Shown: one piece after another, positions 1-64,000 of the stretch
Position numbering within the stretch: position 1 is the first letter of the stretch
How the letters are laid out: every line of letters begins with the position of its first letter
Assembly (NCBI GenBank): GCA_017542245.1
Contig: JAFXXN010000144.1
Span: forward strand, 21,586-85,585
Source: Lachnospiraceae bacterium
GTDB lineage: Bacteria > Bacillota > Clostridia > Lachnospirales > Lachnospiraceae
Direction of reading: 5' to 3'
DNA: 64,000 nt
Position numbers and translations under genes: made by a program
Notes under the pieces: generated by a model
The model's database searches: none
The model's input: only the letters and a program-made list of their open reading frames with translations
Told to the model about the DNA's origin: nothing

Positions 1-441
1 AGTAATGCGTTATTGCCTGAATTTGGTAAGCAACAAGAAGGTCAGGATAACGGATTTCCATCAAAGATATCCGGATTTCTGCATACTACATTTTCAAGTG
101 AGATGAACAGGCCGTTTTCACGGGAGATATTTTTAGCTAATTTTCCGGCAATGGAAAGCCATAGGATACAGAACTTGCAAAGAGTTTTGTGCAAGATGAA
201 AGTAGGCGACAGGGTATTGCTTCGCAGGGAGCCGGACAATGAAAAAAATGATATGGCAATTATCGTATTGAACAAACGAAAGCGTAGGTTGGGATATATC
301 CCTCGCTCTCATAGTACTATTCTTGCAAGGCTCATGGATGCCGGCAAACATATTTATGGCATTGCATACAAGATAGATAATGAAAAGAACGGTGTTTGGT
401 CTCGTAACATGATTGTTATTGATGTTTATATGGAGGTCTGA
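1..441 (+). CDS. HIRAN-domain protein, 5' end cut by window edge
   Basis: The frame is open from base 1 and ends at TGA 439-441, so the gene probably begins outside the window. The C-terminal half matches the HIRAN pattern: a KMKVGDRVLLRREPDN strand-turn, an acidic/Asn-rich turn followed by MAIIVLN, then LGYIPRSHS and an alanine-rich helix. HIRAN domains bind 3' DNA ends and damaged DNA and occur alone or fused to SF2 helicases. No helicase motif is visible in this portion. It sits at the edge of an AT-rich island with Nmad and GIY-YIG proteins, which fits a role in DNA transactions. TTG at 13 is a possible but poor internal start. Confidence 0.7.
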   Translation, partial: SNALLPEFGKQQEGQDNGFPSKISGFLHTTFSSEMNRPFSREIFLANFPAMESHRIQNLQRVLCKMKVGDRVLLRREPDNEKNDMAIIVLNKRKRRLGYIPRSHSTILARLMDAGKHIYGIAYKIDNEKNGVWSRNMIVIDVYMEV

Positions 442-636
442 TATAAAGGGAATCTGTCAGTCACTAGGGATATAGAATTTGAAATATAAATTGATGCTGT
501 TTTTGAAATAAGAGGATAAAAACAAATGCAATGATAAATATTTAATAAATTCTCAGTAATAGTTTTTGAAAAAAGCATATAATATTATATGAAATGAAGT
601 ATAGACAAAATAATTAATGAAGGATGGGTATGTAAT
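442..636. other. intergenic gap with a possible promoter
   Basis: No gene is visible. A TATAAT hexamer at 578-583 lies about 55 bases upstream of the gene at 637, but no convincing -35 box sits 17 bases before it. It could drive the membrane/zinc-ribbon gene. Confidence 0.3.
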
Positions 637-1053
637 ATGTTTGATAATATAGGGACAAAAATAAAAAACTTAGCTAAAACTGTATGTGCAGTGGGTATGT
701 TTTTCTCAATTTTAGGTGGAGGAGCCTTATGTTTTAGTGCGCTTGATAGAGATAATGTTGCTTTATTTGTATTGGGTATTTTATTAGCCGTTGCGGGGTG
801 TATTCTATCTTGGGTATCAGTTTTTTATTTATATGGGTTTGGAGAAATGGTGGATAAGACTTGCTCAATAGAGAGTTTGCTTAGACAAGAATTTGCAAAG
901 AAAGACGATTTCAGCTCAAATGTCATATATGAGGGTGTAAATGTAAATGCTGATAAAGAGAAAACAATAAATACTATAATATGTCCTAATTGCGGAACAG
1001 TAAATGAGAATGAAGATTATTATTGCAAAAAATGTAAAACAAAACTTAGATAA
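637..1053 (+). CDS. membrane protein with C-terminal zinc ribbon
   Basis: The 138-residue protein has two hydrophobic segments (about residues 14-33 and 41-67), a polar linker, and a C-terminal CPNC...CKKC zinc ribbon (residues about 116-135). This two-helix plus zinc-ribbon layout is common among small uncharacterised Firmicutes membrane proteins. The four cysteines suggest one bound zinc, probably on the cytoplasmic side. An AAGGA ribosome site precedes the ATG. The gene lies between the HIRAN gene and the Nmad2 gene. Function is not known; I do not see a catalytic motif. Confidence 0.6.
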   Translation: MFDNIGTKIKNLAKTVCAVGMFFSILGGGALCFSALDRDNVALFVLGILLAVAGCILSWVSVFYLYGFGEMVDKTCSIESLLRQEFAKKDDFSSNVIYEGVNVNADKEKTINTIICPNCGTVNENEDYYCKKCKTKLR

Positions 1054-1147
1054 TTATATAATAGAAGCATTTTTTTGAGGTGTAATAAATGAGGAATGGG
1101 ATTCTTTTATTGACCTGATTGTAAATGCGGCTAAATATTCAAAAATT

Positions 1148-1291
1148 ATGGAAGAAATGTTGCAGAAAGCAGGAAAAAGGATAGAAAGCATTACTATATG
1201 CTTGAAAAACAACTTATATAAAAGAACTATCATTTTGAAACAATATGGCTTGGTTATGAAAGCGTTGTTGGTATTCATTTTGGAGAATTAG
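1148..1291 (+). pseudogene. possible gene remnant upstream of Nmad2
   Basis: One frame is open from a TGA near 1076 to TAG 1289-1291. It begins with acidic and hydrophobic residues that look coding (NEEWDSFIDLIVNAAKYS) but has no usable start near its beginning. The first in-frame ATG is at 1148 and gives 47 residues. The stop lies two bases before the Nmad2 start codon. It may be the tail of a lost gene, or chance. Confidence 0.25.
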
Positions 1292-1293
1292 CA

Positions 1294-2025
1294 ATGAAAA
1301 TAATTCCTAATATCAATTCAGAAGATATTATCTATACCTATAAAGAACAAGTGTTTACTGGTTTCGCACCTTGCTTTCAAGACGGTATATATTCGTTAGC
1401 CTGTTGTAAAGGTGCTATGAATGGAAAAGGTATGAGACAGAGCATTTGCAAAACTATTGATTCTGGTAAAACTGTCTGGGTTATGGCTATTGCGGGGTGT
1501 GATATAAAGCACAGTAATAACAATACTTCAGGAATATCATATGAACCGGGAGACGCTTTATATTTAGCAAGGATTGATAAAATATGTACATGGTACGAAT
1601 ATTCTACGTTGGACAACTATTGCAAAAGAAAAGATTCTTATTATGTTCTTAAGGACGGGATGGTTGATTGGAGAAAAATACAGGACAACCTTCATTCTAA
1701 TGAAATTAATAAACTGACTGATTGCGGTATTGGTTTACGCAATTTAAAAGGCAGAACTGAGGCGGATATTTTTAAAAATGACAAGCAAATTTTGTTAGCT
1801 AAAGAATACTATGTATTTGATAAAGGACAACGATTATCCGGAGTGGATGTATATAAAACGATAGATGTAAACCGTGGGTATAGTTATATTGAAAAAACAA
1901 AGCCTAGCAGAACAAGTATTCTAAAAGAATTTTTGAAAAGGAATCATTCGTTTAAGTTTTGTGGCGGAAAGGATCCGTTTACAGATACGGCGTTAACTAA
2001 AGAAGGCGGTTGTAGACGAAAGTAA
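1294..2025 (+). CDS. Nmad2-type protein (nucleotide modification associated domain 2)
   Basis: The 243-residue protein carries the Nmad2 signature near its N-terminus: TGFAP at 22-26, a Gly at 31, then SLACCK at 34-39, a WVMAIAG strand and an ALYLARIDK strand. This follows the family pattern TGFAPNP...G...LACCKP...WV.G...Y.M.V. Nmad2 was defined computationally by its association with DNA base modification enzymes; its reaction is unproven. The start is ATG 1294 with a weak GGAGAA site. The last codons run into a 66-bp sequence (1999-2064) that duplicates the start of the Nmad3 gene 2.1 kb downstream, so the original C-terminus may have overlapped the Nmad3 ribosome site. The family call is from memory of the pattern, not a search. 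Confidence 0.7.
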   Translation: MKIIPNINSEDIIYTYKEQVFTGFAPCFQDGIYSLACCKGAMNGKGMRQSICKTIDSGKTVWVMAIAGCDIKHSNNNTSGISYEPGDALYLARIDKICTWYEYSTLDNYCKRKDSYYVLKDGMVDWRKIQDNLHSNEINKLTDCGIGLRNLKGRTEADIFKNDKQILLAKEYYVFDKGQRLSGVDVYKTIDVNRGYSYIEKTKPSRTSILKEFLKRNHSFKFCGGKDPFTDTALTKEGGCRRK

Positions 2026-2064
2026 TACTATAAAGAAAAGGTTTTGATAATTCATTTGGTGGTT
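1999..2064 (+). repeat. duplicated Nmad3 gene start (upstream copy)
   Basis: This 66-bp stretch aligns without gaps to 4131-4196; my hand count gives 59 identical positions. The downstream copy is the ribosome site and first codons of the Nmad3 gene. Here the reading frame stops after a few codons (ACG AAA GTA ATA CTA TAA), so it is a relic. It marks the left boundary of the segment holding the GIY-YIG gene. Confidence 0.85.
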
Positions 2065-2109
2065 CAATTAGAAATAATTTTGAAAAGAACTGAAGAGGAG
2101 TGTGGTATA

Positions 2110-2973
2110 ATGGAAATATCATGTAAAGAAGACGTGAATCAGAAGATTATCTTAAAAGATATTATTGGTCTATCAGATGCAGATATTAAGAATACAAAAA
2201 TAAGACTTATAAATAATTATGAGAATGTAAATGTTATTGATTTATTTTTAAATAATCCTGAAGAGATTAACACAAATTGGTTATTTTGGAATTATAGTAG
2301 AGCAGAGTTTAAAGAAGGTCAGGTAATAATTGGTTTATGTAGGATGGACAATGGTGATGATTTTTATCTGCTTACCACTATAAAGAGGATTACTAAAGAT
2401 CTTAATGTGAGAAATGGCATAGCCTATGAAGGTGTTGAATTAGCTGAATACAAAAAATACTATGGCAGAGTGATAGTAAAATATCATAATACTGTCCAAA
2501 ATATGGTTAGATGGGCAGATAAGCTTATTAAAGAAATTGAGGTGTCAGAAGTATTATCATCATTTTATGAAGGAAAGAGTTTTCCGGGTTATGATAAAGT
2601 ATGTTTGAAATATAATGAACTGAGAGTAATAATTGAAAATAATAAAACTGATTGGGTGAATGCTCTTTCAAATCAAAAAGCTGTTTATTTGATAACCGAC
2701 CTTAATACCGGGAAGTTATATGTAGGGTCAGCTACATCGGATAAAGGGATGTTACTTGATAGATGGAAAAACTATGTTTCTAACGGGCACGGTGGAAATA
2801 AGGAGCTTAAAGAAATAGTTGAAAAACAAGGCTTTGATTATGTTAAGCTTAATTTTCAATACACTATTATTGAAAATTATAATGCTAAAATTGAAGATAA
2901 GGTCATTTTGGAAAGAGAATCCTATTGGAAGGAAGCCTTAGATTCAAGAATTCACGGAATGAATTGTAATTAG
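2110..2973 (+). CDS. GIY-YIG nuclease-domain protein
   Basis: The 287-residue protein ends in a GIY-YIG domain: VYLITDLNTGKLYVGSA starts near residue 192, followed by a DRW arginine, the GHGGNKELKE segment, a glutamate in a LERESYWKEAL helix, and a terminal GMNCN. That is the layout of stand-alone bacterial GIY-YIG proteins of the nuclease superfamily. The N-terminal 180 residues are a separate domain I cannot name. The start is ATG 2110, nine bases after GAGGAG; the open frame upstream (from 2044) only reads through the duplicated Nmad3 relic. It lies between the Nmad2 and Nmad3 genes. Cleavage of modified or unmodified DNA is a reasonable guess, not shown. Confidence 0.75.
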   Translation: MEISCKEDVNQKIILKDIIGLSDADIKNTKIRLINNYENVNVIDLFLNNPEEINTNWLFWNYSRAEFKEGQVIIGLCRMDNGDDFYLLTTIKRITKDLNVRNGIAYEGVELAEYKKYYGRVIVKYHNTVQNMVRWADKLIKEIEVSEVLSSFYEGKSFPGYDKVCLKYNELRVIIENNKTDWVNALSNQKAVYLITDLNTGKLYVGSATSDKGMLLDRWKNYVSNGHGGNKELKEIVEKQGFDYVKLNFQYTIIENYNAKIEDKVILERESYWKEALDSRIHGMNCN

Positions 2974-3007
2974 TGAGTATACATCGTATATAAAAATTTG
3001 TAATTTT

Positions 3008-3599
3008 ATGGCACATAAGGTCATCTATGAATTATATTGGAGAAATATGGAGACGGAAGATAAAATAAAAACCGCTGTTTCTACAATCTTTGATAGTTCC
3101 TTAAAGACAGCTGACAAATTGGATTGTTTAAAAGCGGAATATTTATCATCAAATAATGGTATCGAAAAACAGAAGTTAAATAGAGTTTGGCCCCTATTAT
3201 TGCCGAACATGTAATAGATATTTTATTTTGCAGGAAGACTATGACAAGTTGATTGATAAAGGTATACCGCAATGCAGAATTATTGATATTAATTATATAC
3301 CGGGACCATTTGGATATCCGGAACAATCGGTTCTAAAGATGTGCGGATACTCTGTGGATAAAAAGACGGATTTATCATCTAAAGAAAGAAAAGAAATATT
3401 GAATTCTGTCATAATAAACGGTATTTATACCAAAGAAAGATTGATAAGCTTCTTGGAATGGCTTATAAGAAAGAACGCTGCTAAACCTTCTATGTCAGAT
3501 GCAGTTAGTAAGTGGGAAAATGATATAATGTTTCTTCGTGATTGGAATCGTCCAACAGGCAGCCCTATAGCAATAAAAGGTATATTTATTAGAAAATAA
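3008..3599 (+). pseudogene. unknown gene, probably broken by two frameshifts
   Basis: Two open stretches, 3008-3214 and 3228-3599, lie in different frames. Between them the third frame reads PIIAEHVIDILF (about 3193-3230), which looks like a natural continuation of the first part (ending KLNRVW) and leads into DYDKLIDKG of the second. One missing base in the C run at 3191-3194 and another near 3235-3240 would join all three into one protein of about 197 residues. The second part has a recognisable compact globular pattern (IPQCRIIDINYIPGPFGYP, then a helix with SKWENDIMFLRDW) but I do not know the family. The alternative is two small separate genes, the second starting at TTG 3228 without a clear ribosome site. 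Confidence 0.5.
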
Positions 3600-3702
3600 A
3601 AGGGAAAGCTTTGATTGCTACGCAGGCGTCATGGATATGAAATTTGGATTGATAATATAACAAATAGTTTACTATAAATATTTTTTACATGAGGCATAAG
3701 CT

Positions 3703-4020
3703 ATGGTTAATATTTCTAAATCTGATTGGAAACTTTTTCAGGAGAGATTGCCTGATTGGCAGGAAAACTATATGGAAAGACTTTTGAAGGAGTACGCTAA
3801 GATAATAAAATCTTCAGAAAAACCTTCTGAGCGCTTCTGGAAACTAGAGAAAAGGATTAATGAAGACTCTAAAAGTCCGGGCGTAATAATAAGAATAGAA
3901 AAGTCTGAGACAATTTGGAATATCGCTAAATTATTAAGACTTGGCGTTATAACTGAAGACGATCTTGAAGGGTTTAGTCCGGAACTTATAGACGCTGTAA
4001 AGCAATATCTGTCATTTTGA
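3703..4020 (+). CDS. small helical protein of unknown function
   Basis: The 105-residue product is charged and helical: ERLPDWQENYMERLLKEY, then SEKPSERFWKLEKRI, a short SPGVIIRIEKSE strand and a C-terminal ITEDDLEGFSPELIDAVK helix. Similar proteins occur in Lachnospiraceae, without assigned function. The ATG is preceded by ACATGAGGC, a modest ribosome site. It lies in the segment between the two copies of the Nmad3 start, downstream of the broken gene. There is no signal peptide or membrane segment. Confidence 0.6.
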   Translation: MVNISKSDWKLFQERLPDWQENYMERLLKEYAKIIKSSEKPSERFWKLEKRINEDSKSPGVIIRIEKSETIWNIAKLLRLGVITEDDLEGFSPELIDAVKQYLSF

Positions 4021-4130
4021 TATAGAAGAATTTTTAAAGATTGCTAAATGAAATGATATTTACTTGATTTTTGGAGACGATGATATGCTTTCATCAAATA
4101 TGGGGAAGAAACTGAATATATATGTCAATT

Positions 4131-4196
4131 AAAGGAGGCTGGTGTAAACGAAAGTAATACTATCAAGAAAAGGTTTTGACAGTTCATTTGGTGGTT
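4131..4196 (+). repeat. Nmad3 gene start (downstream copy of duplication)
   Basis: This is the functional copy of the 66-bp duplication, containing an AAAGGAGG ribosome site and the first codons of the Nmad3 protein. The differences from 1999-2064 are seven single-base changes. Confidence 0.85.
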
Positions 4197-5365
4197 GTCC
4201 GAGTCCTATTCTTCCTGATGGGACTTTGGTTTCTATGCCTATCCCCGGGCTTCCATGGGATTACAAGTATTCAGATCTTTCTTTTCCGGGCGGGGGAACA
4301 TATTTTGATGCTTGGAATATGCTAAAGCCCAATGGAGAGAAAATACAGAACTGTCATCTTGATCCGGATATTAGACTAGGCTTAAGAGATGTGCCTGATG
4401 ATTGGAAGCCTGCATTTGGGCAGTGCGATCAGGCACAGACTCATCTTATGAATAATAAAGTGAAGAAGGGAGATCTATTCCTGTTCTTTGGCTGGTTCAG
4501 GCAGACAGAATATAAAGATGGAAAGCTCAAGTTTGTTAAAGGAGCACCTGATATTCATGTCATATATGGGTATTTACAAATTGGAGAAATACTGACCGGA
4601 AAGGATCTTCAGAAGTGTTACTGGCATCCTCATGCGCATAATACCGGTAAGAACAATACGATATATGTTGCTTCAGATTCACTGGTGATTGATGGGAAGG
4701 ACACCGGTCTGCCGGGCGCAGGCACTTTTACTTTTTCTGAAGAACTAAATCTTACCGCACCGGGACAGTGCCACAGCAGATGGAAACTTATTGAAGTCCT
4801 TAGAAATAAGAATATCGGGTTGACATATCATGATAAGGACATATGCATTAAAGACGGTTATTTCCAAAGCGTCGCAAGAGGTCAGGAGTTCGTATTTAGC
4901 GAAAGCAGGATTGTAAATGACTGGGCTAAGCATCTCATTATGGTAAATTATTATTTTGATGATACTGATTTTAAGATTGAGAAGCTACTGAACACTGAAT
5001 GCTGGATAATTGATATTCTGCCCAAACGTGTGAGTAAAGAAAGAGCCGGTCAATATGCAGCACTTGAGAGAGAACTACTGCATACGGATGAATTCAGGGT
5101 AAAGTTATTCCAAGTTCTTCTGAAACTTAACTGCTATTATGGCTTTAAGGCAATTCTGCCTGACGGTGAAGAAATCGATGACATTTCCGGTGAAAGACTA
5201 AAAGAACTGGTAGGATACCGATATATACAGATCCTTATTGGCGATTCACTGATAGTATCAGATCCCGATGATATGTATATGAGTCTATTTAATCCGCCGG
5301 ATAATATGCTGGAGCTGGTAACTAAAATTGCGGAATCCGAAGGTATGTTTGTTTGGAAAGCGTGA
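4148..5365 (+). CDS. Nmad3-type protein, apparent ACG start
   Basis: The protein reads KVILSRKGFDSSFGG, then CPSPILPDGTLVSMPIP near its N-terminus, the hallmark opening of Nmad3 (nucleotide modification associated domain 3), followed by a YSDL motif, GQCDQAQTHL, a GDLFLFFGWFR strand and a WHPHAHN motif. Nmad3 is linked by genome context to DNA base modification; the chemistry is unproven. The conserved opening starts at ACG 4148, which lies nine bases after a strong AAAGGAGG; the codon before it is TAA. The first ordinary starts (TTG 4226, ATG 4235) would remove the conserved motif. From ACG the product is 405 residues. The gene probably once followed Nmad2 directly. No signal peptide is present. 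Confidence 0.7.
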   Translation, partial: TKVILSRKGFDSSFGGCPSPILPDGTLVSMPIPGLPWDYKYSDLSFPGGGTYFDAWNMLKPNGEKIQNCHLDPDIRLGLRDVPDDWKPAFGQCDQAQTHLMNNKVKKGDLFLFFGWFRQTEYKDGKLKFVKGAPDIHVIYGYLQIGEILTGKDLQKCYWHPHAHNTGKNNTIYVASDSLVIDGKDTGLPGAGTFTFSEELNLTAPGQCHSRWKLIEVLRNKNIGLTYHDKDICIKDGYFQSVARGQEFVFSESRIVNDWAKHLIMVNYYFDDTDFKIEKLLNTECWIIDILPKRVSKERAGQYAALERELLHTDEFRVKLFQVLLKLNCYYGFKAILPDGEEIDDISGERLKELVGYRYIQILIGDSLIVSDPDDMYMSLFNPPDNMLELVTKIAESEGMFVWKA

Positions 5366-5410
5366 TTTACAGGCGAAAAGCATTTAATACAGTATAAATA
5401 GTTTGCTTAT

Positions 5411-5434
5411 ATAACAAAATTGAAGATACGGAGG
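5411..5434 (+). repeat. short fragment of repeat family A
   Basis: The 24 bases match the left end of the family A element (ATAACAAAATTGAAGAT, then one changed base, then CGGAGG). The CGGAGG end serves as the ribosome site for the gene at 5444. Confidence 0.45.
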
Positions 5435-5443
5435 TTAAAACAG

Positions 5444-5632
5444 ATGATAGATGTTGATTCATTGAGGAAAGATTTAAAAGAAGAAAGCCTTGGAGGGTAT
5501 TTCGTTGGCGGATTTGGCGGTGCTCTGATGGAGGCATCAAAAGTTGAACGGGCTCAGCCTGATGAGCTAGTTAAGATGGCTAAACAACAGGGATTTGATT
5601 TAAATAAGTATCAAAAAAATCAGAATGATTAA
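5444..5632 (+). CDS. 62-residue hypothetical protein
   Basis: ATG 5444 follows GGAGG at a good distance; an upstream in-frame ATG (5420) lies before that site and is unlikely. The product starts MIDVDSLRKDLKEE and has a glycine-rich stretch GGYFVGGFGGALMEA at about 17-31, then a helical C-terminus. Small proteins of this type with a glycine-rich turn are frequent in clostridia and uncharacterised. It lies 79 bases after the Nmad3 gene and 53 before the Lys/Thr-tailed protein, and could be co-transcribed with both. Confidence 0.6.
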   Translation: MIDVDSLRKDLKEESLGGYFVGGFGGALMEASKVERAQPDELVKMAKQQGFDLNKYQKNQND

Positions 5633-5684
5633 AATACATTTTATTAAGGATTAATACATAAAATTATAATTTGGGAGGTTTACC

Positions 5685-6197
5685 ATGGCAAAGAAGAAAG
5701 AAACTAATGTAGAAGATGTGACAAAAGCAACATCAAAGACTACTACAAAGACTACTGCAAAGTCGACTGTAAAGAAGACCACAGCAAAAAAGACAACAGC
5801 AAAGGCGAAGTCTGGGGCTAAAGTAACAAAGATTACTGAAGAAAAAATAGATAAGGAAGCTCCGGCAGCAACGGAAGGAATACAGGATTCTGAAAAGGAG
5901 ATGGCTTTACGTTGCCATCAAATGATGTCTTCAATAATGGAATGGACATTGGATTCTTTTTTGTACAGTAACATCGTACTCATTAGTAAGAAAATGAGCA
6001 TCAGTATGGAGGAGGCTGCTGCAGTACTGGATGTGGACCCGGCTGATCTGAAAAGGCTCTCCCTTGTTTATGCAGCATACAGTGGAATAGCTGAACCTGA
6101 AAAAGCGAACATCCTTGGGAAGTATGTCGATAGGATAAAGGTGTTGGAGCCTGAAAAAAAGACGAAAAAGGGTAAGAAGACATCAACTGAGAAGTGA
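5685..6197 (+). CDS. Lys/Thr-rich-tailed protein, possible DNA-binding
   Basis: The 170-residue protein has a long basic, low-complexity N-terminal tail (residues about 10-50: repeated KTT, TAK, KKTTAK units), a central helical domain (about 70-150) and a short basic C-terminus (KKTKKGKK). The central part contains MSISMEEAAAVLDVDPADLK, which resembles a helix-turn-helix pair, but I cannot assign a family. The tail resembles histone-H1-like or HU-type extensions, so nucleic-acid binding is a fair inference. GGGAGGTTTACC precedes the ATG. A second protein with such a tail lies at 17782 in the same window, attached to a different domain. Confidence 0.6.
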   Translation: MAKKKETNVEDVTKATSKTTTKTTAKSTVKKTTAKKTTAKAKSGAKVTKITEEKIDKEAPAATEGIQDSEKEMALRCHQMMSSIMEWTLDSFLYSNIVLISKKMSISMEEAAAVLDVDPADLKRLSLVYAAYSGIAEPEKANILGKYVDRIKVLEPEKKTKKGKKTSTEK

Positions 6198-6458
6198 TAG
6201 AAACACTACGTAAAAATGAGTGTTAAATGCAACAATAGGCGATGATCTGTTTGAAAAATGAAACACCGGTAGATTGCAAAGAATAAGGATGACGGTGTGA
6301 TTTTAGACGGTTACGTTTGTTAACAGCTAAAAGATTAAAGCAGATGATGAAAATATTGATATAACAAAATCTTCTGCGCCTTATTAATAATGAATTAAAG
6401 AAGTTATAGATTTGGAACTACTTGAACATGATATGTTTAATAACGGAAAGGATATTCT
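6198..6458. other. gene-free stretch
   Basis: No convincing coding frame, terminator or repeat is visible in these 261 bases. The stretch is AT-rich like the lipoprotein gene that follows. Confidence 0.5.
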
Positions 6459-7238
6459 ATGAAAAAAATAATTATTTTAGTAGTTTGTTGCTTACTTTTT
6501 ACCGGATGTGGCAGTCCATTTATAGATGATAGTGAATCGGATAAACCTAAGACATCAACTACAACAATGGGGGATTCTGAATGTGGATATTTTAGTGTGG
6601 AATTTTTTGAATCAACACAAAAATTTGTTGATAAAGTTATTGTAATATTAGAAGATACATATCCTAAAGCTAATGTATCAGTAGCGGATTCAATATTTCC
6701 GTTTATGATTAGGGGTGGGTTTAAATCAAAAGAATTTGATGATTATTATTTTAAAATGGAATATAAACCATTAGAAGAAGGTACTTATGTAGATTTTATT
6801 TGGTATAATATTCCGGGTTTATATATTGATCAAGAGACTAAAAAAGTTCAGTATGCTACCGGTTTTGATGAAAAGTCACATAGTGAATTGATTAGACAAA
6901 TTTCTATTAATTCTACAAATGAAGATGAAGCTATGGAAGTATTTGATTTATTATTAGATCATTTTAAAGAGATTGATAATGTAGAAGAAGATTTTGACAT
7001 GGAAAAATCTAATGAAATAATGTTTGACTTGGATCAAATCTATTATAATGTTAGTAGTAAAGAACCTGGAAAAGAATATGATTTCGGACATATTTATTTA
7101 TGTAAGGGTAAAAATACATATTCAATTAATATTGAAATATGTACTAGTATTATAGGACGTCCGTCATATATACCGGAACCAAGTCCTACACCTACTATAG
7201 TAATAGACCCCAATTCTGGAAGATTAGGAGAATATTAA
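6459..7238 (+). CDS. lipoprotein of unknown function
   Basis: The 259-residue product starts MKKIIILVVCCLLFTGCGS, a type II signal peptide with lipobox LFTGC; the cysteine at residue 17 would be lipidated and anchor the protein outside the membrane. The body is acidic and carries no motif I recognise. It ends in a proline-rich tail (PEPSPTPT). The gene is noticeably AT-richer than those to its right, which fits recent acquisition or weak selection. It is preceded by AACGGAAAGG as a ribosome site. Confidence 0.75.
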   Translation: MKKIIILVVCCLLFTGCGSPFIDDSESDKPKTSTTTMGDSECGYFSVEFFESTQKFVDKVIVILEDTYPKANVSVADSIFPFMIRGGFKSKEFDDYYFKMEYKPLEEGTYVDFIWYNIPGLYIDQETKKVQYATGFDEKSHSELIRQISINSTNEDEAMEVFDLLLDHFKEIDNVEEDFDMEKSNEIMFDLDQIYYNVSSKEPGKEYDFGHIYLCKGKNTYSINIEICTSIIGRPSYIPEPSPTPTIVIDPNSGRLGEY

Positions 7239-7449
7239 TTATAAACCCAAAAAACAGGTTGCTGTTATGCTATAAAAATCAAAATCGGCGGATAATAAAT
7301 CATTTCTAAAATCTGCCGGGATGACTTAAAAATGGGATAGCTCTTGAGATATGGTGCTTATTCTTCATTCCAATAAGGATATTGTCATATATGCATTTTT
7401 CAGCAGGTAATAGTGATAGAAATAGTTAAGAAAGCTTTACATATAACGA

Positions 7450-7498
7450 ACAAAGCCAGACCTTGGATCCTCATAGGCCCGGCTTTGTCTCTTTTGTT
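7450..7498 (+). terminator. Rho-independent terminator
   Basis: ACAAAGCC at 7450-7457 pairs with GGCTTTGT at 7481-7488, followed by CTCTTTTGTT. It lies 212 bases after the lipoprotein gene; the bases between (7239-7449) hold nothing I can recognise. Confidence 0.65.
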
Positions 7499-7525
7499 GA
7501 AAAATAAGGGGATTTGTGGTAGAAT
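7497..7525 (+). promoter_or_regulatory. sigma-A-type promoter for DUF6273 protein
   Basis: TTGAAA at 7497-7502 and TAGAAT at 7520-7525 are 17 bases apart, 36 bases before ATG 7561. The -35 box touches the T tract of the preceding terminator. Confidence 0.5.
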
Positions 7526-7560
7526 ATAAATATACAAAATATAGCAATCGGAGGAGTAAA

Positions 7561-9759
7561 ATGAGGAAGAGATTTTTGAGTAGAACTTTGCTTGTTTTTG
7601 CTCTGGTACTGAGCATCCTAGTGTGTGCTATTCCGGCAGATGCGGTTCAGGCAGCAAAGCTTACCAACAAAAAGGTACAGAAGGTACTCAAGAAAAACAT
7701 AAAAAACGTATTCTGTAAATATGCTTTTTCGGATATTGATAAAGACGGGCTTGATGAGCTTATCACAATCCAATATGACTGGCCGTTTGGGTTCGAGGAG
7801 GATGAAAGGTCGTATTATGAGATCGTGGTTTTAATATATAAATATTCAGACGGAGAATCCAAAGTTATTTTTTCATGGGAAGATTTAATGATTGATAATT
7901 TTGATATTTCACTTGACCTGTATTATAAAGATACCGGCTATCTGAAACTGGCACAGGAATATGGTGAATATGGCAATTATCAGTATTATAAACTTTCCGA
8001 TGGTAAATTCAAGGATTTATGCAGCATGTGTTTTGATAATTATTACGACTATAATTATTATTTTTCGGAAATGAAACCTACCACTGAAGAGAAGTTCAAC
8101 AAAAAACTGAGAAAATTCCCGAAGGATGATTCGAAGCTTGATATTGATCTGAAGCTGTCAAGTAAAAAACTTGCAAATAGTTTTATTAAAGAATATCTTA
8201 ACATGTATGTGCCCCATTTATCCGAAGATAAAGAGCTTGTTACAAGCGAAATAAAAGATTTCGACGGAGACGGTTATGCAGATATGCTGGTAAAGGATGC
8301 TTCAGGAGAGAGCGTTATTTATTCGGCAGATATTGACTCGTGCAGCTTAAGGTTAAAAAGTTTTACTGATAACGTTACTGATGATTCGGAAGAAGTAAAG
8401 GAGTATGTCAGGAAGAATTATCCGGGACTTATGAAGCTTTTTGACGAGGGAGCCATCCGTTTTTCGGCCGAATATGAAAGGGATACCGTACGTTTAGGCA
8501 GCTGGGATATGGAGTATTGGGAAAAAACCGGAGAAGGAGAAGATGCCAAGGAAGTTTTGGTCACTGACGGCATCAAGGAGGATATTGAATGGGATATACT
8601 CGGATATTCCGAAGACGGCCAATATGCATACGCTATAAGCAGATACATTTTGTTTGACAAACAGTTTAATGAAAAAAGAAGTAAGGTTTATTATAAAAAG
8701 TCAACACTTTGTAAGTATCTTAACGGTGAGTTTTACGAGAACGCTTTTTCTGAAAGTGAAAAGGAACTGATAGGTGACAGTCTTTCAGGTGATGAGAAGT
8801 TCAAAGTGACTGTTCTGAATACAGCTGAACTGAGACAGTTTTATGATTATGATCTGGAAACTACCGCAAAGGAAAGGATTGGCACTTATATTGACGGCAG
8901 AGTAGGAATGTGGTGGACAGCAACAAGCGGACTGCCGTATGGCGATGAATATGAAGGTTACAGTCTATCGAATGCTTCTCTGAAAAGAAGGGTTTTATAT
9001 GACGGAAGCATTGAATCCACTGATAACGCCCATAACGAAGATAGTCAAGTGGGTGTATCCGTTAAATCAAGCTGTGGCGTCCGTCCGTTTATCACTATCC
9101 GTCTTACTCCGGAATTTATCGAGGCTAACAACCTTTCCGTAGGGAATGTAAAACCTAATCTTAAGAAAGTTTTTGTTGTGTTTGGAACTCATGATATATC
9201 TGAAACAGCAAGCGTTCCTATGGAATGGGAGATTCTTGATTATGATAAAAAGAGCGGAAAGATACTTCTTGCGAGCAGGTATATTGAGAAAAGCATAGCT
9301 TATGATGATGACAATGAAAAAGAGAAAACAAGCTGGGAGGAATGTTCGCTCAGAAAATGGCTGAACAGTGAATTTTATGAGGAAGCATTCAATAAAAAAG
9401 AGAAGGCTTTGATCACTGCAAATACATACTCTAAGGAAAAGGATATAGAGGATTATGTTTTCATTCTGTCTTATTCGGAAGTAGAAAAGTATTATCCTAT
9501 AACGGATGCAAGATCTATAGTTGAAAGGACCTGTGCTTTGCGTAACGGAGGTTCAAGAGCGTGGTGGCTTAGAACACCGGATGAAGCAAGCGGGATCACA
9601 TCATCGAAAGTAGCGTTAATAGAGATGATGGGTTATTGCAACATCGTAGATGCCGGATACGCATTCTTGGGCGTATGTGAGGACAGCTTGATTATGCATG
9701 ATTATGATTACAGTATTTATGACAATACGGTGCGTCCGGCAATTTATATAACAAAATAG
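7561..9759 (+). CDS. secreted protein with two DUF6273-like domains
   Basis: The 732-residue protein has a signal peptide (residues 1-32: basic start, hydrophobic core LLVFALVLSILVCAIPADA). The first third has two Ca-binding-like or FG-GAP-like motifs (DIDKDGLDELI, DFDGDGYADML). Two copies of a DUF6273-type domain follow: each has WDILGY or WEILDY, a Y.L or Y.I strand, a 'LxKxLNxEFYExAF' motif (CKYLNGEFYENAF; LRKWLNSEFYEEAF), and a WW(T/L)R-like block near the end (MWWTATSG; AWWLRTPD) closing with VRP(F/A)I. ATG 7561 follows CGGAGGAG. The stop codon lies inside a family A repeat. DUF6273 proteins are commonly secreted in clostridia; their function is unknown. Confidence 0.75.
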   Translation: MRKRFLSRTLLVFALVLSILVCAIPADAVQAAKLTNKKVQKVLKKNIKNVFCKYAFSDIDKDGLDELITIQYDWPFGFEEDERSYYEIVVLIYKYSDGESKVIFSWEDLMIDNFDISLDLYYKDTGYLKLAQEYGEYGNYQYYKLSDGKFKDLCSMCFDNYYDYNYYFSEMKPTTEEKFNKKLRKFPKDDSKLDIDLKLSSKKLANSFIKEYLNMYVPHLSEDKELVTSEIKDFDGDGYADMLVKDASGESVIYSADIDSCSLRLKSFTDNVTDDSEEVKEYVRKNYPGLMKLFDEGAIRFSAEYERDTVRLGSWDMEYWEKTGEGEDAKEVLVTDGIKEDIEWDILGYSEDGQYAYAISRYILFDKQFNEKRSKVYYKKSTLCKYLNGEFYENAFSESEKELIGDSLSGDEKFKVTVLNTAELRQFYDYDLETTAKERIGTYIDGRVGMWWTATSGLPYGDEYEGYSLSNASLKRRVLYDGSIESTDNAHNEDSQVGVSVKSSCGVRPFITIRLTPEFIEANNLSVGNVKPNLKKVFVVFGTHDISETASVPMEWEILDYDKKSGKILLASRYIEKSIAYDDDNEKEKTSWEECSLRKWLNSEFYEEAFNKKEKALITANTYSKEKDIEDYVFILSYSEVEKYYPITDARSIVERTCALRNGGSRAWWLRTPDEASGITSSKVALIEMMGYCNIVDAGYAFLGVCEDSLIMHDYDYSIYDNTVRPAIYITK

Positions 9760-9821
9760 AAGATGCGGAGCATCGTTTTGTTACCGAGGAAACGCAGAAG
9801 GCGTTTTCGAGGTGACATTGA
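9749..9821 (+). repeat. family A two-hairpin element, copy 1
   Basis: The element starts TAACAAAA and has two predicted hairpins: one with outer stem AACAAAA/TTTTGTT and inner stem GATGC-GGA-GCATC, the second with ACCGAGGAAACGC facing GCGTTTTCGAGGT. Its first bases supply the last codons and TAG stop of the DUF6273 gene. It lies about 70 bases before the sbcD start. Other copies are at 17505 (partial), 17611, 24471, 27227 and 31951. Confidence 0.85.
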
Positions 9822-9849
9822 TAGATGTAGGAAGAAAGGAGTTTTTCAC

Positions 9850-9888
9850 ATGAAAAAAAATCGAATCATAGGGAGAAAGGATAAATAA
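9850..9888 (+). CDS. possible 12-residue leader peptide before sbcD
   Basis: An AAAGGAG ribosome site (about 9836-9842) is followed by ATG 9850 and 12 codons (MKKNRIIGRKDK) ending at TAA 9886-9888, one base before the sbcD ATG. The tight TAA-A-ATG spacing would allow translational coupling. It could also be chance. Confidence 0.35.
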   Translation: MKKNRIIGRKDK

Positions 9889-9889
9889 A

Positions 9890-11227
9890 ATGAGATTGCT
9901 ACATACAGCTGATTGGCATTTGGGGAATATGATGCATAATGTGGATAGAAGGCAGGAACAGGAGGAATTTCTTTCCTGGCTGACACAGGTTGTGAAGAAT
10001 GAGAAGATTGATACCCTGATTGTGGCCGGTGATATATTTGATACTTACGGACCACCCAACTGGGCTCAAAAGAACTATTATCGTTTTCTCGCATCGTTAT
10101 TGGAAACGGATTGTCATAATGTAATTGTTGTTGGCGGAAATCACGATTCCGGCAATCTTCTTGATGCGCCCAGGGATTTATTTGATGTGTTGAATATCCA
10201 TGTTGTCGGGACCATTGCGAATAAGAATATTGAAGACATGGTTTTCGAACTTAAGGATGAGAATGATAATGTGACAGCTATATGTGCGGCTGTTCCTTAT
10301 GTACCTGAAATCCTTTTGGAAGACTATTGCGAAGATAGGAAAAGCTGCCCGACCGGTGGATTTTCTGATCTGGTTTATTCTAAGCTGTATAGGGAATATT
10401 TAGAGAGAGCTTTGGAATTGAGGAAGGATAGAAATATTCCTCTGATTGCGACAGGACATCTTTATGCTGCCGGATTGGAAGGCAGATATGAAGGAATGGA
10501 AGAAGAAAAGAAGACGGATGACGGCCTTCGGCAAATGGATGTAGTGGGAAATCTTGGAAAGGTTCACGTGAGTGCTTTCCCTGAAGAATTTGATTATGTC
10601 GCTCTCGGACATATACACTATCAGACCAGAATAAATAAGAATGAAAAGATACGTTATTCCGGCTCACCGTTTGTTATGGGATTTGATGAAACCGAAGTTT
10701 CACATTGTGTATTATGTGTTGACCTGGGCGAAGAAGGTAATCCTCATTCTATCAAAGTAAAAGAATTACCGGTTCCCCGCAGGATATACTTTAAAAGACT
10801 GTCCGGAACATTGGATGAGATTAAAGATAAGATGAAGACGGTGATCAAGAAGGCTGCAGATACACAGGAATATGAGCAGTATTGCTTAGAATTGCATTAT
10901 AATGCAGAGGATGTGCTGCCTCTTAGAACATTTATAGAGGATACTGATTTCCCTGATAATGTAAGTGTTGTCAGTTGGAAGGTGAAGGAATCCGGTATCG
11001 ACTACCGGGTGGATTTTGGAGTACATGATATTCAGAGTATGAGCAGTATAAACCCTGAAGATATCGTAAGACAGTTGGTATTGTCATGTGTAAAAATAGA
11101 TAATGATAACTTGACGGAAGAAGAGTACGAAAAGAAACAGCAGGAAGAGGTAGACAAGTATCTCCCTTACTTTATGGAAGCGTTTGAGACTGCGCTGAAG
11201 AATGGAGGCCAGGATGAAAATACTTAA
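9890..11227 (+). CDS. sbcD: SbcD nuclease subunit
   Basis: The 445-residue protein has the calcineurin-like metallophosphoesterase motifs of the Mre11/SbcD family in order: DWHLGN (residues 8-13), GDIFD (47-51), GNHDSG (84-89), a TGHLY histidine and GHIHYQ. SbcD supplies the Mn-dependent nuclease of the SbcCD complex, which opens DNA hairpins and blocked ends with ATP from SbcC. The length matches the family. GAAAGGA precedes the ATG. Its end overlaps the sbcC start by 14 bases, so the two are translated together. A repeat family A element sits in its leader. Confidence 0.93.
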   Translation: MRLLHTADWHLGNMMHNVDRRQEQEEFLSWLTQVVKNEKIDTLIVAGDIFDTYGPPNWAQKNYYRFLASLLETDCHNVIVVGGNHDSGNLLDAPRDLFDVLNIHVVGTIANKNIEDMVFELKDENDNVTAICAAVPYVPEILLEDYCEDRKSCPTGGFSDLVYSKLYREYLERALELRKDRNIPLIATGHLYAAGLEGRYEGMEEEKKTDDGLRQMDVVGNLGKVHVSAFPEEFDYVALGHIHYQTRINKNEKIRYSGSPFVMGFDETEVSHCVLCVDLGEEGNPHSIKVKELPVPRRIYFKRLSGTLDEIKDKMKTVIKKAADTQEYEQYCLELHYNAEDVLPLRTFIEDTDFPDNVSVVSWKVKESGIDYRVDFGVHDIQSMSSINPEDIVRQLVLSCVKIDNDNLTEEEYEKKQQEEVDKYLPYFMEAFETALKNGGQDENT

Positions 11228-14200
11228 GCTGACGTTTGAAAATATAAATTCATATGAAGGAAAAGTGGAAATTGACTTCACGGATCCTGATTTCCATAAA
11301 GGAAATAATCAGTTTGTAATCTGCGGACCGATGGGTTCGGGAAAGTCTACCATACTGGATGCGATTACATTGGCATTGTTTGGAAGTACTGCTCGACTTG
11401 GAAGACTTACTACCAGTTCTGCGGATACTTCAAAGGAACTGATAAATAAGCACTCAGGATATTGCAGATCTGAGGTAGTTTATTCATGTTCAAAAGGCGT
11501 CTTTGAGAGTGTGTTTGAATTACATAAGGCACGTGATAAGGCGGATGGTAATATTCAGAAACCGCAATGCGCAATCTTTGAGATAATTGATGGTGAGAAG
11601 ACGAAAACTTTGTTGGACTCTACTACGACGGATTCATTACAGAGAAAAACGGAAGAAATCATCGGGCTGAGTTATGAGCAGTTTATCCGCTGTATATTAA
11701 TTCCCCAAGGTGAATTTGACAAATTCCTGACAAGTGACGATCGTGAAAAGGCCGCCATTCTAGCTAAACTTAGCCATACAGAGCATTTTAAGAAAGCAGC
11801 AGAAATTTTAAATAATAAAGCATCACAGATTAATCAGGAGTATAGTACTTTGAAAGCTAAACGGGATGCTATCCCGATTATGGCAGAGGAAGAAAGAAAG
11901 GCTGATGAAGAAGAAACAAAGGTATTAGGGAAAGCTATTTCGGAGCAGGATGATAAGCTTAAAGAACTGGATATTAAGATTAATTGGAAAAAACAGGTTC
12001 AGGACGCTGAAAGTGAATGTACAAAAGCAAAGAATGAACTTGATAAGGTGAATTCCGGACAGCAAGAATACGAAAATAAGACTGCAGAATTAAAGAATGC
12101 TAAAAAAGCGGAAGATTGTGAAATTGAGTACCTGAATTTTAATAAATGTGCTGAAGATCAAAAGAAGGTACAGAGTGATATAAAGACCGCTGAAAACGAA
12201 CTTAATAATCAAAATGTGGCAAAGGCTGAGGCTGAGAAGATTTCCGGACAAAAATCAGGCGAATTAGAACAGAAAAAGGCAGAGAAGAAAAAGCAGAAGG
12301 AACTCTGGAACAAGGTCCGCGATTTGGACAAGGAAATATTTGCAGCCAAACAATCAAGAGACGATAAGGAGAAGGCTTCAAATAAGGCTAAAAGCAATTT
12401 TGAAGATAAACAAAAGCAATATAATGAGAATGAAAAATCAGTAAAAGACTGTGAAGGAAAGATAACTGAGCTTAAAGACTATCTTGATAAAAACAGTGCA
12501 GATGCAAATCTTGAGGTAACGCTTGCTACATTTGCTGAAAAGAAAAGGTCATGGAAAACAGCAGATACCAAGTATAAGCAGTCATGTGAACAGGAAAAGG
12601 AATGTCAGGAAATAATCAGGCAGTTAAATGAAGAAAAAGCAGCTTTCGTTAAAGAGAGAGATGAAATCTCTAATAACCTGCATGATCTTGTAAACAGTAA
12701 ATATCTCCTTGTTGCAGGTATACTGCGTCGCGATCTGAAACCCGGAGACTGCTGTCCGGTTTGCGGAAAGAGTATCAGCTCAATGGATAATAATGGGCAA
12801 TATGAAGAACATTCACATTTAAAGGCAGATATGGATGAGGAGCAGGAACAGGTTGCAACGGACATCTCAAATATGCATGATAGTCTTGAAAATCTGGAGA
12901 ATCTGATCAAGGATAAAGAAAAAGAATTATCTGATGCTGAAAATAATCTAAAGAATAAAAGGGAGTCTGCTGAACAGGCTAAAAAAGATATTGCTGCTAT
13001 TTGCGTCGAACTTAACAGTCTGCTACAGGATTGGAATATACAAGTGTCAGAAAATATATCTGAAAAAGAATTGACTTATCTGAACAGCCTGTTAAGTAAT
13101 AAAAATAACACTTATAAAGAGACAAAGAGCAAGCATGACCTTATGATGCAGAAGATTGAAACACTTACTTCAGAGATGAAAGGTATTGATCTTAATGAAT
13201 TGAAGGGAACTTGCGATGAGGCAGTCACTGCTTTTAGTGAAGCAGATGGTAAGTATATTAATTTGTCAAATGAAAGAAAACAGCTTTTTGGCGAGCAGAA
13301 TGTCGATACGGTAGAAAAGGCATTTGATGAAACCCTGAATGAAATGGAAAAAGGAAAGGAGAAAGCTCAAAAAGATTTAGAAGCTAAAATCAGGGAAATT
13401 ACCGCGACACAGACTAAGATTGATGGAAATAGAAGAAGAGTTGATGAACTAAAGAAGCAACAGATAGACTTAGAAAAAGAACTTCATGATAAGATGGAGA
13501 AAAATCAATTTTCATCGCTTGAAGAATTCTTAGCATGTCAAAGGGATAAATCTGTCATAAACGAATTGGAAGAATTCATTAAAGAATATGATACAAAGAA
13601 GACTGCAGCAGACACCTCGTATCGCAATGCCAAAGAAAAACATGAGAATCTGCTTAAGCAGTCTCTGACGGACGAAACGTCAGAATTATTAAATGCTCGG
13701 AAAGAAGAACTGGAAGGCAGCAAAAAGGAAAATAGCGAGAAAATTGGCGGCCTGAAGAAAAAATTAGAACTGGATGATGAAAATAAAAAAGCTTGGAATG
13801 CTGCTGATGCCCAATTGCAAAAGATTGGCGAGGAAGCAATAATCTATAAAAAGATTAACGAAATGCTTGGAAAGAAGGATGGTTCTGATTTTGAAGTCTT
13901 TGTCCAGGGAATAGCGATGAGAAGTCTTCTGGAAAAGGCAAATGTTTATCTTTCAAGTATTATACCAAAATATCGTCTCGTTCAGAAGAAAGAAAATTCG
14001 ATAGGATTTTTAGTGCTTGAGACTATGGGAGATCTTACCGAAATCAAACGTGAACTCAGCAATTTCAGCGGCGGTGAAAAGTTTATTATCAGTCTTTCAC
14101 TGGCACTGGCTATGGCGGAGTTTGCAGGACAGAACGGAGATGTTGAATGTATCTTCCTGGACGAGGGATTTGGAACCTTAAGCGGAGATCCTTTAATAGA

Positions 14201-14372
14201 TGCGATTAACGCATTAAAGAAACTTAGCAGTACAGGAAAGATGCTGGGAATAATTACCCATATTGAAGCTGTAATACAATCATTTAATCAGATTGAGGCT
14301 GTAAAGGTTGGAGAGAAGAGTATATTGAAGGGCCCGGGAGTTACTTATACAGATAATGCCAAAAGAAAATGA
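11214..14372 (+). CDS. sbcC: SbcC ATPase/zinc-hook subunit
   Basis: The 1052-residue protein has a Walker A motif GPMGSGKST near residue 40, a Q-loop-type region (ILIPQGEFDKFL), long coiled coils, a central zinc hook CPVC near residue 514, a second long coiled coil, an ABC signature FSGGEKF, Walker B IFLDEGFGTL and a TH-type switch histidine (ITHIEA). This is the complete Rad50/SbcC plan. I take ATG 11214 because GGAGG (11204-11208) lies just before it; ATG 11202 lies before that site. It forms the SbcCD complex with the product of the overlapping upstream gene and acts in double-strand-break and hairpin processing. Confidence 0.93.
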   Translation: MKILKLTFENINSYEGKVEIDFTDPDFHKGNNQFVICGPMGSGKSTILDAITLALFGSTARLGRLTTSSADTSKELINKHSGYCRSEVVYSCSKGVFESVFELHKARDKADGNIQKPQCAIFEIIDGEKTKTLLDSTTTDSLQRKTEEIIGLSYEQFIRCILIPQGEFDKFLTSDDREKAAILAKLSHTEHFKKAAEILNNKASQINQEYSTLKAKRDAIPIMAEEERKADEEETKVLGKAISEQDDKLKELDIKINWKKQVQDAESECTKAKNELDKVNSGQQEYENKTAELKNAKKAEDCEIEYLNFNKCAEDQKKVQSDIKTAENELNNQNVAKAEAEKISGQKSGELEQKKAEKKKQKELWNKVRDLDKEIFAAKQSRDDKEKASNKAKSNFEDKQKQYNENEKSVKDCEGKITELKDYLDKNSADANLEVTLATFAEKKRSWKTADTKYKQSCEQEKECQEIIRQLNEEKAAFVKERDEISNNLHDLVNSKYLLVAGILRRDLKPGDCCPVCGKSISSMDNNGQYEEHSHLKADMDEEQEQVATDISNMHDSLENLENLIKDKEKELSDAENNLKNKRESAEQAKKDIAAICVELNSLLQDWNIQVSENISEKELTYLNSLLSNKNNTYKETKSKHDLMMQKIETLTSEMKGIDLNELKGTCDEAVTAFSEADGKYINLSNERKQLFGEQNVDTVEKAFDETLNEMEKGKEKAQKDLEAKIREITATQTKIDGNRRRVDELKKQQIDLEKELHDKMEKNQFSSLEEFLACQRDKSVINELEEFIKEYDTKKTAADTSYRNAKEKHENLLKQSLTDETSELLNARKEELEGSKKENSEKIGGLKKKLELDDENKKAWNAADAQLQKIGEEAIIYKKINEMLGKKDGSDFEVFVQGIAMRSLLEKANVYLSSIIPKYRLVQKKENSIGFLVLETMGDLTEIKRELSNFSGGEKFIISLSLALAMAEFAGQNGDVECIFLDEGFGTLSGDPLIDAINALKKLSSTGKMLGIITHIEAVIQSFNQIEAVKVGEKSILKGPGVTYTDNAKRK

Positions 14373-14454
14373 GAGGAGTATTTAAGAGATGTAAAAAGAC
14401 AATAAAAATATAGTAGACTGTTCTAAAAAAAATTAAGAAACAGGATTTGTAAAA

Positions 14455-15231
14455 ATGGAACAATTGAATTTATTTCCGGAAACACCTGATAAGCGTGCAC
14501 CGGTATCTGATACATGGAACCTATGGCATGGGTGTACACGTGTCAGCACAGGGTGCCGGCACTGCTACATGTACCGACGTGATGAAGCGGTCGGAAGGGA
14601 TCCGTCGGTGGTGGAAAAAACAAAGAGTTTTAATCTTCCGGTAAGTAAGCTGAGGACGGGAGAATATAAAGGAAAATTTAAGGTACCCGCAGGCTCTATG
14701 ATTTATACCTGCTTTTCGTCTGATTTTTTCCATATTGAAGCAGATAAATGGAGAGATGAAGCCTGGGATATGATAAGGGAAAGAAGTGATTGCAGTTTTC
14801 TCATTATTACTAAAAGACCGGAAAGAATAGAACAGACGCTGCCATATGACTGGAATGATGGCTGGGTGCATGTCACGATAGCTGTTACTGTAGAAAATCA
14901 GGAAATGGCTGATAAAAGACTGCCAATATATCTGGCAGTTCCTATGAAGCATTATTCTGTGATGATAGAACCTATGCTTTCGTCAGTAGATTTAAGGAAA
15001 TATCTTTCTATCGGAAAGATAGAGGATGTAAATGTAGGCGGAGAGTCCGGTCCAGAAGCAAGGGTATGTGATTATAACTGGGTGCTTGATGTTCATGATC
15101 AGTGTGTGGAGTATGGTATAGGTTTTTACTATCATCAAACCGGTGCCAGGCTTCTGAAGGACGGCAAGGAATACAGGATAAGCCGGGAGCACCAACATGA
15201 ACAAGCTAAAAAGGCAGGGCTTGACAGATGA
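14455..15231 (+). CDS. DUF5131 (phage Gp37/Gp68-type) protein
   Basis: The 258-residue protein starts with a cysteine motif typical of DUF5131: WHGCTRVSTGCRHCYM, giving Cys 27, 34 and 37. Then follow FFHIEADKWRDEAWDMI, LIITKRPERI, WVHVTIAVTVENQ and a VGGESGPEARVCDYNWV block, all in family order. DUF5131 resembles radical SAM proteins in fold and cysteine triad, but the reaction is unknown; members occur in phages and in bacterial chromosomes. It lies 82 bases after sbcC in the same direction and may be co-transcribed. A terminator follows directly. Confidence 0.85.
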   Translation: MEQLNLFPETPDKRAPVSDTWNLWHGCTRVSTGCRHCYMYRRDEAVGRDPSVVEKTKSFNLPVSKLRTGEYKGKFKVPAGSMIYTCFSSDFFHIEADKWRDEAWDMIRERSDCSFLIITKRPERIEQTLPYDWNDGWVHVTIAVTVENQEMADKRLPIYLAVPMKHYSVMIEPMLSSVDLRKYLSIGKIEDVNVGGESGPEARVCDYNWVLDVHDQCVEYGIGFYYHQTGARLLKDGKEYRISREHQHEQAKKAGLDR

Positions 15232-15235
15232 CAAG

Positions 15236-15263
15236 TGGCGACAGTTTCTGTCGCCAAATTTTT
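15236..15263 (+). terminator. terminator from a short family B palindrome
   Basis: TGGCGACAG at 15236-15244 pairs with CTGTCGCCA at 15248-15256, followed by AATTTTTC. It ends the sbcDC-DUF5131 unit and is a small member of the GACAG...CTGTC palindrome family. Confidence 0.75.
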
Positions 15264-15264
15264 C

Positions 15265-15293
15265 TTGACAAAAAGTATATAGAAGTATATATC
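15265..15293 (+). promoter_or_regulatory. promoter of thioesterase gene
   Basis: TTGACA at 15265-15270 is 17 bases before TATATC at 15288-15293. The region repeats AGTATAT three times, which could be a binding site or simple AT richness. Confidence 0.5.
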
Positions 15294-15380
15294 TGAATAA
15301 GAAGTATATGTTTTTGTACGCAATAATCAGATATAAAAAGGCAAAAATGGGACAGAAGGAGATTGACAAAGAGTAACATT

Positions 15381-16115
15381 ATGGAAACTAAAGACATGAT
15401 TTATACTCAGAAAAGAACCATAAGTTCTGCATATGTTGACTGGAGCGTGAAACTGGGTATTGCACAGGCTCAGCTCATGGTACAGGACAGTATGACAGAG
15501 TGTTTTGGAAAGATGAAGTGTGATGATGTTAGTCTTATAAAGTTAGGTTATTTCTGGGTACTGACAAAATCGAAAATTAAAGTATTTAAACGTCCGGGAT
15601 GGAATGATACGGTTGAGACTTCTTCATTTCCTGCAAAGAATTCCGGGATAAGAACATATGTGAATACTGTATTTAAGGATATGAAAGGTGAATTGCTTCT
15701 TACAGCAAATCAGGAGTTATGCCTTCTTGATGTTGAGAAGCACAGACCGGCTCCGATTTCAAAGGTTCCGTATCCTACTGAGAATTTTCCTGATGCAGTT
15801 ATTTCAGATAACTTTGAAAAAATAATGTTCCCGGATTCTGATTATACTGTAATTTATGAGCAGGTTATAAGGCCATCTAATCTTGATATGCTGCATCACC
15901 TTAATAACATCGAGTATGTAAAGTTTGCACTTAATGTATTTTCGGAGAAGTTCCTGTTAGAACACGAGATTGATGAGATTGAGGTTCATTACAAGGCTGA
16001 GAGCAAAGAGAATCAGACATTGAAGATCATGAGGAAAGATATTGGGAATACGGTATATATAAGGATTAAAGAGAGCGAACGGTGTGTTTCGGATTTGAAG
16101 ATATGTTTTGCTTAA
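15381..16115 (+). CDS. acyl-ACP thioesterase
   Basis: The 244-residue protein matches the bacterial acyl-ACP thioesterase family (double hotdog fold): an N-terminal hotdog with a long helix from DWSVKLGIAQAQLMVQD and the VFKRPGWNDTVE strand, and a C-terminal hotdog with RPSNLDMLHHLNNIEYVKF, the block that in plant FatA/FatB carries the catalytic Asn-His region (here HLNN). It would release fatty acids from acyl carrier protein in the cytoplasm. The start at ATG 15381 is chosen over TTG 15363, whose spacing to AAGGAG is too short. A terminator follows. Confidence 0.85.
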   Translation: METKDMIYTQKRTISSAYVDWSVKLGIAQAQLMVQDSMTECFGKMKCDDVSLIKLGYFWVLTKSKIKVFKRPGWNDTVETSSFPAKNSGIRTYVNTVFKDMKGELLLTANQELCLLDVEKHRPAPISKVPYPTENFPDAVISDNFEKIMFPDSDYTVIYEQVIRPSNLDMLHHLNNIEYVKFALNVFSEKFLLEHEIDEIEVHYKAESKENQTLKIMRKDIGNTVYIRIKESERCVSDLKICFA

Positions 16116-16125
16116 GTTGATTCTA

Positions 16126-16194
16126 GGTGACAGGGATGGTTTTCTGTCACCATTTTTTTATGCTCTGGCAACGGAGAACCATCCCCTGTCGCCA
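16126..16194 (+). terminator. terminator plus second family B palindrome
   Basis: GGTGACAG (16126-16133) pairs with CTGTCACC (16144-16151), followed by ATTTTTTT; the loop contains a diverged GGGATGGTTTT core. A second palindrome of the same family in the opposite sense follows at 16167-16194 (core GAGAACCATCCCC). The back-to-back pair separates the thioesterase from the Lrp gene. Confidence 0.75.
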
Positions 16195-16222
16195 CCCCGG
16201 TTTCGGTTGTAAACCGGGGGTA

Positions 16223-16252
16223 TTGACAATTTGGGATTTTGGTCGATATAAT
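16223..16252 (+). promoter_or_regulatory. strong promoter for Lrp/alpha-CTD operon
   Basis: TTGACA (16223-16228) and TATAAT (16247-16252), both perfect consensus boxes, are separated by 18 bases. The leader to the TTG start is about 65 bases and contains ACTTCATCTGATTTTAGTCAGATG, an ATCTGA/TCAGAT inverted repeat. Confidence 0.8.
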
Positions 16253-16321
16253 ATATGCATCAGAGTCGACACTGATTTTTGTTACTTCATCTGATTTTAG
16301 TCAGATGGGAACGGGGGTATC

Positions 16322-16822
16322 TTGGACGGAACGGATGAAAAAATTCTGGAACTGATGAAGGGCAATGCAAGGATAAGCTATCAGAAGCTTGGAGAAGAGC
16401 TTGGGATGTCAAGAGTGGCTGCAAGAAAAAGGGTGCAGAAGCTAAAAGCAGAAGGTGTTATCAGAGGATACAATACCTGCATTTATAACGGTGAAATTAC
16501 ATTTGAGTATGATATTTATACTTTGCCGGATAAGCTTAATGAAGTACTTGCATATCTTACTAAAAGAACTGCTTATATCAGACAGATTTTTACAACCAAC
16601 AGGGCTAACCATATCCATATGGTAGCCGTATCCGATTCCTACGATAACCTCAATTACCTGTCAAAGATGATTTTGAAGAGCTGCGGTAAGATGATTGAAG
16701 ATATTCAGGTATTTGCCGTACGTAAGGTCATCAAAGATGTTTACGGAGGTGTCGGTAATGAACAAAGAGCAGAGTCAGACAATAATGGATGTAATGGACA
16801 GCTTGGTGGGAGTGGAACTTAA
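16322..16822 (+). CDS. Lrp/AsnC-family transcription regulator
   Basis: The 166-residue protein has the AsnC-type N-terminal winged helix: DEKILELMKGNARISYQKLGEELGMSRVAARKRVQKLKAEGVIRGY fits the family line almost residue for residue. The C-terminal part (about 60-145) has the alternating strands and helices of a RAM-like sensor but lacks a clear glycine-rich ligand motif. The start is TTG 16322, preceded by GAACGGGGG. The last 65 bases overlap the next gene, and the tail reading through that overlap (NEQRAESDNNGCNGQL) looks non-conserved. Co-expression with the alpha-CTD-like protein is very likely. Confidence 0.85.
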   Translation: MDGTDEKILELMKGNARISYQKLGEELGMSRVAARKRVQKLKAEGVIRGYNTCIYNGEITFEYDIYTLPDKLNEVLAYLTKRTAYIRQIFTTNRANHIHMVAVSDSYDNLNYLSKMILKSCGKMIEDIQVFAVRKVIKDVYGGVGNEQRAESDNNGCNGQLGGSGT

Positions 16823-17138
16823 GGAGAAGCGCGGAGGAAATTTCAGGTTCAGAATGTACATGACGAAGGAGATGCTTGATGCACCGATTGATGTGCTTTT
16901 TCTTAATGTAAGACCTTATCACTGCCTTATGAGGGCAGGATATAAAACTGTAGGTCAGGTAGTTAAAGCAGTAGCTTCTGAAGAAGGAATAGGCGGTCTC
17001 AGGAACTGCGGGAAAAAGAGTGTGCTTGAGATAAAAGAGCAGCTGTTTCTTTTCAACTATAACTGCATGAACGCTTCCAAAAGAGAAGCATATCTGCAGG
17101 AAGTAGTGCTTTTGAACACAATGCCAAGGGGTAGCTAA
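16758..17138 (+). CDS. stand-alone RNA polymerase alpha-CTD-like protein
   Basis: The 126-residue protein contains an alpha C-terminal domain: DVLFLNVRPYHCLMRAGYK (45-63) and LRNCGKKSVLEIKEQL (81-96). Compared with E. coli RpoA, the DNA-contact Arg265 is kept as Arg52, Cys269 as Cys56, and Gly296/Lys298/Ser299/Glu302 as Gly85/Lys87/Ser88/Glu91; Asn268 is His55. There is no alpha N-terminal assembly domain, so it cannot replace RpoA. About 40 residues precede and 30 follow the domain. ATG 16758 follows GGAGGT by seven bases. It overlaps the Lrp-type regulator by 65 bases. It may bind UP-like DNA or bridge the regulator to a promoter; that is inference. A GGGTAGC/GCTACCC hairpin follows the stop without a T tract. 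Confidence 0.8.
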   Translation: MNKEQSQTIMDVMDSLVGVELKEKRGGNFRFRMYMTKEMLDAPIDVLFLNVRPYHCLMRAGYKTVGQVVKAVASEEGIGGLRNCGKKSVLEIKEQLFLFNYNCMNASKREAYLQEVVLLNTMPRGS

Positions 17139-17279
17139 GAAGTGCTACCCGGTTAGACAAAACCATATAATTTTCGTTGTATTAGACAGAGACAGGAGTT
17201 CGACTGAACTGTTAAAGGAAGAAGGCAAGGGTCTGTATGTTGATGAACGTGTATAATAAAAATGAAAGAAGGTGCTTTA

Positions 17280-17504
17280 ATGAAAAAGTATGTCTCGCTT
17301 GATAAGCGAAGCAAGAAAGCTCAGAAGGAGTATTATTCTGAGAGGCGGGTAACATGGGGCGAGCTTAATCCCGTTACAAGAAGCGTACCGAGCGGAAAGA
17401 GCTACAACAGAAAGAAAGATAAGCAGGAACTGCGAAGAACTGATAGAGATTCCAGAGACGGATTCGAAGTCAGTTCTTTTTTTATGATAAATTTTCTATT
17501 ATGA
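17280..17504 (+). CDS. short basic protein running through a terminator
   Basis: ATG 17280 follows AAGAAGGTG; it is better placed than ATG 17262. The 74-residue product starts MKKYVSLDKRSKKAQKEYY and continues with WGELNPVTRSVPSGKSYNRKK, a pattern I recognise from short conserved clostridial proteins of unknown function. The last 20 codons read through a terminator hairpin (17436-17483), so either the tail is not conserved or the hairpin doubles as coding sequence. The gene lies 140 bases after the alpha-CTD-like gene. Confidence 0.6.
   Translation: MKKYVSLDKRSKKAQKEYYSERRVTWGELNPVTRSVPSGKSYNRKKDKQELRRTDRDSRDGFEVSSFFMINFLL
17436..17483 (+). terminator. terminator overlapping the end of the short basic gene
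   Basis: AGAACTGA (17436-17443) pairs with TCAGTTCT (17470-17477), followed by seven Ts. The stem lies inside the reading frame of the preceding gene. Confidence 0.7.
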
Positions 17505-17545
17505 TATAAATGAAGATGCGGAGCATCGTTTTGTTACAGAAGAAA
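17505..17545 (+). repeat. family A element, partial copy 2
   Basis: This copy keeps the first hairpin (GATGCGGAGCATC and GTTTTGTTAC) and then diverges. It lies 66 bases before a fuller copy. Confidence 0.7.
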
Positions 17546-17610
17546 TAAAAATTTGGTTTGAAAAATAATTTTGATTTGATATAATAGTTGATATCAGAAC
17601 TCTAAGAAAT

Positions 17611-17685
17611 ATAACGAAATTGAAGATGCGGAGCATCGGTTTGTTACCGCGGAAATGCTGAAGGCGTTTTCAAGGTGATATTGCA
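17611..17685 (+). repeat. family A two-hairpin element, copy 3
   Basis: ATAACGAAATTGAAGATGCG begins the copy; the second hairpin is present with changes on both arms (CCGCGGAAATGC facing GCGTTTTCAAGG). It ends about 97 bases before the start of the SCP2-like gene. Confidence 0.8.
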
Positions 17686-17781
17686 AGGTAGATTTCTTAT
17701 ATCTTTAGGGTTATTGTATTAAGGTATTATTTGGAGTTATTTAGCAGAAGGGTTTATGCATAGAAAATAAGGAGGCAAATT

Positions 17782-18342
17782 ATGACTTACGAAAAGATTG
17801 TTGAAAAAGTAAAAAAGGCGTTAGCAAAGGTTGATGCATCAGGTGTTAAGGGACATCTTGCAGTACAGGTTGATGTTTACGGCGAAGGCGAGGGAGCATT
17901 TTACATCGAGGTTAAAGACGGTAAGGTAGATGTTCAGCCTTATGAGTATTTTGACCATGATCTTCGTATCAGATGTACCGGCGATGAGATTATCGCTATA
18001 GCTGAGGGAAAGAAAAAGATTCTTGAAGAAGTGGCTGCTGAAAATATCGAAGCACTCCGCAATGTATCTAGACTTGGCGACTTCGATTTGGTATTCGTAG
18101 GAAAGAAGATTAAGAGCAAAGTTTCAAAGATAACAAAGGTATCAGTACCGGTAGAGAAGGCAGGAAAGAAAGCTACTAAGAAAGTAGCTGAGAAGGAAAC
18201 AAAGAAAGCCGCTGAGAAAGTAACCAAGAAAGCCGCTGAGAAAGAAGTCGAGAAAGCCGCTGAGAAAGTAACCAAGAAAGCTGCTGAGAAAGTAACCAAG
18301 AAAGCCGCTAAGAAAGAGATTAAAGAGGATAAAAGTAAATAA
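17782..18342 (+). CDS. SCP2-like domain protein with Lys/Ala-rich tail
   Basis: Residues 1-110 resemble the SCP2 sterol-carrier fold: helix MTYEKIVEKVKKALAKV, the LAVQVDVYG strand, FYIEVKDGKVDVQPY, then LRIRCTGDEIIAIAEGKKK. SCP2 domains bind lipids or act as accessory domains. Residues about 125-186 are a repeated basic tail of KKAAEKVTKKAAEK-type units, like histone H1 C-terminal tails, which suggests binding to nucleic acid or another polyanion. The combination is unusual. GGAGG precedes the ATG, and a family A element lies in the leader. The internal repeats could vary in number between strains. Confidence 0.65.
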   Translation: MTYEKIVEKVKKALAKVDASGVKGHLAVQVDVYGEGEGAFYIEVKDGKVDVQPYEYFDHDLRIRCTGDEIIAIAEGKKKILEEVAAENIEALRNVSRLGDFDLVFVGKKIKSKVSKITKVSVPVEKAGKKATKKVAEKETKKAAEKVTKKAAEKEVEKAAEKVTKKAAEKVTKKAAKKEIKEDKSK

Positions 18343-18381
18343 AGGATTCTAATTGAACTTTTATCACGTAGAGGTAAAGAT

Positions 18382-18828
18382 TTGGAATTTGTAATTAAGC
18401 ATTTTAATGAACTCAGCACAAATGAACTGTACGAGATATTAAAGACAAGATCGGAGATATTTGTAGTCGAGCAAGATTGTGTATATCAGGATCTTGATGA
18501 TAACGACCAGGATGCTATACATGTATTCTGTTGGAATACCAAAGGAAGAGTTGCTGCTTGCCTGAGAGTCTTTTGGAGAGATGAAGCGGCCGGCATAGCG
18601 CAGATCGGAAGAGTTGTTACACTAAAACATGGCACAGGACTTGGAGGCCGGATGCTTCATGAAGGCGTGGAACTTGCAATTAATAGGTTCCACGCTAAAA
18701 AGATATATCTGGAAGCACAGGAATATGCTATAGGCTACTACGCAAAAGAAGAATTTAAAGTTGTATCGGAGCCATTTCTTGAAGACGGGATTCCTCATGT
18801 GAAGATGGAGAGAGTGGTAGGAACATGA
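18382..18828 (+). CDS. elaA: ElaA-type GNAT acetyltransferase
   Basis: The 148-residue protein has the ElaA pattern: LSTNELYEILKTRSEIFVVEQDCVYQDLDDND, then AACLRV, IGRVV, the acetyl-CoA loop GTGLGGRML and LEAQEYAIGYYAKEEFKVVSEPFLEDGIPHVKM. ElaA is a cytoplasmic N-acetyltransferase of uncertain substrate. The start is TTG 18382 after AGAGGT. It lies 39 bases after the SCP2-like gene and may share its transcript. Confidence 0.88.
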   Translation: MEFVIKHFNELSTNELYEILKTRSEIFVVEQDCVYQDLDDNDQDAIHVFCWNTKGRVAACLRVFWRDEAAGIAQIGRVVTLKHGTGLGGRMLHEGVELAINRFHAKKIYLEAQEYAIGYYAKEEFKVVSEPFLEDGIPHVKMERVVGT

Positions 18829-18971
18829 GTCCATGCCTGATAAATAGTAGATACTGATGAAGTGATAACTGTTGATATGTGATAGTAAATGTGAAATATT
18901 ACTGCAATGAAATATGTGAAGTTAAGAGTTTGATTTACTGCCGATAACTTATTGGTTTAGAGAGGTGTCAT

Positions 18972-19226
18972 ATGGACAGTGAGATTAAGATGAGTGTATC
19001 ATCCATGACAAGGGCAGGAGATAAAAAGGCTGTATATGTTTTGTTCCAGGATGGTAACAAGTCTGCGGAGTATTCCCTGCCGGGATGCAGCCTTATGCGA
19101 AATAAGGGTTTCAGTGAGACAGAGTTAAAGTCACTGAAGGAGTACGTGGACAATGAGCAGGATTCCATCTATGCCATGGCAAAAAGTGTGAATCCGATTA
19201 GGGCATTGATGGGGAATAAGAGATAA
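18972..19226 (+). CDS. 84-residue hypothetical protein
   Basis: AGAGAGGTG precedes ATG 18972. The product is a short alpha/beta protein: a strand-rich first half (AVYVLFQDGNKSAEYSLPG) and a helical second half (ETELKSLKEYVDNEQDSIYAMAKSVNPIRALMG). It has no signal peptide or motif I can name; clostridial genomes have similar small proteins of unknown role. It starts a likely operon with the next two genes. Confidence 0.6.
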   Translation: MDSEIKMSVSSMTRAGDKKAVYVLFQDGNKSAEYSLPGCSLMRNKGFSETELKSLKEYVDNEQDSIYAMAKSVNPIRALMGNKR

Positions 19227-19257
19227 AAGAATATACAAATAGACCGGAGATATGAAG

Positions 19258-19569
19258 ATGAAAAACAAAAAAGAAGGAAATTATTGGACAGCTTACTATG
19301 ATCCTGATACAAACAGATATTTTGCGGAAATCATTTATACCAGCAGGGAAGGCCGAGAACAGTATGACTATGAGATAACAAAGGAGATATATGACAAGCT
19401 TGGAACATTCAGCGATGATTACAAGAATGAAGAGCTGATAAGAACCGGGGAAATGAACTATTCGTTTGAAAATACCATGTATGGAACTCTTGGACCGGAA
19501 AGAATGGTTTGGGACGAAGAAGCCAATGAGGCAATGAAAGAATGTGTTCAGAAGGAGGAGAACAAATGA
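19258..19569 (+). CDS. hypothetical protein coupled to flavin reductase
   Basis: I take ATG 19258 because CGGAGA lies eight bases upstream; ATG 19252 is too close to it. The 103-residue product (MKNKKEGNYWTAYYDPDTNR...) has aromatic-rich strands and an acidic C-terminus. Its TGA overlaps the ATG of the flavin reductase gene, so the two are translationally coupled. Family unknown. Confidence 0.65.
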   Translation: MKNKKEGNYWTAYYDPDTNRYFAEIIYTSREGREQYDYEITKEIYDKLGTFSDDYKNEELIRTGEMNYSFENTMYGTLGPERMVWDEEANEAMKECVQKEENK

Positions 19570-20153
19570 GCAGAGTTAATTTTGGAGCAAAACCTAATCT
19601 GTTTCCGATGCCGGTACTGATTATCGGAACTTATGATGAGAACGGTGTTCCGAATGCCATGAATGCAGCGTGGGGCATGATCAGTGATTTTAAGGAAATC
19701 AGTATCAGTCTGTCAGAACATAAGACAACTGAGAATTTAAGAGCAAGGCAGGCTTTTACGGTAAGCATGGCTACAGAGGATTATGTAGAGGCGTGTGACT
19801 ATGTAGGAATAGTATCAGCCAATAAAGTACCTAACAAGTTTGAAAAGGCTGGTTTTCATGCCACAAAGAGCGATTTCGTAGACGCACCTCTGATAGATGA
19901 GCTTCCCATGGCATTGGAATGTAAGGTAAAGAGTTTTGAGGATGGCATTCTTGTCGGAGAGATTGTAAATGTTTGTGCAGATGAGAAAGTTCTGACGGAT
20001 GGAAAAATAGATCCTGCTAAGCTTAAACCCATCACATTTGATCCTGTAAATAATGTATACACAGGCATTGGAAAGGTAGTAGGAAGTGCCTTTGGATCAG
20101 GAAAACAGCTTAAAATAGGGCAGGGTAACGATCTTTTTATGGAAGAACCTTGA
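19566..20153 (+). CDS. flavin reductase-like FMN-binding protein
   Basis: The 195-residue protein has the flavin reductase/flavoredoxin split-barrel pattern: LFPMPVLIIGTYDENGVPNAMNAAWGM at the start, ISISLSEHKTTENLRARQAFTVSMA, then CDYVGIVSANKVPNKFEKAGF and a LECKVKSF strand. Such proteins bind FMN and pass electrons from NAD(P)H or reduce small disulfide or flavin substrates in the cytoplasm. The ATG overlaps the upstream stop (ATGA), and a GGAGG-like site lies within the upstream gene. A bidirectional terminator follows. Confidence 0.87.
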   Translation: MSRVNFGAKPNLFPMPVLIIGTYDENGVPNAMNAAWGMISDFKEISISLSEHKTTENLRARQAFTVSMATEDYVEACDYVGIVSANKVPNKFEKAGFHATKSDFVDAPLIDELPMALECKVKSFEDGILVGEIVNVCADEKVLTDGKIDPAKLKPITFDPVNNVYTGIGKVVGSAFGSGKQLKIGQGNDLFMEEP

Positions 20154-20167
20154 TTTTTAGGTAGAAA

Positions 20168-20241
20168 GTGGCGACAGAGAATCATCCCTCTGTCGCCACC
20201 TTTTTTTAGGCTTTGACGACAGAGAACCGTCCCCTGTCGTC
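20168..20241. terminator. bidirectional terminator from two family B palindromes
   Basis: GTGGCGACAG (20168-20177) pairs with CTGTCGCCAC (20190-20199), followed by seven Ts on the + strand. A second palindrome (20215-20241, GACGACAG/CTGTCGTC) overlaps the end of the converging MMPL gene and would act on the - strand. The two genes converge here. Confidence 0.8.
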
Positions 20242-22939
20242 ATTTTCTGTTTTTACCTGCGGTGAGGCGGTCTAGGCAGGCCAGGATGCCGGGCAGGATA
20301 AAGATTATGAGAAGAATGGTGCATGCGGCACCGATGGATACTGTTCGGCAGATTTGTTCAACGGTGGGCTCGCCGAAGCAATAGCCAAGGATTCCTGTTA
20401 CAGTCATAATGACAAGACCTGAAGTGAGTATGGTGTGCATTGAACCGGAGTAAGAGTTCTTTAATGCGTCTGCTCTGTTCATGGTTCTGCGTGAGTCACG
20501 GTAATAGTTACTGAACAATATGCCGTAGTCGATGGTTGAACCCATGAGGATACACTGTACTATCAGCAATGCAAGGAAATAAATGCTGTATCCCTGGAAG
20601 CCGATGATACTTACGGTGATATATACGCCGCACTGTACCAAAAGCACGAGAATGATAGGTACCGCAACCGAACGGAAGGTTATGAGTACTACGAGGAATA
20701 TTGCTATTGCCGTGAGCAGGGTGATCAAAAGCTGTTCGTCACCGAATGACAGGCTCATTTCGTAGTTCATTGCTGAGGAACCGATAAGGTAGTACTTGTC
20801 GCTTAAATCATTGCATAATTCGTTTATATGCTCATAGAACTCGTTAGTTTCAGGACCTTCTTCCGGAATGGTAACAGAAAGGATAAGTCTGGAATAATGT
20901 TCACTAACAAGCTGTTTTTTTCCGTCCTTAAGGCTTTCTGCATTTTGTTTGATATCAGCAATGGCATCCTCACCAAGCAGGGGAGCAAAGGTTTCGTCGT
21001 TAATGATCGTATCGTTCAGATAGTTCATTAGCTGCTCGATTGACATTGTAAGCGATGAGCCGGATGAACTGTTGGCATCATGATAAAGATACATCAGCTC
21101 TAAGGTATTTTCATTAAGAGCGTCAGTCATTCCACTGAAAAGTCCGGCTATTTCTTTTGACGAATAAGCTGTTTCGGAAACTACAGCATTTATGATCTTT
21201 GAAATACTTGTAAGCTGCCCCCTGTTTTCTTCCGGGATAGCCGAAGACATGGCAGGGTTGGCAAGGATCACGTCTGTAAGGAAATTAATTAATTCGACAG
21301 CTGAGATGGTGTTCGTCCCGGTACCCGGATTTAACATGGAATAGAACATAAACAGCTGACTGCATTGCGCCTCGTCAATTCCGAACAATCCGGCGATTTC
21401 CTGCGAAGTCATCGGAGTTGTTAGCGTTTTCTTGTCAGAGAGCTTTTCTATTATATCCTTATACCCGGTCATGTCATCGCTGATATATGATTTAAAGGTT
21501 TCATTTGACAGTACTTCAGTTGATATGAATTTCATGAATTCACCGGCAGTGAGTGCTCCCGGCTTCTTGTCATGATATTTGTAATAGAGCATGTTGAAGA
21601 CTGTTTCATTGGGTGTAAAGCCACCTGTCATTCCGCTTCCCATGCTTTTGGAAAGGCTCTCTATCGCATCGACCATTTCCGATGCGGTATGCTGTTTACC
21701 GATAGTGTTCGAGTAGTTTACAGCACTCCTTACGCCGGTATGTTTTTCAAGCTCTGCTGCGATTGCAGTTATCTTTTCATCATCATTATTATCATATAGG
21801 AGAACTACAGTTCCGGTAGTGGGGAATACGTCTGCAATCGGGTCTTCTGTTCCCATTGAATAGGCGATGTCAGTTTGTTTCTGAATAAAATATGCTCCTA
21901 CGAAAAGTGCGATACAGAATAGGGTAATGGGAATTCTTAATTTGTTGCAGAATTTTGCCAATCCGCCTGTAGGAATTTTAGGTGAAGGTTTTGCGGTTTT
22001 TTCTATTCCGTTTGCAAATATCAGAATAAGACCCGGAAGGATGAACAGAACACATACAACGCTTAAGAAAACGCCTTTTGCCAGTACGATGCCCATATCA
22101 GGCCCGATTTTAAAACGCATAAATACCATGGCAAGCAGACCGACAACAGTTGTGAACGAGCTGCTGGAGATTGAAGAGAATGCACCCAGTATAGCCTGCT
22201 TCATAGCCTGCTTTCTGTCACTCGTTGATTTAAGCTCCTGACGGTAACGGCTTATCAGGATGATGGAATAATCCATTGAAAGTCCGAGCTGCAATACTGC
22301 TGCTACGGAGAAGGTTTTATCGGAAATGGTACCGAGAAAGATATTGGTACCTAAGTTAATGACGACTGCGATACCTATCGTGAAAAGAAAGAGGAAGGGT
22401 TCGAGCCAGGAGTCACTCATGATGATGAGTATTACGGTTAACATTGAAACTGCCAGAATCGCTATCCCTAACGGGAGATCCGGAGTTGTGATTTTATCGT
22501 TTTTGAATGTCATATCGTTATAAGAAAAATCGGTCTCCAGAGTTTGCTCTATTGCAATTTCCTCAGCACTGTCATATTCATACTTAGTGTGAATGATATA
22601 TCTTGTATAATCATCTTTATTGTATTCTATGTTATCCGGTTCGTAGTCAACGGAATTAACATTTGGAATGTTTTCAAGTTTTTTCTTAAGTTCGGTTTTT
22701 TCAGAATCGCTCAATCCTTTGAACATGACTCTTATGGTGTAGTCGTTGGCTGCATCGGCAAATTCCTCCTCCATAAGATCCATTCCGATTTTCATGGATG
22801 AATCATCGGGAAGATATTTTGTCATGTCCCTGTTTATTCCGACCTTTGGGATAAGAAAGCCGCAAAATCCTGCGATTATGATAAATGCTATTAAAAGTAA
22901 AAATTTCTTTTCAACTATAAAGTCTGCAAATTTTCTCAT
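20240..22939 (-). CDS. MMPL/RND-type membrane exporter
   Basis: The 899-residue protein has the two-fold MMPL layout: an N-terminal helix, an extracellular loop, a block of about five helices (ILAVSMLTVILIIMSD through LFILPGLILIFAN), a long external domain, and a second block of helices with SGLVIMTVTGILGY. The LSMDYSIILISRYRQE and GSTIDYGILFSNYYRD segments are the conserved TM4/TM10-type motifs with the paired Asp-Tyr residues used in proton coupling. Members export lipids, siderophores or drugs. The start at 22939 (ATG) follows AAGGAG; the GTG at 22957 lies before that site. A TetR gene is divergent from it, and very likely its regulator. Confidence 0.9.
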   Translation of the reverse strand: MRKFADFIVEKKFLLLIAFIIIAGFCGFLIPKVGINRDMTKYLPDDSSMKIGMDLMEEEFADAANDYTIRVMFKGLSDSEKTELKKKLENIPNVNSVDYEPDNIEYNKDDYTRYIIHTKYEYDSAEEIAIEQTLETDFSYNDMTFKNDKITTPDLPLGIAILAVSMLTVILIIMSDSWLEPFLFLFTIGIAVVINLGTNIFLGTISDKTFSVAAVLQLGLSMDYSIILISRYRQELKSTSDRKQAMKQAILGAFSSISSSSFTTVVGLLAMVFMRFKIGPDMGIVLAKGVFLSVVCVLFILPGLILIFANGIEKTAKPSPKIPTGGLAKFCNKLRIPITLFCIALFVGAYFIQKQTDIAYSMGTEDPIADVFPTTGTVVLLYDNNDDEKITAIAAELEKHTGVRSAVNYSNTIGKQHTASEMVDAIESLSKSMGSGMTGGFTPNETVFNMLYYKYHDKKPGALTAGEFMKFISTEVLSNETFKSYISDDMTGYKDIIEKLSDKKTLTTPMTSQEIAGLFGIDEAQCSQLFMFYSMLNPGTGTNTISAVELINFLTDVILANPAMSSAIPEENRGQLTSISKIINAVVSETAYSSKEIAGLFSGMTDALNENTLELMYLYHDANSSSGSSLTMSIEQLMNYLNDTIINDETFAPLLGEDAIADIKQNAESLKDGKKQLVSEHYSRLILSVTIPEEGPETNEFYEHINELCNDLSDKYYLIGSSAMNYEMSLSFGDEQLLITLLTAIAIFLVVLITFRSVAVPIILVLLVQCGVYITVSIIGFQGYSIYFLALLIVQCILMGSTIDYGILFSNYYRDSRRTMNRADALKNSYSGSMHTILTSGLVIMTVTGILGYCFGEPTVEQICRTVSIGAACTILLIIFILPGILACLDRLTAGKNRK

Positions 22940-22977
22940 TTTCTTTCTCCTTGACACACCTTTTGCACAATGCTAGA

Positions 22978-23006
22978 ATATTAACATCGATGTGTAGTAA
23001 AGTCAA
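22978..23006 (-). promoter_or_regulatory. promoter of MMPL exporter gene
   Basis: On the - strand TTGACT (23006-23001) and TAATAT (22983-22978) are 17 bases apart, 39 bases before the ATG. AGTCAACCAAC at the -35 box resembles the operator candidate at 23067 and may be a second TetR site. Confidence 0.55.
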
Positions 23007-23066
23007 CCAACTGTTTATTTTGAATTGTTGTGTGGCTTACAAATCAATCGGTTTTTGTTTTTTAGT

Positions 23067-23089
23067 CAACACATTTTGAAAATTTGTTG
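23067..23089. promoter_or_regulatory. candidate TetR operator
   Basis: CAACACATTTT and GAAAATTTGTTG form an imperfect 23-bp palindrome between the divergent MMPL and TetR genes. A related AGTCAAC...GTTG arrangement lies at 23001-23030. Confidence 0.5.
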
Positions 23090-23120
23090 ATGTTCATAGA
23101 ATGAATATTGGAGGAACGAT

Positions 23121-23642
23121 ATGGAGAATCAGCGTATCAGACTGACGAAAAGAATGTTAAAGGAAGCCCTGATAAGGCTCTTAGAACAAAAGCCCATAGA
23201 AAAGGTAACCGTTCATGAACTGTGTGCCGAAGCTGAGATTAACCGTACCACTTTTTACAAGTATTACGGAAGTCAGTTTGACCTTATGGATGACATGCAG
23301 GAGGATTTTGTTAATGAGTTGGAGACAAGTATGCGGGAAAAGGAGCCTCCCATAAGCCTTCTTAATATTCTTACATATATAAATAACCACCGTGCATTCT
23401 GTACCACACTTCTGAAATCAGCGGATAACGGACTGCTTAAAAAGATATTTTCCGTGTCTCTTGTTAAGCAGCAGCTTGAGGCTCAGACCGCTTCAAGATA
23501 TGATGGGTATAAAAGTGAATATGTTAAGGAATTTGTCATATACGGATGTTATTCAATAGTACGGAGATGGCTTACGACTGAGAATCCTGAAACCCCTGAG
23601 GAAATTACGAATATCATGATTGAGCTTATAGAAAGAATATAG
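23121..23642 (+). CDS. TetR-family repressor
   Basis: The 173-residue protein has a TetR N-terminal HTH (LTKRMLKEALIRLLEQKPIEKVTVHELCAEAEINRTTFYKYYGSQFDLMDDM), with the usual TTFYKYY recognition helix. The C-terminal domain, with a hydrophobic helix near the end (VIYGCYSIVRRWLTTENPETPEEI), is of the type in which the dimer interface is short and the ligand is unknown. It is divergent from the MMPL exporter gene and most likely controls it. GGAGG precedes the ATG. It may be co-transcribed with the C26 hydrolase 36 bases downstream. Confidence 0.88.
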   Translation: MENQRIRLTKRMLKEALIRLLEQKPIEKVTVHELCAEAEINRTTFYKYYGSQFDLMDDMQEDFVNELETSMREKEPPISLLNILTYINNHRAFCTTLLKSADNGLLKKIFSVSLVKQQLEAQTASRYDGYKSEYVKEFVIYGCYSIVRRWLTTENPETPEEITNIMIELIERI

Positions 23643-23678
23643 GTAGCTTGTATTTTAATAAGGGAGTAGGAGGTTAGT

Positions 23679-24386
23679 ATGAAAAAACCAATCGTGGGCG
23701 TGATGCCTTTATGGGATGATGAAAAAGAAAGCTTATGGATGCTTCCGGGATATTTTGATGGGATTACAGTTAACGGAGGAATTCCTGTTATGTTACCGCT
23801 TACTAAAGACAAGGGTGATCTGGAGCAGGTAACAGAACTATGTAATGGTTTTTTGTTTACCGGAGGACATGATGTTTCACCGGATATATATGGTGAGAAG
23901 CCTTTAGAAGGTAAGGTGAGTTCCAATAGAAAACGTGATGAAATGGAATTTTTTGTGCTGAAAAAGGCTATAGAGACTGATAAACCTGTACTTGGTATCT
24001 GTAGGGGTATACAGTTTATAAATGCTGCACTCGGAGGAACACTATACCAGGATATCCCTCTGCAGCATCCTTCCAAAGTAGAACACCATCAAAATCCTCC
24101 ATATAATATCCCTGTTCATGTTGTATCAATCAATGTGGGTTCACCATTAAATGAATGTTTAAATACAGATACATTACATGTTAACAGTTATCATCATCAG
24201 GCTGTGAAGCAGATAGCTCCGGAATTAAAAGTGATGGCAACATCGGAGGATGGACTGACGGAAGCTCTCTATATGCCCGGCCATCGTTTCCTTTGGGGTG
24301 TACAGTGGCATCCTGAGTTTTCGTATACTACAGACGATAATTGCAATAAAATATTCAAGGCTTTTGTAATGGCTATGATGAAATAA
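23679..24386 (+). CDS. peptidase C26 / gamma-glutamyl-GABA hydrolase-like
   Basis: The 235-residue protein belongs to class I glutamine amidotransferase-like hydrolases (C26): PIVGVMPLWDDEKESLWMLPGYFDGI, LFTGGHDVSPDIYGE, the nucleophile elbow LGICRGIQ and the His/Glu pair in GVQWHPEFSY. These enzymes cleave gamma-glutamyl bonds, such as gamma-glutamyl-GABA (PuuD) or folate polyglutamates. Nothing here tells which substrate is used. GGAGG precedes the ATG. A family B palindrome follows the stop. Confidence 0.9.
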   Translation: MKKPIVGVMPLWDDEKESLWMLPGYFDGITVNGGIPVMLPLTKDKGDLEQVTELCNGFLFTGGHDVSPDIYGEKPLEGKVSSNRKRDEMEFFVLKKAIETDKPVLGICRGIQFINAALGGTLYQDIPLQHPSKVEHHQNPPYNIPVHVVSINVGSPLNECLNTDTLHVNSYHHQAVKQIAPELKVMATSEDGLTEALYMPGHRFLWGVQWHPEFSYTTDDNCNKIFKAFVMAMMK

Positions 24387-24390
24387 TGGA

Positions 24391-24420
24391 GTGGCGACAG
24401 GGGACGGTTCTCTGTCGCCA
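24391..24420 (+). repeat. family B palindrome
   Basis: GTGGCGACAG, then GGGACGGTTC, then CTGTCGCCA form a stem with a GGGACGGTT loop, five bases after the C26 stop. There is no T tract after it. Confidence 0.8.
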
Positions 24421-24470
24421 AACTATTAGTAGGGTTATTATTTACATTTTCCAAATAAAATGTTAATATT

Positions 24471-24543
24471 ATAACAAAATAGAAGATGCGGAGCATCGTT
24501 TTGTTGCCGAGGAAACGCGAAGGCGTTTTCGAGGTTACATTGA
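24471..24543 (+). repeat. family A two-hairpin element, copy 4
   Basis: The copy keeps both hairpins (GATGCGGAGCATC; GAGGAAACGC facing GCGTTTTCGAGG), with GCC for ACC at the base of the second. A diverged family B palindrome (GGTGACAGAACCTTGTCGCC, 24549-24568) follows at once. It lies 44 bases before the secreted-protein start. Confidence 0.85.
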
Positions 24544-24587
24544 CAATGGTGACAGAACCTTGTCGCCAAAGAAAGGGGATAGAAGAT

Positions 24588-25763
24588 ATGAAGGGAAAAA
24601 TAATTGCTGCGTTGTCAATAGTTTTATTCTTGGTAGCTATTGCTACAGGTGTTAAGGTTTATGCAGGGGTAGGCGAAACCGTACGCGTATCTACAGAAAA
24701 GCAGCTAAAGGCTGCTATGAAAAATGCAGATGTAGGTACGATCATATTCAGAACAAATGCATATATTAATGTGACCATTAAGTCAGCTAAAGGATCGGAT
24801 GAGAAATTTCTCATTATCGATGCACCCTATGCTTCTTTTACTAATAAGGCAGTGTTCGCTGAGATAAATATTATGAATGCCAAAAGTTATATTGAGAGTG
24901 TCTCAGGAAACGATATTATTATTACAGGCGAGTTAAAGGGCTACCAAGATTATGTTTCAGGTCTGATGTACAGTAAGATTGACGGGTTTACTGTCTCCAA
25001 GAAAAAACAGGTTGAAAGTTTGACAATATATGATGATGAATTTATTACCCCGAAATTTACATTGCGGAAGGGCGCGAAGATCAAGAACCTTGCGCTTGTA
25101 TACGACGATGGTAATCCGCCGGTTGCGAGCACTTACGATTCATCAAAAAAACAATTGGCTCTGAATTATACGAATATTTACGGGGCAGAGGAGTCTCTTC
25201 AGGTCAAGCTTGATAAAAGCGGTCGGATAAAAAAGATTAAGTGTAAGTCCAGCAATGATTACTTTGATTATGAATATACTTTTACATATGATTCGAACGG
25301 AAATGTAATTAAGATGACAGGCGAGAATGTTGATAATGGGGAGTTTAAATATGATTACACATATTCACCTGAAGGTCTAGCGGTAAAGTCAGAGTGCAGC
25401 GGCGCCTACACGGAAGTGTGGTCGTATTATTATGATGACAAGGGACAGCTTACGGAATGCTTTAACGGAAACGGCAGCTCTTCTGAAGCAACCACCGTTT
25501 ATAGTTATGAATATGATGAAAAAGGAAGGTTGACTTGCGATAAATATTCCAATTCTGTATCTGAGTCTTCTTTTGAACATATATACACATATAATTCGAA
25601 AGGCTTCCAGATTAAAGAGGAGTTTACGACTTCATACAGTATTTCATACGTAATTATTCACAAATATAATAAGGCCGGCGATCTTATACAGTTTACTATA
25701 ACATCTGACGGCGAATCTACTACCGAAAAGTTCAAGTATGATGAGCTTGGAAATCTTATATAA
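24588..25763 (+). CDS. secreted protein with YD/RHS-like repeats
   Basis: ATG 24588 follows AAAGGGGAT; the open frame further upstream (from 24486) reads only through a family A repeat. The 391-residue product has a signal peptide (KIIAALSIVLFLVAIATGVKVYA) and then a beta-rich region with polysaccharide-lyase-like ladders (TIIFRTNAYINVTIKS). From about residue 215 a run of short repeats follows: FTYDSNGNVIKM, YTYSPEGLAVKSE, YYYDDKGQLTE, YEYDEKGRLT, YTYNSKGFQIKE, HKYNKAGDLIQF, FKYDELGNLI. These are YD-type (RHS-like) beta-strand repeats. It is probably surface-exposed; ligand unknown. Confidence 0.7.
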   Translation: MKGKIIAALSIVLFLVAIATGVKVYAGVGETVRVSTEKQLKAAMKNADVGTIIFRTNAYINVTIKSAKGSDEKFLIIDAPYASFTNKAVFAEINIMNAKSYIESVSGNDIIITGELKGYQDYVSGLMYSKIDGFTVSKKKQVESLTIYDDEFITPKFTLRKGAKIKNLALVYDDGNPPVASTYDSSKKQLALNYTNIYGAEESLQVKLDKSGRIKKIKCKSSNDYFDYEYTFTYDSNGNVIKMTGENVDNGEFKYDYTYSPEGLAVKSECSGAYTEVWSYYYDDKGQLTECFNGNGSSSEATTVYSYEYDEKGRLTCDKYSNSVSESSFEHIYTYNSKGFQIKEEFTTSYSISYVIIHKYNKAGDLIQFTITSDGESTTEKFKYDELGNLI

Positions 25764-25814
25764 CAAGCAGTATTTCGCTACAATATTCTTTAGGCAGTTA
25801 GAAGGAGAAATATT

Positions 25815-26237
25815 ATGGAACCTACAATGGAAGAAAAACTAAATGCGGTTATTGAATTATGCGAGGCCGGTGATCCTGAAATGTGTGCATTCCTGGGAAA
25901 AGAGTTTTATTATGGCTGGAATGTTCCGCAGGATCTTGACCGTGCCTTACGCTATCTGACAGTTGCTTCGGAGAACGGAGATGCTATTTCACAGTTTACT
26001 TTGGGTTTTATGTACTATTCCGGTAGGGGAACTGAGCAGGATCTGGATAAAGCATATAAATGGTTTTTGCTTGCAGCTGAGCAGGATGTCCCGGAGGCAA
26101 TGTACAATGTCGCAAAAATCCTTCTTACAAAGGATTTTGAAAATAATAAAGCTGAGGCTGTAAAATGGCTGACGCGTTCTGCAAATGCCGGATATGACAC
26201 AGCTTATGATATGCTCTCGGATCTTAAAGATGAATAA
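25815..26237 (+). CDS. Sel1-repeat protein
   Basis: The 140-residue protein has Sel1-like (TPR-related) repeats: DLDRALRYLTVASENGDAIS, QFTLGFMYYSGRGTEQDLDKAYKWFLLAAEQDVPEAMYNVAKI and AEAVKWLTRSANAGYDTAYDML. These helix pairs mediate protein-protein contacts. It has no signal peptide. AGAAGGAG precedes the ATG. It lies 51 bases after the secreted YD-repeat gene and could be read with it. Confidence 0.85.
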   Translation: MEPTMEEKLNAVIELCEAGDPEMCAFLGKEFYYGWNVPQDLDRALRYLTVASENGDAISQFTLGFMYYSGRGTEQDLDKAYKWFLLAAEQDVPEAMYNVAKILLTKDFENNKAEAVKWLTRSANAGYDTAYDMLSDLKDE

Positions 26238-26291
26238 AAATATATCAAGCAGTGCTTTATAAAGTTTTTTATAAGTTCAAGTATTGTACTC

Positions 26292-26320
26292 TTTACTGCT
26301 AAGATGTAATTATTTATAAT
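26292..26320 (+). promoter_or_regulatory. promoter of XRE-HD gene
   Basis: TTTACT (26292-26297) and TATAAT (26315-26320) with a 17-base spacer, 49 bases before the ATG. Confidence 0.55.
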
Positions 26321-26368
26321 ATATGTTGCCAAACAATGTGAGCGGCAATATCAATGGGGGTGAGAGGC

Positions 26369-27229
26369 ATGGATACTTTAGGTAAAAGACTTATGCAGGC
26401 ACGTGGAAACAGTGGACTTACACAGGCAGCAGTGGCGGAGAAACTGAATGTTTCGTCACAGGCAGTAAGTCTGTGGGAGAGAGGCGAGACAACGCCGGAT
26501 ATCGTTAAATTACCGGAGATTGCAACATTGTACGGTGTGACTACTGACTGGCTGTTAAAAGGTAAGGAACCGGATGAGGATCTGGTGAATGTTACTAAGA
26601 TGCTTTCGGACAGGCTTTTTGACGAGAAGAGGATGTACACACATGTGAAATCTTACGCACAGGCTTTAAATATGCTCCAAACCTTAAGGATACTGCCGTA
26701 CATAAGGGAGAAGCATGAGGGACAGTTCAGAAAGGGCAAAGACAAAGTGCCTTATATTTACCATCCGCTGCTTCTTGCCTGCCATGCGTTATCGCTTGGA
26801 ATGAAGGATGATAATCTGGTATCGGCAGCGCTGCTTCATGATGTTTGCGAGGATTGCGGGGTATTGGTCGAAGATCTTCCGGTGAATGATGAGACACGTG
26901 AGGCGGTAAGATTACTTACAAAGAATAAGACAGTAACCGAATCTTCAGAAGCGGGACTGGCAGCATATTACGAGGAGATAAGTAAGAACAGGATAGCATC
27001 CATAGTAAAGCTTCTTGACCGCTGCAACAATATTTCCGGAATGGCCGCCGCCTTTACAGAGAAGAGGATGGCCCAGTACATACAGGAGACCGAGAAATAC
27101 ATCTACCCGATAATGGAGACTACATCCAATCGGTTTCCAGAGTATGCAAACCAGATTTTCCTAATTAAGTACCACATGATAAGTGTGATCGAAGCCATAA
27201 GGCATGATCTGGCAAGAAACCTGAAATGA
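26369..27229 (+). CDS. XRE regulator fused to SpoT-type HD hydrolase domain
   Basis: The 286-residue protein has an N-terminal HTH_XRE domain (residues 5-62: GLTQAAVAEKLNVSSQAVSLWERGE). From about 95 to 240 it resembles the HD hydrolase of RelA/SpoT and small alarmone hydrolases: RKGKDKVPYIYHP (compare R.SG.PY..HP), His132, LLHDVCED with HD at 157-158 and ED at 161-162, and VKLLDRCNN with Asp217. These are the Mn-binding and catalytic positions for removing pyrophosphate from (p)ppGpp. The synthetase, TGS and ACT domains are absent. Start at ATG 26369 is preceded by GGGGGTGAG. A DNA-binding domain on an alarmone hydrolase suggests a ligand-sensing or feedback regulator; activity is untested. 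Confidence 0.8.
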   Translation: MDTLGKRLMQARGNSGLTQAAVAEKLNVSSQAVSLWERGETTPDIVKLPEIATLYGVTTDWLLKGKEPDEDLVNVTKMLSDRLFDEKRMYTHVKSYAQALNMLQTLRILPYIREKHEGQFRKGKDKVPYIYHPLLLACHALSLGMKDDNLVSAALLHDVCEDCGVLVEDLPVNDETREAVRLLTKNKTVTESSEAGLAAYYEEISKNRIASIVKLLDRCNNISGMAAAFTEKRMAQYIQETEKYIYPIMETTSNRFPEYANQIFLIKYHMISVIEAIRHDLARNLK

Positions 27230-27288
27230 AATTCGGAGCATCATTTTGTAACCGAGGAAACGCTGAAGGCGTTTTCAAGGTGACATTA
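27227..27288 (+). repeat. family A element, diverged copy 5
   Basis: This copy overlaps the stop codon of the XRE-HD gene. The first hairpin is damaged (ATTCGGAGCATCATTTTGT) but the second is intact (ACCGAGGAAACGC facing GCGTTTTCAAGGT). It ends 26 bases before the next start codon. Confidence 0.75.
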
Positions 27289-27314
27289 ACGTATATATTT
27301 TAAAGAGGCGAAAA

Positions 27315-28748
27315 ATGTTTAAATGCAATTACAGGACACTGAGTTTGGAATTTGATGCATTTCATGATGTTAAGGCGGGTGATATGCCGAGATATGGTGA
27401 TTACGTCCTTCTTGAATTAAAGGATGGCCGTCATACAGCAGGGGAGTGGCATCCGAATGATGATGAGGGGAAGACTGTATCCGGAAATTTCATCCGGAGC
27501 AGTTTTGACTCTGTTGATGTGAGTGAAGTAGCTAAATGGCATCACCTTGAACGTTACGACCTCTCTGAATGCCTGGAGGATGAGCATATCGGCTCAATTA
27601 ATTTTGCCCCTTCAACAGAAGATACTTATACTGTTAAGATTGGGGATTTCAAGTCCTTTAAGGATGGAGACTTTCCTAAAAAGGAACAATACTGTCTTTT
27701 GATATTTAATGATGGTACCTTAGGAGCCGGAAGATGGGATGAATTAGGTGAGAATGACGGGATGTTTATATACCAATCGGCACTGGCTGCACATAATATG
27801 CAGAAGGTATGGGCATGGACTCCCTTAAGCTCCGACGAAATATTTGAGAGGGAAGAAGAAAAGGAAAGAGAGAGACTGGCCGAAGAGGAGATGAACAGAA
27901 ACCCTTCAGCCAATCCCGAGAAATTTAGATACGGGACGGATATAGAGGCATACTATGAAAAGGCACTGGAAAAGCTTAGGGAAGAATATCCTTGGGCTAC
28001 TCTTGCGCAGATGAAAAAGAAAACGCCGTTGTATGTGATCGTGCCTCGTCACGGACAGTATATTTTCGGACAGGACCGCGGGTCGTTTATGGGCCGGCCT
28101 GTAGTTTGGGAATGGAAAGACGGCAATACCGCTGATGATTTTATTAATTTCCTTTGTGAGTACACTCGGGAAAATGTGAAAAATTCTGATCCTAATGTGA
28201 AATTTGCATATGGCACGGACATTGAGACGTATATCAGGATGACTTATGAAAAAGTCAAAAAGGATTACAACTGGTTTAGCAGGGAAATGGCTGATAAATA
28301 TTGCCAATACGCGATAATTGAGGTAGACGGGGAATTGGAATTTGTAAGGAAATTCAGGGATGATAAGGAATTTCACGTTTACGATTGCGGCACTGCTGAA
28401 AATCTGTTGAAAAATATGGAGCATGAATATCAGGAGGCGGCGCTCAAAGAAAATTCCGTTGTGGCAGAGTATGCAGTACCTTTTGGAAGAGTTGATGCAA
28501 ACGGATGGGGTTTGGAAAAATATATCGTATATAAACTTAAGTCAGGTGACTATAAGGTATATGTACAGGCCGGAGACCGGACGACGGGCGGCAGCAGGGA
28601 ATTCTTTATTACCCCTGACTGCTTTGAAGCAAAAACGTATGGGGAGTTTTTGGACAGATATCTGGAAATAGTTCCCGGCAGTTCATTTGGACTCAAGAAA
28701 AAAGATCTTGCACCCAATAAGGAACTGAAAAAATTCTTTGGTTATTAA
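27315..28748 (+). CDS. large hypothetical protein with repeated modules
   Basis: The 477-residue protein has no signal peptide. The first 170 residues hold two copies of a module with F...F.DVKAGDMP or FKSFKDGDFP, then a YVLLELKDGRHTAGEW or YCLLIFNDGTLGAGRW block. After a charged helix (EREEEKERERLAEEEMN) there are two copies of FRYGTDIEAYYEKALEK / FAYGTDIETYIRMTYEK, each followed by tryptophan- and lysine-rich text. The C-terminal 100 residues are a further domain. I recognise no catalytic motif. AAAGAGGCG precedes the ATG. The next gene follows 15 bases later and is likely in the same operon. Confidence 0.65.
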   Translation: MFKCNYRTLSLEFDAFHDVKAGDMPRYGDYVLLELKDGRHTAGEWHPNDDEGKTVSGNFIRSSFDSVDVSEVAKWHHLERYDLSECLEDEHIGSINFAPSTEDTYTVKIGDFKSFKDGDFPKKEQYCLLIFNDGTLGAGRWDELGENDGMFIYQSALAAHNMQKVWAWTPLSSDEIFEREEEKERERLAEEEMNRNPSANPEKFRYGTDIEAYYEKALEKLREEYPWATLAQMKKKTPLYVIVPRHGQYIFGQDRGSFMGRPVVWEWKDGNTADDFINFLCEYTRENVKNSDPNVKFAYGTDIETYIRMTYEKVKKDYNWFSREMADKYCQYAIIEVDGELEFVRKFRDDKEFHVYDCGTAENLLKNMEHEYQEAALKENSVVAEYAVPFGRVDANGWGLEKYIVYKLKSGDYKVYVQAGDRTTGGSREFFITPDCFEAKTYGEFLDRYLEIVPGSSFGLKKKDLAPNKELKKFFGY

Positions 28749-28763
28749 CGAAAGGTAAATAAG

Positions 28764-29309
28764 ATGGCATACGCGATTAAAGAAAACATAAAGTGTCAGG
28801 CATGGGAACTGGGAATTGGTTCAGAAATGGAAAAGCAGATGGTCCAATGCGGAAAAATCCGTATACTTTCTAACGGAGAATACGAACTTTTTTCTCTTGA
28901 GGCTACGGAAGGAAAGGGACAGATTGCAAAAGCCGGAGACTTTTTTAAAGTGGAATACAGGGGATGGCCTCAGCCATGTGAAAGAAACTGGTTTTTGAAG
29001 AATCATAAGCACATTGAAGATGACTGGTATGAGCAGGTCGCAAAACCATTAAAAATATGGCGTAAGGATGATCCAAAGTCAGAGGAGATCCGATACCTTT
29101 TAGATAACGGCATGTTGCATATAAGTCCGGAGGATCCGGACAAATACTTTTCGGCTTCTTTATGGGGCACGGAGGAGACGGCAGCTTCGGATGCCACGGT
29201 TGTTTTCTATTCTGTTAAGAAAGATGAAAACGAAAATATAACTGCAGTGGAATTTAATTTTGTAGACGCAGAGTATTTTTCTAAGTATTATAGAATTATT
29301 AAAGAGTAA
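28764..29309 (+). CDS. hypothetical protein
   Basis: The 181-residue protein reads MAYAIKENIKCQAWELG..., with an aromatic-rich first half (FKVEYRGWPQPCERNWFLKNH) and an acidic middle. Such text suggests a PGDYG- or SMI1-like accessory fold, but I cannot assign a family. It lies 15 bases after the 477-residue protein and shares its direction; AACGAAAGG precedes its ATG. A converging TetR gene starts 53 bases after its stop with no clear terminator between. Confidence 0.6.
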   Translation: MAYAIKENIKCQAWELGIGSEMEKQMVQCGKIRILSNGEYELFSLEATEGKGQIAKAGDFFKVEYRGWPQPCERNWFLKNHKHIEDDWYEQVAKPLKIWRKDDPKSEEIRYLLDNGMLHISPEDPDKYFSASLWGTEETAASDATVVFYSVKKDENENITAVEFNFVDAEYFSKYYRIIKE

Positions 29310-29361
29310 TTTTTAAATTGCACAGGATATTTAGAAATGCTCTTTATGATAATGGGAGATT

Positions 29362-29916
29362 TTATTGGAGAGAACGTGCTCTTTTAAGATACTGATCTAT
29401 CATAGACATTATATCTTCCGGCTTGTCATTCATTCCGCGATGTATCCACATAGATATTACATTCCAAAACGCCCCTATATTAAACGCCATAAGATAGTTG
29501 GAATCGAGTCCTTCAAACAGTATATTAAAAGGATTGGATTCAGAGACAAATTCGCTTCTTAATAAGGGACCGTATTCGTTCATACACTGAAGCACAATAT
29601 GCAGCATATTGTTTTTATCAAGTAATAAAAGAATTTCTTTGTTTTTTTCAGCAAAGGAGAATACAGTTGAAAGCACATCGCCGTATCCTGTATCGACAAT
29701 ATTGTAATAACTATGAAGGGTTTCCTTTATCATTGATATAAGAACATCATCTTTTGATTCATAGTTTCGGTAGAAGGTTTTCCTGGCTAATTTAGCTTCA
29801 AGGATTATCTGCTTAACGGATATCTCGCTGTAAGGGTACATCTGCATAAGTGTAAGGAGAGCCTGGGTTATTTCTTTTTTTGATCTTATAGCTGACGGAT
29901 TATCTGAATTATTCAT
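29362..29916 (-). CDS. TetR-family regulator
   Basis: The 184-residue protein has a TetR HTH (SKKEITQALLTLMQMYPYSEISVKQIILEAKLARKTFYRNYESKDDVL) with the TFYRNY recognition helix, and a C-terminal domain of the TetR_C-type found in clostridial regulators (MWIHRGMNDKPEDIMSMIDQYL). The start at 29916 (ATG) follows GAGGA; ATG 29943 is upstream of that site. It is divergent from the nitroreductase gene, the natural target. Confidence 0.85.
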   Translation of the reverse strand: MNNSDNPSAIRSKKEITQALLTLMQMYPYSEISVKQIILEAKLARKTFYRNYESKDDVLISMIKETLHSYYNIVDTGYGDVLSTVFSFAEKNKEILLLLDKNNMLHIVLQCMNEYGPLLRSEFVSESNPFNILFEGLDSNYLMAFNIGAFWNVISMWIHRGMNDKPEDIMSMIDQYLKRARSLQ

Positions 29917-30019
29917 CTTTGTTTTCCTCGTTGAAAATGACACATTTCTGCAAGTTTGTGTATCTTTCGCAAACGGTATTTACAATTCCTTTTTTGTATT
30001 GTATCATAATCACATAAAA

Positions 30020-30033
30020 GATACAAGTGTGTC
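30020..30033. promoter_or_regulatory. candidate TetR operator before nitroreductase
   Basis: GATACAAGTGTGTC is an imperfect palindrome (GAYACA-NN-TGTRTC). Half-site matches recur nearby as GACACA at about 29939-29944 and TGTGTATC at about 29956-29964. All lie between the two divergent genes. Confidence 0.45.
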
Positions 30034-30103
30034 ATTTTATGTTATTTGACTGTGAATAGTGATACCACTGGAATGATACATCCTTATTTTTTTGCAGAAG
30101 ATA

Positions 30104-30132
30104 TAGACAATGTAAGTAAAAAAGTGTATACT
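30104..30132 (+). promoter_or_regulatory. promoter of nitroreductase gene
   Basis: TAGACA (30104-30109) and TATACT (30127-30132), spacer 17 bases, 38 bases before the ATG. Confidence 0.5.
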
Positions 30133-30169
30133 GATTCTATGAAATTTCATAATAGGAGGAGAAGAATTT

Positions 30170-30700
30170 ATGGATTTTAATGAATTGATATTAAAGAGAC
30201 GTTCAGTAAGGACTTATGCTCCTGATAAGGAAATATCGAAGGAACTTATAGAAGAGATTATCACAGCTTCGTATCAGGCTCCTTCATGGAAAAATTCACA
30301 GACTGCAAGATATTATGTGGCATGCACTCCTGAGGCAATAGAAAAGGTGAGGAAAGCTTTGCCGGAGTTCAATAACAGAAGCTCGGAAAATGCAGCACTT
30401 GTCATCACAACATTTGTAAAGGATATATCAGGCTTTAACGGCGGTGTTGCCGAAGATGAGCTTAGCAATAAGTGGGGAGCATATGATCTGGGTCTTAATA
30501 ACGCTTATTTTATACTTGCTGCAAAAGAAAGAGGCCTTGATACTTTGATCATGGGATTAAGGGATGCCAGATTGCTCCGTGAAGAATTCAATATACCTAA
30601 AACAGAGCAGATTACCGCAGTCATCGCTCTTGGGTACGGCGCTAAACAGTCATCACCGAGACGCGACAGGGAGATAGACGGATCGGCTAAATTTTTCTAG
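30170..30700 (+). CDS. nitroreductase-family FMN oxidoreductase
   Basis: The 176-residue protein has the nitroreductase pattern: the RRSVRTYAP FMN-phosphate loop at residues 10-18, a QAPSWKNSQTARYYV segment, WGAYDLGLNNAYFILAAKERGLDTLIMG and a C-terminal VIALGYG plus PRRDR. It is a cytoplasmic flavin enzyme using NAD(P)H to reduce nitro or quinone-like compounds; the real substrate is unknown. AGGAGG precedes the ATG. The divergent TetR gene is its likely regulator. A GATGCGAAGCATC hairpin with TTATTTT at 30716-30735 may terminate it. Confidence 0.9.
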   Translation: MDFNELILKRRSVRTYAPDKEISKELIEEIITASYQAPSWKNSQTARYYVACTPEAIEKVRKALPEFNNRSSENAALVITTFVKDISGFNGGVAEDELSNKWGAYDLGLNNAYFILAAKERGLDTLIMGLRDARLLREEFNIPKTEQITAVIALGYGAKQSSPRRDREIDGSAKFF

Positions 30701-30712
30701 AAGAAAAAAAAT

Positions 30713-30815
30713 CAGGATGCGAAGCATCTTATTTTAGTTGGGACTTGAACCCCGGATGAAACGAAGATTTTCCACCTATCTTCGCTACGCTAAGAGGTGG
30801 GGATATTTTCTACTA
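30713..30815. repeat. family D repeat, copy 1
   Basis: This stretch shares TTTTAGTNGGGNCTTGAACC, then CCACCT(A/C)TT...CTACGCTA.GAG(A/G)TGGGGA with 36277-36362. It has a terminator-like GATGCGAAGCATC hairpin on its left and a CCACCT...AGGTGG hairpin on its right. On the - strand GGGGTTCAAGTCCC recalls a tRNA T-arm, but no other tRNA part is present. Confidence 0.6.
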
Positions 30816-30875
30816 TGTTATATTATATGCAGATGATAGTTGTGGAAATTTGATAAATATAAAAGGAGGCAGCAG

Positions 30876-31916
30876 ATGAAATATATGAAAAAGGTCACAG
30901 TTTTTCTGATGGTCTTATTGATAACAGTTCTTATGGCAGGAGCGACTTCAGCTTTCGCATATGATTTCCCTAAACCGAAGCTGCCGGAAGATTCCGTTAC
31001 TACGAGTAAAACCGAAAAAAAGAAAAACAAAACCGTTACGGTAAACATAACCACAGATAAAGATGGAAATTTTATTCAGAAAGAAACAATAACTGAAAAG
31101 ATTTCAAAAAAAGGAACCAAGACTGTAAATACATTTATAGAAATGACCGAAGGAATGACTTATGAAATCAAAGAGTCAGAATATCCTTCCGGGAAGACGA
31201 TCAGTGAAGCTTTTTTAAAACAGGACGGTGTATTAATTCAACACTTATATGAACTGGCTAACCCTGACAATACCGGTAAGCTTACTTCATATAGTTTTGT
31301 AGAAGGGACAGAATGGTATTCTGAAGCTTCTCGCAAAAAAGACGGTACAGAGTATTCCATGGGTAAAGCCGATGACGGAAAAGGCCATACCAAGCTAGTT
31401 GAAACAACTACAAAGCCCGACGGTACGGAAATCTATATCAGCAAGATTACTAATGCAGACACAGAATACGACAAATATGAGAAGAAAATTACATATCCTG
31501 ACAAAAGCAGCGTAGAAATTATCCGTAAGATGGACGAAGGTTCTTTATGGTCAGTAAAGGATGTCAGAGACGCTGACGGTACATACCATATATCCAGCGT
31601 GGATTACAGTGCTGACGGTACGGAAGTTGTCATTGATGATTATCTGTATGGCAACCGCCCGATAAATGTTATAGAAAAGAAGGCGTTCAAGAATAATAAA
31701 ACACTCAAGACTATAATAATCAAGTCTGATAAGATAACTGAAGTCGGAAAGCAGGCATTTAAAGGGATTAATACTGATGTGGTCATAAAGATCAAGGCAG
31801 ATGAGAGCAATTTCAATAGAATTGTTAAGCTCATCAAGAAGTCAGGTATAAACAAAAAGGTAACGTTCGAAAGAATAACAGACGAAGAGGACGAAGATAT
31901 TTTCCCCGGCTTATAA
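30876..31916 (+). CDS. secreted protein with C-terminal leucine-rich repeats
   Basis: The 346-residue product has a signal peptide (KKVTVFLMVLLITVLMAGATSAFA) and a middle region of DG/Y-rich short strands (KPDGTEIYISKITN, DADGTYHISSVDYSADGTEVVI). The end has BspA-like leucine-rich repeat text (IEKKAFKNNKTLKTIIIKSDKITEVGKQAFKGI). BspA-type LRR proteins are surface adhesins or binding proteins. ATG 30876 follows GGAGG. The stop codon lies inside a terminator palindrome. Confidence 0.7.
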   Translation: MKYMKKVTVFLMVLLITVLMAGATSAFAYDFPKPKLPEDSVTTSKTEKKKNKTVTVNITTDKDGNFIQKETITEKISKKGTKTVNTFIEMTEGMTYEIKESEYPSGKTISEAFLKQDGVLIQHLYELANPDNTGKLTSYSFVEGTEWYSEASRKKDGTEYSMGKADDGKGHTKLVETTTKPDGTEIYISKITNADTEYDKYEKKITYPDKSSVEIIRKMDEGSLWSVKDVRDADGTYHISSVDYSADGTEVVIDDYLYGNRPINVIEKKAFKNNKTLKTIIIKSDKITEVGKQAFKGINTDVVIKIKADESNFNRIVKLIKKSGINKKVTFERITDEEDEDIFPGL

Positions 31917-31930
31917 GCCGGGAGATTTTT
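31905..31930 (+). terminator. terminator overlapping stop codon
   Basis: CCCGGCTTATAAGCCGGG (31905-31922) is a perfect palindrome followed by AGATTTTT; the TAA stop of the LRR gene forms its loop. Confidence 0.75.
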
Positions 31931-31950
31931 ATGATTATACAAAGAGCAGT

Positions 31951-32024
31951 ATAACATAATTGAAGATGCGGAGCACCGTTTTGTTACCTCGAAAACGCTG
32001 AAGGTTTTTCCGAGGTGACATTGA
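31951..32024 (+). repeat. family A two-hairpin element, copy 6, with compensatory changes
   Basis: The first hairpin keeps GATGCGGAGCACC. In the second, ACCTCG faces CGAGGT, a perfect stem that differs on both arms from the other copies (ACCGAG / CGAGGT). It lies 39 bases before the HAD gene start. Confidence 0.8.
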
Positions 32025-32062
32025 CCATAAACAATCAATTGAAAAAACGAGGACAGACAGTA

Positions 32063-32770
32063 ATGCAAAAAGAGATTAAAGCAGTATTCTTTGATTTGGA
32101 TGGGACACTTCTTCCGATGGATCAGGAGATATTTGTCAAAGCATATTTTAAAGAGCTCTGCATAAAGATGGCACCATATGGCTATGATTACGATAAATTG
32201 GTGAAAGGAGTCTGGGCAGGCACACACGCGATGGTGAAGAACCAGGCAAATGGAACTAATGAAGATGTGTTCTGGAAAACTTTTGCCGGCATATTCGGGG
32301 AAGAAGCCTTAAGTGACAGAGAAATATTTGATGAGTTTTACAGGAACGAATTCGATAATGTAAAAAAGGTCTGTGGCAACAATCCTGCTTCAGACAGAAT
32401 AGTAAAACAACTGAAATCGGAAGGTTTAAAGATAGTACTTGCTTCTAATCCTGTATTTCCCGAAACCGCACAGAAAAAAAGGATGCAGTGGGCAGGACTT
32501 AATCCGGATGATTTCGACTATATTACATCCTACGAGAACTCACATTTCTGCAAGCCTAATACAAAGTACTACAGTGAAATTCTGGAAATATTGGGCTTGA
32601 AGGCAGAAGAATGTGTTATGGTAGGAAATGATGTAAATGAGGATATGTGCGCATCAGAGCTCGGAATAAAGACATTTTTACTGACCGACTGCCTGATAAA
32701 TTCTGAAAACCGTGATATCTTTATTTACGATAAGGGCGGTTTTGATGAGTTGCTAAGGTGGTTTGAATAA
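32063..32770 (+). CDS. HAD-family phosphatase
   Basis: The 235-residue protein has HAD motifs in order: FFDLDGTLL (motif I with both aspartates, residues about 9-17), a helical cap, LASNPVF (motif II Ser/Asn), a lysine in HFCKPNTKYY (motif III) and MVGNDVNEDM (motif IV). It is like YjjG/PGP-type phosphatases with a helical cap; substrate unknown. I take ATG 32063; the open frame from 32015 starts inside the family A repeat. A GACAG-rich stretch precedes the ATG rather than a strong AGGAGG. Confidence 0.88.
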   Translation: MQKEIKAVFFDLDGTLLPMDQEIFVKAYFKELCIKMAPYGYDYDKLVKGVWAGTHAMVKNQANGTNEDVFWKTFAGIFGEEALSDREIFDEFYRNEFDNVKKVCGNNPASDRIVKQLKSEGLKIVLASNPVFPETAQKKRMQWAGLNPDDFDYITSYENSHFCKPNTKYYSEILEILGLKAEECVMVGNDVNEDMCASELGIKTFLLTDCLINSENRDIFIYDKGGFDELLRWFE

Positions 32771-32878
32771 TATGTTCCTTTGATGAAGCACTTATATTTG
32801 CGAGGACCGGAAAGAAGATGGGAAAGCTGGCTGAATAAGTATAGTTGTGATCGATAGCAAAAAAAGGAGATATACAAT

Positions 32879-33415
32879 ATGAACAAATTTGAACTTATAA
32901 ATGCATCGTGTGCAGATCAGGAAGCAGATGTTGTTGTAAATGCTGCAAATTCCAGGCTGTGGGAAGGCGGCGGTATCTGCGGTGTCATTTTCTCCAGAGC
33001 CGGGAGAAGAGAACTTACAGAAGCATGTGATAAGTATAAGACTCCGCTGCATGACGGTGAAGCTGTTATTAGTCCGGCTTTCAACATGAAGAACGCTAAG
33101 GCCATAATCCATGCTGTCGGTCCCAACTTTGGAGTAACTCCTACTGCATTTGATGAACTTTTTAATGCGTATTACAACTCACTTTCAGTAATGAAGGATA
33201 ATGGGTATCACAGCATATCATTTCCTCTGATCAGTTCAAGTATTTTTGGCGGAGACCTTCCTAATCCCGTAGCAGAATCAACCAAGCAGTGTATAAGAGC
33301 ATATAAGAAGTTTACAGAAGATAATCCTGACTACGATATAGATGTAAAACTATGTGCTTTTACAGATATTGAAATGAAGAAAGCTAAACAGGAATACGAT
33401 AAGAGTGAGGTTTGA
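32879..33415 (+). CDS. macrodomain (ADP-ribose-binding) protein
   Basis: The 178-residue protein has the macrodomain pattern: VVVNAANSRLWEGGGICGVIFSRAG, AVISPAFNMKNAKAIIHAVGP and ISFPLISSSIFGG. The first block is the ADP-ribose binding loop with the Asn-Ala-Ala-Asn and the Gly-rich turn. Such proteins remove or bind ADP-ribose or O-acetyl-ADP-ribose in the cytoplasm. AAAAAGGAGA precedes the ATG. It follows the HAD gene by about 108 bases and could be in the same unit. Confidence 0.92.
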   Translation: MNKFELINASCADQEADVVVNAANSRLWEGGGICGVIFSRAGRRELTEACDKYKTPLHDGEAVISPAFNMKNAKAIIHAVGPNFGVTPTAFDELFNAYYNSLSVMKDNGYHSISFPLISSSIFGGDLPNPVAESTKQCIRAYKKFTEDNPDYDIDVKLCAFTDIEMKKAKQEYDKSEV

Positions 33416-33500
33416 TTTTTGAAACTGATTTGCAGTTTTAAGGTTGAAAAAAGATGAAGAAGAAAATTGCGAAAAACTGATAATAAAATTACTCTTTATA

Positions 33501-33529
33501 TTGCATAATTTCCAAAATTATAGTATTAT
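33501..33529 (+). promoter_or_regulatory. promoter of secreted protein gene
   Basis: TTGCAT (33501-33506) and TATTAT (33524-33529), spacer 17 bases, 46 bases before the ATG. Confidence 0.5.
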
Positions 33530-33575
33530 TACAGAAGGTAGTTTGGACACCAAATAAAATTTTTAGGAGGAAAAT

Positions 33576-34424
33576 ATGAAGAGATTACTTAAAATTACTT
33601 TAGGCTGTGCAATATTGGCATTATTTATAGCACTCACTTCAAATGATCAGGTTTTTGCTAAATTTTCCAAAAAAGAATTAGCGCCTGACAAAACCTACAA
33701 ATATGACCTTGATGGGGATGGGACAAAAGAAAAAATCAGTTATTCCTTAACTTTTGACGGGTATGATTTAAAATGGGCTGGTATTGATATAAATGGTAAG
33801 TCCGCATATTCCCATAAACTTGGAAAGAAAGAAACATTTTACTCTGCTACCGTAATGATTTATGATATCAATCCTAAGGATGAGTACAAGGAAGTCATAA
33901 TTGATTATGATTTTGAATTTGAACATAATATTAAAGCTTACAGATATCAGGATAAAAAGCTGACACTTCTGTTTGATACAGGTATGTTACTTGGCGGAGA
34001 AAAACTTGTAGATGTTCAGAAAAAAGGAAATAAAGTACTGATGTATGAATCAGCTACTTGCGCCTGCGGAAACTGCTTCTATATAACAACCAATAATAAG
34101 ATCAAGAATAAGAAACTTAAGGAAGTTAAACCTAAGGATCAGATTTATACAATTCCTCAGGAAATCTGGGGCGATTATCTTATTACATTTAACCTGGCTA
34201 AAGACGTAGAAGTATATAAGGATGCTGATGGTACCGAAGTTATCGGTACTTTGAAGAAAGGAACCGAAATTCACCTTACTAAGTTAAAATACAATAATGG
34301 CACTGTTGTTTATGCACTTGTAGATGTGATTGGCGGTGAAGAGAGTGTAGGCTGGATAGATGTTGAATTTAAATCCGGCATGGATGGTGATTCACTTGTT
34401 ACAAATCCCGCATGGGCAGGATGA
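33576..34424 (+). CDS. secreted protein with VCBS-like N-half and SH3-like C-end
   Basis: The 282-residue product has a signal peptide (LLKITLGCAILALFIALTSNDQVFA) and then a DLDGDGTKEKISYSL motif typical of FG-GAP/VCBS-type propeller repeats. The middle carries a DYDFEFEHNIKAYRYQDKKL strand pair and two paired cysteines (CACGNC). The end (VEVYKDADGTEVIGTLKKGTEIHL...GWIDVE) resembles a bacterial SH3 domain. Probably cell-wall associated. AGGAGG precedes the ATG. Confidence 0.65.
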   Translation: MKRLLKITLGCAILALFIALTSNDQVFAKFSKKELAPDKTYKYDLDGDGTKEKISYSLTFDGYDLKWAGIDINGKSAYSHKLGKKETFYSATVMIYDINPKDEYKEVIIDYDFEFEHNIKAYRYQDKKLTLLFDTGMLLGGEKLVDVQKKGNKVLMYESATCACGNCFYITTNNKIKNKKLKEVKPKDQIYTIPQEIWGDYLITFNLAKDVEVYKDADGTEVIGTLKKGTEIHLTKLKYNNGTVVYALVDVIGGEESVGWIDVEFKSGMDGDSLVTNPAWAG

Positions 34425-34728
34425 TTTATAAGAATCATTAAAAGCCTTAAAGAAGATGATTAAGACTTAAGTTGATTCTTCTTTTGAAAAGGATGAAAAT
34501 AACTTAAGTTTTGAGGAATATAAACATAATACGTATAAAGTATGACAGATAAAATGCAATCCATGACAAAAGGGTTGCATTTTCTTTTTTTGTTATTATA
34601 ATCAAATTATCAACGTTGAAAGTTCTAAGGAAAAAACATGATACGCTGAATTTCTTAGGACGAAGCTCTGTTATTAAAGAACAGAGTTATCAGGCTAAAG
34701 CCCAAATTTATACAGGAGGATGAGTAAT
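34425..34728. other. gene-free stretch before LytTR gene
   Basis: Besides the terminator at 34551-34591, it has a CTCTGTT/AACAGAG hairpin at about 34666-34686 and a small GGCT/AGCC hairpin just before the LytTR ribosome site. No coding frame is visible. Confidence 0.5.
34551..34591 (+). terminator. Rho-independent terminator
   Basis: AAAATGCAATCC (34551-34562) pairs with GGGTTGCATTTT (34572-34583, one mismatch), followed by a C and seven Ts. Confidence 0.85.
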
Positions 34729-35178
34729 TTGAAGGTCAGGCTTTCAGTAAGTGAGAAAAGATATGATGAAATAAAAAACGAACTTTGCGATCATGGAATA
34801 GATATAGATGAAGATGCAGATCTTGAACTTATAGAAAGGTTTGGACAGACTGAGTTTTTAAATGTAAAAAATGATGTCGGAGACCGTATGAGGATACCTG
34901 TTACGGACATTGTTTTTATCGAAAGTTACGGCAGGAATATGGATGTTCATACTGAACAAGAGGTGTTCAGGGCATCCGAAAGGATGTATGTTTTGGAACA
35001 GGAACTTGCCGGAAGGGATTTCTTAAGGGTAAGCAACTCGTGTATCATATCCAAAAAGAAGATAAAAAGGATAAGACCAACACTTTCTATGAAATTTGTA
35101 CTTGAAATGACGGATAAGTCCCTGGTAGATGTTACGAGAGGTTATTATCATTCATTTAGGGAACATATGAAGATTTAA
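34729..35178 (+). CDS. LytTR-domain DNA-binding regulator
   Basis: The 149-residue protein has a C-terminal LytTR domain (about 50-149: IPVTDIVFIESYGRNMDVHTEQEVFRASERMYVLEQELAGRDFLRVSNSCIISKKKIKRI). The N-terminal 50 residues are a short helical segment, with no receiver domain. I choose TTG 34729 because AGGAGG (34714-34719) lies nine bases before it, whereas ATG 34720 directly abuts that site. Single-domain LytTR proteins usually pair with DUF3021 membrane proteins; here the next gene encodes a different membrane protein. Confidence 0.88.
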   Translation: MKVRLSVSEKRYDEIKNELCDHGIDIDEDADLELIERFGQTEFLNVKNDVGDRMRIPVTDIVFIESYGRNMDVHTEQEVFRASERMYVLEQELAGRDFLRVSNSCIISKKKIKRIRPTLSMKFVLEMTDKSLVDVTRGYYHSFREHMKI

Positions 35179-35228
35179 GTATAACAAATAGGGTTTAATA
35201 ATGTTTAATTTATGAAAGGAATAATAAA

Positions 35229-36266
35229 ATGGGAGTTTCAGGAATAAGAATCGCAGGAATAGCAGCATTGGTATGTGTAGCTATTATTATAGGAGTAGTT
35301 ATTTATAAAATATATAGATCAAAGGTCAATAAGGCACTTGCAGGAGAAATGAGCGGAGCACATATAGGAGTCCCGGCACCGGCGGACACTTTTAATGTGA
35401 TAATGAAAGTGGTGATGCTTATACTGCTGGTTTGGATAGTTATAAGCCTTGGCAGTATTTCCGACATAAAGCAGGAAATCTCCAATATGCAGTCAAATGT
35501 TTCATCACAGATATCTTCACTGTCATCTGAGGTGTCAAAACTTAAGACTGATATGACAGAAGTAAACAGCAGGATACAGTCATATAACAGATATATTAGT
35601 GACGTAAATGCAGAAGACAATACATGTATCATCAAACATAATATACGTTTAAAAACATACAGCGATACAACTGCAGTAAAACTCACATTGCCTGATGGTA
35701 CACAGGTAGATATGAATAAAAAGGCAGAAGGAATTTTTGAAGCGGAAACTAAGATTAATCTGTTTGCATACTCGGAAAGCAGTACAACATTTTCTATAAA
35801 AGAGGGGGACTTGAGTTATGTTGAAGCGCCGTTCCCTGAGAATGATGACGCTGATGAATATTGGCAGCTGGTAATTCCGTCGCTTTACAATGCGGGTGTT
35901 GATATTTTTCATAATTCTGACAATGTTTCAATAGGTACTGTCAATATGTTCTCATATCACAAGGTACAGTATCATATCGCATCTGCTAAGCTTGTTATCG
36001 AAAAGAACGGAGAAGTACTGGAAAATATCGATGCTATGCCTTATATGGCGGAAAGTTTAGGGGATTGCAGCATACCGGTTGATAAGAACTATGATATAAA
36101 AAATGATGACAATCTGACGGTTAAATTAGTTTTAACTACTGAAGAAGGATATTCCTTAAACCAGGATATATTTGAAAAGATTAAAGGAAGCGGTACCGGA
36201 GTATACAATAATAGATTTTCCATAACCGATAAAAACGGTAAGGAAGTATATAAAAACTTCAGATAA
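35229..36266 (+). CDS. membrane-anchored coiled-coil protein next to LytTR
   Basis: The 345-residue product has two N-terminal membrane helices (about 7-29 IAALVCVAIIIGVVIY and 55-77 VVMLILLVWIVISLGS), a coiled coil (about 80-115, SNVSSQISSLSSEVSKL) and an outside-facing beta-rich domain. The end contains FSITDKNGKEVYKNF. Function unknown. GAAAGGAAT precedes the ATG and the gene follows LytTR by 50 bases; membrane inhibitor or sensor for the LytTR protein is a hypothesis. A family D repeat follows. Confidence 0.65.
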   Translation: MGVSGIRIAGIAALVCVAIIIGVVIYKIYRSKVNKALAGEMSGAHIGVPAPADTFNVIMKVVMLILLVWIVISLGSISDIKQEISNMQSNVSSQISSLSSEVSKLKTDMTEVNSRIQSYNRYISDVNAEDNTCIIKHNIRLKTYSDTTAVKLTLPDGTQVDMNKKAEGIFEAETKINLFAYSESSTTFSIKEGDLSYVEAPFPENDDADEYWQLVIPSLYNAGVDIFHNSDNVSIGTVNMFSYHKVQYHIASAKLVIEKNGEVLENIDAMPYMAESLGDCSIPVDKNYDIKNDDNLTVKLVLTTEEGYSLNQDIFEKIKGSGTGVYNNRFSITDKNGKEVYKNFR

Positions 36267-36276
36267 AGACGATATG

Positions 36277-36362
36277 CATATAGTTTTAGTCGGGGCTTGA
36301 ACCTCGCATGAAAATATCTCTCCACCTCTTAGGCTACGCTAGGAGATGGGGAGATTTTAAAT
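36277..36362. repeat. family D repeat, copy 2
   Basis: Shares TTTTAGTCGGGGCTTGAACC and CCACCTCTTAGGCTACGCTA with 30713-30815. CCACCTCTTA pairs with TAGGAGATGG, a hairpin followed by GGGAGATTTT. It separates the LytTR-linked gene from the converging GNAT gene and may act as a terminator. Confidence 0.6.
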
Positions 36363-36366
36363 TTCG

Positions 36367-36819
36367 TTATAATTTATACTGCATGAAATTGTTGTTTTTT
36401 ACAAATCCGAAATCTGTATATAGAAGCACGCCCATATCCGATGCGGTGATCTGCACCGTACCGCACCCATAACTTCGGGCTTCTTCAACTACTTTTGAAA
36501 GTAACTCTTTGGCTATACCCATACGACGATAATTTGGATCGGTGTACATGCTTGAAAGAAGTCCTATTTTGCCGGTCGGACAGCCATAATAGGGGGGCTT
36601 TTCAACAAAAGACATACCGCTGGTTCCGATGATCTTTTTACCATCAACTGCTAACCATGAAACAAAAGTTCCATCGGACATATGGCGCTGATAGTAGTCT
36701 TTAAGAAAAGGCACGAGGTCTATATCTTCGGTTGCGCCTTCCTCTCTGAGCTGGGAGATACGCATCATAATAAAGGTGTCCAGATCATTTGGTTCAAGTT
36801 TACGATATTGTATTTCCAT
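36367..36819 (-). CDS. GNAT N-acetyltransferase
   Basis: The 150-residue protein has GNAT text: an N-terminal helix pair (DTFIMMRISQLREEG), KIIGTSGMSFVEKPPYY, LSSMYTDPNYRRMGIAKELLSKVVEEARSYGC (the acetyl-CoA loop RRMGIA) and ITASDMGVLLYTDFGFV. Substrate unknown. The ATG is preceded on the - strand by AGGAGAT. A CCTTCCCCTTTTAGGGGA-type repeat (family C) lies upstream. Confidence 0.85.
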   Translation of the reverse strand: MEIQYRKLEPNDLDTFIMMRISQLREEGATEDIDLVPFLKDYYQRHMSDGTFVSWLAVDGKKIIGTSGMSFVEKPPYYGCPTGKIGLLSSMYTDPNYRRMGIAKELLSKVVEEARSYGCGTVQITASDMGVLLYTDFGFVKNNNFMQYKL

Positions 36820-36846
36820 ATTTGGATATCTCCTATTTTTCTATTA

Positions 36847-36934
36847 AGCCTTCCCCTTTTAGGGGATTATCTCTACCATGAAGTGGTTGAAATGCCTCAC
36901 TGGTAAAGTGGTTTCAAAACAGACAGATGAGGTG
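36847..36934 (+). repeat. family C repeat, copy 1
   Basis: GCCTTCCCCTTTTAGGGGA at the left and GATGAGGTG at the right match the ends of 45849-45900. The middle is different (CATGAAGTGGTTGAAATGCC...). It lies between two - strand genes. Confidence 0.6.
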
Positions 36935-36959
36935 TAAAAATATAAAAATAAATATAGAA

Positions 36960-37646
36960 TTACGGTTCGCAGAAAAAGCCTGCATAATCAAATTTGTACA
37001 TTTTTACTTTATTTCCAAACAGATCCATATCTTTTCCTTCTACTTTACCGGCAAGGATTTGCTCAGCGCCTTCTATAAGCTTTGGTATCAGGTCCGGGTA
37101 TACCGGACATTTATCATGGCAGGGATAGATGGTGTCAAATCTTCCTTCATATGCCTTTAAGTTTTTAAGACTCTGTATATAGATTTCCATATTCCTATAT
37201 TGTCCGAACATGAAAATAATTCCTGACTGAACGGAGTCACCTGAATAAAGAACTTTATTATTTATATCAAGAATTCCTATACTTCCGGGTGTATGTCCGG
37301 GCATATCGATAATCTCTAAAGGACGGCCGCCAGGATTAAGGATATCGCCTCCCTTTATCGGAATGATGGTACCTTGACCTCCGTTTTTCCTATAGTTTTC
37401 TTCTTCAGCGGGATGCATATATATTTTATCAAAAGCAATATTTCCTGCTATATGATCCCTGTCAGCGTGAGTGTTAATCAGCTCTATAGGCTTGTCGGTA
37501 ACCTTCTTGGCAGCATCGATAGCGTTAGTATTATTCATGCTGCTGTCTACCATAAAAGCCTTTTCGGTTCCTTCGATGATAAAGTAGCGCACTCTGTCAT
37601 CCTCGACCATGTAGGTGTTCTCGTTAAGCTGGATAATGTCCATCAT
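36960..37646 (-). CDS. metallo-beta-lactamase-fold hydrolase
   Basis: The 228-residue protein has MBL motifs in order: NTHADRDHIAGN (HxHxDH-like with one His changed to Asp-adjacent form: THADRDH), GHTPGSIGI, GDSVQSG and YPCHDKCPV. These bind two metal ions; the family includes glyoxalase II and diverse thioesterases/hydrolases. The start at 37646 (ATG) follows GGAGGA; the ATG at 37679 lies before that site. Substrate unknown. Confidence 0.85.
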   Translation of the reverse strand: MMDIIQLNENTYMVEDDRVRYFIIEGTEKAFMVDSSMNNTNAIDAAKKVTDKPIELINTHADRDHIAGNIAFDKIYMHPAEEENYRKNGGQGTIIPIKGGDILNPGGRPLEIIDMPGHTPGSIGILDINNKVLYSGDSVQSGIIFMFGQYRNMEIYIQSLKNLKAYEGRFDTIYPCHDKCPVYPDLIPKLIEGAEQILAGKVEGKDMDLFGNKVKMYKFDYAGFFCEP

Positions 37647-37730
37647 GACTTTGTCCTCCGTTTTTACAATTTTTACCATTATACATCATTTTTACGGATA
37701 AATCAATTGTGGGCAGATTGGAAATTTTTA

Positions 37731-37783
37731 TTGCAATAAATATATTTTCAAAGTATAATTAAAGGGATGTTAATCAGATTAAC
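37731..37783 (+). promoter_or_regulatory. promoter and perfect palindromic operator candidate
   Basis: TTGCAA (37731-37736) and TATAAT (37754-37759), spacer 17 bases. Just after the -10, GTTAATCAGATTAAC (37769-37783) is a 15-bp perfect palindrome around a central base, placed over the likely transcription start of the GH27 gene, as expected for a repressor site. Confidence 0.6.
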
Positions 37784-37817
37784 ACAAAAAAATCAAACAT
37801 AGAAGAAAGGTTTATAT

Positions 37818-39071
37818 ATGGAGAAATGGTTAAAAAAGCCGCCGATGGGGTGGAACAGCTACGATTACTATAATACATCGGTTACGGAAGCTGATGTTAA
37901 AGCGAATGCTGACTTTATGGCAAAGCATCTTAAGGAATTTGGATGGGAATATATAGTTGTGGATATAGCCTGGTATTATAATGAAGAAGGTGAGCGCAGG
38001 GATATGTTCCAGTATATTCCTTTTGCTAAGGTAGAGATGGATGAATATTCCAGATTACATCCGGATCCTAAGAAATTTCCATCTTCCAAGGGCGGAAAAG
38101 GCTTTGGACCTCTTGCAGAATATGTTCATAACCTGGGACTTAAGTTTGGAATACATATTATGAGAGGTATTCCGAGACGTTCGGCTTATATGAGGACAAA
38201 GATCAAGGGAACAGATGTAACTGCAAATATGATTGCAAATCCGAATTCAATATGTTTCTGGAATCCTGATATGTATGGTGTAAATCCTAAGGCAGAGGGA
38301 GCTCAGGAATATTATGATTCTTTATTGGAGCTTTATGCATCATGGGGAGTGGATTTTATCAAATGTGATGATATCTGCCGTATGGATGCAGCCTCAAGCA
38401 AGGATGAGATCAGGCTTCTGCATAATGCTATAGAGAAATGCGGCAGGAAGATTGTACTCAGTCTTTCACCGGGACCAGCTATTTTAGACGAGCAGGAGTT
38501 TTACCATGAGAACGCCAATATGTGGCGCATCACCGATGACTTCTGGGATAAATGGAGCCTTCTTCTGGATATGTTCGACAGATGCAAAAAGTGGCAGCCG
38601 TTTGTAAAAGAGGGAGGTTATCCTGATTGTGATATGTTGCCCATGGGCAAGCTCGGAAAGGGATTCGGTGCCGAGAGGGATACTAATTTTACATTTGATG
38701 AGCAGAAGACCATGCTCACTCTCTGGTGCATTTTCCGTGCTCCTCTAATGATCGGTGCAGAGCTCACAAAGCTTGATGCTAAAACTATGGAACTTCTTAC
38801 AAAAGAGCCTCTTTACAGGATGAAGAATGAGATAACGGCCTCATCTGAAACCTATAGGGATGATGATTTCATTATCTGGGAGGCGGAATCCGACAGCAAA
38901 AAGTATGCTGCAATTTTCAATATCTCGGATGAAGAAAAGAAGGCTCCGTTTGACAGGATAGCTAAAACATTTGATGGGGCATTGGAAATCTGGTCATGGA
39001 AGACCGTTAGCAAGGAAGAAGGCTTTGAGATTCCTTCTCATGGCGCTATCCTGCTTAGCAAGGATCTTTAA
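37818..39071 (+). CDS. GH27 alpha-galactosidase-type glycoside hydrolase
   Basis: The 417-residue protein has the GH27 pattern: PPMGWNSYDYYN at the start, YIVVDIAWYY, LGLKFGIHIMRGIPR, WGVDFIKCDDICR with the catalytic nucleophile Asp in KCDD, and MWRITDDFWD with the acid/base Asp. The C-terminal beta-sandwich ends with LEIWSWKTV. No signal peptide is present, so it acts inside the cell, probably on imported alpha-galactosides. No transporter gene is adjacent. AAGAAAGG precedes the ATG. Its promoter carries a perfect palindrome. GH27 also includes alpha-N-acetylgalactosaminidases and isomaltodextranases, so the exact sugar is not settled. Confidence 0.88.
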   Translation: MEKWLKKPPMGWNSYDYYNTSVTEADVKANADFMAKHLKEFGWEYIVVDIAWYYNEEGERRDMFQYIPFAKVEMDEYSRLHPDPKKFPSSKGGKGFGPLAEYVHNLGLKFGIHIMRGIPRRSAYMRTKIKGTDVTANMIANPNSICFWNPDMYGVNPKAEGAQEYYDSLLELYASWGVDFIKCDDICRMDAASSKDEIRLLHNAIEKCGRKIVLSLSPGPAILDEQEFYHENANMWRITDDFWDKWSLLLDMFDRCKKWQPFVKEGGYPDCDMLPMGKLGKGFGAERDTNFTFDEQKTMLTLWCIFRAPLMIGAELTKLDAKTMELLTKEPLYRMKNEITASSETYRDDDFIIWEAESDSKKYAAIFNISDEEKKAPFDRIAKTFDGALEIWSWKTVSKEEGFEIPSHGAILLSKDL

Positions 39072-39154
39072 TCTTTAAGTAAAGCCAATATTACAAAATT
39101 GACAAAAGGTTAATGAATCGGCTTTATGAGAATTTAACGGACGAGATATGATAT

Positions 39155-40768
39155 ATGAAGAAGAACGATGAATTCGAGATAGACATTACCGATATTGGAA
39201 ATGACGGCGAAGGGATAGGAAAGTACGATGGGATGACCTTCTTTATAAAGGGCGGACTCCCGGGTGACAGGATCTTGGCCGGAGCTACAAAATTAAAGAA
39301 AACATATGGCTATGCGAGACTGGTGAAGGTGATTACGCCTTCGCCTTTTCGTGTTAATCCACCCTGTCCGATAGCGGGAAAATGCGGAGGCTGCCAGCTG
39401 CAAAACATTTCCTACGAAAAGCAGCTTGAAATTAAAGAATCCAAGGTATTTAACGACATAATAAGACTCGGAAAGGTTGATCCCGGAAGAATCAATCAGA
39501 GGGACGGTTCTCTGATTGAAAACAGTGTCATTTTTCACAGGATTATCGGGATGGAGAATACCTTACATTATCGTAACAAAGGGCAGTTTCCTGTAGGTTC
39601 AGATAAGGAAGGAAATATAATTACAGGTTTTTATGCCGGACATACTCATTCCATTATTTCTACGGAAAAATGTATGATCCAGCATGAACTGACAGATTAT
39701 ATCATGAAAACTGTCAGGGATTTTATGGTGAAATTTTCAATTCCTGCATATGAGGAACCAAAAAGTAAAGAGAATCTATCGAGGACATTAAAAAGAAAAA
39801 ATCCCGGAAAAAACAATGGGATTATTGAAAAAAATGGACATGGCTTAGTTCGTCACATCCTGACACGTGTAGGTTTCCGTACACATGAGGTTATGGTTTG
39901 TATTGTTATAAACGGAAAGGAGCTTCCTCATTGGGAAGAACTGAAAAATCTACTTGTGGCATGTATTGAGAATTATAATAGGGATTTATCTGAAAATGCT
40001 ATGCCTTACTATAATTTAACATCGTTTTCTTTAAATATAAATACTGAAAATACAAATGTTATTCTAGGTGCTCAGGTCAAAACACTTTATGGAAAGCCAT
40101 ACTTTACTGATTATATCGGAGACCTGGAATACAGGATATCACCTTTATCATTTTATCAAGTAAATCCTGTGCAAACATTGAAGTTGTATTCTACTGCCCT
40201 TGAATATGCACAAAAGAAAGATCATTTCAAAAATTTAACAGCAGACTGTGATGTAAAAATTCAAGATAAAGTGGCACTATCCGATGAACTGTACGGAAAA
40301 ACAATCTGGGATCTTTATTGCGGTATTGGGACAATATCCCTTTTTATGGCGCAGAAAGCAAAGAAGGTATTTGGAGTAGAGATAGTACCGCAGGCTATAG
40401 AGGATGCAAAAAAGAATGCCGAGATAAATGGAATTAAAAATGTGGAATTTATATGCGGTGCAGCAGAAGAGGTGATGCCTCAAAAACTTAGGGAAAACCC
40501 TGATTTAAAGGCTGATGTGATAGTGGTTGATCCGCCCAGAAAGGGATGTGATGAAACACTTCTTAAAGCCATAGTAAAGATGGAGCCGGAGAGAATTGTA
40601 TATGTTTCCTGTGATCCGGCTACATTATCAAGAGATATAGCATATCTTGAAGAACAGGGATTCATCTTAAAAGAAGTGCAGCCTGTGGACCAGTTCCCCT
40701 ACAGTTCACATGTTGAGACATGTTGCCTTCTCACGAAGTGTAGGTCGGATGAATATTGTTCACCTTAA
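39155..40768 (+). CDS. rlmD: 23S rRNA uracil-C5 methyltransferase (RlmD-type) with inserted repeat
   Basis: The 537-residue protein has an N-terminal TRAM domain (DIGNDGEGIGKYDGMTFFIKG), four Fe-S cysteines (CPIAGKCGGC plus a later EKCMIQH), FYQVNPVQT, WDLYCGIGTISLF (SAM motif I), VDPPRKGCD and catalytic Cys in VYVSCDPATL. It methylates U1939 (or U747) of 23S rRNA. It is longer than the usual 450-460 residues: INQRDGSLIEN (about residues 113-123) is encoded by a family B repeat inserted in frame, and two other stretches (EEPKSKENLSRTLKRKNPGK; FKNLTADCDVKIQDKVAL) also look like extra sequence. The core motifs are intact. A GGACGAG sequence precedes ATG 39155. Confidence 0.9.
   Translation: MKKNDEFEIDITDIGNDGEGIGKYDGMTFFIKGGLPGDRILAGATKLKKTYGYARLVKVITPSPFRVNPPCPIAGKCGGCQLQNISYEKQLEIKESKVFNDIIRLGKVDPGRINQRDGSLIENSVIFHRIIGMENTLHYRNKGQFPVGSDKEGNIITGFYAGHTHSIISTEKCMIQHELTDYIMKTVRDFMVKFSIPAYEEPKSKENLSRTLKRKNPGKNNGIIEKNGHGLVRHILTRVGFRTHEVMVCIVINGKELPHWEELKNLLVACIENYNRDLSENAMPYYNLTSFSLNINTENTNVILGAQVKTLYGKPYFTDYIGDLEYRISPLSFYQVNPVQTLKLYSTALEYAQKKDHFKNLTADCDVKIQDKVALSDELYGKTIWDLYCGIGTISLFMAQKAKKVFGVEIVPQAIEDAKKNAEINGIKNVEFICGAAEEVMPQKLRENPDLKADVIVVDPPRKGCDETLLKAIVKMEPERIVYVSCDPATLSRDIAYLEEQGFILKEVQPVDQFPYSSHVETCCLLTKCRSDEYCSP
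39491..39522 (+). repeat. family B repeat inserted in frame in rlmD
   Basis: AATCAGAG-GGACGGTTC-TCTGATT forms the palindrome. It is identical to the left arm of the composite elements at 41209, 52199 and 54748. It adds about 11 residues to the protein. Confidence 0.85.
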
Positions 40769-40812
40769 GGTTGATATGGAAAATTATTATCGGATCAAGG
40801 ATAAAAGCATAA

Positions 40813-41043
40813 CTAGTCGTTGGCTTTAAGCCGATGATAATAGTTGAGTAATCGTTGTAAGGTTGCATCATCTGCGTTTTGTACAAAAGATATGGCGGCG
40901 GCAAAATCAGATAATTCCAGAGTAGCTGATGTTATACGTAATTGATTACGAAATATATCAAAATTTACATCAGGAATATGGCAAATACATCCATTCTGTG
41001 AAGGTAATACAAGATCTACAGCAGTATTTATTATTAAATACAT
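40813..41043 (-). CDS. small hypothetical protein, uncertain
   Basis: From ATG 41043 the frame encodes 76 residues (MYLIINTAVDLVLPSQNGC...). The text has a plausible hydrophobic core and a C-terminal helix (ADDATLQRLLNYYHRLKAND), but there is no ribosome site before the ATG. It may be part of a lost gene next to a composite repeat. Confidence 0.35.
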   Translation of the reverse strand: MYLIINTAVDLVLPSQNGCICHIPDVNFDIFRNQLRITSATLELSDFAAAISFVQNADDATLQRLLNYYHRLKAND

Positions 41044-41058
41044 GTTGATTATAAGGAA

Positions 41059-41207
41059 TTGAACAATAATGATTTTCAAAGTGCCAAAGTGCCAGATTCA
41101 AAGAGCCAAATTGGCACTTTGAAAATAACGCTTGAGGAAATGGCGATAATCAAAGTGATCTGGGATGAGCCTTCAGCAACACAAAAGAGACAGCTCCAAT
41201 GTCATTA
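41059..41207 (+). pseudogene. gene fragment truncated by a composite repeat
   Basis: The text LKITLEEMAIIKVIWDEPSATQKR looks like the start of a winged-helix DNA-binding segment (compare 'SITQKELA'), cut by the composite repeat at 41209. The frame continues only into the repeat. AAAGTGCCA inverted repeats at 41079-41123 flank its beginning. Confidence 0.45.
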
Positions 41208-41208
41208 T

Positions 41209-41317
41209 GTCAATCAGAGGGACGGTTCTCTGATTGAAAAACGAATCGCAAAAAAACAAGGAAAATTAAGGGCTTTGGATGAATGAAAAATCAATCACAG
41301 AACCGTCCCGGTGATTG
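41209..41317 (+). repeat. composite family B element, copy 1
   Basis: The left arm is TCAATCAGAG-GGACGGTTC-TCTGATT and the right arm is CAATCACAGAACCGTCCCGGT, in opposite sense, about 60 bases apart. The middle contains CAAGGAAAAT..AGG..TT. Two further copies at 52199 and 54748 have the same layout. The right end lies just before the start of the fumarate reductase membrane subunit gene. Confidence 0.85.
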
Positions 41318-41335
41318 AGGAAGAAGGTAGATGTT

Positions 41336-41896
41336 TTGAAACTCAAGAAGATAAATGCGGTATTATCACTGTTAACAATATTTTTTATTTTGATACATAT
41401 TGGGTATAATGTGTATTGTTATTTAGCATTTTATTATAATCCTACACTAAAAACCATTACCGCCATGCCGATAATGGTACTTGCATGTTTACACGGTATA
41501 TGTGGGATGATATCGGTTTTTCTTATGGGGGATGGTACCAGACTGGATTTATATCCAAAACAGAACAAGAGGACTATTATTCAGCGTGTATCGGCAGCAT
41601 TGATATTTCCTTTGCTTATTTTACACCTTAATACATTTAATCTTCTGAAAAGCAGTGCTGAAGAAAACAAAATGATTCTTTTTTATACAGTGATTTTTTG
41701 CCAGATTCTATTTTATGCCATTATTATAATTCATACTGTGACATCGGCATCTAAGGCATTTATCACTTTGGGGCTTCTTTCTTCACCGCAAAAACAGAAA
41801 AAGCTGGATAAAATCATATATATTGCCGGAGCGTTGATTTTTGTATTTGCAGTTTTTGCAGTTGTTAAGACGCAGTTCTCTATGTTTTTTAAATGA
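41336..41896 (+). CDS. fumarate reductase/succinate dehydrogenase membrane subunit
   Basis: The 186-residue protein has four to five membrane helices (about 10-30, 42-62, 80-97, 112-136, 158-180). Histidines fall inside helices (LIHIGYN, CLHGICGM, LHLNTF, IIHTVTSAS), as in the b-type cytochrome subunit of SQR/QFR enzymes. I choose TTG 41336 since AAGAAGG lies just before it; TTG 41315 lies inside the composite repeat. It is followed by the flavoprotein and iron-sulfur genes, so anchor and quinone-binding function is clear from context, though the similarity is faint. Confidence 0.75.
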   Translation: MKLKKINAVLSLLTIFFILIHIGYNVYCYLAFYYNPTLKTITAMPIMVLACLHGICGMISVFLMGDGTRLDLYPKQNKRTIIQRVSAALIFPLLILHLNTFNLLKSSAEENKMILFYTVIFCQILFYAIIIIHTVTSASKAFITLGLLSSPQKQKKLDKIIYIAGALIFVFAVFAVVKTQFSMFFK

Positions 41897-41955
41897 TGTG
41901 AAAGCGGATACAAAGCAGGAAGGTTTTGTTTTTGCATCATAAGAGGAGGCAGCGA

Positions 41956-43629
41956 ATGAAAGAAATTTTGATCATCGGCAGCGGTATATCGGGTATGACT
42001 TGTGCCATCCGCTGTGCTGAGAAAGGCATGCATGTTAAAATTTTATCTCCGTTTCCGTCGGAACGGTCTCAGTCCGTGATGGCAGCGGGAGGTATTAACG
42101 CAGTAAGAGCTGAACACGAATCGGGAGATTCGGTAGAGAGCCATATAGAAGATACACTTAAAGGTGGATGTTATATAAATGGGGAAAATGCTGTCACAGG
42201 ACTGTGTCAGGATGCAGATAGTATCATCAGTTATCTTGAAAGTATAGGAACAGTATTTTCTGTAGATGAAAAAGAGCAGTCGATGAGGAGAGCTTTTGGC
42301 GGTCAGTCACATAAAAGAACATATTATTGCGGTTCATCTACAGGGAAACAGATAGTGTCGGCTTTGATTATGGAACTGCGCAGATATGAGGCTTGCGGAC
42401 TTGTTACGCGTATGCTTGGAAAATGCTTTCATTCTGCTCTTATCAAGGATGGTATATGCTATGGTGCGGTTTTCTTTGATGAACATACTTATGAGCTGGA
42501 GGCTGTTTATGCCGACGCTACAGTAGTGGCTACGGGCGGACAGAATACATTATTCGGGAAAACCACCGGTTCTACGCAATGTGACGGTTATACAGCCGGG
42601 AAGCTTTTCATGCAGGGGGCAATTCTAAAAAATCTTGAGTTTATACAGTATCATCCGACTACGATAGAAACCTCACAGAAAAAAATGCTTATTTCTGAGG
42701 CAGCTCGAGGTGAAGGCGGCAGGCTGTTTTATTTAAAAAATTCCGAAGAAAGTAATTCTGATATTACATCGGATAAAAAAGATAACCGGATATATTTTAT
42801 GGAGGAGAAATACGGTCCCGGCGGAAATTTGATGACAAGAGACATAGTTTCAAGGGAAATTTATGCTGCCGGCAGAGAGGTATTTTTAGATGTTTCTTTC
42901 CTTGATAAAAATATCATTGATAAACGCCTTCCGGAAATCAGAGATCTATGTAAAAAATACAGAAATATAGATATTACAAAAGAATCAATACCTGTTTCGC
43001 CGTCTGTTCATTTCTTTATGGGCGGCTTGGCAGTACATCTGAACCATGAAACAAATATAAAAAATCTTTTTGCGGTGGGAGAATGCGCATCCATGTATCA
43101 TGGCGCAAACCGTCTGGGAGGGAATTCTCTTTTAGCCGCTATCCATAGCGGGAATGTAGCAGCTGAAGAAATATCAAACAGACCCGGTAATGAGCAGAGT
43201 CCGGAGTTTACAGAAGTAGTTAATGAAGAGCAGAGAATCCTTTTAAGTAAACTTGAATCTGCAAGTCCGTTTCCGGCTATGTATATTCGCGATATGCTGG
43301 CTGAAACCATGCAAAAGAAAATGGGTATTGTCAGAGATGAAAAGGTTTTGAATGAAGGAATTAATGATATAGATTATGATCTGTCCGTTGTTGACCAGAT
43401 AAAATATGACAGCAGTGTTTTGCCATATTTTAATTATAGTCTTACAGCTATGTTGACTTTGGCCAGAGCTGCGTTAACTATGGCAAAGGCACGTAAAGAA
43501 AGCCGCGGAGCACATTTTCGAAGCGATTATCCCGAAATTAGTGAAGATTATGCTTATGCTTCACTGATTTCGTTTGATAACGGAAAATATAATGTATGGT
43601 TAGACGATAGAAGAGAGTTTGAAAACTGA
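41956..43629 (+). CDS. frdA: fumarate reductase/succinate dehydrogenase flavoprotein
   Basis: The 557-residue protein has the family motifs: FAD loop IIGSGISGMTCAIRCAEKG at residue 5-23, AAGGINAV, FGGQSHKRTYYCG with the histidine for covalent FAD not cleanly in its usual place, HPTTI, EAARGEGGRLF, RDIVSREI with the catalytic Arg, and NLFAVGECASMYHGANRLGGNSLLAA. It moves electrons between fumarate/succinate and the Fe-S subunit at the inner face of the membrane. In an anaerobe fumarate reduction is more likely. GAGGAGG precedes ATG 41956. Order of genes: membrane subunit, flavoprotein, Fe-S subunit. Confidence 0.92.
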   Translation: MKEILIIGSGISGMTCAIRCAEKGMHVKILSPFPSERSQSVMAAGGINAVRAEHESGDSVESHIEDTLKGGCYINGENAVTGLCQDADSIISYLESIGTVFSVDEKEQSMRRAFGGQSHKRTYYCGSSTGKQIVSALIMELRRYEACGLVTRMLGKCFHSALIKDGICYGAVFFDEHTYELEAVYADATVVATGGQNTLFGKTTGSTQCDGYTAGKLFMQGAILKNLEFIQYHPTTIETSQKKMLISEAARGEGGRLFYLKNSEESNSDITSDKKDNRIYFMEEKYGPGGNLMTRDIVSREIYAAGREVFLDVSFLDKNIIDKRLPEIRDLCKKYRNIDITKESIPVSPSVHFFMGGLAVHLNHETNIKNLFAVGECASMYHGANRLGGNSLLAAIHSGNVAAEEISNRPGNEQSPEFTEVVNEEQRILLSKLESASPFPAMYIRDMLAETMQKKMGIVRDEKVLNEGINDIDYDLSVVDQIKYDSSVLPYFNYSLTAMLTLARAALTMAKARKESRGAHFRSDYPEISEDYAYASLISFDNGKYNVWLDDRREFEN

Positions 43630-43670
43630 TTTGCAAATAAATAGTTTTGATGTAAGGAAGGAAATAGGGA

Positions 43671-44372
43671 ATGACAGTAAAAATTCTGCGGCAGCAGTTT
43701 CCAAATTCAGAACCATATTTTGAGGAATTCGATTATGACGGGGCAAAGGATATTTCTGTGGCAGCGCTTTTGGACTATATTAATTATAATGATGATATAG
43801 TAACTACTGAAGGAAAGAAGACAACGAGGATAGGGTGGGAATGTTCCTGTCTGCAGGGCGTTTGCGGCGCCTGCGCCATAGTGATAAATAATGTTCCAGC
43901 TTTGGCTTGTGAAACATTTCTGAAAGATTTAAAAGGGGATAAAATTACAATACGTCCTTTGAGGAAATTTCCTGTAGTACATGATCTGTTGGTGGACAGG
44001 TCATCCATACAGGAAAATCTGAAGAAAACAAATGTGTTTATCGGTGAGTATAATGTACCTAACGATAAAGAAGGGAAAAAACATTCACAACATGTAAAAG
44101 AACACGAGATTCAGTATCTGGCTGCAAAATGCCTAAAGTGTGGATTATGTATGGAGGTATGTCCCAATTATATAAATGGGATGAATTTTTTTGGAGCCGC
44201 TTTTGCAAATGACTGTTATCTGGTAGCTTCAAGGAATTACGAGAAGACGCAAGAAATAAAAAAGTCATATTCGGAGTACTTCGGAAAGTCATGCTCGAAA
44301 TCACTGTCCTGCATGAATGTCTGTCCGGTAGGTATTCCGATGATTTCGACTATATCAAAACTGAACAGGTGA
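43671..44372 (+). CDS. frdB: fumarate reductase/succinate dehydrogenase iron-sulfur protein
   Basis: The 233-residue protein has an N-terminal [2Fe-2S] ferredoxin domain (CSCLQGVCGAC, with a further ALAC) and a C-terminal domain with CLKCGLCMEVCP and a second cysteine cluster ending CMNVCPVGIP, for the other Fe-S clusters. This is the electron wire between the flavoprotein and the membrane heme subunit. AAGGAAGGAAAT precedes the ATG. It lies 41 bases after frdA. Confidence 0.93.
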   Translation: MTVKILRQQFPNSEPYFEEFDYDGAKDISVAALLDYINYNDDIVTTEGKKTTRIGWECSCLQGVCGACAIVINNVPALACETFLKDLKGDKITIRPLRKFPVVHDLLVDRSSIQENLKKTNVFIGEYNVPNDKEGKKHSQHVKEHEIQYLAAKCLKCGLCMEVCPNYINGMNFFGAAFANDCYLVASRNYEKTQEIKKSYSEYFGKSCSKSLSCMNVCPVGIPMISTISKLNR

Positions 44373-44429
44373 TTGATTCCAATGTGATTTAATAGTAGTA
44401 ATGGTTTGTAACAAAAAAGGAGGTGCAAG

Positions 44430-45815
44430 ATGGGAGTAGTAGCTGCATTTATGGTACCGCATCCGCCAATGATAGTTCCGGCGGTAGGACATGGAAGTGA
44501 AAAACAGGTTGAAAAGACGATAGAAAGTTATGAAAGAGTGGCAGATGAAATTGCAAAATTAAAACCTGAGACGATTATAATTTCAAGCCCGCACAGTGTG
44601 ATGTATTCGGATTATTTTCATATTTCACCGGGAGTTAAGGCTACAGGCTCATTTGCCGAATTCGGAGCACCCCAGGTGAAATTTGAAGTAAAATATGACG
44701 CAGAGTTTGTAAATCTTCTTGCTAATAAGGCAATGGGCACGGGATTTCCTGCAGGATGTCTTGGCGAAAAGAAGAGGGAACTTGATCATGGCACGATGGT
44801 ACCATTATGGTTTATCACAAAAAAATATACTGACTTTAAACTTGTAAGGACCGGTCTTTCAGGCTTTGATCTTTTGAAGCATTACGAATATGGAATGATG
44901 ATAAAAGAGGCCGCCAGCGAGCTGGACAGACGCGTAGTTTATGTTGCCAGCGGTGATCTGTCACATAAGCTTCAGAGTTACGGACCATATGGGTTTGCTG
45001 AAGAAGGACCTGTATATGATGAGCGCATAATGGATGTATGTTCAAGAGCCGCTTTTGGCGAATTATTTGATTTTGATGAAAACTTCTGCAATAAGGCAGC
45101 AGAATGCGGACATAAATCCTTTGTAATAATGGCCGGCGCACTTGACGGTTTAGATGTTGAAGCGAAGCAATATTCACATGAGGATGTGACAGGTGTCGGA
45201 TATGGTATATGCTCATTTATGCCTTTAGGGCCTGATGACGACAGGCATTTCCTTGAAAAGAGACTTGAAGCAGAGGATAAGCTTTTAAAGGAGAAACAGG
45301 AAAAATCTGATGCTTATGTAAAACTGGCCAGAGCTTCGGCCGAAAAATATGTAAGAGAAAGAAAAGTCCTGGAAGTACCTGATTGGGTACCGAAAGAAAT
45401 GCTTGATACAAAAGCAGGAGCATTCGTGTCGGTTCATAAATTCGGTTCACTTAGGGGATGTATTGGTACAATTCTTTCTACCAGGAAAAACCTTGCGGAA
45501 GAAATAATCAGGAATGCAATAAGTGCGGTATCGCAGGATAACCGATTTGATCCGGTAGAAGTAGATGAACTTAAATGGCTGGATATAAATGTGGATGTAC
45601 TTTCAGAACCCGAAAGGATAGAATCAGAAGAACAGCTAGATGTTAAAAGATATGGTGTAATAGTAAGGAGCGGATACAAGCAGGGACTTCTCCTGCCTGA
45701 CCTTGAGGGGGTGGATACCGTGGAACAGCAGATATCCATCGCTATGCGTAAGGGCGGCATCACTCCCGGCAGCAATATAGATTTGTATCGTTTTGAAGTA
45801 GTACGGCATTATTAG
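44430..45815 (+). CDS. AmmeMemoRadiSam protein: Memo-AMMECR1 fusion
   Basis: The 461-residue protein joins a Memo-like domain (about 1-265: FMVPHPPMIVP, SSPHSVMYSDYF, DHGTMVPLWFI, VASGDLSHKL) to an AMMECR1 domain (about 285-461: ARASAEKYVRER, GAFVSVHKFGSLRGCIGT, AISAVSQDNRFDPV). This fusion and a radical SAM gene form the AmmeMemoRadiSam system, which is widespread in anaerobes but has no known reaction in bacteria. Memo has a non-heme-iron-dioxygenase-like pocket. AAAAAGGAGG precedes the ATG. It follows the fumarate reductase operon by 57 bases and the family B palindrome supplies its stop region. Confidence 0.92.
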   Translation: MGVVAAFMVPHPPMIVPAVGHGSEKQVEKTIESYERVADEIAKLKPETIIISSPHSVMYSDYFHISPGVKATGSFAEFGAPQVKFEVKYDAEFVNLLANKAMGTGFPAGCLGEKKRELDHGTMVPLWFITKKYTDFKLVRTGLSGFDLLKHYEYGMMIKEAASELDRRVVYVASGDLSHKLQSYGPYGFAEEGPVYDERIMDVCSRAAFGELFDFDENFCNKAAECGHKSFVIMAGALDGLDVEAKQYSHEDVTGVGYGICSFMPLGPDDDRHFLEKRLEAEDKLLKEKQEKSDAYVKLARASAEKYVRERKVLEVPDWVPKEMLDTKAGAFVSVHKFGSLRGCIGTILSTRKNLAEEIIRNAISAVSQDNRFDPVEVDELKWLDINVDVLSEPERIESEEQLDVKRYGVIVRSGYKQGLLLPDLEGVDTVEQQISIAMRKGGITPGSNIDLYRFEVVRHY

Positions 45816-45844
45816 GTGACAATGGGGACGGTTCTTTTTGTCAC
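45815..45844 (+). repeat. family B palindrome
   Basis: GGTGACAA, GGGACGGTTCT, TTGTCAC form a palindrome that overlaps the last base of the Memo-AMMECR1 stop codon. Confidence 0.75.
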
Positions 45845-45848
45845 AAAA

Positions 45849-45900
45849 GCCTTCCCCTTAAGGGGAAGGTGGCCGAACGAAGTGAGGACGGATGAGGTGT
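45849..45900 (+). repeat. family C repeat, copy 2, supplying the ribosome site
   Basis: CCTTCCCCTTAAGGGGAAGG is a long palindrome, then TGGCCGAACGAAGTGAGGAC and GATGAGGTGTG. The GAGGTG end is the only ribosome site in front of the radical SAM gene. Confidence 0.7.
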
Positions 45901-45903
45901 GAT

Positions 45904-46752
45904 ATGCCAGTATGTGACGTTTGTTTTCGGCAATGTAAAATAGAAGAAGGCAAGACAGGTTTTTGCGGTGGAAGAACCTGTCTTGATGGCATTGTAGTTG
46001 CAGCCAATTACGGACGGATAACCTCTGCGGCACTGGACCCGATAGAGAAAAAGCCTCTTAAAATGTTCAGACCCGGTAAAAAAGTGCTTTCCATTGGTTC
46101 ATACGGTTGCAATCTGAGATGCCCGTTCTGCCAGAACAGTGATATTTCCTGGTCAAAGGAGGCATTAGATTATAAAGATGCTGCTGATTATTTTTCACCG
46201 GAAGAGATAGTGGGAAGAGCGCTGGAGTTAAAGAACAGAGGCAATATCGGTGTGGCATTTACATATAATGAACCACTTATCGGTTATGAGTATGTGCGCG
46301 ATACGGCTAAACTTTCAAAAGAAGCCGGAATGGAAAACGTATTGGTAACTAACGGTACTGCAAGTCTTAAAGTATATAATGAGATAAAAGATTATATCGA
46401 TGCAATGAATATAGATTTAAAAGCATTTTCAGAAAGGTTCTACAAAAAGGTTATAGACGGGGACTTTGAGATGGTAAAAAGCTTTATCGAAAATTCGCTA
46501 CAAACCTGCCACGTTGAGCTTACCACATTGATTATTCCGGGAGAAAACGACAGCGAGGATGAGATGTTTGGTTTAAGCGGATGGGTTGCTTCGCTGGAGA
46601 AAAAATACAATAAAAATATTCCGCTTCACATTACCAGATTTTTCCCACGTTTTCATATGATGGATAAGAACCCTACATCTGTTGCCAAGATTTTGAAGCT
46701 TGTTGAAATTGCAAAGAAGAACCTGGAATACGTGTTTCCGGGGAACATTTAA
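45904..46752 (+). CDS. AmmeMemoRadiSam system radical SAM enzyme
   Basis: The 282-residue protein has the radical SAM motif CNLRCPFCQN (Cys69, 73 and 76) and the opening CDVCFRQCKIEEGKTGFCGGR, typical of the AmmeMemoRadiSam enzyme family. Further family text: GVAFTYNEPLIGYEYVRDTAKL, MNIDLKAFSERFY. ATG 45904 gives the usual start of the family; ATG 45892 would add four residues from the repeat. It reductively cleaves SAM to a radical; its substrate, probably linked to the Memo-AMMECR1 protein, is unknown. Confidence 0.92.
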   Translation: MPVCDVCFRQCKIEEGKTGFCGGRTCLDGIVVAANYGRITSAALDPIEKKPLKMFRPGKKVLSIGSYGCNLRCPFCQNSDISWSKEALDYKDAADYFSPEEIVGRALELKNRGNIGVAFTYNEPLIGYEYVRDTAKLSKEAGMENVLVTNGTASLKVYNEIKDYIDAMNIDLKAFSERFYKKVIDGDFEMVKSFIENSLQTCHVELTTLIIPGENDSEDEMFGLSGWVASLEKKYNKNIPLHITRFFPRFHMMDKNPTSVAKILKLVEIAKKNLEYVFPGNI

Positions 46753-46783
46753 ATCAATCAGAGGGACGGTTCTCTGATTGAAA
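46752..46783 (+). repeat. family B repeat, single arm
   Basis: AATCAGAG-GGACGGTTC-TCTGATT, same as the left arm of the composite elements, right after the radical SAM stop. Confidence 0.85.
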
Positions 46784-46837
46784 TTTGTCCGGGCAAATAA
46801 AAATGAAAGGTGAATTAATTTATAGGGGTAGTTAGAA

Positions 46838-47761
46838 ATGAATATCAGAACAAAGCAATTTCAAATACTTACAGATATAGAGCTGGTATATAAGCTTATG
46901 ACTGAAGTTTATAACCATGAAGAGAGCAACGGTCCTGCCGAACCGTTTTTTGAATATGCGGTAACTTCTCCGTGGCTGGAGAGGGATTTCCTTAGGTTAA
47001 ACCGTTTTTGGCTTGACGGCGATAACCCGGTAGCTTTTGTATTCTATGAGCAGCCTGTTACATCACTTTATTTTGTGCTTCGCCCCGGATATGAATTCCT
47101 TGCGAAAGAGATGATAGAATATGCAGAGAATAATTATCCAAAGTTTGACGAACCTACGGAACTGGTACTTATCTCAGGTCAGACGGCTTTAATAGAAGCA
47201 GCAAAATCGAGAGGCTTTGAACTTGCCTACGAAGAACCTGAACATTATTTTGACTTCCGTCTGGGTAAGCTTGATTATCCGCTTCCAAGTGGATATCACT
47301 TTGTGGATCCGACTGCATCAGACCCGTTGAAGACTGCCAAGTGTCTTTGGGACGGATTTAATAAATGGGAATTGGGAGAGTTTAAGGATTGGGATATTCC
47401 GACTAAGAACGAAGGAAGAAGCCCTTTTGAATTATATCAGAATGTGTTGGGTGCTACTATAGCTCCTGCTCCTCATGCGACATATGAGTACACAACGATC
47501 ATAGCTGATGAGAATGACGATTATGTCTGTTTCTCGGGTATGTGGTGGAACCCTAAGACTCATCTTGCTTACATGGAACCACTTTGCACTGTGCCCGAAC
47601 ATCAGCATAAGGGACTTGCGGCCGCTGCTCTTTCTCATCATGACAGCATCTTAAGACCTTTGGGCGCCGAGGTAATGACAGGCGGAGGAAATGATTTTTA
47701 TAAGAAGATCGGATACCAGTGTACGCGTATCTATGGTCATTATCAGAAGAAGAATTCGTAA
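46838..47761 (+). CDS. GNAT acetyltransferase with two domains
   Basis: The 307-residue protein has two GNAT-like halves. The C-terminal half (about 170-305) is well preserved: AYMEPLCTVPEHQHKGLAAAALSHHDSILRPLGAEVMTGGGNDFYKKIGYQCTRIYGHY. The first half (SLYFVLRPGYEFLAKEMIEYAENNYPKFDEP) is diverged. Substrate unknown. ATG 46838 has a weak ribosome site (GGGTAG). Confidence 0.85.
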   Translation: MNIRTKQFQILTDIELVYKLMTEVYNHEESNGPAEPFFEYAVTSPWLERDFLRLNRFWLDGDNPVAFVFYEQPVTSLYFVLRPGYEFLAKEMIEYAENNYPKFDEPTELVLISGQTALIEAAKSRGFELAYEEPEHYFDFRLGKLDYPLPSGYHFVDPTASDPLKTAKCLWDGFNKWELGEFKDWDIPTKNEGRSPFELYQNVLGATIAPAPHATYEYTTIIADENDDYVCFSGMWWNPKTHLAYMEPLCTVPEHQHKGLAAAALSHHDSILRPLGAEVMTGGGNDFYKKIGYQCTRIYGHYQKKNS

Positions 47762-47818
47762 AAGATGTTCATGAAAAGATAAGAAAACACGTGAATTTGC
47801 TCGTGAAAGGAAAGAAAA

Positions 47819-48295
47819 ATGTTAAAGGTAAGACACGCAACCAATGAAGATATTCCTGCAATCTTGAACCTCCTTGTCCAGGTGGATATGGTGCATCATA
47901 ATGGCCGTCCCGACATATTTAAAGGACCGACTACAAAATATAACGCGGATCAGCTTAAAAGAATAATATCGACTACCGAAACTCCAGTATTTGTATGTGC
48001 TGATGAAAACGGAACAGTTATAGGGCATGCTTTCTGCATACATAAGCAGGAATTAAACGATAATGTGCTGACGGATATAAAGACTCTGTACATCGATGAT
48101 ATCTGTGTTGATGAAAATCATCGTAGAAAAGGTGTGGGCGAAGCGTTATATAAATATGTGGTTGAATACGCGAAAGAAAATGCTTTTTACAACATCACGC
48201 TGAATGTTTGGAACTGCAACCCCGGAGCTATGAAATTTTATGAGATGCTGGGACTTAAACCGCTCAAGGTTTGTATGGAGCAGATACTTCAATAA
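47819..48295 (+). CDS. GNAT acetyltransferase
   Basis: The 158-residue protein has MLKVRHATNEDIPAILNLLVQVDMVHHNGRPDIF at the start, CADENGTVIGHAFCI, IDDICVDENHRRKGVGEALYKYVVEYAKEN with the acetyl-CoA loop, and LNVWNCNPGAMKFYEMLGLKPL. Probably modifies a small molecule or protein N-terminus; substrate unknown. GGAAAG precedes the ATG. Confidence 0.9.
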   Translation: MLKVRHATNEDIPAILNLLVQVDMVHHNGRPDIFKGPTTKYNADQLKRIISTTETPVFVCADENGTVIGHAFCIHKQELNDNVLTDIKTLYIDDICVDENHRRKGVGEALYKYVVEYAKENAFYNITLNVWNCNPGAMKFYEMLGLKPLKVCMEQILQ

Positions 48296-48306
48296 GAGGA
48301 AAATAT

Positions 48307-48337
48307 GGTGACAGAAAGAACCGTCCCCATTGTCACA
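48307..48337 (+). repeat. family B palindrome before GNAT gene
   Basis: GGTGACAG, AACCGTCCCC, TTGTCACA: inverted copy of the element at 45815. The following GATGAGGTG serves as ribosome site of the GNAT gene at 48352, as in family C ends. Confidence 0.75.
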
Positions 48338-48351
48338 TGATGAGGTGAAAC

Positions 48352-48837
48352 ATGGAATATGAAATAAAATTAGCAACAGAAAATGACAGAGCAGAAATTC
48401 TATCCCTATATAAAGCCCAGATTGGCAGGGAAAACTGTCCGTGGACAGATGAATACCCGTCGAATGAGTCAATAGATTTCGATCTTTCAAGAGATGCTCT
48501 GTTTGTACTTAAAATGGATGGGAAAATAAAGGCTGCAATTTCCTTAGAGGAAGATGAAGATGTTGACAATCTCACCTGCTGGGATAAAACACTTGCTCCT
48601 GAAGGCGAGGTAGCCAGGGTGGCAGTCCTTCCCGAAGCCCAGAACAAGGGACTTGGAAGAATCATGATGCAATACGCCATGGACGAATTAAAACGAAGAG
48701 GCTACAAGGGTATCCACATCTTAGTAAACAAACATAACATCAAAGCGATCAGATGTTATGAGGTATTCGGCTTTCGTACCGTAGGTGAATGTCATATGTA
48801 TGAACAGGATTTTTTCTGTTATGAGAGGGAACTATGA
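48352..48837 (+). CDS. GNAT acetyltransferase
   Basis: The 161-residue protein has IKLATENDRAEILSLYKAQIG, ALFVLKMDGKIKAAISL, VARVAVLPEAQNKGLGRIMMQYAMDELKRRGYKGIHILVNKHNIKAIRCYEVFGFRTVG. Substrate unknown. The stop overlaps the ATG of the phosphoesterase gene by four bases (ATGA). Confidence 0.9.
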   Translation: MEYEIKLATENDRAEILSLYKAQIGRENCPWTDEYPSNESIDFDLSRDALFVLKMDGKIKAAISLEEDEDVDNLTCWDKTLAPEGEVARVAVLPEAQNKGLGRIMMQYAMDELKRRGYKGIHILVNKHNIKAIRCYEVFGFRTVGECHMYEQDFFCYEREL

Positions 48838-49760
48838 TCAAATTTTTGGCCTTCACGGATCTACACTATGACTATGCAACACATGGTGATGAACGTATCC
48901 GGCAGATTTTGAGCAGAGCAAAGAGCGAAAATGTGGACTTTGTTGTATCTCTGGGGGATATCACGGCACCGTTTGAGCAGTATGATCATGTGCTCGAAAA
49001 GCTTAAGAGTTCCAGCTTGCCATTCTATACGGTGCTTGGAAACCACGATGTTAAAGTGGATCTGTATAAGACGATGGAATTTCTGGGGCTTAAGGAACAG
49101 TATTATTCTTTTACTCATGGCGATATTAAATTTCTTTTTTTGAATTCGTGCTATTACAGGCAGGGAAATGAGGAACACTCCTTTCCTGAGATAAAGGGTG
49201 AAGGAGTGGATACACCTATCATTCCAAAAGAGGAGATGGAGTGGTTGAAAAAAGAGTTAGAAGATGATAAGGATTATGTGATTTTTTCTCATCACAGCTT
49301 TACGAATCAATTCCGGAATCGTGCTGTTCGAAACAGGCAGGAAATCTTTGACCTGTTTAAAGGGAAAAACATTCTGCTTTGCATGAACGGACATGATCAT
49401 GGGGATGACTTTAAAGTTATCGATCAGGTACCGTTCTATACGTTGAATTCCGCTTACGGACCTTGGATCGGTGTTCCAAACGGTGATGCTGATCTGATGC
49501 GAAAATATGAACACCTCCACGGCTATGTGCCTTATGACAGAGCGCTCAGTGCAGTAGTAACTATAGAAAGTAATGTTGATCATAAACATTCAGGAGTGAT
49601 CAGAATTGAAGGTATGCAGGTTGATTATGAGTCAGCGACACCGGCAGAACTTGGTCTTGCGGAACCTCGCTGGAATGGGGTTTCTATAGAATCTAAAGCA
49701 GGTTCATTTGTAATATTTTACGATAATGAAAAGAAAGAGATAAGTAAAAATCAATTATAA
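48834..49760 (+). CDS. calcineurin-like metallophosphoesterase
   Basis: The 308-residue protein has the motif set DLHYD (residues 8-12), GDITAP, GNHD, a SHHSF block and NGHDHGDD, which bind two metal ions. Family members hydrolyse phosphoesters, such as cyclic nucleotides or phospholipids. No signal peptide is present. It is translationally coupled to the GNAT gene upstream. Confidence 0.9.
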   Translation: MIKFLAFTDLHYDYATHGDERIRQILSRAKSENVDFVVSLGDITAPFEQYDHVLEKLKSSSLPFYTVLGNHDVKVDLYKTMEFLGLKEQYYSFTHGDIKFLFLNSCYYRQGNEEHSFPEIKGEGVDTPIIPKEEMEWLKKELEDDKDYVIFSHHSFTNQFRNRAVRNRQEIFDLFKGKNILLCMNGHDHGDDFKVIDQVPFYTLNSAYGPWIGVPNGDADLMRKYEHLHGYVPYDRALSAVVTIESNVDHKHSGVIRIEGMQVDYESATPAELGLAEPRWNGVSIESKAGSFVIFYDNEKKEISKNQL

Positions 49761-49860
49761 TTATTCTGTCTATTTCCATTTTGGATTTAATCTGATATTA
49801 TCATACTTGTAAAAGCGCTGATACAAAAAAATAAAAAATTGAAAACGAAAGGATGATAAT

Positions 49861-50568
49861 ATGAACAGAGATATATTTATAAGAAACCTGACTAAAGACA
49901 GGATTGAGATGAGCCCCAAGGGAAGAAATGCAAACGAGTTATCGGTTGAAGAATTCGAGAAAAACTACGAGAATTTCTTTGACATGATATTTGAGATTGC
50001 CGGAACGGATATTTCTTCGCTTACAGGATACGGAGAATTTGATGAGAACAACATTGCTCCATATAAAACAGTAGAGGAGTTTATCATAGACACCTTTAAT
50101 GAGGAGAAAGAAGGATACTGGCATAACTGGACACAGATGTTTGAGACGTCTTTCCTGAAAAAAGATTATTTTGATAAGATCTATGCCAAAGCACTTGAAT
50201 ATGCTCCTTACTGCGAAGGGCAGAGATATCTGGCAAATAACAATACGTTTTTCTGTAACATGGTAGTTGATGAGTCCGGAAAAACATATTGCGCAGATTG
50301 GGGAAGAGCAGGCATAATGGATTACATGATGGATTTCGCCATTCTGGATCTAAATAAGCCATATCTGCTGGTACCGGAAAAGCTTTATGAATATGCTAAA
50401 AGTAAAAACATTGAAATCAAGAATTTCAGAGAACGTTTTCTGTGTATGGCGTATTTCAAAGGAATCCACACTTTGATGTGGCACGCATCCATAGATGATC
50501 TTGAGTCCTGTGAATCTATTACAAGGTCAATTAATGCTTTAGAAGAACGTATGAGTAAATTAATATGA
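49861..50568 (+). CDS. degenerate aminoglycoside phosphotransferase-like protein
   Basis: The 235-residue protein matches the C-lobe of APH/hygromycin phosphotransferase: LANNNTFFCNMVVD, then ADWGRAGIMDYMMDFAILDL and LCMAYFKGIHTLMWHASI. In active kinases the first block is HGDF...N, with catalytic Asp; here His and Asp are both Asn, while the magnesium Asp (ADWGR) remains. The N-lobe is short. A pseudokinase or binding protein is more likely than an active enzyme. ACGAAAGGATG lies just before the ATG. Its stop overlaps the next gene by four bases. Confidence 0.65.
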   Translation: MNRDIFIRNLTKDRIEMSPKGRNANELSVEEFEKNYENFFDMIFEIAGTDISSLTGYGEFDENNIAPYKTVEEFIIDTFNEEKEGYWHNWTQMFETSFLKKDYFDKIYAKALEYAPYCEGQRYLANNNTFFCNMVVDESGKTYCADWGRAGIMDYMMDFAILDLNKPYLLVPEKLYEYAKSKNIEIKNFRERFLCMAYFKGIHTLMWHASIDDLESCESITRSINALEERMSKLI

Positions 50569-51221
50569 AATATGAAAATGCAAAGGATATTCTCCCGGCA
50601 AGCCTTTTGGAAGAGGTGCAGAAGTACGCGGAAGGAAAAGTAATTTATATACCGAAGGGCACTAAAACAAAAGGCTGGGGAGAAGCATCCGGATATCGTG
50701 AAAAACTGAATAAAAGAAATTCACTGATATGCAACAGATATTCTGCGGGGAAATCTATCCTGGAGATTGCGGAAGAATTTTATCTTTCTCCGGAAACCGT
50801 CAAGAAGATCGTATACGGAAATAAAGTGAATTTACCTGAGTTCTCTGCTTCCATTATCTCGGCAGATCATTATGCCAAGGCGGGCTTGGGAGAAGAGTGG
50901 GTGCGTACATACCTTTCAACTATTGGCAAAGACATGCCGGACAGTGCGGAATACTTCATGTCTGAACTGGTGAGAATTCCGTTGCGCTTGATTTCTGACT
51001 CTATAAAAGACGATGAGAATATGAAAACTATTGAACGAGGATTTCATGATGTGCCATTGATAGTAAGGTACGAAAATAACAAGTTTTCAGTGGATTATCA
51101 ACAGGAGTACCTTAGATTTTTACGAAAAGAAAAAAAGAATTCGCATTATGCCTTTGTCTTTGCCAGAAATGATGAATACAATCATTTCCAAAACAATTAC
51201 GGAAAACATTTCCAGAGATAA
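50565..51221 (+). CDS. CD3324-type regulator with C-terminal extension
   Basis: The first 90 residues are the CD3324 family (NAKDILPASLLEEVQKYAEGKVIYIPKG, GEASGYREKLNKRNSLICNRYSAGKSILEIAEEFYLSPETVKKIVYG), a small helix-turn-helix protein of clostridia. About 125 more residues follow, which the usual 90-residue members lack, ending KKNSHYAFVFARNDEYNHFQ. The start overlaps the pseudokinase stop (ATGA), so the two are coupled. It may be a DNA-binding regulator. Confidence 0.7.
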   Translation: MKYENAKDILPASLLEEVQKYAEGKVIYIPKGTKTKGWGEASGYREKLNKRNSLICNRYSAGKSILEIAEEFYLSPETVKKIVYGNKVNLPEFSASIISADHYAKAGLGEEWVRTYLSTIGKDMPDSAEYFMSELVRIPLRLISDSIKDDENMKTIERGFHDVPLIVRYENNKFSVDYQQEYLRFLRKEKKNSHYAFVFARNDEYNHFQNNYGKHFQR

Positions 51222-51313
51222 AACTAATCTAGGACAAAATTGAACATAAAATGACAGGATTTTTTTGGCAACTCCGTGTAGAATGAGATCATCAAAGAGA
51301 AGGAGTGCGACAT

Positions 51314-52198
51314 ATGGAGTGGATTACTTGCATTAGGAAGGCTATTGATTATATGGAAGAACATCTGGAAGACGATATCAGTGCGCAGGATGTTGCCGAC
51401 CAGGTTATTATGTCCTCATTCTTTTTCCAGAAGGGATTTTCAGTGATGACCGGGTATGGACTGGGTGAATATATGAGAAACCGTAGGTTGTACCGGGCGG
51501 CATTGGACCTTCAGAAAACGGATGAAAAGATAATCGATATTGCGTTCCGTTACTGTTATGAGACACCTGAAAGCTTTACAAAAGCTTTTTCACGCTTTCA
51601 TGGCGTAACTCCATCGCAGGTGCGTGAAGGTGCACCTATAAAACCATTTCTTCCTTTGAAAGTTGAAATAATTATTCACGGAGGTAATGAGATGGATTAC
51701 AAGATTAAAACTATGACCGGCTTTAAGGTGATTGGTTTTGCAAGAGTATTTGACGGAGAAACGTCCTACGTAGAGATCCCAAAGTTCTGGGATGAGATCC
51801 GCGAAAAATATGCGAGCAGCGTCTGGAAAGGAAATGCCCCGACAAATGCGATTGAAAAGGCAATCGCAGATAACAACATTGGTGAATATGGTGTTTGTGT
51901 TGATGATGTCGGTGACGGTAAGTTCAGCTATATCGTTGCAGGCATTTATAAGGGCGGAGAGATTCCGGAAGGTATGAGAGTTTATGAACTACCGGATTCT
52001 GACTGGGCAATATTCGATTGTTACGGTCCTAATCCTAAAACGCTTCAGGATGTAAACACAAAAATATTTAGAGAATGGATGCCGGGAAATCCTGACTTTG
52101 AATTCCCGGGCAGGGTGAATATTGAGTGGTATGGAGATGAAGACCCGAGTTCTCCGGATTATCACAGTGCAATTTGGATTCCTGTAAAGAAGAAATAG
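51314..52198 (+). CDS. AraC-family regulator with GyrI-like effector domain
   Basis: The 294-residue protein has an N-terminal AraC double HTH (WITCIRKAIDYMEEHLEDDISAQDVADQV...FFFQKGFSVMTGYGLGEYMRNRRLYRAALDL...FHGVTPSQVREG) and a C-terminal GyrI-like ligand domain (about 130-290: MDYKIKTMTGFKVIGFARV, ... WAIFDCYGPNPKTLQ... IWIPVKKK). Such regulators sense small organic molecules and often act on resistance or transport genes. ATG 51314 follows AAGGAG at nine bases. A family B composite follows its stop. Confidence 0.92.
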   Translation: MEWITCIRKAIDYMEEHLEDDISAQDVADQVIMSSFFFQKGFSVMTGYGLGEYMRNRRLYRAALDLQKTDEKIIDIAFRYCYETPESFTKAFSRFHGVTPSQVREGAPIKPFLPLKVEIIIHGGNEMDYKIKTMTGFKVIGFARVFDGETSYVEIPKFWDEIREKYASSVWKGNAPTNAIEKAIADNNIGEYGVCVDDVGDGKFSYIVAGIYKGGEIPEGMRVYELPDSDWAIFDCYGPNPKTLQDVNTKIFREWMPGNPDFEFPGRVNIEWYGDEDPSSPDYHSAIWIPVKKK

Positions 52199-52306
52199 TC
52201 AATCAGAGGGACGGTTCTCTGATTGAAAATCAACCATCAGAAAAGCAAGGAAAATCAAGGACTTTACAGATGTGAAAAATCAATCGCAGAACCGTCCCGG
52301 TGATTG
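52199..52306 (+). repeat. composite family B element, copy 2
   Basis: Left arm TCAATCAGAG-GGACGGTTC-TCTGATT, right arm CAATCGCAGAACCGTCCCGGT, with CAAGGAAAATCAAGG in the middle, like 41209 and 54748. Confidence 0.9.
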
Positions 52307-52371
52307 CTGCTTTGCTGCGAAGCGGTGGAGTGGACTTTGACCGGTGCTTGACAAGAATGGAGGCGGAAAAA

Positions 52372-53244
52372 ATGGATCAAAACGTTTTGGATTGGCTGTT
52401 GGAAGATAATAATCCTGAGGTGAGGCTTAGAACACTGAAGGAATACGAAAAATATACGGACAATGATGAAAAAGTAATTGCATGCAAAAAGGAACTGCTT
52501 GGTAGCAAAGTATATGAGCGCGGACTTAAGAAATTAAAGAAAGAAAAGCCTTGGGACAAATATGATGCGATCATGGCTTTTGCAGAATGGGGTCTGACAA
52601 GAGACGATATCGGAAATGATATTGACAGCGAGGTGTTTGCACTCATCGAAAGCACAGGCTTCAAAATGCTGTGCGGTGAACCTCTTCTGCTCAGAAATCT
52701 TGTTAAGCTGGGATATTATACTGAAGATATCGTTAAGAATGAGATTGATTCTGTTCTTAAGCTTATCAAGGAAGACGGCGGTTTTGGGTGCATAAGCACC
52801 AACAAGAAGACCAATGATCCGAAGAAACCTCATAAGAGCTGTGCACGACTGACAGTGGAATACCTGCTGCTGGTGGCAGAGCTGCATTTGCAGGGACACA
52901 AGGAAGCGTGCGAGAAAGCTCTGGTACATTATTTCACAAAGCGTAATATCTTCTATCGTACAGACGATATGAAAACGCCTATGGTGGATGTGATGCTGAG
53001 TACCTTCTATCCCCCTGATCCCATCAAGATCGGAGCCCACCAGATTGTATACGCATTGCGCGTACTGGGATGCGAGCCGAAATCAGAGGCTATGCAGGCC
53101 GGCTACAAGGTGCTGGATCAGCATAGGCTGGAGAATGGAAGATATGTGCTGACAGCATCAAAAAGCGTACCGGCATTTAAGGCCGGGAATGTCGGAGAAG
53201 AGAACAAGTGGATAACGCTTTACGCCTACATGGCGCAGGAGTAA
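52372..53244 (+). CDS. helical-toroid protein of unknown function
   Basis: The 290-residue protein is helical: LLEDNNPEVRLRTLKEYEKY, an AFAEWGLTRDDI helix, GFGCISTNKKTND, KSCARLTVEYLLLVAELH, STFYPPDPIKIGAHQIVYALRVLGC. This resembles prenyltransferase/terpene-cyclase-like alpha-toroids that hold unknown activities. ATG 52372 follows GGAGG; the open frame to 52300 reads through the composite repeat. I cannot assign a reaction. Confidence 0.7.
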   Translation: MDQNVLDWLLEDNNPEVRLRTLKEYEKYTDNDEKVIACKKELLGSKVYERGLKKLKKEKPWDKYDAIMAFAEWGLTRDDIGNDIDSEVFALIESTGFKMLCGEPLLLRNLVKLGYYTEDIVKNEIDSVLKLIKEDGGFGCISTNKKTNDPKKPHKSCARLTVEYLLLVAELHLQGHKEACEKALVHYFTKRNIFYRTDDMKTPMVDVMLSTFYPPDPIKIGAHQIVYALRVLGCEPKSEAMQAGYKVLDQHRLENGRYVLTASKSVPAFKAGNVGEENKWITLYAYMAQE

Positions 53245-53255
53245 GGAGAATTTAG

Positions 53256-53735
53256 ATGGATTATCAAACAGAAAAACTAATCCTTCATTTTGTCACAGAG
53301 GGTGACCTGGCAGAAGTTGCCCGGACTTGGCCCGCGGATCATCACCCACTTTCTGACATAGAGGCGCGTGAAGCGATAGCCTATATGCGTAAGAATTATG
53401 AAAGAAATAAAAAAGGCTGTATCTTTCACCTTTGCCTTGCAGTGTGCTGGAAGGAGCATCCCGAAACAATAATGGGATGGTGCGGGCTGGATGGCACGAG
53501 GAATCATTTGGAGCCTGAAATTTTCATTTTGTTAGATGAAGAATACAGAAATAAAGGATACGGGACGGAGTGCGTAAAGGAACTGCTGCGAATTGCAACG
53601 GAGGACTTTGCGCTTTCCGGCGTTCACGGCGGATGTGCCAAAGATAACATTGCTTCTGCCCGTGCGATGGAAAAGGGCGGTATGGTGCAATATGGCACGG
53701 AAGATAACGGCGATCCGTTGTTCCGAATTTATTAA
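53256..53735 (+). CDS. GNAT acetyltransferase
   Basis: The 159-residue protein has LILHFVTEGDLAEVARTWP at the start, then MGWCGLDG, ILLDEEYRNKGYGTECVKELLRIA (acetyl-CoA loop) and SARAMEKGGMVQYG. It is RimJ/RimL-like in opening. AAGGAG precedes the ATG. It lies 11 bases after the toroid gene, so is probably in its operon. Confidence 0.88.
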   Translation: MDYQTEKLILHFVTEGDLAEVARTWPADHHPLSDIEAREAIAYMRKNYERNKKGCIFHLCLAVCWKEHPETIMGWCGLDGTRNHLEPEIFILLDEEYRNKGYGTECVKELLRIATEDFALSGVHGGCAKDNIASARAMEKGGMVQYGTEDNGDPLFRIY

Positions 53736-53758
53736 CGATTTATAGCGAGGATATATAA

Positions 53759-54775
53759 TTGAATCAAATTATTGAACAAGCAAAAAAACTATATTCTCTG
53801 GAGAATTGCTCCTTTATCCCGGTATCTGGCCATGAAGGCGGTCGGAATCAGATTGTTATCGTCAACCGGAATGAGGATAAAGAGTACGTTCTCCGTATCT
53901 CTGCACTCGGAGACCGAAGTGAAAACGAATTCCTAGGCGAAACAGAGTTTGTCCGCTATCTAGCTGAGAACGGTGCGCCTGTGATGGATGTGATCCCGTC
54001 TGTTAAAGGCAAGTTGGTTGAGAGCGTGGAAGAGGATGGTAAATCAGTCTATATCAGTCTGTTTGCCTACGCAAAAGGAAAGCTGCTTGCAGATAATGGT
54101 TACCGCTATAGGGAAGGCGCATCGCTAACTGAATATTTTTATAACACAGGAAAAGCCTTGGGAGCGATCCACAGATTGTCCAAGGCTTATGTGTCTGTTC
54201 ATAACCGTTCTGACTACTTCGATAAATACAACATGACGTACCTTAACAGCTTGATTCCGGATGAATACGGTGAACTGAAATCAGCAATTGCAAAACGCCT
54301 GGACGAATTTCATAAATTACCAATGGATAAAAGCTGCTACGGCCTTGTACACTTTGACTACAGCGACGGCAATTATCATATCGACATGGATACAGGAGTA
54401 ATCACAGTGTTCGATTTTGACAACTGCATGAACTGCTGGTATATGTTTGACCTAGCCAATCTCTGGCTTCATAACGAAGGCTGGACAAGGCAGGAGAATG
54501 ACACAGGCAAGCGCTTTGAGTTGATGCAGCAGTGCTTCGACCTTCAGTTACAGGGCTACAAAACCGAAACAGATATTTCAAATGAATTGCTTGAAAAGCT
54601 GCCACTGTTCATCGACATGGTACTGATCGAAAACATCGTGGATGAATTTGAATGCGCTATCCGCGAAGGTGAAGAACTTGACTATGAAGATATTGAAGAC
54701 GCTGCGGAATGCTTGATCAATGATATAAATTATGCGGGAATCGGACAGCAATCAGAGGGACGGTTCTCTGATTGA
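53759..54775 (+). CDS. APH/choline-kinase-like phosphotransferase
   Basis: The 338-residue protein has a kinase-type N-lobe (YVLRISALGDRSENEFLGETEFVRYLAENGAPV) and C-lobe with catalytic loop LVHFDYSDGNYHI and FDFDNCMNCWYMFDLANLW for the metal-binding Asp. These are the motifs of APH-fold kinases acting on small alcohols or antibiotics. The start is TTG 53759 after GCGAGG. The last residues (GQQSEGRFSD) come from the left end of the composite repeat at 54748, so the C-terminus has been replaced. Confidence 0.85.
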   Translation: MNQIIEQAKKLYSLENCSFIPVSGHEGGRNQIVIVNRNEDKEYVLRISALGDRSENEFLGETEFVRYLAENGAPVMDVIPSVKGKLVESVEEDGKSVYISLFAYAKGKLLADNGYRYREGASLTEYFYNTGKALGAIHRLSKAYVSVHNRSDYFDKYNMTYLNSLIPDEYGELKSAIAKRLDEFHKLPMDKSCYGLVHFDYSDGNYHIDMDTGVITVFDFDNCMNCWYMFDLANLWLHNEGWTRQENDTGKRFELMQQCFDLQLQGYKTETDISNELLEKLPLFIDMVLIENIVDEFECAIREGEELDYEDIEDAAECLINDINYAGIGQQSEGRFSD

Positions 54776-54855
54776 AAAATGAATTGCTAAAACCCAAGGA
54801 AAATCAAAGGTTTTAGATACTTGAAAAATCAATCACAGAACCGTCCCGGTAATCG
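54748..54855 (+). repeat. composite family B element, copy 3
   Basis: Left arm GCAATCAGAG-GGACGGTTC-TCTGATT overlaps the end of the phosphotransferase gene; right arm CAATCACAGAACCGTCCCGGT lies just before the HD gene. Middle CAAGGAAAATCAAAGG is shared. Confidence 0.9.
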
Positions 54856-54877
54856 ATATCAAGAGGAAGGATAAAAT

Positions 54878-55465
54878 ATGTACCCTACCAGAGAAAAAGC
54901 GGAAAAGATACTAAGAGAGGCGGAATCCTGTAATCCGGGACCGTGGGGAGATCACAGCAGAACAGCGGCACACTGCGCCGAGAAAATTGCAATGTATTCC
55001 GGACTTGACCCTGATAAAGCATATGTACTGGGGCTTTTGCATGACATAGGACGAAAATTTGGGAAAAGACATCTTGGACACGTTTCGGATGGTTATTCCT
55101 ATATGATGTCCTTGGGTTATGATGATTGTGCAAGAATCTGTCTAACACATTCGTTTAATGAAATGAAAATAGAGGGTTATGTTGGGAATTTTGATACCAC
55201 TGAAGAAGAGACTGATCTGATAAAAACTAAGTTAAAAGAAGTTGAATGCGATGACTACGATAAGCTTATCCAACTCTGTGATGCCATATCCGGTGCTGAA
55301 GGAGTAATGGATATTATTGACAGGATGAGTGACGTGAAAGCCCGTTATGGTGATTATGAGCAGAGCAAATGGAATACCAATCTTGCGTTAAAGGATTACT
55401 ACGAAAAAAAGATGGGTAAAAATCTTTATGATGCAGTAGAAAAAGATACATTCAGACCATCCTGA
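54878..55465 (+). CDS. HD-domain hydrolase
   Basis: The 195-residue protein has HD motifs: HSRTAAHCAEKIA with His, LGLLHDIGRKFGK with HD, then HVSDGYSYMMSLGYDD and ICLTHSF, as in YpgQ/YedJ-type HD nucleotide hydrolases. These release phosphate from nucleotides or related compounds. AGAGGAAGG precedes the ATG. Confidence 0.88.
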   Translation: MYPTREKAEKILREAESCNPGPWGDHSRTAAHCAEKIAMYSGLDPDKAYVLGLLHDIGRKFGKRHLGHVSDGYSYMMSLGYDDCARICLTHSFNEMKIEGYVGNFDTTEEETDLIKTKLKEVECDDYDKLIQLCDAISGAEGVMDIIDRMSDVKARYGDYEQSKWNTNLALKDYYEKKMGKNLYDAVEKDTFRPS

Positions 55466-55572
55466 TAAATTGGGAATGGTTTTTAGATTTTGGCTTTTTA
55501 ATGAAGAAAAATACGTAATTCTGTATAAATGGGAATTTTGAAAAATCTGAAATGATACGAGGGGGTTGTGAA

Positions 55573-57486
55573 GTGAAATTTTTTCAGAAACTGGGTAAGT
55601 CGCTGATGCTTCCTGTTTCAGCACTCCCGATATGTGGATTGCTCATGGGCCTGGGATATCTCTTATGCCCTTCTGCAATGCAGGGAGGTTCCATGGAAGG
55701 AGTGGCTGACCATATCGGATACTTTTTGATCATGGCCGGCGGTGCGCTCATTAACAATATGGCATTGCTTTTTGCGATAGGTGTGGGTGTCGGAATGTCG
55801 GAGAAAAATGATGGTACGGGAGCCGTGGCATCGCTTGTTGCGTGGCTGACCATTACAACTCTTTTGAGTGCCGACAATGTTACAGCCCTGATTCCTTCAA
55901 TAGCTGAAGATGCCGGAAAGGTACTTGCATTTTCAAAAACTGCAAATCCTTTTATCGGAATACTGTCCGGCATCATAGGCTCATCGTGTTATAACCGTTT
56001 TAAGGGAACTAAGCTTCCTTCGTGGTTAGCTTTTTTCAGCGGGAAGAGGAGTGTAGCTATAGTTGCCGGATTGGTTTCAATCCTTGCTTCATTTGTTCTT
56101 TTGTTTATATGGCCTATTATATTTACCGGATTAACTTCTTTAGGAGAGGGAATAGCTTCTATGGGTTCGGTAGGTGCAGGAATCTATGCTTTTTTGAATC
56201 GGCTTCTGATACCGACAGGTCTGCACCATGCCCTGAACAATGTATTCTGGTTCGATACGACCGGATTGGGGGATCTGACTCATTTTTGGGCCGGGGAGAC
56301 CAGCGCAGATGTATCATGGTCACTTGGCATGTATATGTCGGGTTTCTTCCCATGCATGATGTTCGGTGTTCCGGGAGCGGCTCTTGCGATAATCAGGTGC
56401 TCTGAGCCGAAAAAGAGAAAGGCAATGCTGGGAATTATGCTCTCGGGAGCAATATGTTCTTTTGTCTGCGGCGTAACGGAACCTTTTGAGTTTGCGTTCA
56501 TGTTCATTTCACCTATGCTTTATGTGGTATATTCACTGATGTATGGTCTGATTACTTTTTTAGCTGTAATCACGGGATTCAGGGCAGGATTCTGTTTTTC
56601 AGGCGGAGCTCTGGATCTGATGTTTTCGTCATCCCTTCCTGCAGCTGAGCGTACCTGGCTGATACTTCCGCTTGGAGCTTTGGCTTTTGTATTGTTCTTC
56701 TGCGTATTTAAGATACTGATAGATAAGTGGAAGCTGGTAATTCCTATAGGTGAAGAAACTGATATATTAAAGCAGTCAGGAATTAATAGTAAAGGCGAAG
56801 CAACAACAAGTCCTTATTATATGAAGGCAAGGACTATACTTTTAGGATTAGGCGGCAGGACAAATGTTATTTCAATAGATAATTGCATAACCAGGTTAAG
56901 GCTGGACGTAAAGGATTCTTACGCCATTGATGAGAAAATGATCCTTTCGTCCGGAGCTAAAGGCGTGATAAAGGTCGGCGAGAAAGCAGTTCAGATTGTT
57001 ATCGGTGCTGATGTTCAGTTCGTAGCAGATGAGATGAACAGACTGTATGAATCCGACGAGAATTTGCAGGAAATATCTTCAACTCAGGCTGCTTCAAAGG
57101 GTAGAGGTACAGACGATGCAATTGAATCTGGCAGTGGTATGAATTATGTTAATAATGAAAGCAGTAAAAAACACAGGACGATTACGCATAATGACACCAT
57201 CTTTGAGGATGATGATATAAATTTTGAAGGCAATAGTTTTGAATATGTCTTAAAAGATCCTTCGGGGATTCATGCACGTCCGGCAGGTATGATCGCATCA
57301 ATCGTAAAGAAGTATTGTGCTGAAATCACAGTGAAAGCAGGCGAAAAGTCAGTCTCGGCCTCTTCGATGACTGACCTAATGTCATTAGGTTCATCAGGCG
57401 GAACTAAGATCACTATAAGCGCAGATGGAGAAGATGCAGACAAAGTTTTGTCAGAGCTTTATCAATATATGAGGGATAATTTATGA
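55573..57486 (+). CDS. PTS EIICB (glucose/GlcNAc type) fused to HPr
   Basis: The 637-residue protein has an EIIC domain (about 1-390: LMLPVSALPICGLLMGLGY, a set of membrane helices, GVPGAALAIIRC, GVTEPFEFAFMFISP), an EIIB domain with Cys438 in NVISIDNCITRLRLDV, a low-complexity linker, and an HPr domain (about 550-637) with His567 in SGIHARPAGMIASIV. The HPr part carries SASSMTDLMSLGS where the regulatory Ser46 usually lies. GTG 55573 follows AGGGGG. The gene overlaps the EI-EIIA gene by four bases. Sugar is glucose-type; N-acetylglucosamine is possible. Confidence 0.92.
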   Translation: MKFFQKLGKSLMLPVSALPICGLLMGLGYLLCPSAMQGGSMEGVADHIGYFLIMAGGALINNMALLFAIGVGVGMSEKNDGTGAVASLVAWLTITTLLSADNVTALIPSIAEDAGKVLAFSKTANPFIGILSGIIGSSCYNRFKGTKLPSWLAFFSGKRSVAIVAGLVSILASFVLLFIWPIIFTGLTSLGEGIASMGSVGAGIYAFLNRLLIPTGLHHALNNVFWFDTTGLGDLTHFWAGETSADVSWSLGMYMSGFFPCMMFGVPGAALAIIRCSEPKKRKAMLGIMLSGAICSFVCGVTEPFEFAFMFISPMLYVVYSLMYGLITFLAVITGFRAGFCFSGGALDLMFSSSLPAAERTWLILPLGALAFVLFFCVFKILIDKWKLVIPIGEETDILKQSGINSKGEATTSPYYMKARTILLGLGGRTNVISIDNCITRLRLDVKDSYAIDEKMILSSGAKGVIKVGEKAVQIVIGADVQFVADEMNRLYESDENLQEISSTQAASKGRGTDDAIESGSGMNYVNNESSKKHRTITHNDTIFEDDDINFEGNSFEYVLKDPSGIHARPAGMIASIVKKYCAEITVKAGEKSVSASSMTDLMSLGSSGGTKITISADGEDADKVLSELYQYMRDNL

Positions 57487-59522
57487 TAGAGGAAATCGTT
57501 GCTAAAATTGCTCAGGGAGGCTATGCCGCCGGGACCGCGTTTACGTTTTCGAAAACAAAAAATGAAAACTACCAGGCAGGTGATAAGGAGCAGGAGAAAA
57601 GCAGACTAAAAGCCGCTGCAGATAAATTCGAGAAAAAGCTGAAAAGTGGGATGGATGGGAAAAATGCAGAACTGATAGAAGCAGAGATAATGTTGCTGCA
57701 TGATGATGACTATATAAGCTTTGCCGACAGACTGATAGTTGAAGAGTCATTGAGTGCGCTTAAGGCTTTGAAAAGTGCAGAAAAGAAGCTTTGCGATAAA
57801 CTGGAATCCAGTGGTAACAGCTATATACGGGAACGTTCGGCAGATGTTAAGGGTATGACTAAAGTACTGGTCGATATTATGTCCGGTAATGAGACAGTAT
57901 TACCTAAAAGTCCCTGCATTCTGGTAGGATCTGAGCTGAGTCCAAGTGATATTACCTTGATAGATAAGGAAATGATACTGGGAATTCTGACTGAAACCGG
58001 TTCTCCGACATCACATGTCGCAGTTCTTGCAGGTGGGTTAGATGTGCCGTATTTCTATGGTGTGTCTGATGTGCTTGGAAAAGTAAGGGACGGAGATTTC
58101 GTGATACTTGACGATTCTGCTGGATTCTTAGATGGTTTCGGTAACGGATCTGTAACTGTAAATCCGACAGAAAATATTCGAAATATTGCGTTAGAGCACC
58201 AGGAAGATATATTGAGAGAAAAAAGCGAAGCTGAAAAGTTATCTGTTAACAGACCTACCAAGTTAAAAGTGTATGCTAATATAGGCGGAACGGACGAGAC
58301 TGAAACTTTAGCTAGGTTACAGGCAGACGGTATCGGTCTGGTAAGATCGGAATTCCTGTTTCTCGGGCGGGATACTGCACCTTCTGAAGATGAACAGTTT
58401 GAAGCTTATAAAAAAATTGTCACAGCTATGGATGATAAAGAGGTCGTCATCAGGACTATGGATATCGGCTCTGATAAAAAGGCAGACTGGCTTCCTATGG
58501 AAAAAGAAATCAATCCTGCGCTTGGACTAAGGGGATTAAGGGTATCTTTGGAATATACTGAACTTTTCAGGACACAGCTTATGGCAATCATGCGTGCTGC
58601 AGCATTTGGCAATATAAAAATTATGGTTCCTATGGTTACCTCGGTATGGGAGATAGACCGGGTATTTGAAAACCTGGAAGCATCAGTTAAAGAGCTTAAG
58701 AGCAGGAAAGTGGCTTTTAAAATTCCTGAAGTAGGCGTTATGATTGAGACTCCTGCTGCGGTTATGATGGCGCCAGAGCTTGCTTCAAAGGTAAGATTCT
58801 TTAGTATAGGGACGAATGATCTGGCCCAGTACACGCTTGCCCTGGATAGGGAGGCAAAGGGGCTTGACAGGTACTATGATCCTATGCATGAAGCAATATT
58901 CAGGATGGTCGAGATGACGGTAAAGGCAGCCCACTCTCATGGCATTCCCGTGACAGTTTGCGGCGAGCTGGGAGGAAGGCCTGAAGCAATAGCCAAGTTA
59001 AAAAGTCTTGGGGTAGACGAATTGTCCGTTTCCTTCGGAAAATATGCCAAGGTCAAAAGATTGGTGATTGACCTTGAAGAGAAGGAGTCTCATAAGGCCA
59101 AACATATTGAAAAATCAGTAATAAAAGCGCCTGCGGACGGTGAACTTGTCCCTATGGCCGAAATCCCAGATACGGTATTTTCAAGTGGAATGATGGGTGA
59201 ATGTCTTGGAATCATCCCCATAAACGGCAATATTTATGCACCGATAAGCGGTACGGTAAAGACTATCGCAAGGAATAAGCATGCTATTTCATTTAAAAAT
59301 GAAAGCTTGGAGGTGCTTGTACATGTTGGCATTGATACAGTTAAGCTTAACGGAAAAGGATTCACAGTAAAGGTTTCAGAGGGACAGTATGTTGATCAAG
59401 GGCAGCTTGTGCTTGAAGCAGATATGGCAAAAATAAAGGAAATGGGCTTTGACCCGATGGTGATAGTAGTAAAAAATCAATCAGAGGGACGGGGACATGA
59501 AAATAATAAAGAGGATAAATGA
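57483..59522 (+). CDS. PTS Enzyme I fused to EIIA (glucose type)
   Basis: The 679-residue protein has EI domains: PEP-utilising with His178 in SPTSHVAVLAGGLDVPYF, the PEP-binding barrel with GLVRSEFLFLGRD, GIGTNDLAQYTLALDRE-like text and catalytic Cys in VTVCGELGG. A glucose-type EIIA follows (about 540-679: APADGELVPMAEIPDTVFSSGMMGECLGI, NKHAISF, VLVHVGIDTV with His614). The first gene supplies EIICB and HPr, so the two proteins hold the whole chain. The C-terminal tail (NQSEGRGHENN) comes from a truncated family B repeat. The gene starts at 57483, overlapping EIICB-HPr by four bases. Confidence 0.92.
   Translation: MIEEIVAKIAQGGYAAGTAFTFSKTKNENYQAGDKEQEKSRLKAAADKFEKKLKSGMDGKNAELIEAEIMLLHDDDYISFADRLIVEESLSALKALKSAEKKLCDKLESSGNSYIRERSADVKGMTKVLVDIMSGNETVLPKSPCILVGSELSPSDITLIDKEMILGILTETGSPTSHVAVLAGGLDVPYFYGVSDVLGKVRDGDFVILDDSAGFLDGFGNGSVTVNPTENIRNIALEHQEDILREKSEAEKLSVNRPTKLKVYANIGGTDETETLARLQADGIGLVRSEFLFLGRDTAPSEDEQFEAYKKIVTAMDDKEVVIRTMDIGSDKKADWLPMEKEINPALGLRGLRVSLEYTELFRTQLMAIMRAAAFGNIKIMVPMVTSVWEIDRVFENLEASVKELKSRKVAFKIPEVGVMIETPAAVMMAPELASKVRFFSIGTNDLAQYTLALDREAKGLDRYYDPMHEAIFRMVEMTVKAAHSHGIPVTVCGELGGRPEAIAKLKSLGVDELSVSFGKYAKVKRLVIDLEEKESHKAKHIEKSVIKAPADGELVPMAEIPDTVFSSGMMGECLGIIPINGNIYAPISGTVKTIARNKHAISFKNESLEVLVHVGIDTVKLNGKGFTVKVSEGQYVDQGQLVLEADMAKIKEMGFDPMVIVVKNQSEGRGHENNKEDK
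59475..59494 (+). repeat. family B repeat fragment within EI-EIIA gene end
   Basis: AATCAATCAGAGGGACGGGG encodes the last codons before a new tail in the EI-EIIA gene. Confidence 0.8.
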
Positions 59523-60046
59523 AAAAAATGAAAACTATAGAGATACTGGGTGCGAATCGATTTGAAAACTATACGAAGACGCGCGAGGGAAGCCGTGCGA
59601 TCATTATACAAGACGGAAAGATTCTCCTATCTCATGAGATAATCAGCGGTTGGTGGCTTATACCTGGCGGAGGGATGGAAGAAGGAGAAACACCTAAAGA
59701 TTGTGTAGTGAGAGAAGTTGAAGAAGAAACGGGGCTGATAGTCCGTCCTATAGAGCAATTTTTAATACTGTATGAATACTATGAGGAGTACCGTTACACC
59801 AGTTACTATTTTGTTTGCGAAGTGACCGGTGAAGGACATATGAACCTTACAGATGAAGAGAAGCGTCGCGGTTTGATGCCAGAGTGGCTTCCTTTGCAGG
59901 AAGCTATTGATATGTTTTCAATATATGAATCATATGCTGATGTAAACGAAGAAAAAAGAGGCTCTTATCAGCGGGAGTACATGGCACTTCGTGAGTTTTT
60001 GAATTTCGATTCTGAAACTCTGAGGCAAAGGCGGAATACGAACTGA
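59519..60046 (+). CDS. NUDIX hydrolase
   Basis: The 175-residue protein has the Nudix box GGGMEEGETPKDCVVREVEEETGLIV (catalytic GX5EX7REUXEEXGU). The neighbouring strand IIIQDGKILLSHEIISGWWLIPGG is usual. It hydrolyses a nucleoside diphosphate linked compound; substrate unknown. ATG 59519 overlaps the EI-EIIA stop; ATG 59528 is an alternative. A terminator follows. Confidence 0.9.
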   Translation: MKKMKTIEILGANRFENYTKTREGSRAIIIQDGKILLSHEIISGWWLIPGGGMEEGETPKDCVVREVEEETGLIVRPIEQFLILYEYYEEYRYTSYYFVCEVTGEGHMNLTDEEKRRGLMPEWLPLQEAIDMFSIYESYADVNEEKRGSYQREYMALREFLNFDSETLRQRRNTN

Positions 60047-60100
60047 CATAGGCTAAAAATATATAACAGCCTGTGCATGGTATAAATATGGATAACCGAA

Positions 60101-60128
60101 AAAAAGCCAGACTTTGGTCTGGCTTTTT
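60101..60128 (+). terminator. Rho-independent terminator
   Basis: AAAAAGCCAGAC (60101-60112) pairs with GTCTGGCTTTTT (60117-60128), a perfect 12-bp stem with T tract on both strands; it separates the PTS/NUDIX unit from the AT-rich AbiE locus. Confidence 0.9.
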
Positions 60129-60216
60129 GAATTAGCTTGACTTTTTTTAAATTATACGGTAATATAACAAATAAGAAGGAACACACTTCTAAAATGTATG
60201 AAAGAAGGTGATCGTT

Positions 60217-60858
60217 ATGACTCAATGTGATAAAGTATATGAATTTTTAAAAAATAAATATCGAGAAAACGACCCTATTTTTTTAACAGATATATCTATT
60301 CCTGATATAAAGGCTGTTTCTGTCAGGCAGCAATTAAAAAAACTTATAGAGGATGGACGAATAAAGCGCTTTGATACGGGTATTTATTATATTCCAAGAA
60401 AATCACTGTTTAAATCCGGATCTTCACTTTCTATAGATGAAGTGATACGTAGAAAATACCTTGTCGATGGTAATACTAAGTGTGGATACATTAGTGGATT
60501 ATCATTTGCGAATAAACTTGGACTTACTACTCAAGTTCCCATGGTTTATGAAATATGCTCGAATAAAGCAACTACTGATTACCGTGATATTACTATTGGA
60601 AAATTCAGAGTTGTTATTCGAAGACCACATATAGCTGTAAATGATGATAATGTGTTAGTTTTACAGTTTTTGGATCTTATAAAAGATGTTACGGATATTT
60701 CTGAAGTAGAAGGATATGAACTAAATGAACGCCTTCTTAATTACCTAAAGAAAAAGGAAATTAAGTTTGATGTACTTAAACCATATTTAGCTTATTATCC
60801 GGATAAAATTTACAAGAATATGTATGAAGTGGGGTTATTAAATGGCGTGGCTACATAA
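60217..60858 (+). CDS. AbiEi-type antitoxin
   Basis: The 213-residue protein has the AbiEi/DUF6088 plan: an N-terminal winged helix (VYEFLKNKYRENDPIFLTDISIPDIKAVSVRQQLKKLIEDGRIKRFDTGIYYIP) that binds the operon promoter, then a C-terminal domain (SIDEVIRRKYLVDGNTKCGYISGLSFANKLGLTTQVP). It is the antitoxin of a type IV toxin-antitoxin pair, acting against a nucleotidyltransferase toxin. ATG 60217 follows GAAGGTG. It overlaps the toxin gene by 17 bases. Confidence 0.85.
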   Translation: MTQCDKVYEFLKNKYRENDPIFLTDISIPDIKAVSVRQQLKKLIEDGRIKRFDTGIYYIPRKSLFKSGSSLSIDEVIRRKYLVDGNTKCGYISGLSFANKLGLTTQVPMVYEICSNKATTDYRDITIGKFRVVIRRPHIAVNDDNVLVLQFLDLIKDVTDISEVEGYELNERLLNYLKKKEIKFDVLKPYLAYYPDKIYKNMYEVGLLNGVAT

Positions 60859-61756
60859 TAACAAAGAAGATTTTTATGATGCAATAAATATGGCGGCCGA
60901 AAAGTATGGCATAATACCTTCAGCAATCGAAAAGGATTATTATGTTACATTGATTCTGAAGGAACTTTCGAAGAGTTTGGAATTTGTAGTTTTCAAAGGG
61001 GGCACATCACTATCAAAATGTCACAAAGTAATAAAAAGATTTTCGGAAGATATAGATATTGCCATAGATATAGTCTTATCGCAGGGACAGTAGAAAAAGC
61101 TTAAAGAAGCGATAAAAGATATAGCTGAGAATATAGGACTAAGAATTCCGAATATAGAAAATACAAGAAGTCGAAATAATTATAACAGGTATATTCTGGA
61201 ATATGAAACTGTAATCTCAGAACCGGATAATGCACTACAGAATGCCGTACTGATGGAAACTTCTTTTGCAGAGATTTCATTTCCCACAATCATGATGCCG
61301 GTTCACAGTTATATTGGAGATCTTATAGGGGACGAGGAACCTGAAAGGCTAAAGGAATTTGGTCTTGAATTATTTGAAATGAAAGTTCAGGGAATTGACA
61401 GAACTTTGGCAGATAAGGTTTTTGCAATATGTGATTACTATATGCAGAATAAGGTTAAGAAGCATTCACGCCATATATATGATATTTATAAACTATTACA
61501 GAAAGTTCCACAGACAGGGGAGTTTAAGAGACTCGTAAAGATCGTTAGGAAAGAACGGGCCCAAACAAATATTTGTCCATCAGCTCAACCGGGAGTAGAT
61601 ATTCCGAAAATGCTTAAACAAATTATTAAGAATGAAGTGTATAAAGAAGACTATGACAGTATTACTATAAAGATTCTTGATGAACAAGTGCTATATGAAA
61701 CGGCAATCGACGCAATAATTAAGATTGCTGAATCGGATATATTTGCGGAAGACTAG
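60842..61756 (+). pseudogene. AbiEii-type toxin gene with in-frame amber stop
   Basis: The frame opens at ATG 60842. The motif FKGGTSLSKC...RFSEDIDIAI is the nucleotidyltransferase core, at about residues 55-78. Codon 84 is TAG (61091-61093), followed by uninterrupted coding in the same frame to 61756: KKLKEAIKDIAENIGL, ... LADKVFAICDYYMQNKVKKHSRHIYDIYKLL. Normal family text at this point is like GQRKKLK, so a sense codon became TAG. The predicted product without the stop would be about 304 residues. The toxin is probably inactive unless the stop is read through. Confidence 0.85.
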
Positions 61757-61792
61757 TGGGCTTGTCCCGGTGCTTGATTGTAGGTGAGATAG

Positions 61793-62213
61793 ATGGAATA
61801 CAAATTATTGGAAGAACAAGATTTAGAATTAATGCTGGATTTTGTTGATGATGAAAATACTAAATATAGTATAGATGTCTTAAAAAGATTTATTGATGAA
61901 AAAAAATAATTTTGGATTTATTGCAAAAACAAATAATAAGATAGTAGGTTTTGCTTTTGGATATATTCTTTTAAATCCAGATGGTAGAAAAAGTTTTTAT
62001 CTTCATGCTATTGATGTCATGCCGGAATATCAAAGTAAAGGGTATGGAACAGGTTTAATATCATTTGCTCGTGATTATGCCAAAACTATTAAATGTTATA
62101 AAATGTTTTTAATAACCAATAGAAGTAATATATCTGCTTGTAAATGCTATGAAAATGCAGGCGGAATAAATAAAGCAGATGATGAAATAGTTTATGTGTA
62201 TGATTTTAGGTAG
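61793..62213 (+). pseudogene. frameshifted GNAT acetyltransferase
   Basis: The first part reads MEYKLLEEQDLELMLDFVDDEN...RFIDEKK and stops at TAA 61907-61909. One base less in the run of eight A (61899-61906) would give RFIDEKNNFGFIAKTNNK and join to the GNAT core: YFLHAIDVMPEYQSKGYGTGLISFARDYA-type text with acetyl-CoA loop. AGGTGAG precedes ATG 61793. The part 61893-62213 alone is the usual acetyltransferase core. Confidence 0.8.
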
Positions 62214-62220
62214 AAAAATA

Positions 62221-62436
62221 ATGGATACAAAAACTAAGCAGATAAGAGAAAATGAGCGCTTATCTCATACAGAGATATACACAAAGGAAAAGCTGTATGA
62301 TACGGATACATGGTTAAAGAAACCGATTAATACCATACAGGAGATAGTTCCAATGTTTACCGGATACTTCGCAAGTACTTTCAACCCTCAGTTGAGTTTT
62401 CTAAAATACACGGTTATTTTAATATTGTATATTTAA
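62221..62436 (+). pseudogene. truncated SAM-dependent methyltransferase
   Basis: The start DTKTKQIRENERLSHTEIYT, then KEKLYDTDTWLKKPINTIQEIVPMFTGY, matches the beginning of class I methyltransferases, in which the LDLGSGVGR SAM loop should come next; here unrelated hydrophobic text (FLKYTVILILYI) ends the frame. Most of the enzyme is missing. Confidence 0.55.
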
Positions 62437-62486
62437 CGCTATGATACATTCATCAGCTGATAAAAAGAAGATGGAGGTATTCAAAC

Positions 62487-63497
62487 ATGAATTTAAATAT
62501 TGGAAGCGTTATAAAACGTCTTCGGATGGAACATTCCGTGACACAGGAAGAACTTGCGGGATACTTAGGAATTTCATATCAGGCAATAAGCAAATGGGAA
62601 AATGAAACTACTATGCCCGACATTACACTTTTGCCTAAGCTGGCTGCTTTCTTTGGTATAAAGATAGATGAACTGTTTTCAGTTGATCATGATGATGAGC
62701 TTGAACGGGTTGATAACATTTTGCATTTGGAATCGATGACAGATAAAAACTATTCCTATTCAAAACGTATCTTGGATGGAATTTTACGGGAAGACCCGGA
62801 TAATATATCTGCAATCAAAAGATATGCTAAGGTTTATTTATCGAAATCCAATGCAGATATGTTGACAGCCGGCAGAATGCTTGAACGGGCTATGGAGATA
62901 AGCCCTATGGATGAAGAAATATATACTTTGTACAGAGCCGTTCGCGGTGGCGATGAGTATAAGTACCATAGTGACAATGACTGGTTCATCAGGGTATGTG
63001 AGCCTATTGCCAGAAAGAATCCTCAAAATGCAGGGTTATACAGATTGCTTATTGAGGCAATGATAAGTAAGAAATACTATGAAAAAGCTGAAGAATTGCT
63101 CAGTATAGTCAGGTTTAGTGTTGAAAACAGGTATATACAGCAAATTCTTCAAGGAGATATTGAACTGGCAAAAGGAAATGAAAATAAGGCAAAAGAGATA
63201 TGGGGAAGTATTCCGACGAGTAATTGGCTAGGGCAATATGAGATTGGAGAACGTTTTAACCGCCTTAATGACTATGATAAGGCTATAGAGTGTTTTATTA
63301 ATGCTTACGAGATTCAATCATCACCGCATGTCATGGATATGATGTATTCACTGGCATTCTTGTACAAGAAACTTGGGCGTAATTATGAGGCAAAGAAGGA
63401 ATGGGAATTGATCAAAAATACTTTGATTTCCGAATATGGAATGTCTGAGGATCATAATGATGTATTGTGGGCAAAGCGAGAAATAGAGCAGTTATAA
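62487..63497 (+). CDS. XRE regulator with C-terminal TPR region
   Basis: The 336-residue protein has an N-terminal HTH_XRE (SVIKRLRMEHSVTQEELAGYLGISYQAISKWENETTMPDITLLPKLAAFFGI) and TPR-like helices in the C-terminal two thirds (AKVYLSKSNADMLTAGRMLERAMEIS, YDKAIECFINAYEIQSSPHVMDMMYSLAFLYKKLGRN). Such proteins are cytoplasmic regulators; the TPR part may bind a peptide or partner. GGAGG precedes the ATG. A terminator follows. Confidence 0.9.
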   Translation: MNLNIGSVIKRLRMEHSVTQEELAGYLGISYQAISKWENETTMPDITLLPKLAAFFGIKIDELFSVDHDDELERVDNILHLESMTDKNYSYSKRILDGILREDPDNISAIKRYAKVYLSKSNADMLTAGRMLERAMEISPMDEEIYTLYRAVRGGDEYKYHSDNDWFIRVCEPIARKNPQNAGLYRLLIEAMISKKYYEKAEELLSIVRFSVENRYIQQILQGDIELAKGNENKAKEIWGSIPTSNWLGQYEIGERFNRLNDYDKAIECFINAYEIQSSPHVMDMMYSLAFLYKKLGRNYEAKKEWELIKNTLISEYGMSEDHNDVLWAKREIEQL

Positions 63498-63519
63498 AAT
63501 AAGAGCAATCCTTGGGACA

Positions 63520-63557
63520 TGCCCACTCCGTCGTGAAGAGATGGAGCGGGCTTGTTT
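63520..63557 (+). terminator. Rho-independent terminator
   Basis: GCCCACTCC (63521-63529) pairs with GGAGCGGGC (63543-63551), followed by TTGTTT; one mismatch in the stem. Confidence 0.75.
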
Positions 63558-63617
63558 ATATAATTGCAAATGTTATTTTAGAAAAGTGGCATTTTGACCA
63601 TAAAAATAAAATAAAAG

Positions 63618-63646
63618 TTGCAAATTAGGTAAATCTATGATATATT
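63618..63646 (+). promoter_or_regulatory. promoter of AAA ATPase gene
   Basis: TTGCAA (63618-63623) and TATATT (63641-63646), spacer 17 bases, 45 bases before the ATG. Confidence 0.55.
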
Positions 63647-63691
63647 TTAATAAAATGGATTAACTACCAGAAATCTAAAATGGAGTGCGAG

Positions 63692-64000
63692 ATGGAGATA
63701 AAAAGAGATATTTATCTTAACAGACTCATAAAAAGAAAAAATAACGGATTGATTAAGATAATAACAGGTATTAGAAGGTGTGGGAAATCGTATCTTCTCT
63801 TTAAGCTGTTTTATGATCATCTGATTAATTTAGGTGTACCGGAAGATAATATTATAGCTATACCGCTAGATGACTATGATTATGCTGCTTATTGTGATCC
63901 ACATAAATTATACGAGTATATAAAAGACCGTATTAAGGACAGTAAACAAAATTACTATGTTTTTATAGATGAAGCACAGTATGCCATTTCGAAAGAGGAA
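63692..64000 (+). CDS. AAA ATPase (DUF4143-type), 3' end beyond window
   Basis: The first 103 residues have IKIITGIRRCGKSYLLFKLF (P-loop, Gly-Lys-Ser) and a YVFIDEAQ Walker B. This is the start of the AAA_14/DUF4143 family. ATG 63692 follows GGAG; ATG 63680 lies just upstream of it. The window ends inside the gene. Confidence 0.85.
   Translation, partial: MEIKRDIYLNRLIKRKNNGLIKIITGIRRCGKSYLLFKLFYDHLINLGVPEDNIIAIPLDDYDYAAYCDPHKLYEYIKDRIKDSKQNYYVFIDEAQYAISKEE

Follow-up and report, generated by a model that had tools for sequence, protein, structure and literature searches.

A co-conserved gene pair encoding an Lrp-type regulator and a free RNA polymerase alpha-CTD in Lachnospiraceae

RESULTS

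An Lrp-type regulator gene overlaps a gene for a free alpha-CTD

Two overlapping genes on the plus strand of the window (the whole 64,000-nucleotide stretch of a Lachnospiraceae contig analyzed here) encode an Lrp/AsnC-type regulator and, following it, a free C-terminal domain of the RNA polymerase alpha subunit (alpha-CTD), and sequence comparison across genomes confirms that this pair is real and conserved. The pair and its surroundings comprise the following features:

16126..16151, plus strand: terminator-like hairpin and T run, 3' of the upstream acyl-ACP thioesterase gene (Pfam match)
16199..16215, plus strand: element P2, palindrome GGTTTCGGTTGTAAACC, symmetric at 5 of 7 half-site positions, 7 bp 5' of the -35 box, candidate Lrp operator
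16223..16252, plus strand: sigma-70 type promoter, TTGACA-18-TATAAT, from a promoter scan (12/12 matches)
16259..16276, plus strand: element P1, ATCAG-AGTCGACA-CTGAT, beginning at the predicted +1
16322..16822, plus strand: Lrp/AsnC-type regulator, 166 aa, TTG start, helix-turn-helix (HTH) and RAM-like domain, with a tail predicted to be disordered
16745..16749, plus strand: GGAGG Shine-Dalgarno sequence of the alpha-CTD gene, inside the Lrp motif D-V-Y-G-G
16758..17138, plus strand: free alpha-CTD protein, 126 aa, ATG start, without an assembly domain

Because the terminator-like hairpin lies between the thioesterase gene and the pair, we consider the pair to be its own transcription unit. 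The coordinates and residue assignments given in an earlier sequence-only reading of this locus proved correct, including the 65-nt overlap between the two genes, and the promoter that it called consensus matches at all 12 box positions in the promoter scan. Neither P1 and P2 nor the ribosome-binding-site account of the overlap formed part of that reading. The same reading saw no assembly domain in the second protein, which agrees with its length of 126 aa and with PF03118 (score above the curated cutoff) as its sole Pfam match; the N- and C-terminal extensions of this protein are common to its relatives. Elsewhere in the window, the leader contains a perfect 7-bp inverted repeat (CATCTGA-N6-TCAGATG, positions 16288-16307) directly 5' of the Lrp start, and a small gene without a Pfam match (positions 17262-17504) has four matches in its own genome and a match in 6 of the 24 genomes of the genus.

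Membership of the pair in a larger conserved operon was rejected: when reading frames were clustered over 19 neighborhoods, only the two pair genes were widely common (18/19 and 15/19), with the next cluster, among the genes listed, reaching 6/19. The thioesterase neighbor is present in 3 of 24 genomes of the genus. No clean empty site was found in the genus comparison, and in G006, which is without the pair, a different gene follows the thioesterase.

The pair is sporadic in the family and co-conserved

Within the genus, a pair-type alpha-CTD occurs in 4 of 24 genomes, of which G000, G010, and G013 have the Lrp gene and G022 holds a remnant, its Lrp frame gone except for the tail and its alpha-CTD truncated. 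Across a sample of 397 genomes of the family, a free alpha-CTD is present in at least 15, and an Lrp gene lies directly upstream at 14 of these 15 loci, among the matches listed, so that the co-conservation of the two genes, which the sequence-only reading named as a check, is borne out. The count of 15 is made up of 13 loci with E values of ≤5.2e-16 plus those of G128 and G261, whose scores are within the reach of RpoA and which were accepted because an Lrp gene is present; accepting these two for their neighbor biases the proportion toward 14/15, and without both it is 12/13. The upstream Lrp gene of G261 runs off the contig edge, and the alpha-CTD gene of G272 has no detectable Lrp partner. 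Genus g66 carries the pair in 2 of 7 genomes. An order-level sample of 392 genomes adds G684 (locus L148), where the Lrp gene is again present; in this sample no pair-type alpha-CTD was detected outside the family, all five pair-type matches lying inside it, and the best match outside the family (67.8 bits) is situated in a 321-codon frame of RpoA size.

Identity to the window proteins is as low as 26% for the alpha-CTD and 25% for the Lrp protein, and such low identities, together with the patchy presence and the decayed copies, suggest that the pair is old, sporadic, and sometimes lost. Rates of substitution come from a single measurable comparison, that of L033 and L034, since dS is near or past saturation in three others: the Lrp gene shows a dN of 0.11 and a dS of 0.89 (dN/dS of ~0.12), and the alpha-CTD gene shows a dN of 0.12 and a dS of 0.63 (dN/dS of ~0.19 outside the overlap). 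A mirror-tree correlation over 14 pairs (r of 0.647, with 4 of 5,000 permutations equally high) fits shared inheritance of the two sequences and is not proof of contact between the Lrp protein and the alpha-CTD.

The free alpha-CTD keeps most DNA-contact residues

The predicted structure of the domain is an alpha-CTD fold, as expected from the earlier reading. In the alpha-CTD, the 265 determinant contacts DNA, and E261 faces sigma. The 265 determinant is recognizable in the free alpha-CTDs: across 16 of them, the R265 position is R in 15 and K in 1, the N268 position is N in 13 and H in 3, G296 and E302 are kept in all 16, and the S299 position is S or T in all 16. K298 and the 287 determinant are not kept across these 16 proteins, and the E261 position is D or E in 15. 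By its sequence, the window copy is atypical, with His at the N268 position and Phe at the E261 position. The DNA-contact residues that are kept fit a detached module for DNA or promoter recognition and so lend partial support to the sequence-only reading, in which such a module might help or compete with RNA polymerase; the absence of K298 and of the 287 determinant and the atypical window copy weigh the other way. Two of the free alpha-CTDs are longer (L067 in G128, 163 aa, and L070 in G261, 183 aa); by eye, their C-terminal half resembles a second, degenerate alpha-CTD, and Pfam finds one.

Relative to the alpha-CTD of RpoA (PF03118), the free protein differs by the absence of an assembly domain, by its own FRMYM-type N-terminal extension and C-terminal helix, by a 287 determinant that is not kept, and by a separate tree branch. 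We rejected the idea that it is a broken piece of rpoA: its own genome has a separate RpoA-size match, 18 free proteins and 22 RpoA CTDs split on one branch (100/99, with a warning from the tool that long branches meet at that branch), and the only comparison that could be measured (L033/L034) gives a dN far lower than dS.

The partner is an Lrp/AsnC-type protein with a tail predicted to be disordered

At its N terminus, the window Lrp protein has an AsnC-type winged HTH (PF13404, E value of 1.5e-12), a domain matched in 15 of 15 Lrp members at an E value of 0.01, and a RAM (alpha-beta) effector/oligomerization domain is found in the protein as well. The family profile matches Pyrococcus furiosus LrpA (1i1g) over positions 1-126 with an E value of 3.8e-24, and the predicted structure has a fold match to Lrp/AsnC regulators, a group that binds palindromic DNA as dimers or octamers. 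The combination of an AsnC-type HTH with a RAM-like domain is shared with P. furiosus LrpA, Bacillus subtilis LrpC, and Escherichia coli AsnC; the Lrp protein of the pair differs from these in that the Pfam AsnC_trans_reg ligand-binding domain is recognized in only 5 of 15 members, in having a constant partner gene, and in a tail, predicted to be disordered, that encodes the ribosome-binding site of this partner.

This tail contains, at the end of the Lrp proteins, a K-D-V-Y-G-G motif that is nearly invariant. In 15 of 15 Lrp genes, the two glycine codons of the motif, in the general form D-[VLE]-[YD]-G-[GR], spell GGAGG; at L055 the protein reads Y-G-R and the message is still GGGAGG. Elsewhere in the same 15 genes, GGA accounts for 66 of 154 glycine codons. 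The start codon of the alpha-CTD gene follows GGAGG by 7 to 11 nt in 14 of the 15; for L060 the start chosen lies 61 nt beyond the Lrp stop, although an earlier ATG is nearer. In G684 (L148, outside the 15), GGAGG is kept, but the probable ATG lies farther downstream and has a ribosome-binding site of its own. The Lrp gene itself begins with TTG or GTG in 7 of 15 cases by our reading of the starts. The presence of GGAGG within this motif throughout the 15 genes makes the overlap look like translational coupling, for which the motif would be the signal.

A palindrome and an inverted repeat flank the core promoter

P2 is a 17-bp palindrome of the GGTTACGNNNCGTAACC type whose center lies at about -51 in general and at about -52 in the window. 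In 12 of 16 pair promoters, exactly 7 bp separate it from the -35 box; it is not clear in L062, L064, L067, and L148. When the upstream 34 bases were searched for their most symmetric 17-mer, this ended 7 bp before the -35 box in 11 of 12 loci; at L061, P2 has the same 7-bp offset as judged by eye, and at L058 its half-site symmetry is only 4/7. The 12 promoters with P2 at this offset, which were picked beforehand for having it, show a mean half-site symmetry of 5.5/7, versus 1.74 when the offset was applied to 693 other TTGs, and none of 20,000 resamples was as high. In random 34-mers, the best symmetry is ≥5 in 4,652 of 20,000 and ≥6 in 707 of 20,000, so that single P2 sites are not significant alone, and it is the fixed place and shared sequence of P2 that count.

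P1 has the consensus ATCAG-AGTCGAC(A/G)-CTGAT, with AGTCGAC as its loop, and follows the -10 box by 5 to 9 nt. It is present at +1 in 13 of 16 pair promoters and absent from L061, L062, and L064; L148, which was found after P1 had been defined, carries it with a stem that is changed yet paired. Over seven distinct forms, both sides have changed in 4 of 5 stem pairs (2 of 500 shuffles), and 91.4% of the alignment cells pair. None of 500 shuffles reached the covariation score, whereas further pair types are no more numerous than in shuffled alignments (232/500), and the outermost stem pair is broken in 3 of the 7 forms. This alignment leaves out L056, with its one-base insertion, and includes one row from the second G126 promoter, which is not a pair promoter. 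RNA folding of 11 segments, of which that of L060 did not include P1, places the stem in the predicted fold of 8 of the 10 segments containing P1, the exceptions being L058 and L059. The L055 stem is weak alone (-3.6 kcal/mol, weaker than most shuffles), and the stems of L033 and L065 are extended. An Rfam scan returned two microRNA models at chance level. From its sequence, P1 may be either a DNA palindrome or a 5' RNA hairpin.

The composite promoter is largely confined to the pair

Exact P1 occurs in 7 of 397 genomes of the family, all of them carriers, and each time at the pair; it is missing from 8 of the 15 carriers of this sample, and G134 has a site with one mismatch. In G159, exact P1 also occurs, together with P2, in a gene-less relic of the pair promoter region (L141, 6712-6850). 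P2-like sites, searched with ≤1 mismatch in 18 pair-carrying genomes, are not enriched genome-wide, numbering 49 versus 79 for the reversed control. All 49 were inspected, and the full composite (P2, 7 bp, TTG, -10) is restricted to the pairs, the G159 relic, and a single further promoter in G126; a TTG at 7 bp without a fitting -10 is found at L133/L211 (G013), at L201 (G253), and on the far side of L126. No wider regulon is visible among these 49 sites; the pattern used fails to recognize the promoters of the pair in G267, G338, G128, and the window, so that targets in such genomes would be missed. The G126 promoter (L143, 2673-3250), of pair design and with a P1-like repeat, is just upstream of the pair and precedes two small open reading frames of about 51 and 56 codons by eye, one of them His rich and membrane-like.

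DISCUSSION

The sequences themselves show the two genes as a co-conserved pair, the signal for coupling, the elements of the promoter, a low dN/dS in one comparison, and, by prediction, both folds. On this basis we tentatively put forward, with somewhat less than even confidence, that the pair is a self-regulated two-protein regulator cassette in which the free alpha-CTD works with that of the polymerase or displaces it. The Lrp-type protein would most likely bind P2, centered near -51 in the promoter of the pair itself, and may also bind the inverted repeat P1 at +1; P1 and P2 differ in sequence, so one protein may not bind both. The free alpha-CTD, whose translation from the shared message would be coupled to that of the Lrp gene, would bind the DNA minor groove beside the Lrp protein. 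The polymerase's own alpha-CTD docks upstream at about -51, and the free domain would thus occupy or hand over that site and in this way adjust promoter output by feedback. Of the two modes we favor displacement, which would amount to negative feedback; the assignment of the elements to the proteins, the sign of the effect, and any contact between the two proteins are inferred.

It is also possible, if doubtful, that the alpha-CTD acts in trans, the regulator bringing its own detachable copy of the promoter-gripping domain of the polymerase that replaces or blocks the upstream-element contact at chosen promoters, within a self-regulating cassette whose message would begin with a dedicated hairpin or palindrome (loop AGUCGAC) found almost only 5' of the pair.

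A part as coactivator of a wider regulon, with the Lrp protein recruiting the free alpha-CTD, which in turn would bridge to sigma or DNA at many promoters, appears rather unlikely to us. The extra promoter of the same design (P2, -35, -10, and P1-like repeat) upstream of the pair in G126 would suit such a part, as would the fact that the P2 pattern overlooks the pair promoters in G267, G338, G128, and the window, but the full composite is confined to pairs, this G126 promoter, and the G159 relic among the 49 P2-like sites, and these are not enriched over the control (49 versus 79).

Nor do we think it likely that the pair is a toxin-antitoxin-like module in which the Lrp protein is the DNA-binding antitoxin and autoregulator and the free alpha-CTD acts as a toxin that competes with RNA polymerase and so disrupts transcription. 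The architecture of two small overlapping genes behind a self-contained region of conserved, operator-like elements fits the type II toxin-antitoxin pattern (autoregulation being putative), as does the sporadic spread (4/24 genomes in the genus, one a remnant; at least 15/397 in the family; and 2/7 in genus g66); in addition, the neighborhoods otherwise share little, and decayed copies exist in the form of the G022 remnant and the gene-less G159 promoter relic. The pair differs from type II systems, however, in that its translation signals favor the second gene and are wrong for an excess of antitoxin (TTG or GTG starts in 7/15 first genes and GGAGG 7 to 11 nt ahead of the start in 14/15 second genes), and in that the alpha-CTD protein has no match in PADLOC or PHROGs, where the Lrp protein has weak HTH matches. 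The pair-type protein was not found in phage and plasmid collections, the alpha-CTD gene of G272 is without a detectable partner, and we know of no toxicity of the pair.

Carriage as phage or plasmid cargo was rejected, as the tblastn matches, found in 6 phage and 8 plasmid records, never span more than 48% of the query, with 6 of the 8 plasmid matches falling under annotated alpha-subunit genes and the phage records being unannotated. A viral scan gave partial matches at 5 loci, and the one inspected is a sigma-alpha-CTD fusion. The single viral contig with exact P1 (L180) was taken as chance because the element lies inside a long frame, with no pair in the 1.7 kb of sequence covered.

Finally, it seems quite improbable that the genes act alone and merely share a message, with P1 serving as a 5' RNA hairpin for stability or translation and not as an operator. 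The covarying stem of P1, its nearly fixed and asymmetric loop, the extended stems of L033 and L065, and the one-base insertion in L056 are all compatible with a hairpin, but the two genes stay together across proteins with identities as low as 25 to 26%, and the stem is weak in L055 and missing from the predicted folds of L058 and L059.

Other proteins combine an alpha-CTD with further domains. Fusions of sigma-70 region 4 with an alpha-CTD occur in Clostridia metagenome-assembled genomes and in a 258-kb phage contig (L087, 5317-6201; L088, 5317-6201, assigned from its near-identity to the L087 sequence; and L175, 4365-5267, on the phage contig), L087 also having an HTH_3 domain. The fusions of L087 and L175 resemble the pair in possessing an alpha-CTD that is joined to a promoter-recognition part and lacks an assembly domain, and differ from it in being one chain with a sigma-type HTH, whereas the pair consists of two genes, one for an Lrp regulator. 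By eye, L047, L053, and L090, from the same genus and from an uncultured Clostridia contig, encode long AAA+ type ATPases with an internal alpha-CTD-like stretch.

A literature search of limited coverage retrieved no description of a pair of Lrp protein and free alpha-CTD. The available part of one source gives the meeting point of Crp with the alpha-CTD at class I sites, and that part does not mention this pair (PMC1784095). Each part of the pair belongs to a known family, and within the same limited coverage we found no described match for the combination, the coupling signal, or the promoter elements.

In its familiar role, the alpha-CTD is tethered to RNA polymerase. An alpha-CTD that is conserved, inherited separately, and produced jointly with an Lrp regulator would imply that this domain serves bacteria as a free transcription factor. 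With the pair, one could ask directly whether contacts to the upstream element can be provided or blocked in trans, and the putative coupling signal within a protein motif, along with the pair-specific element at +1, would provide clean experimental handles.
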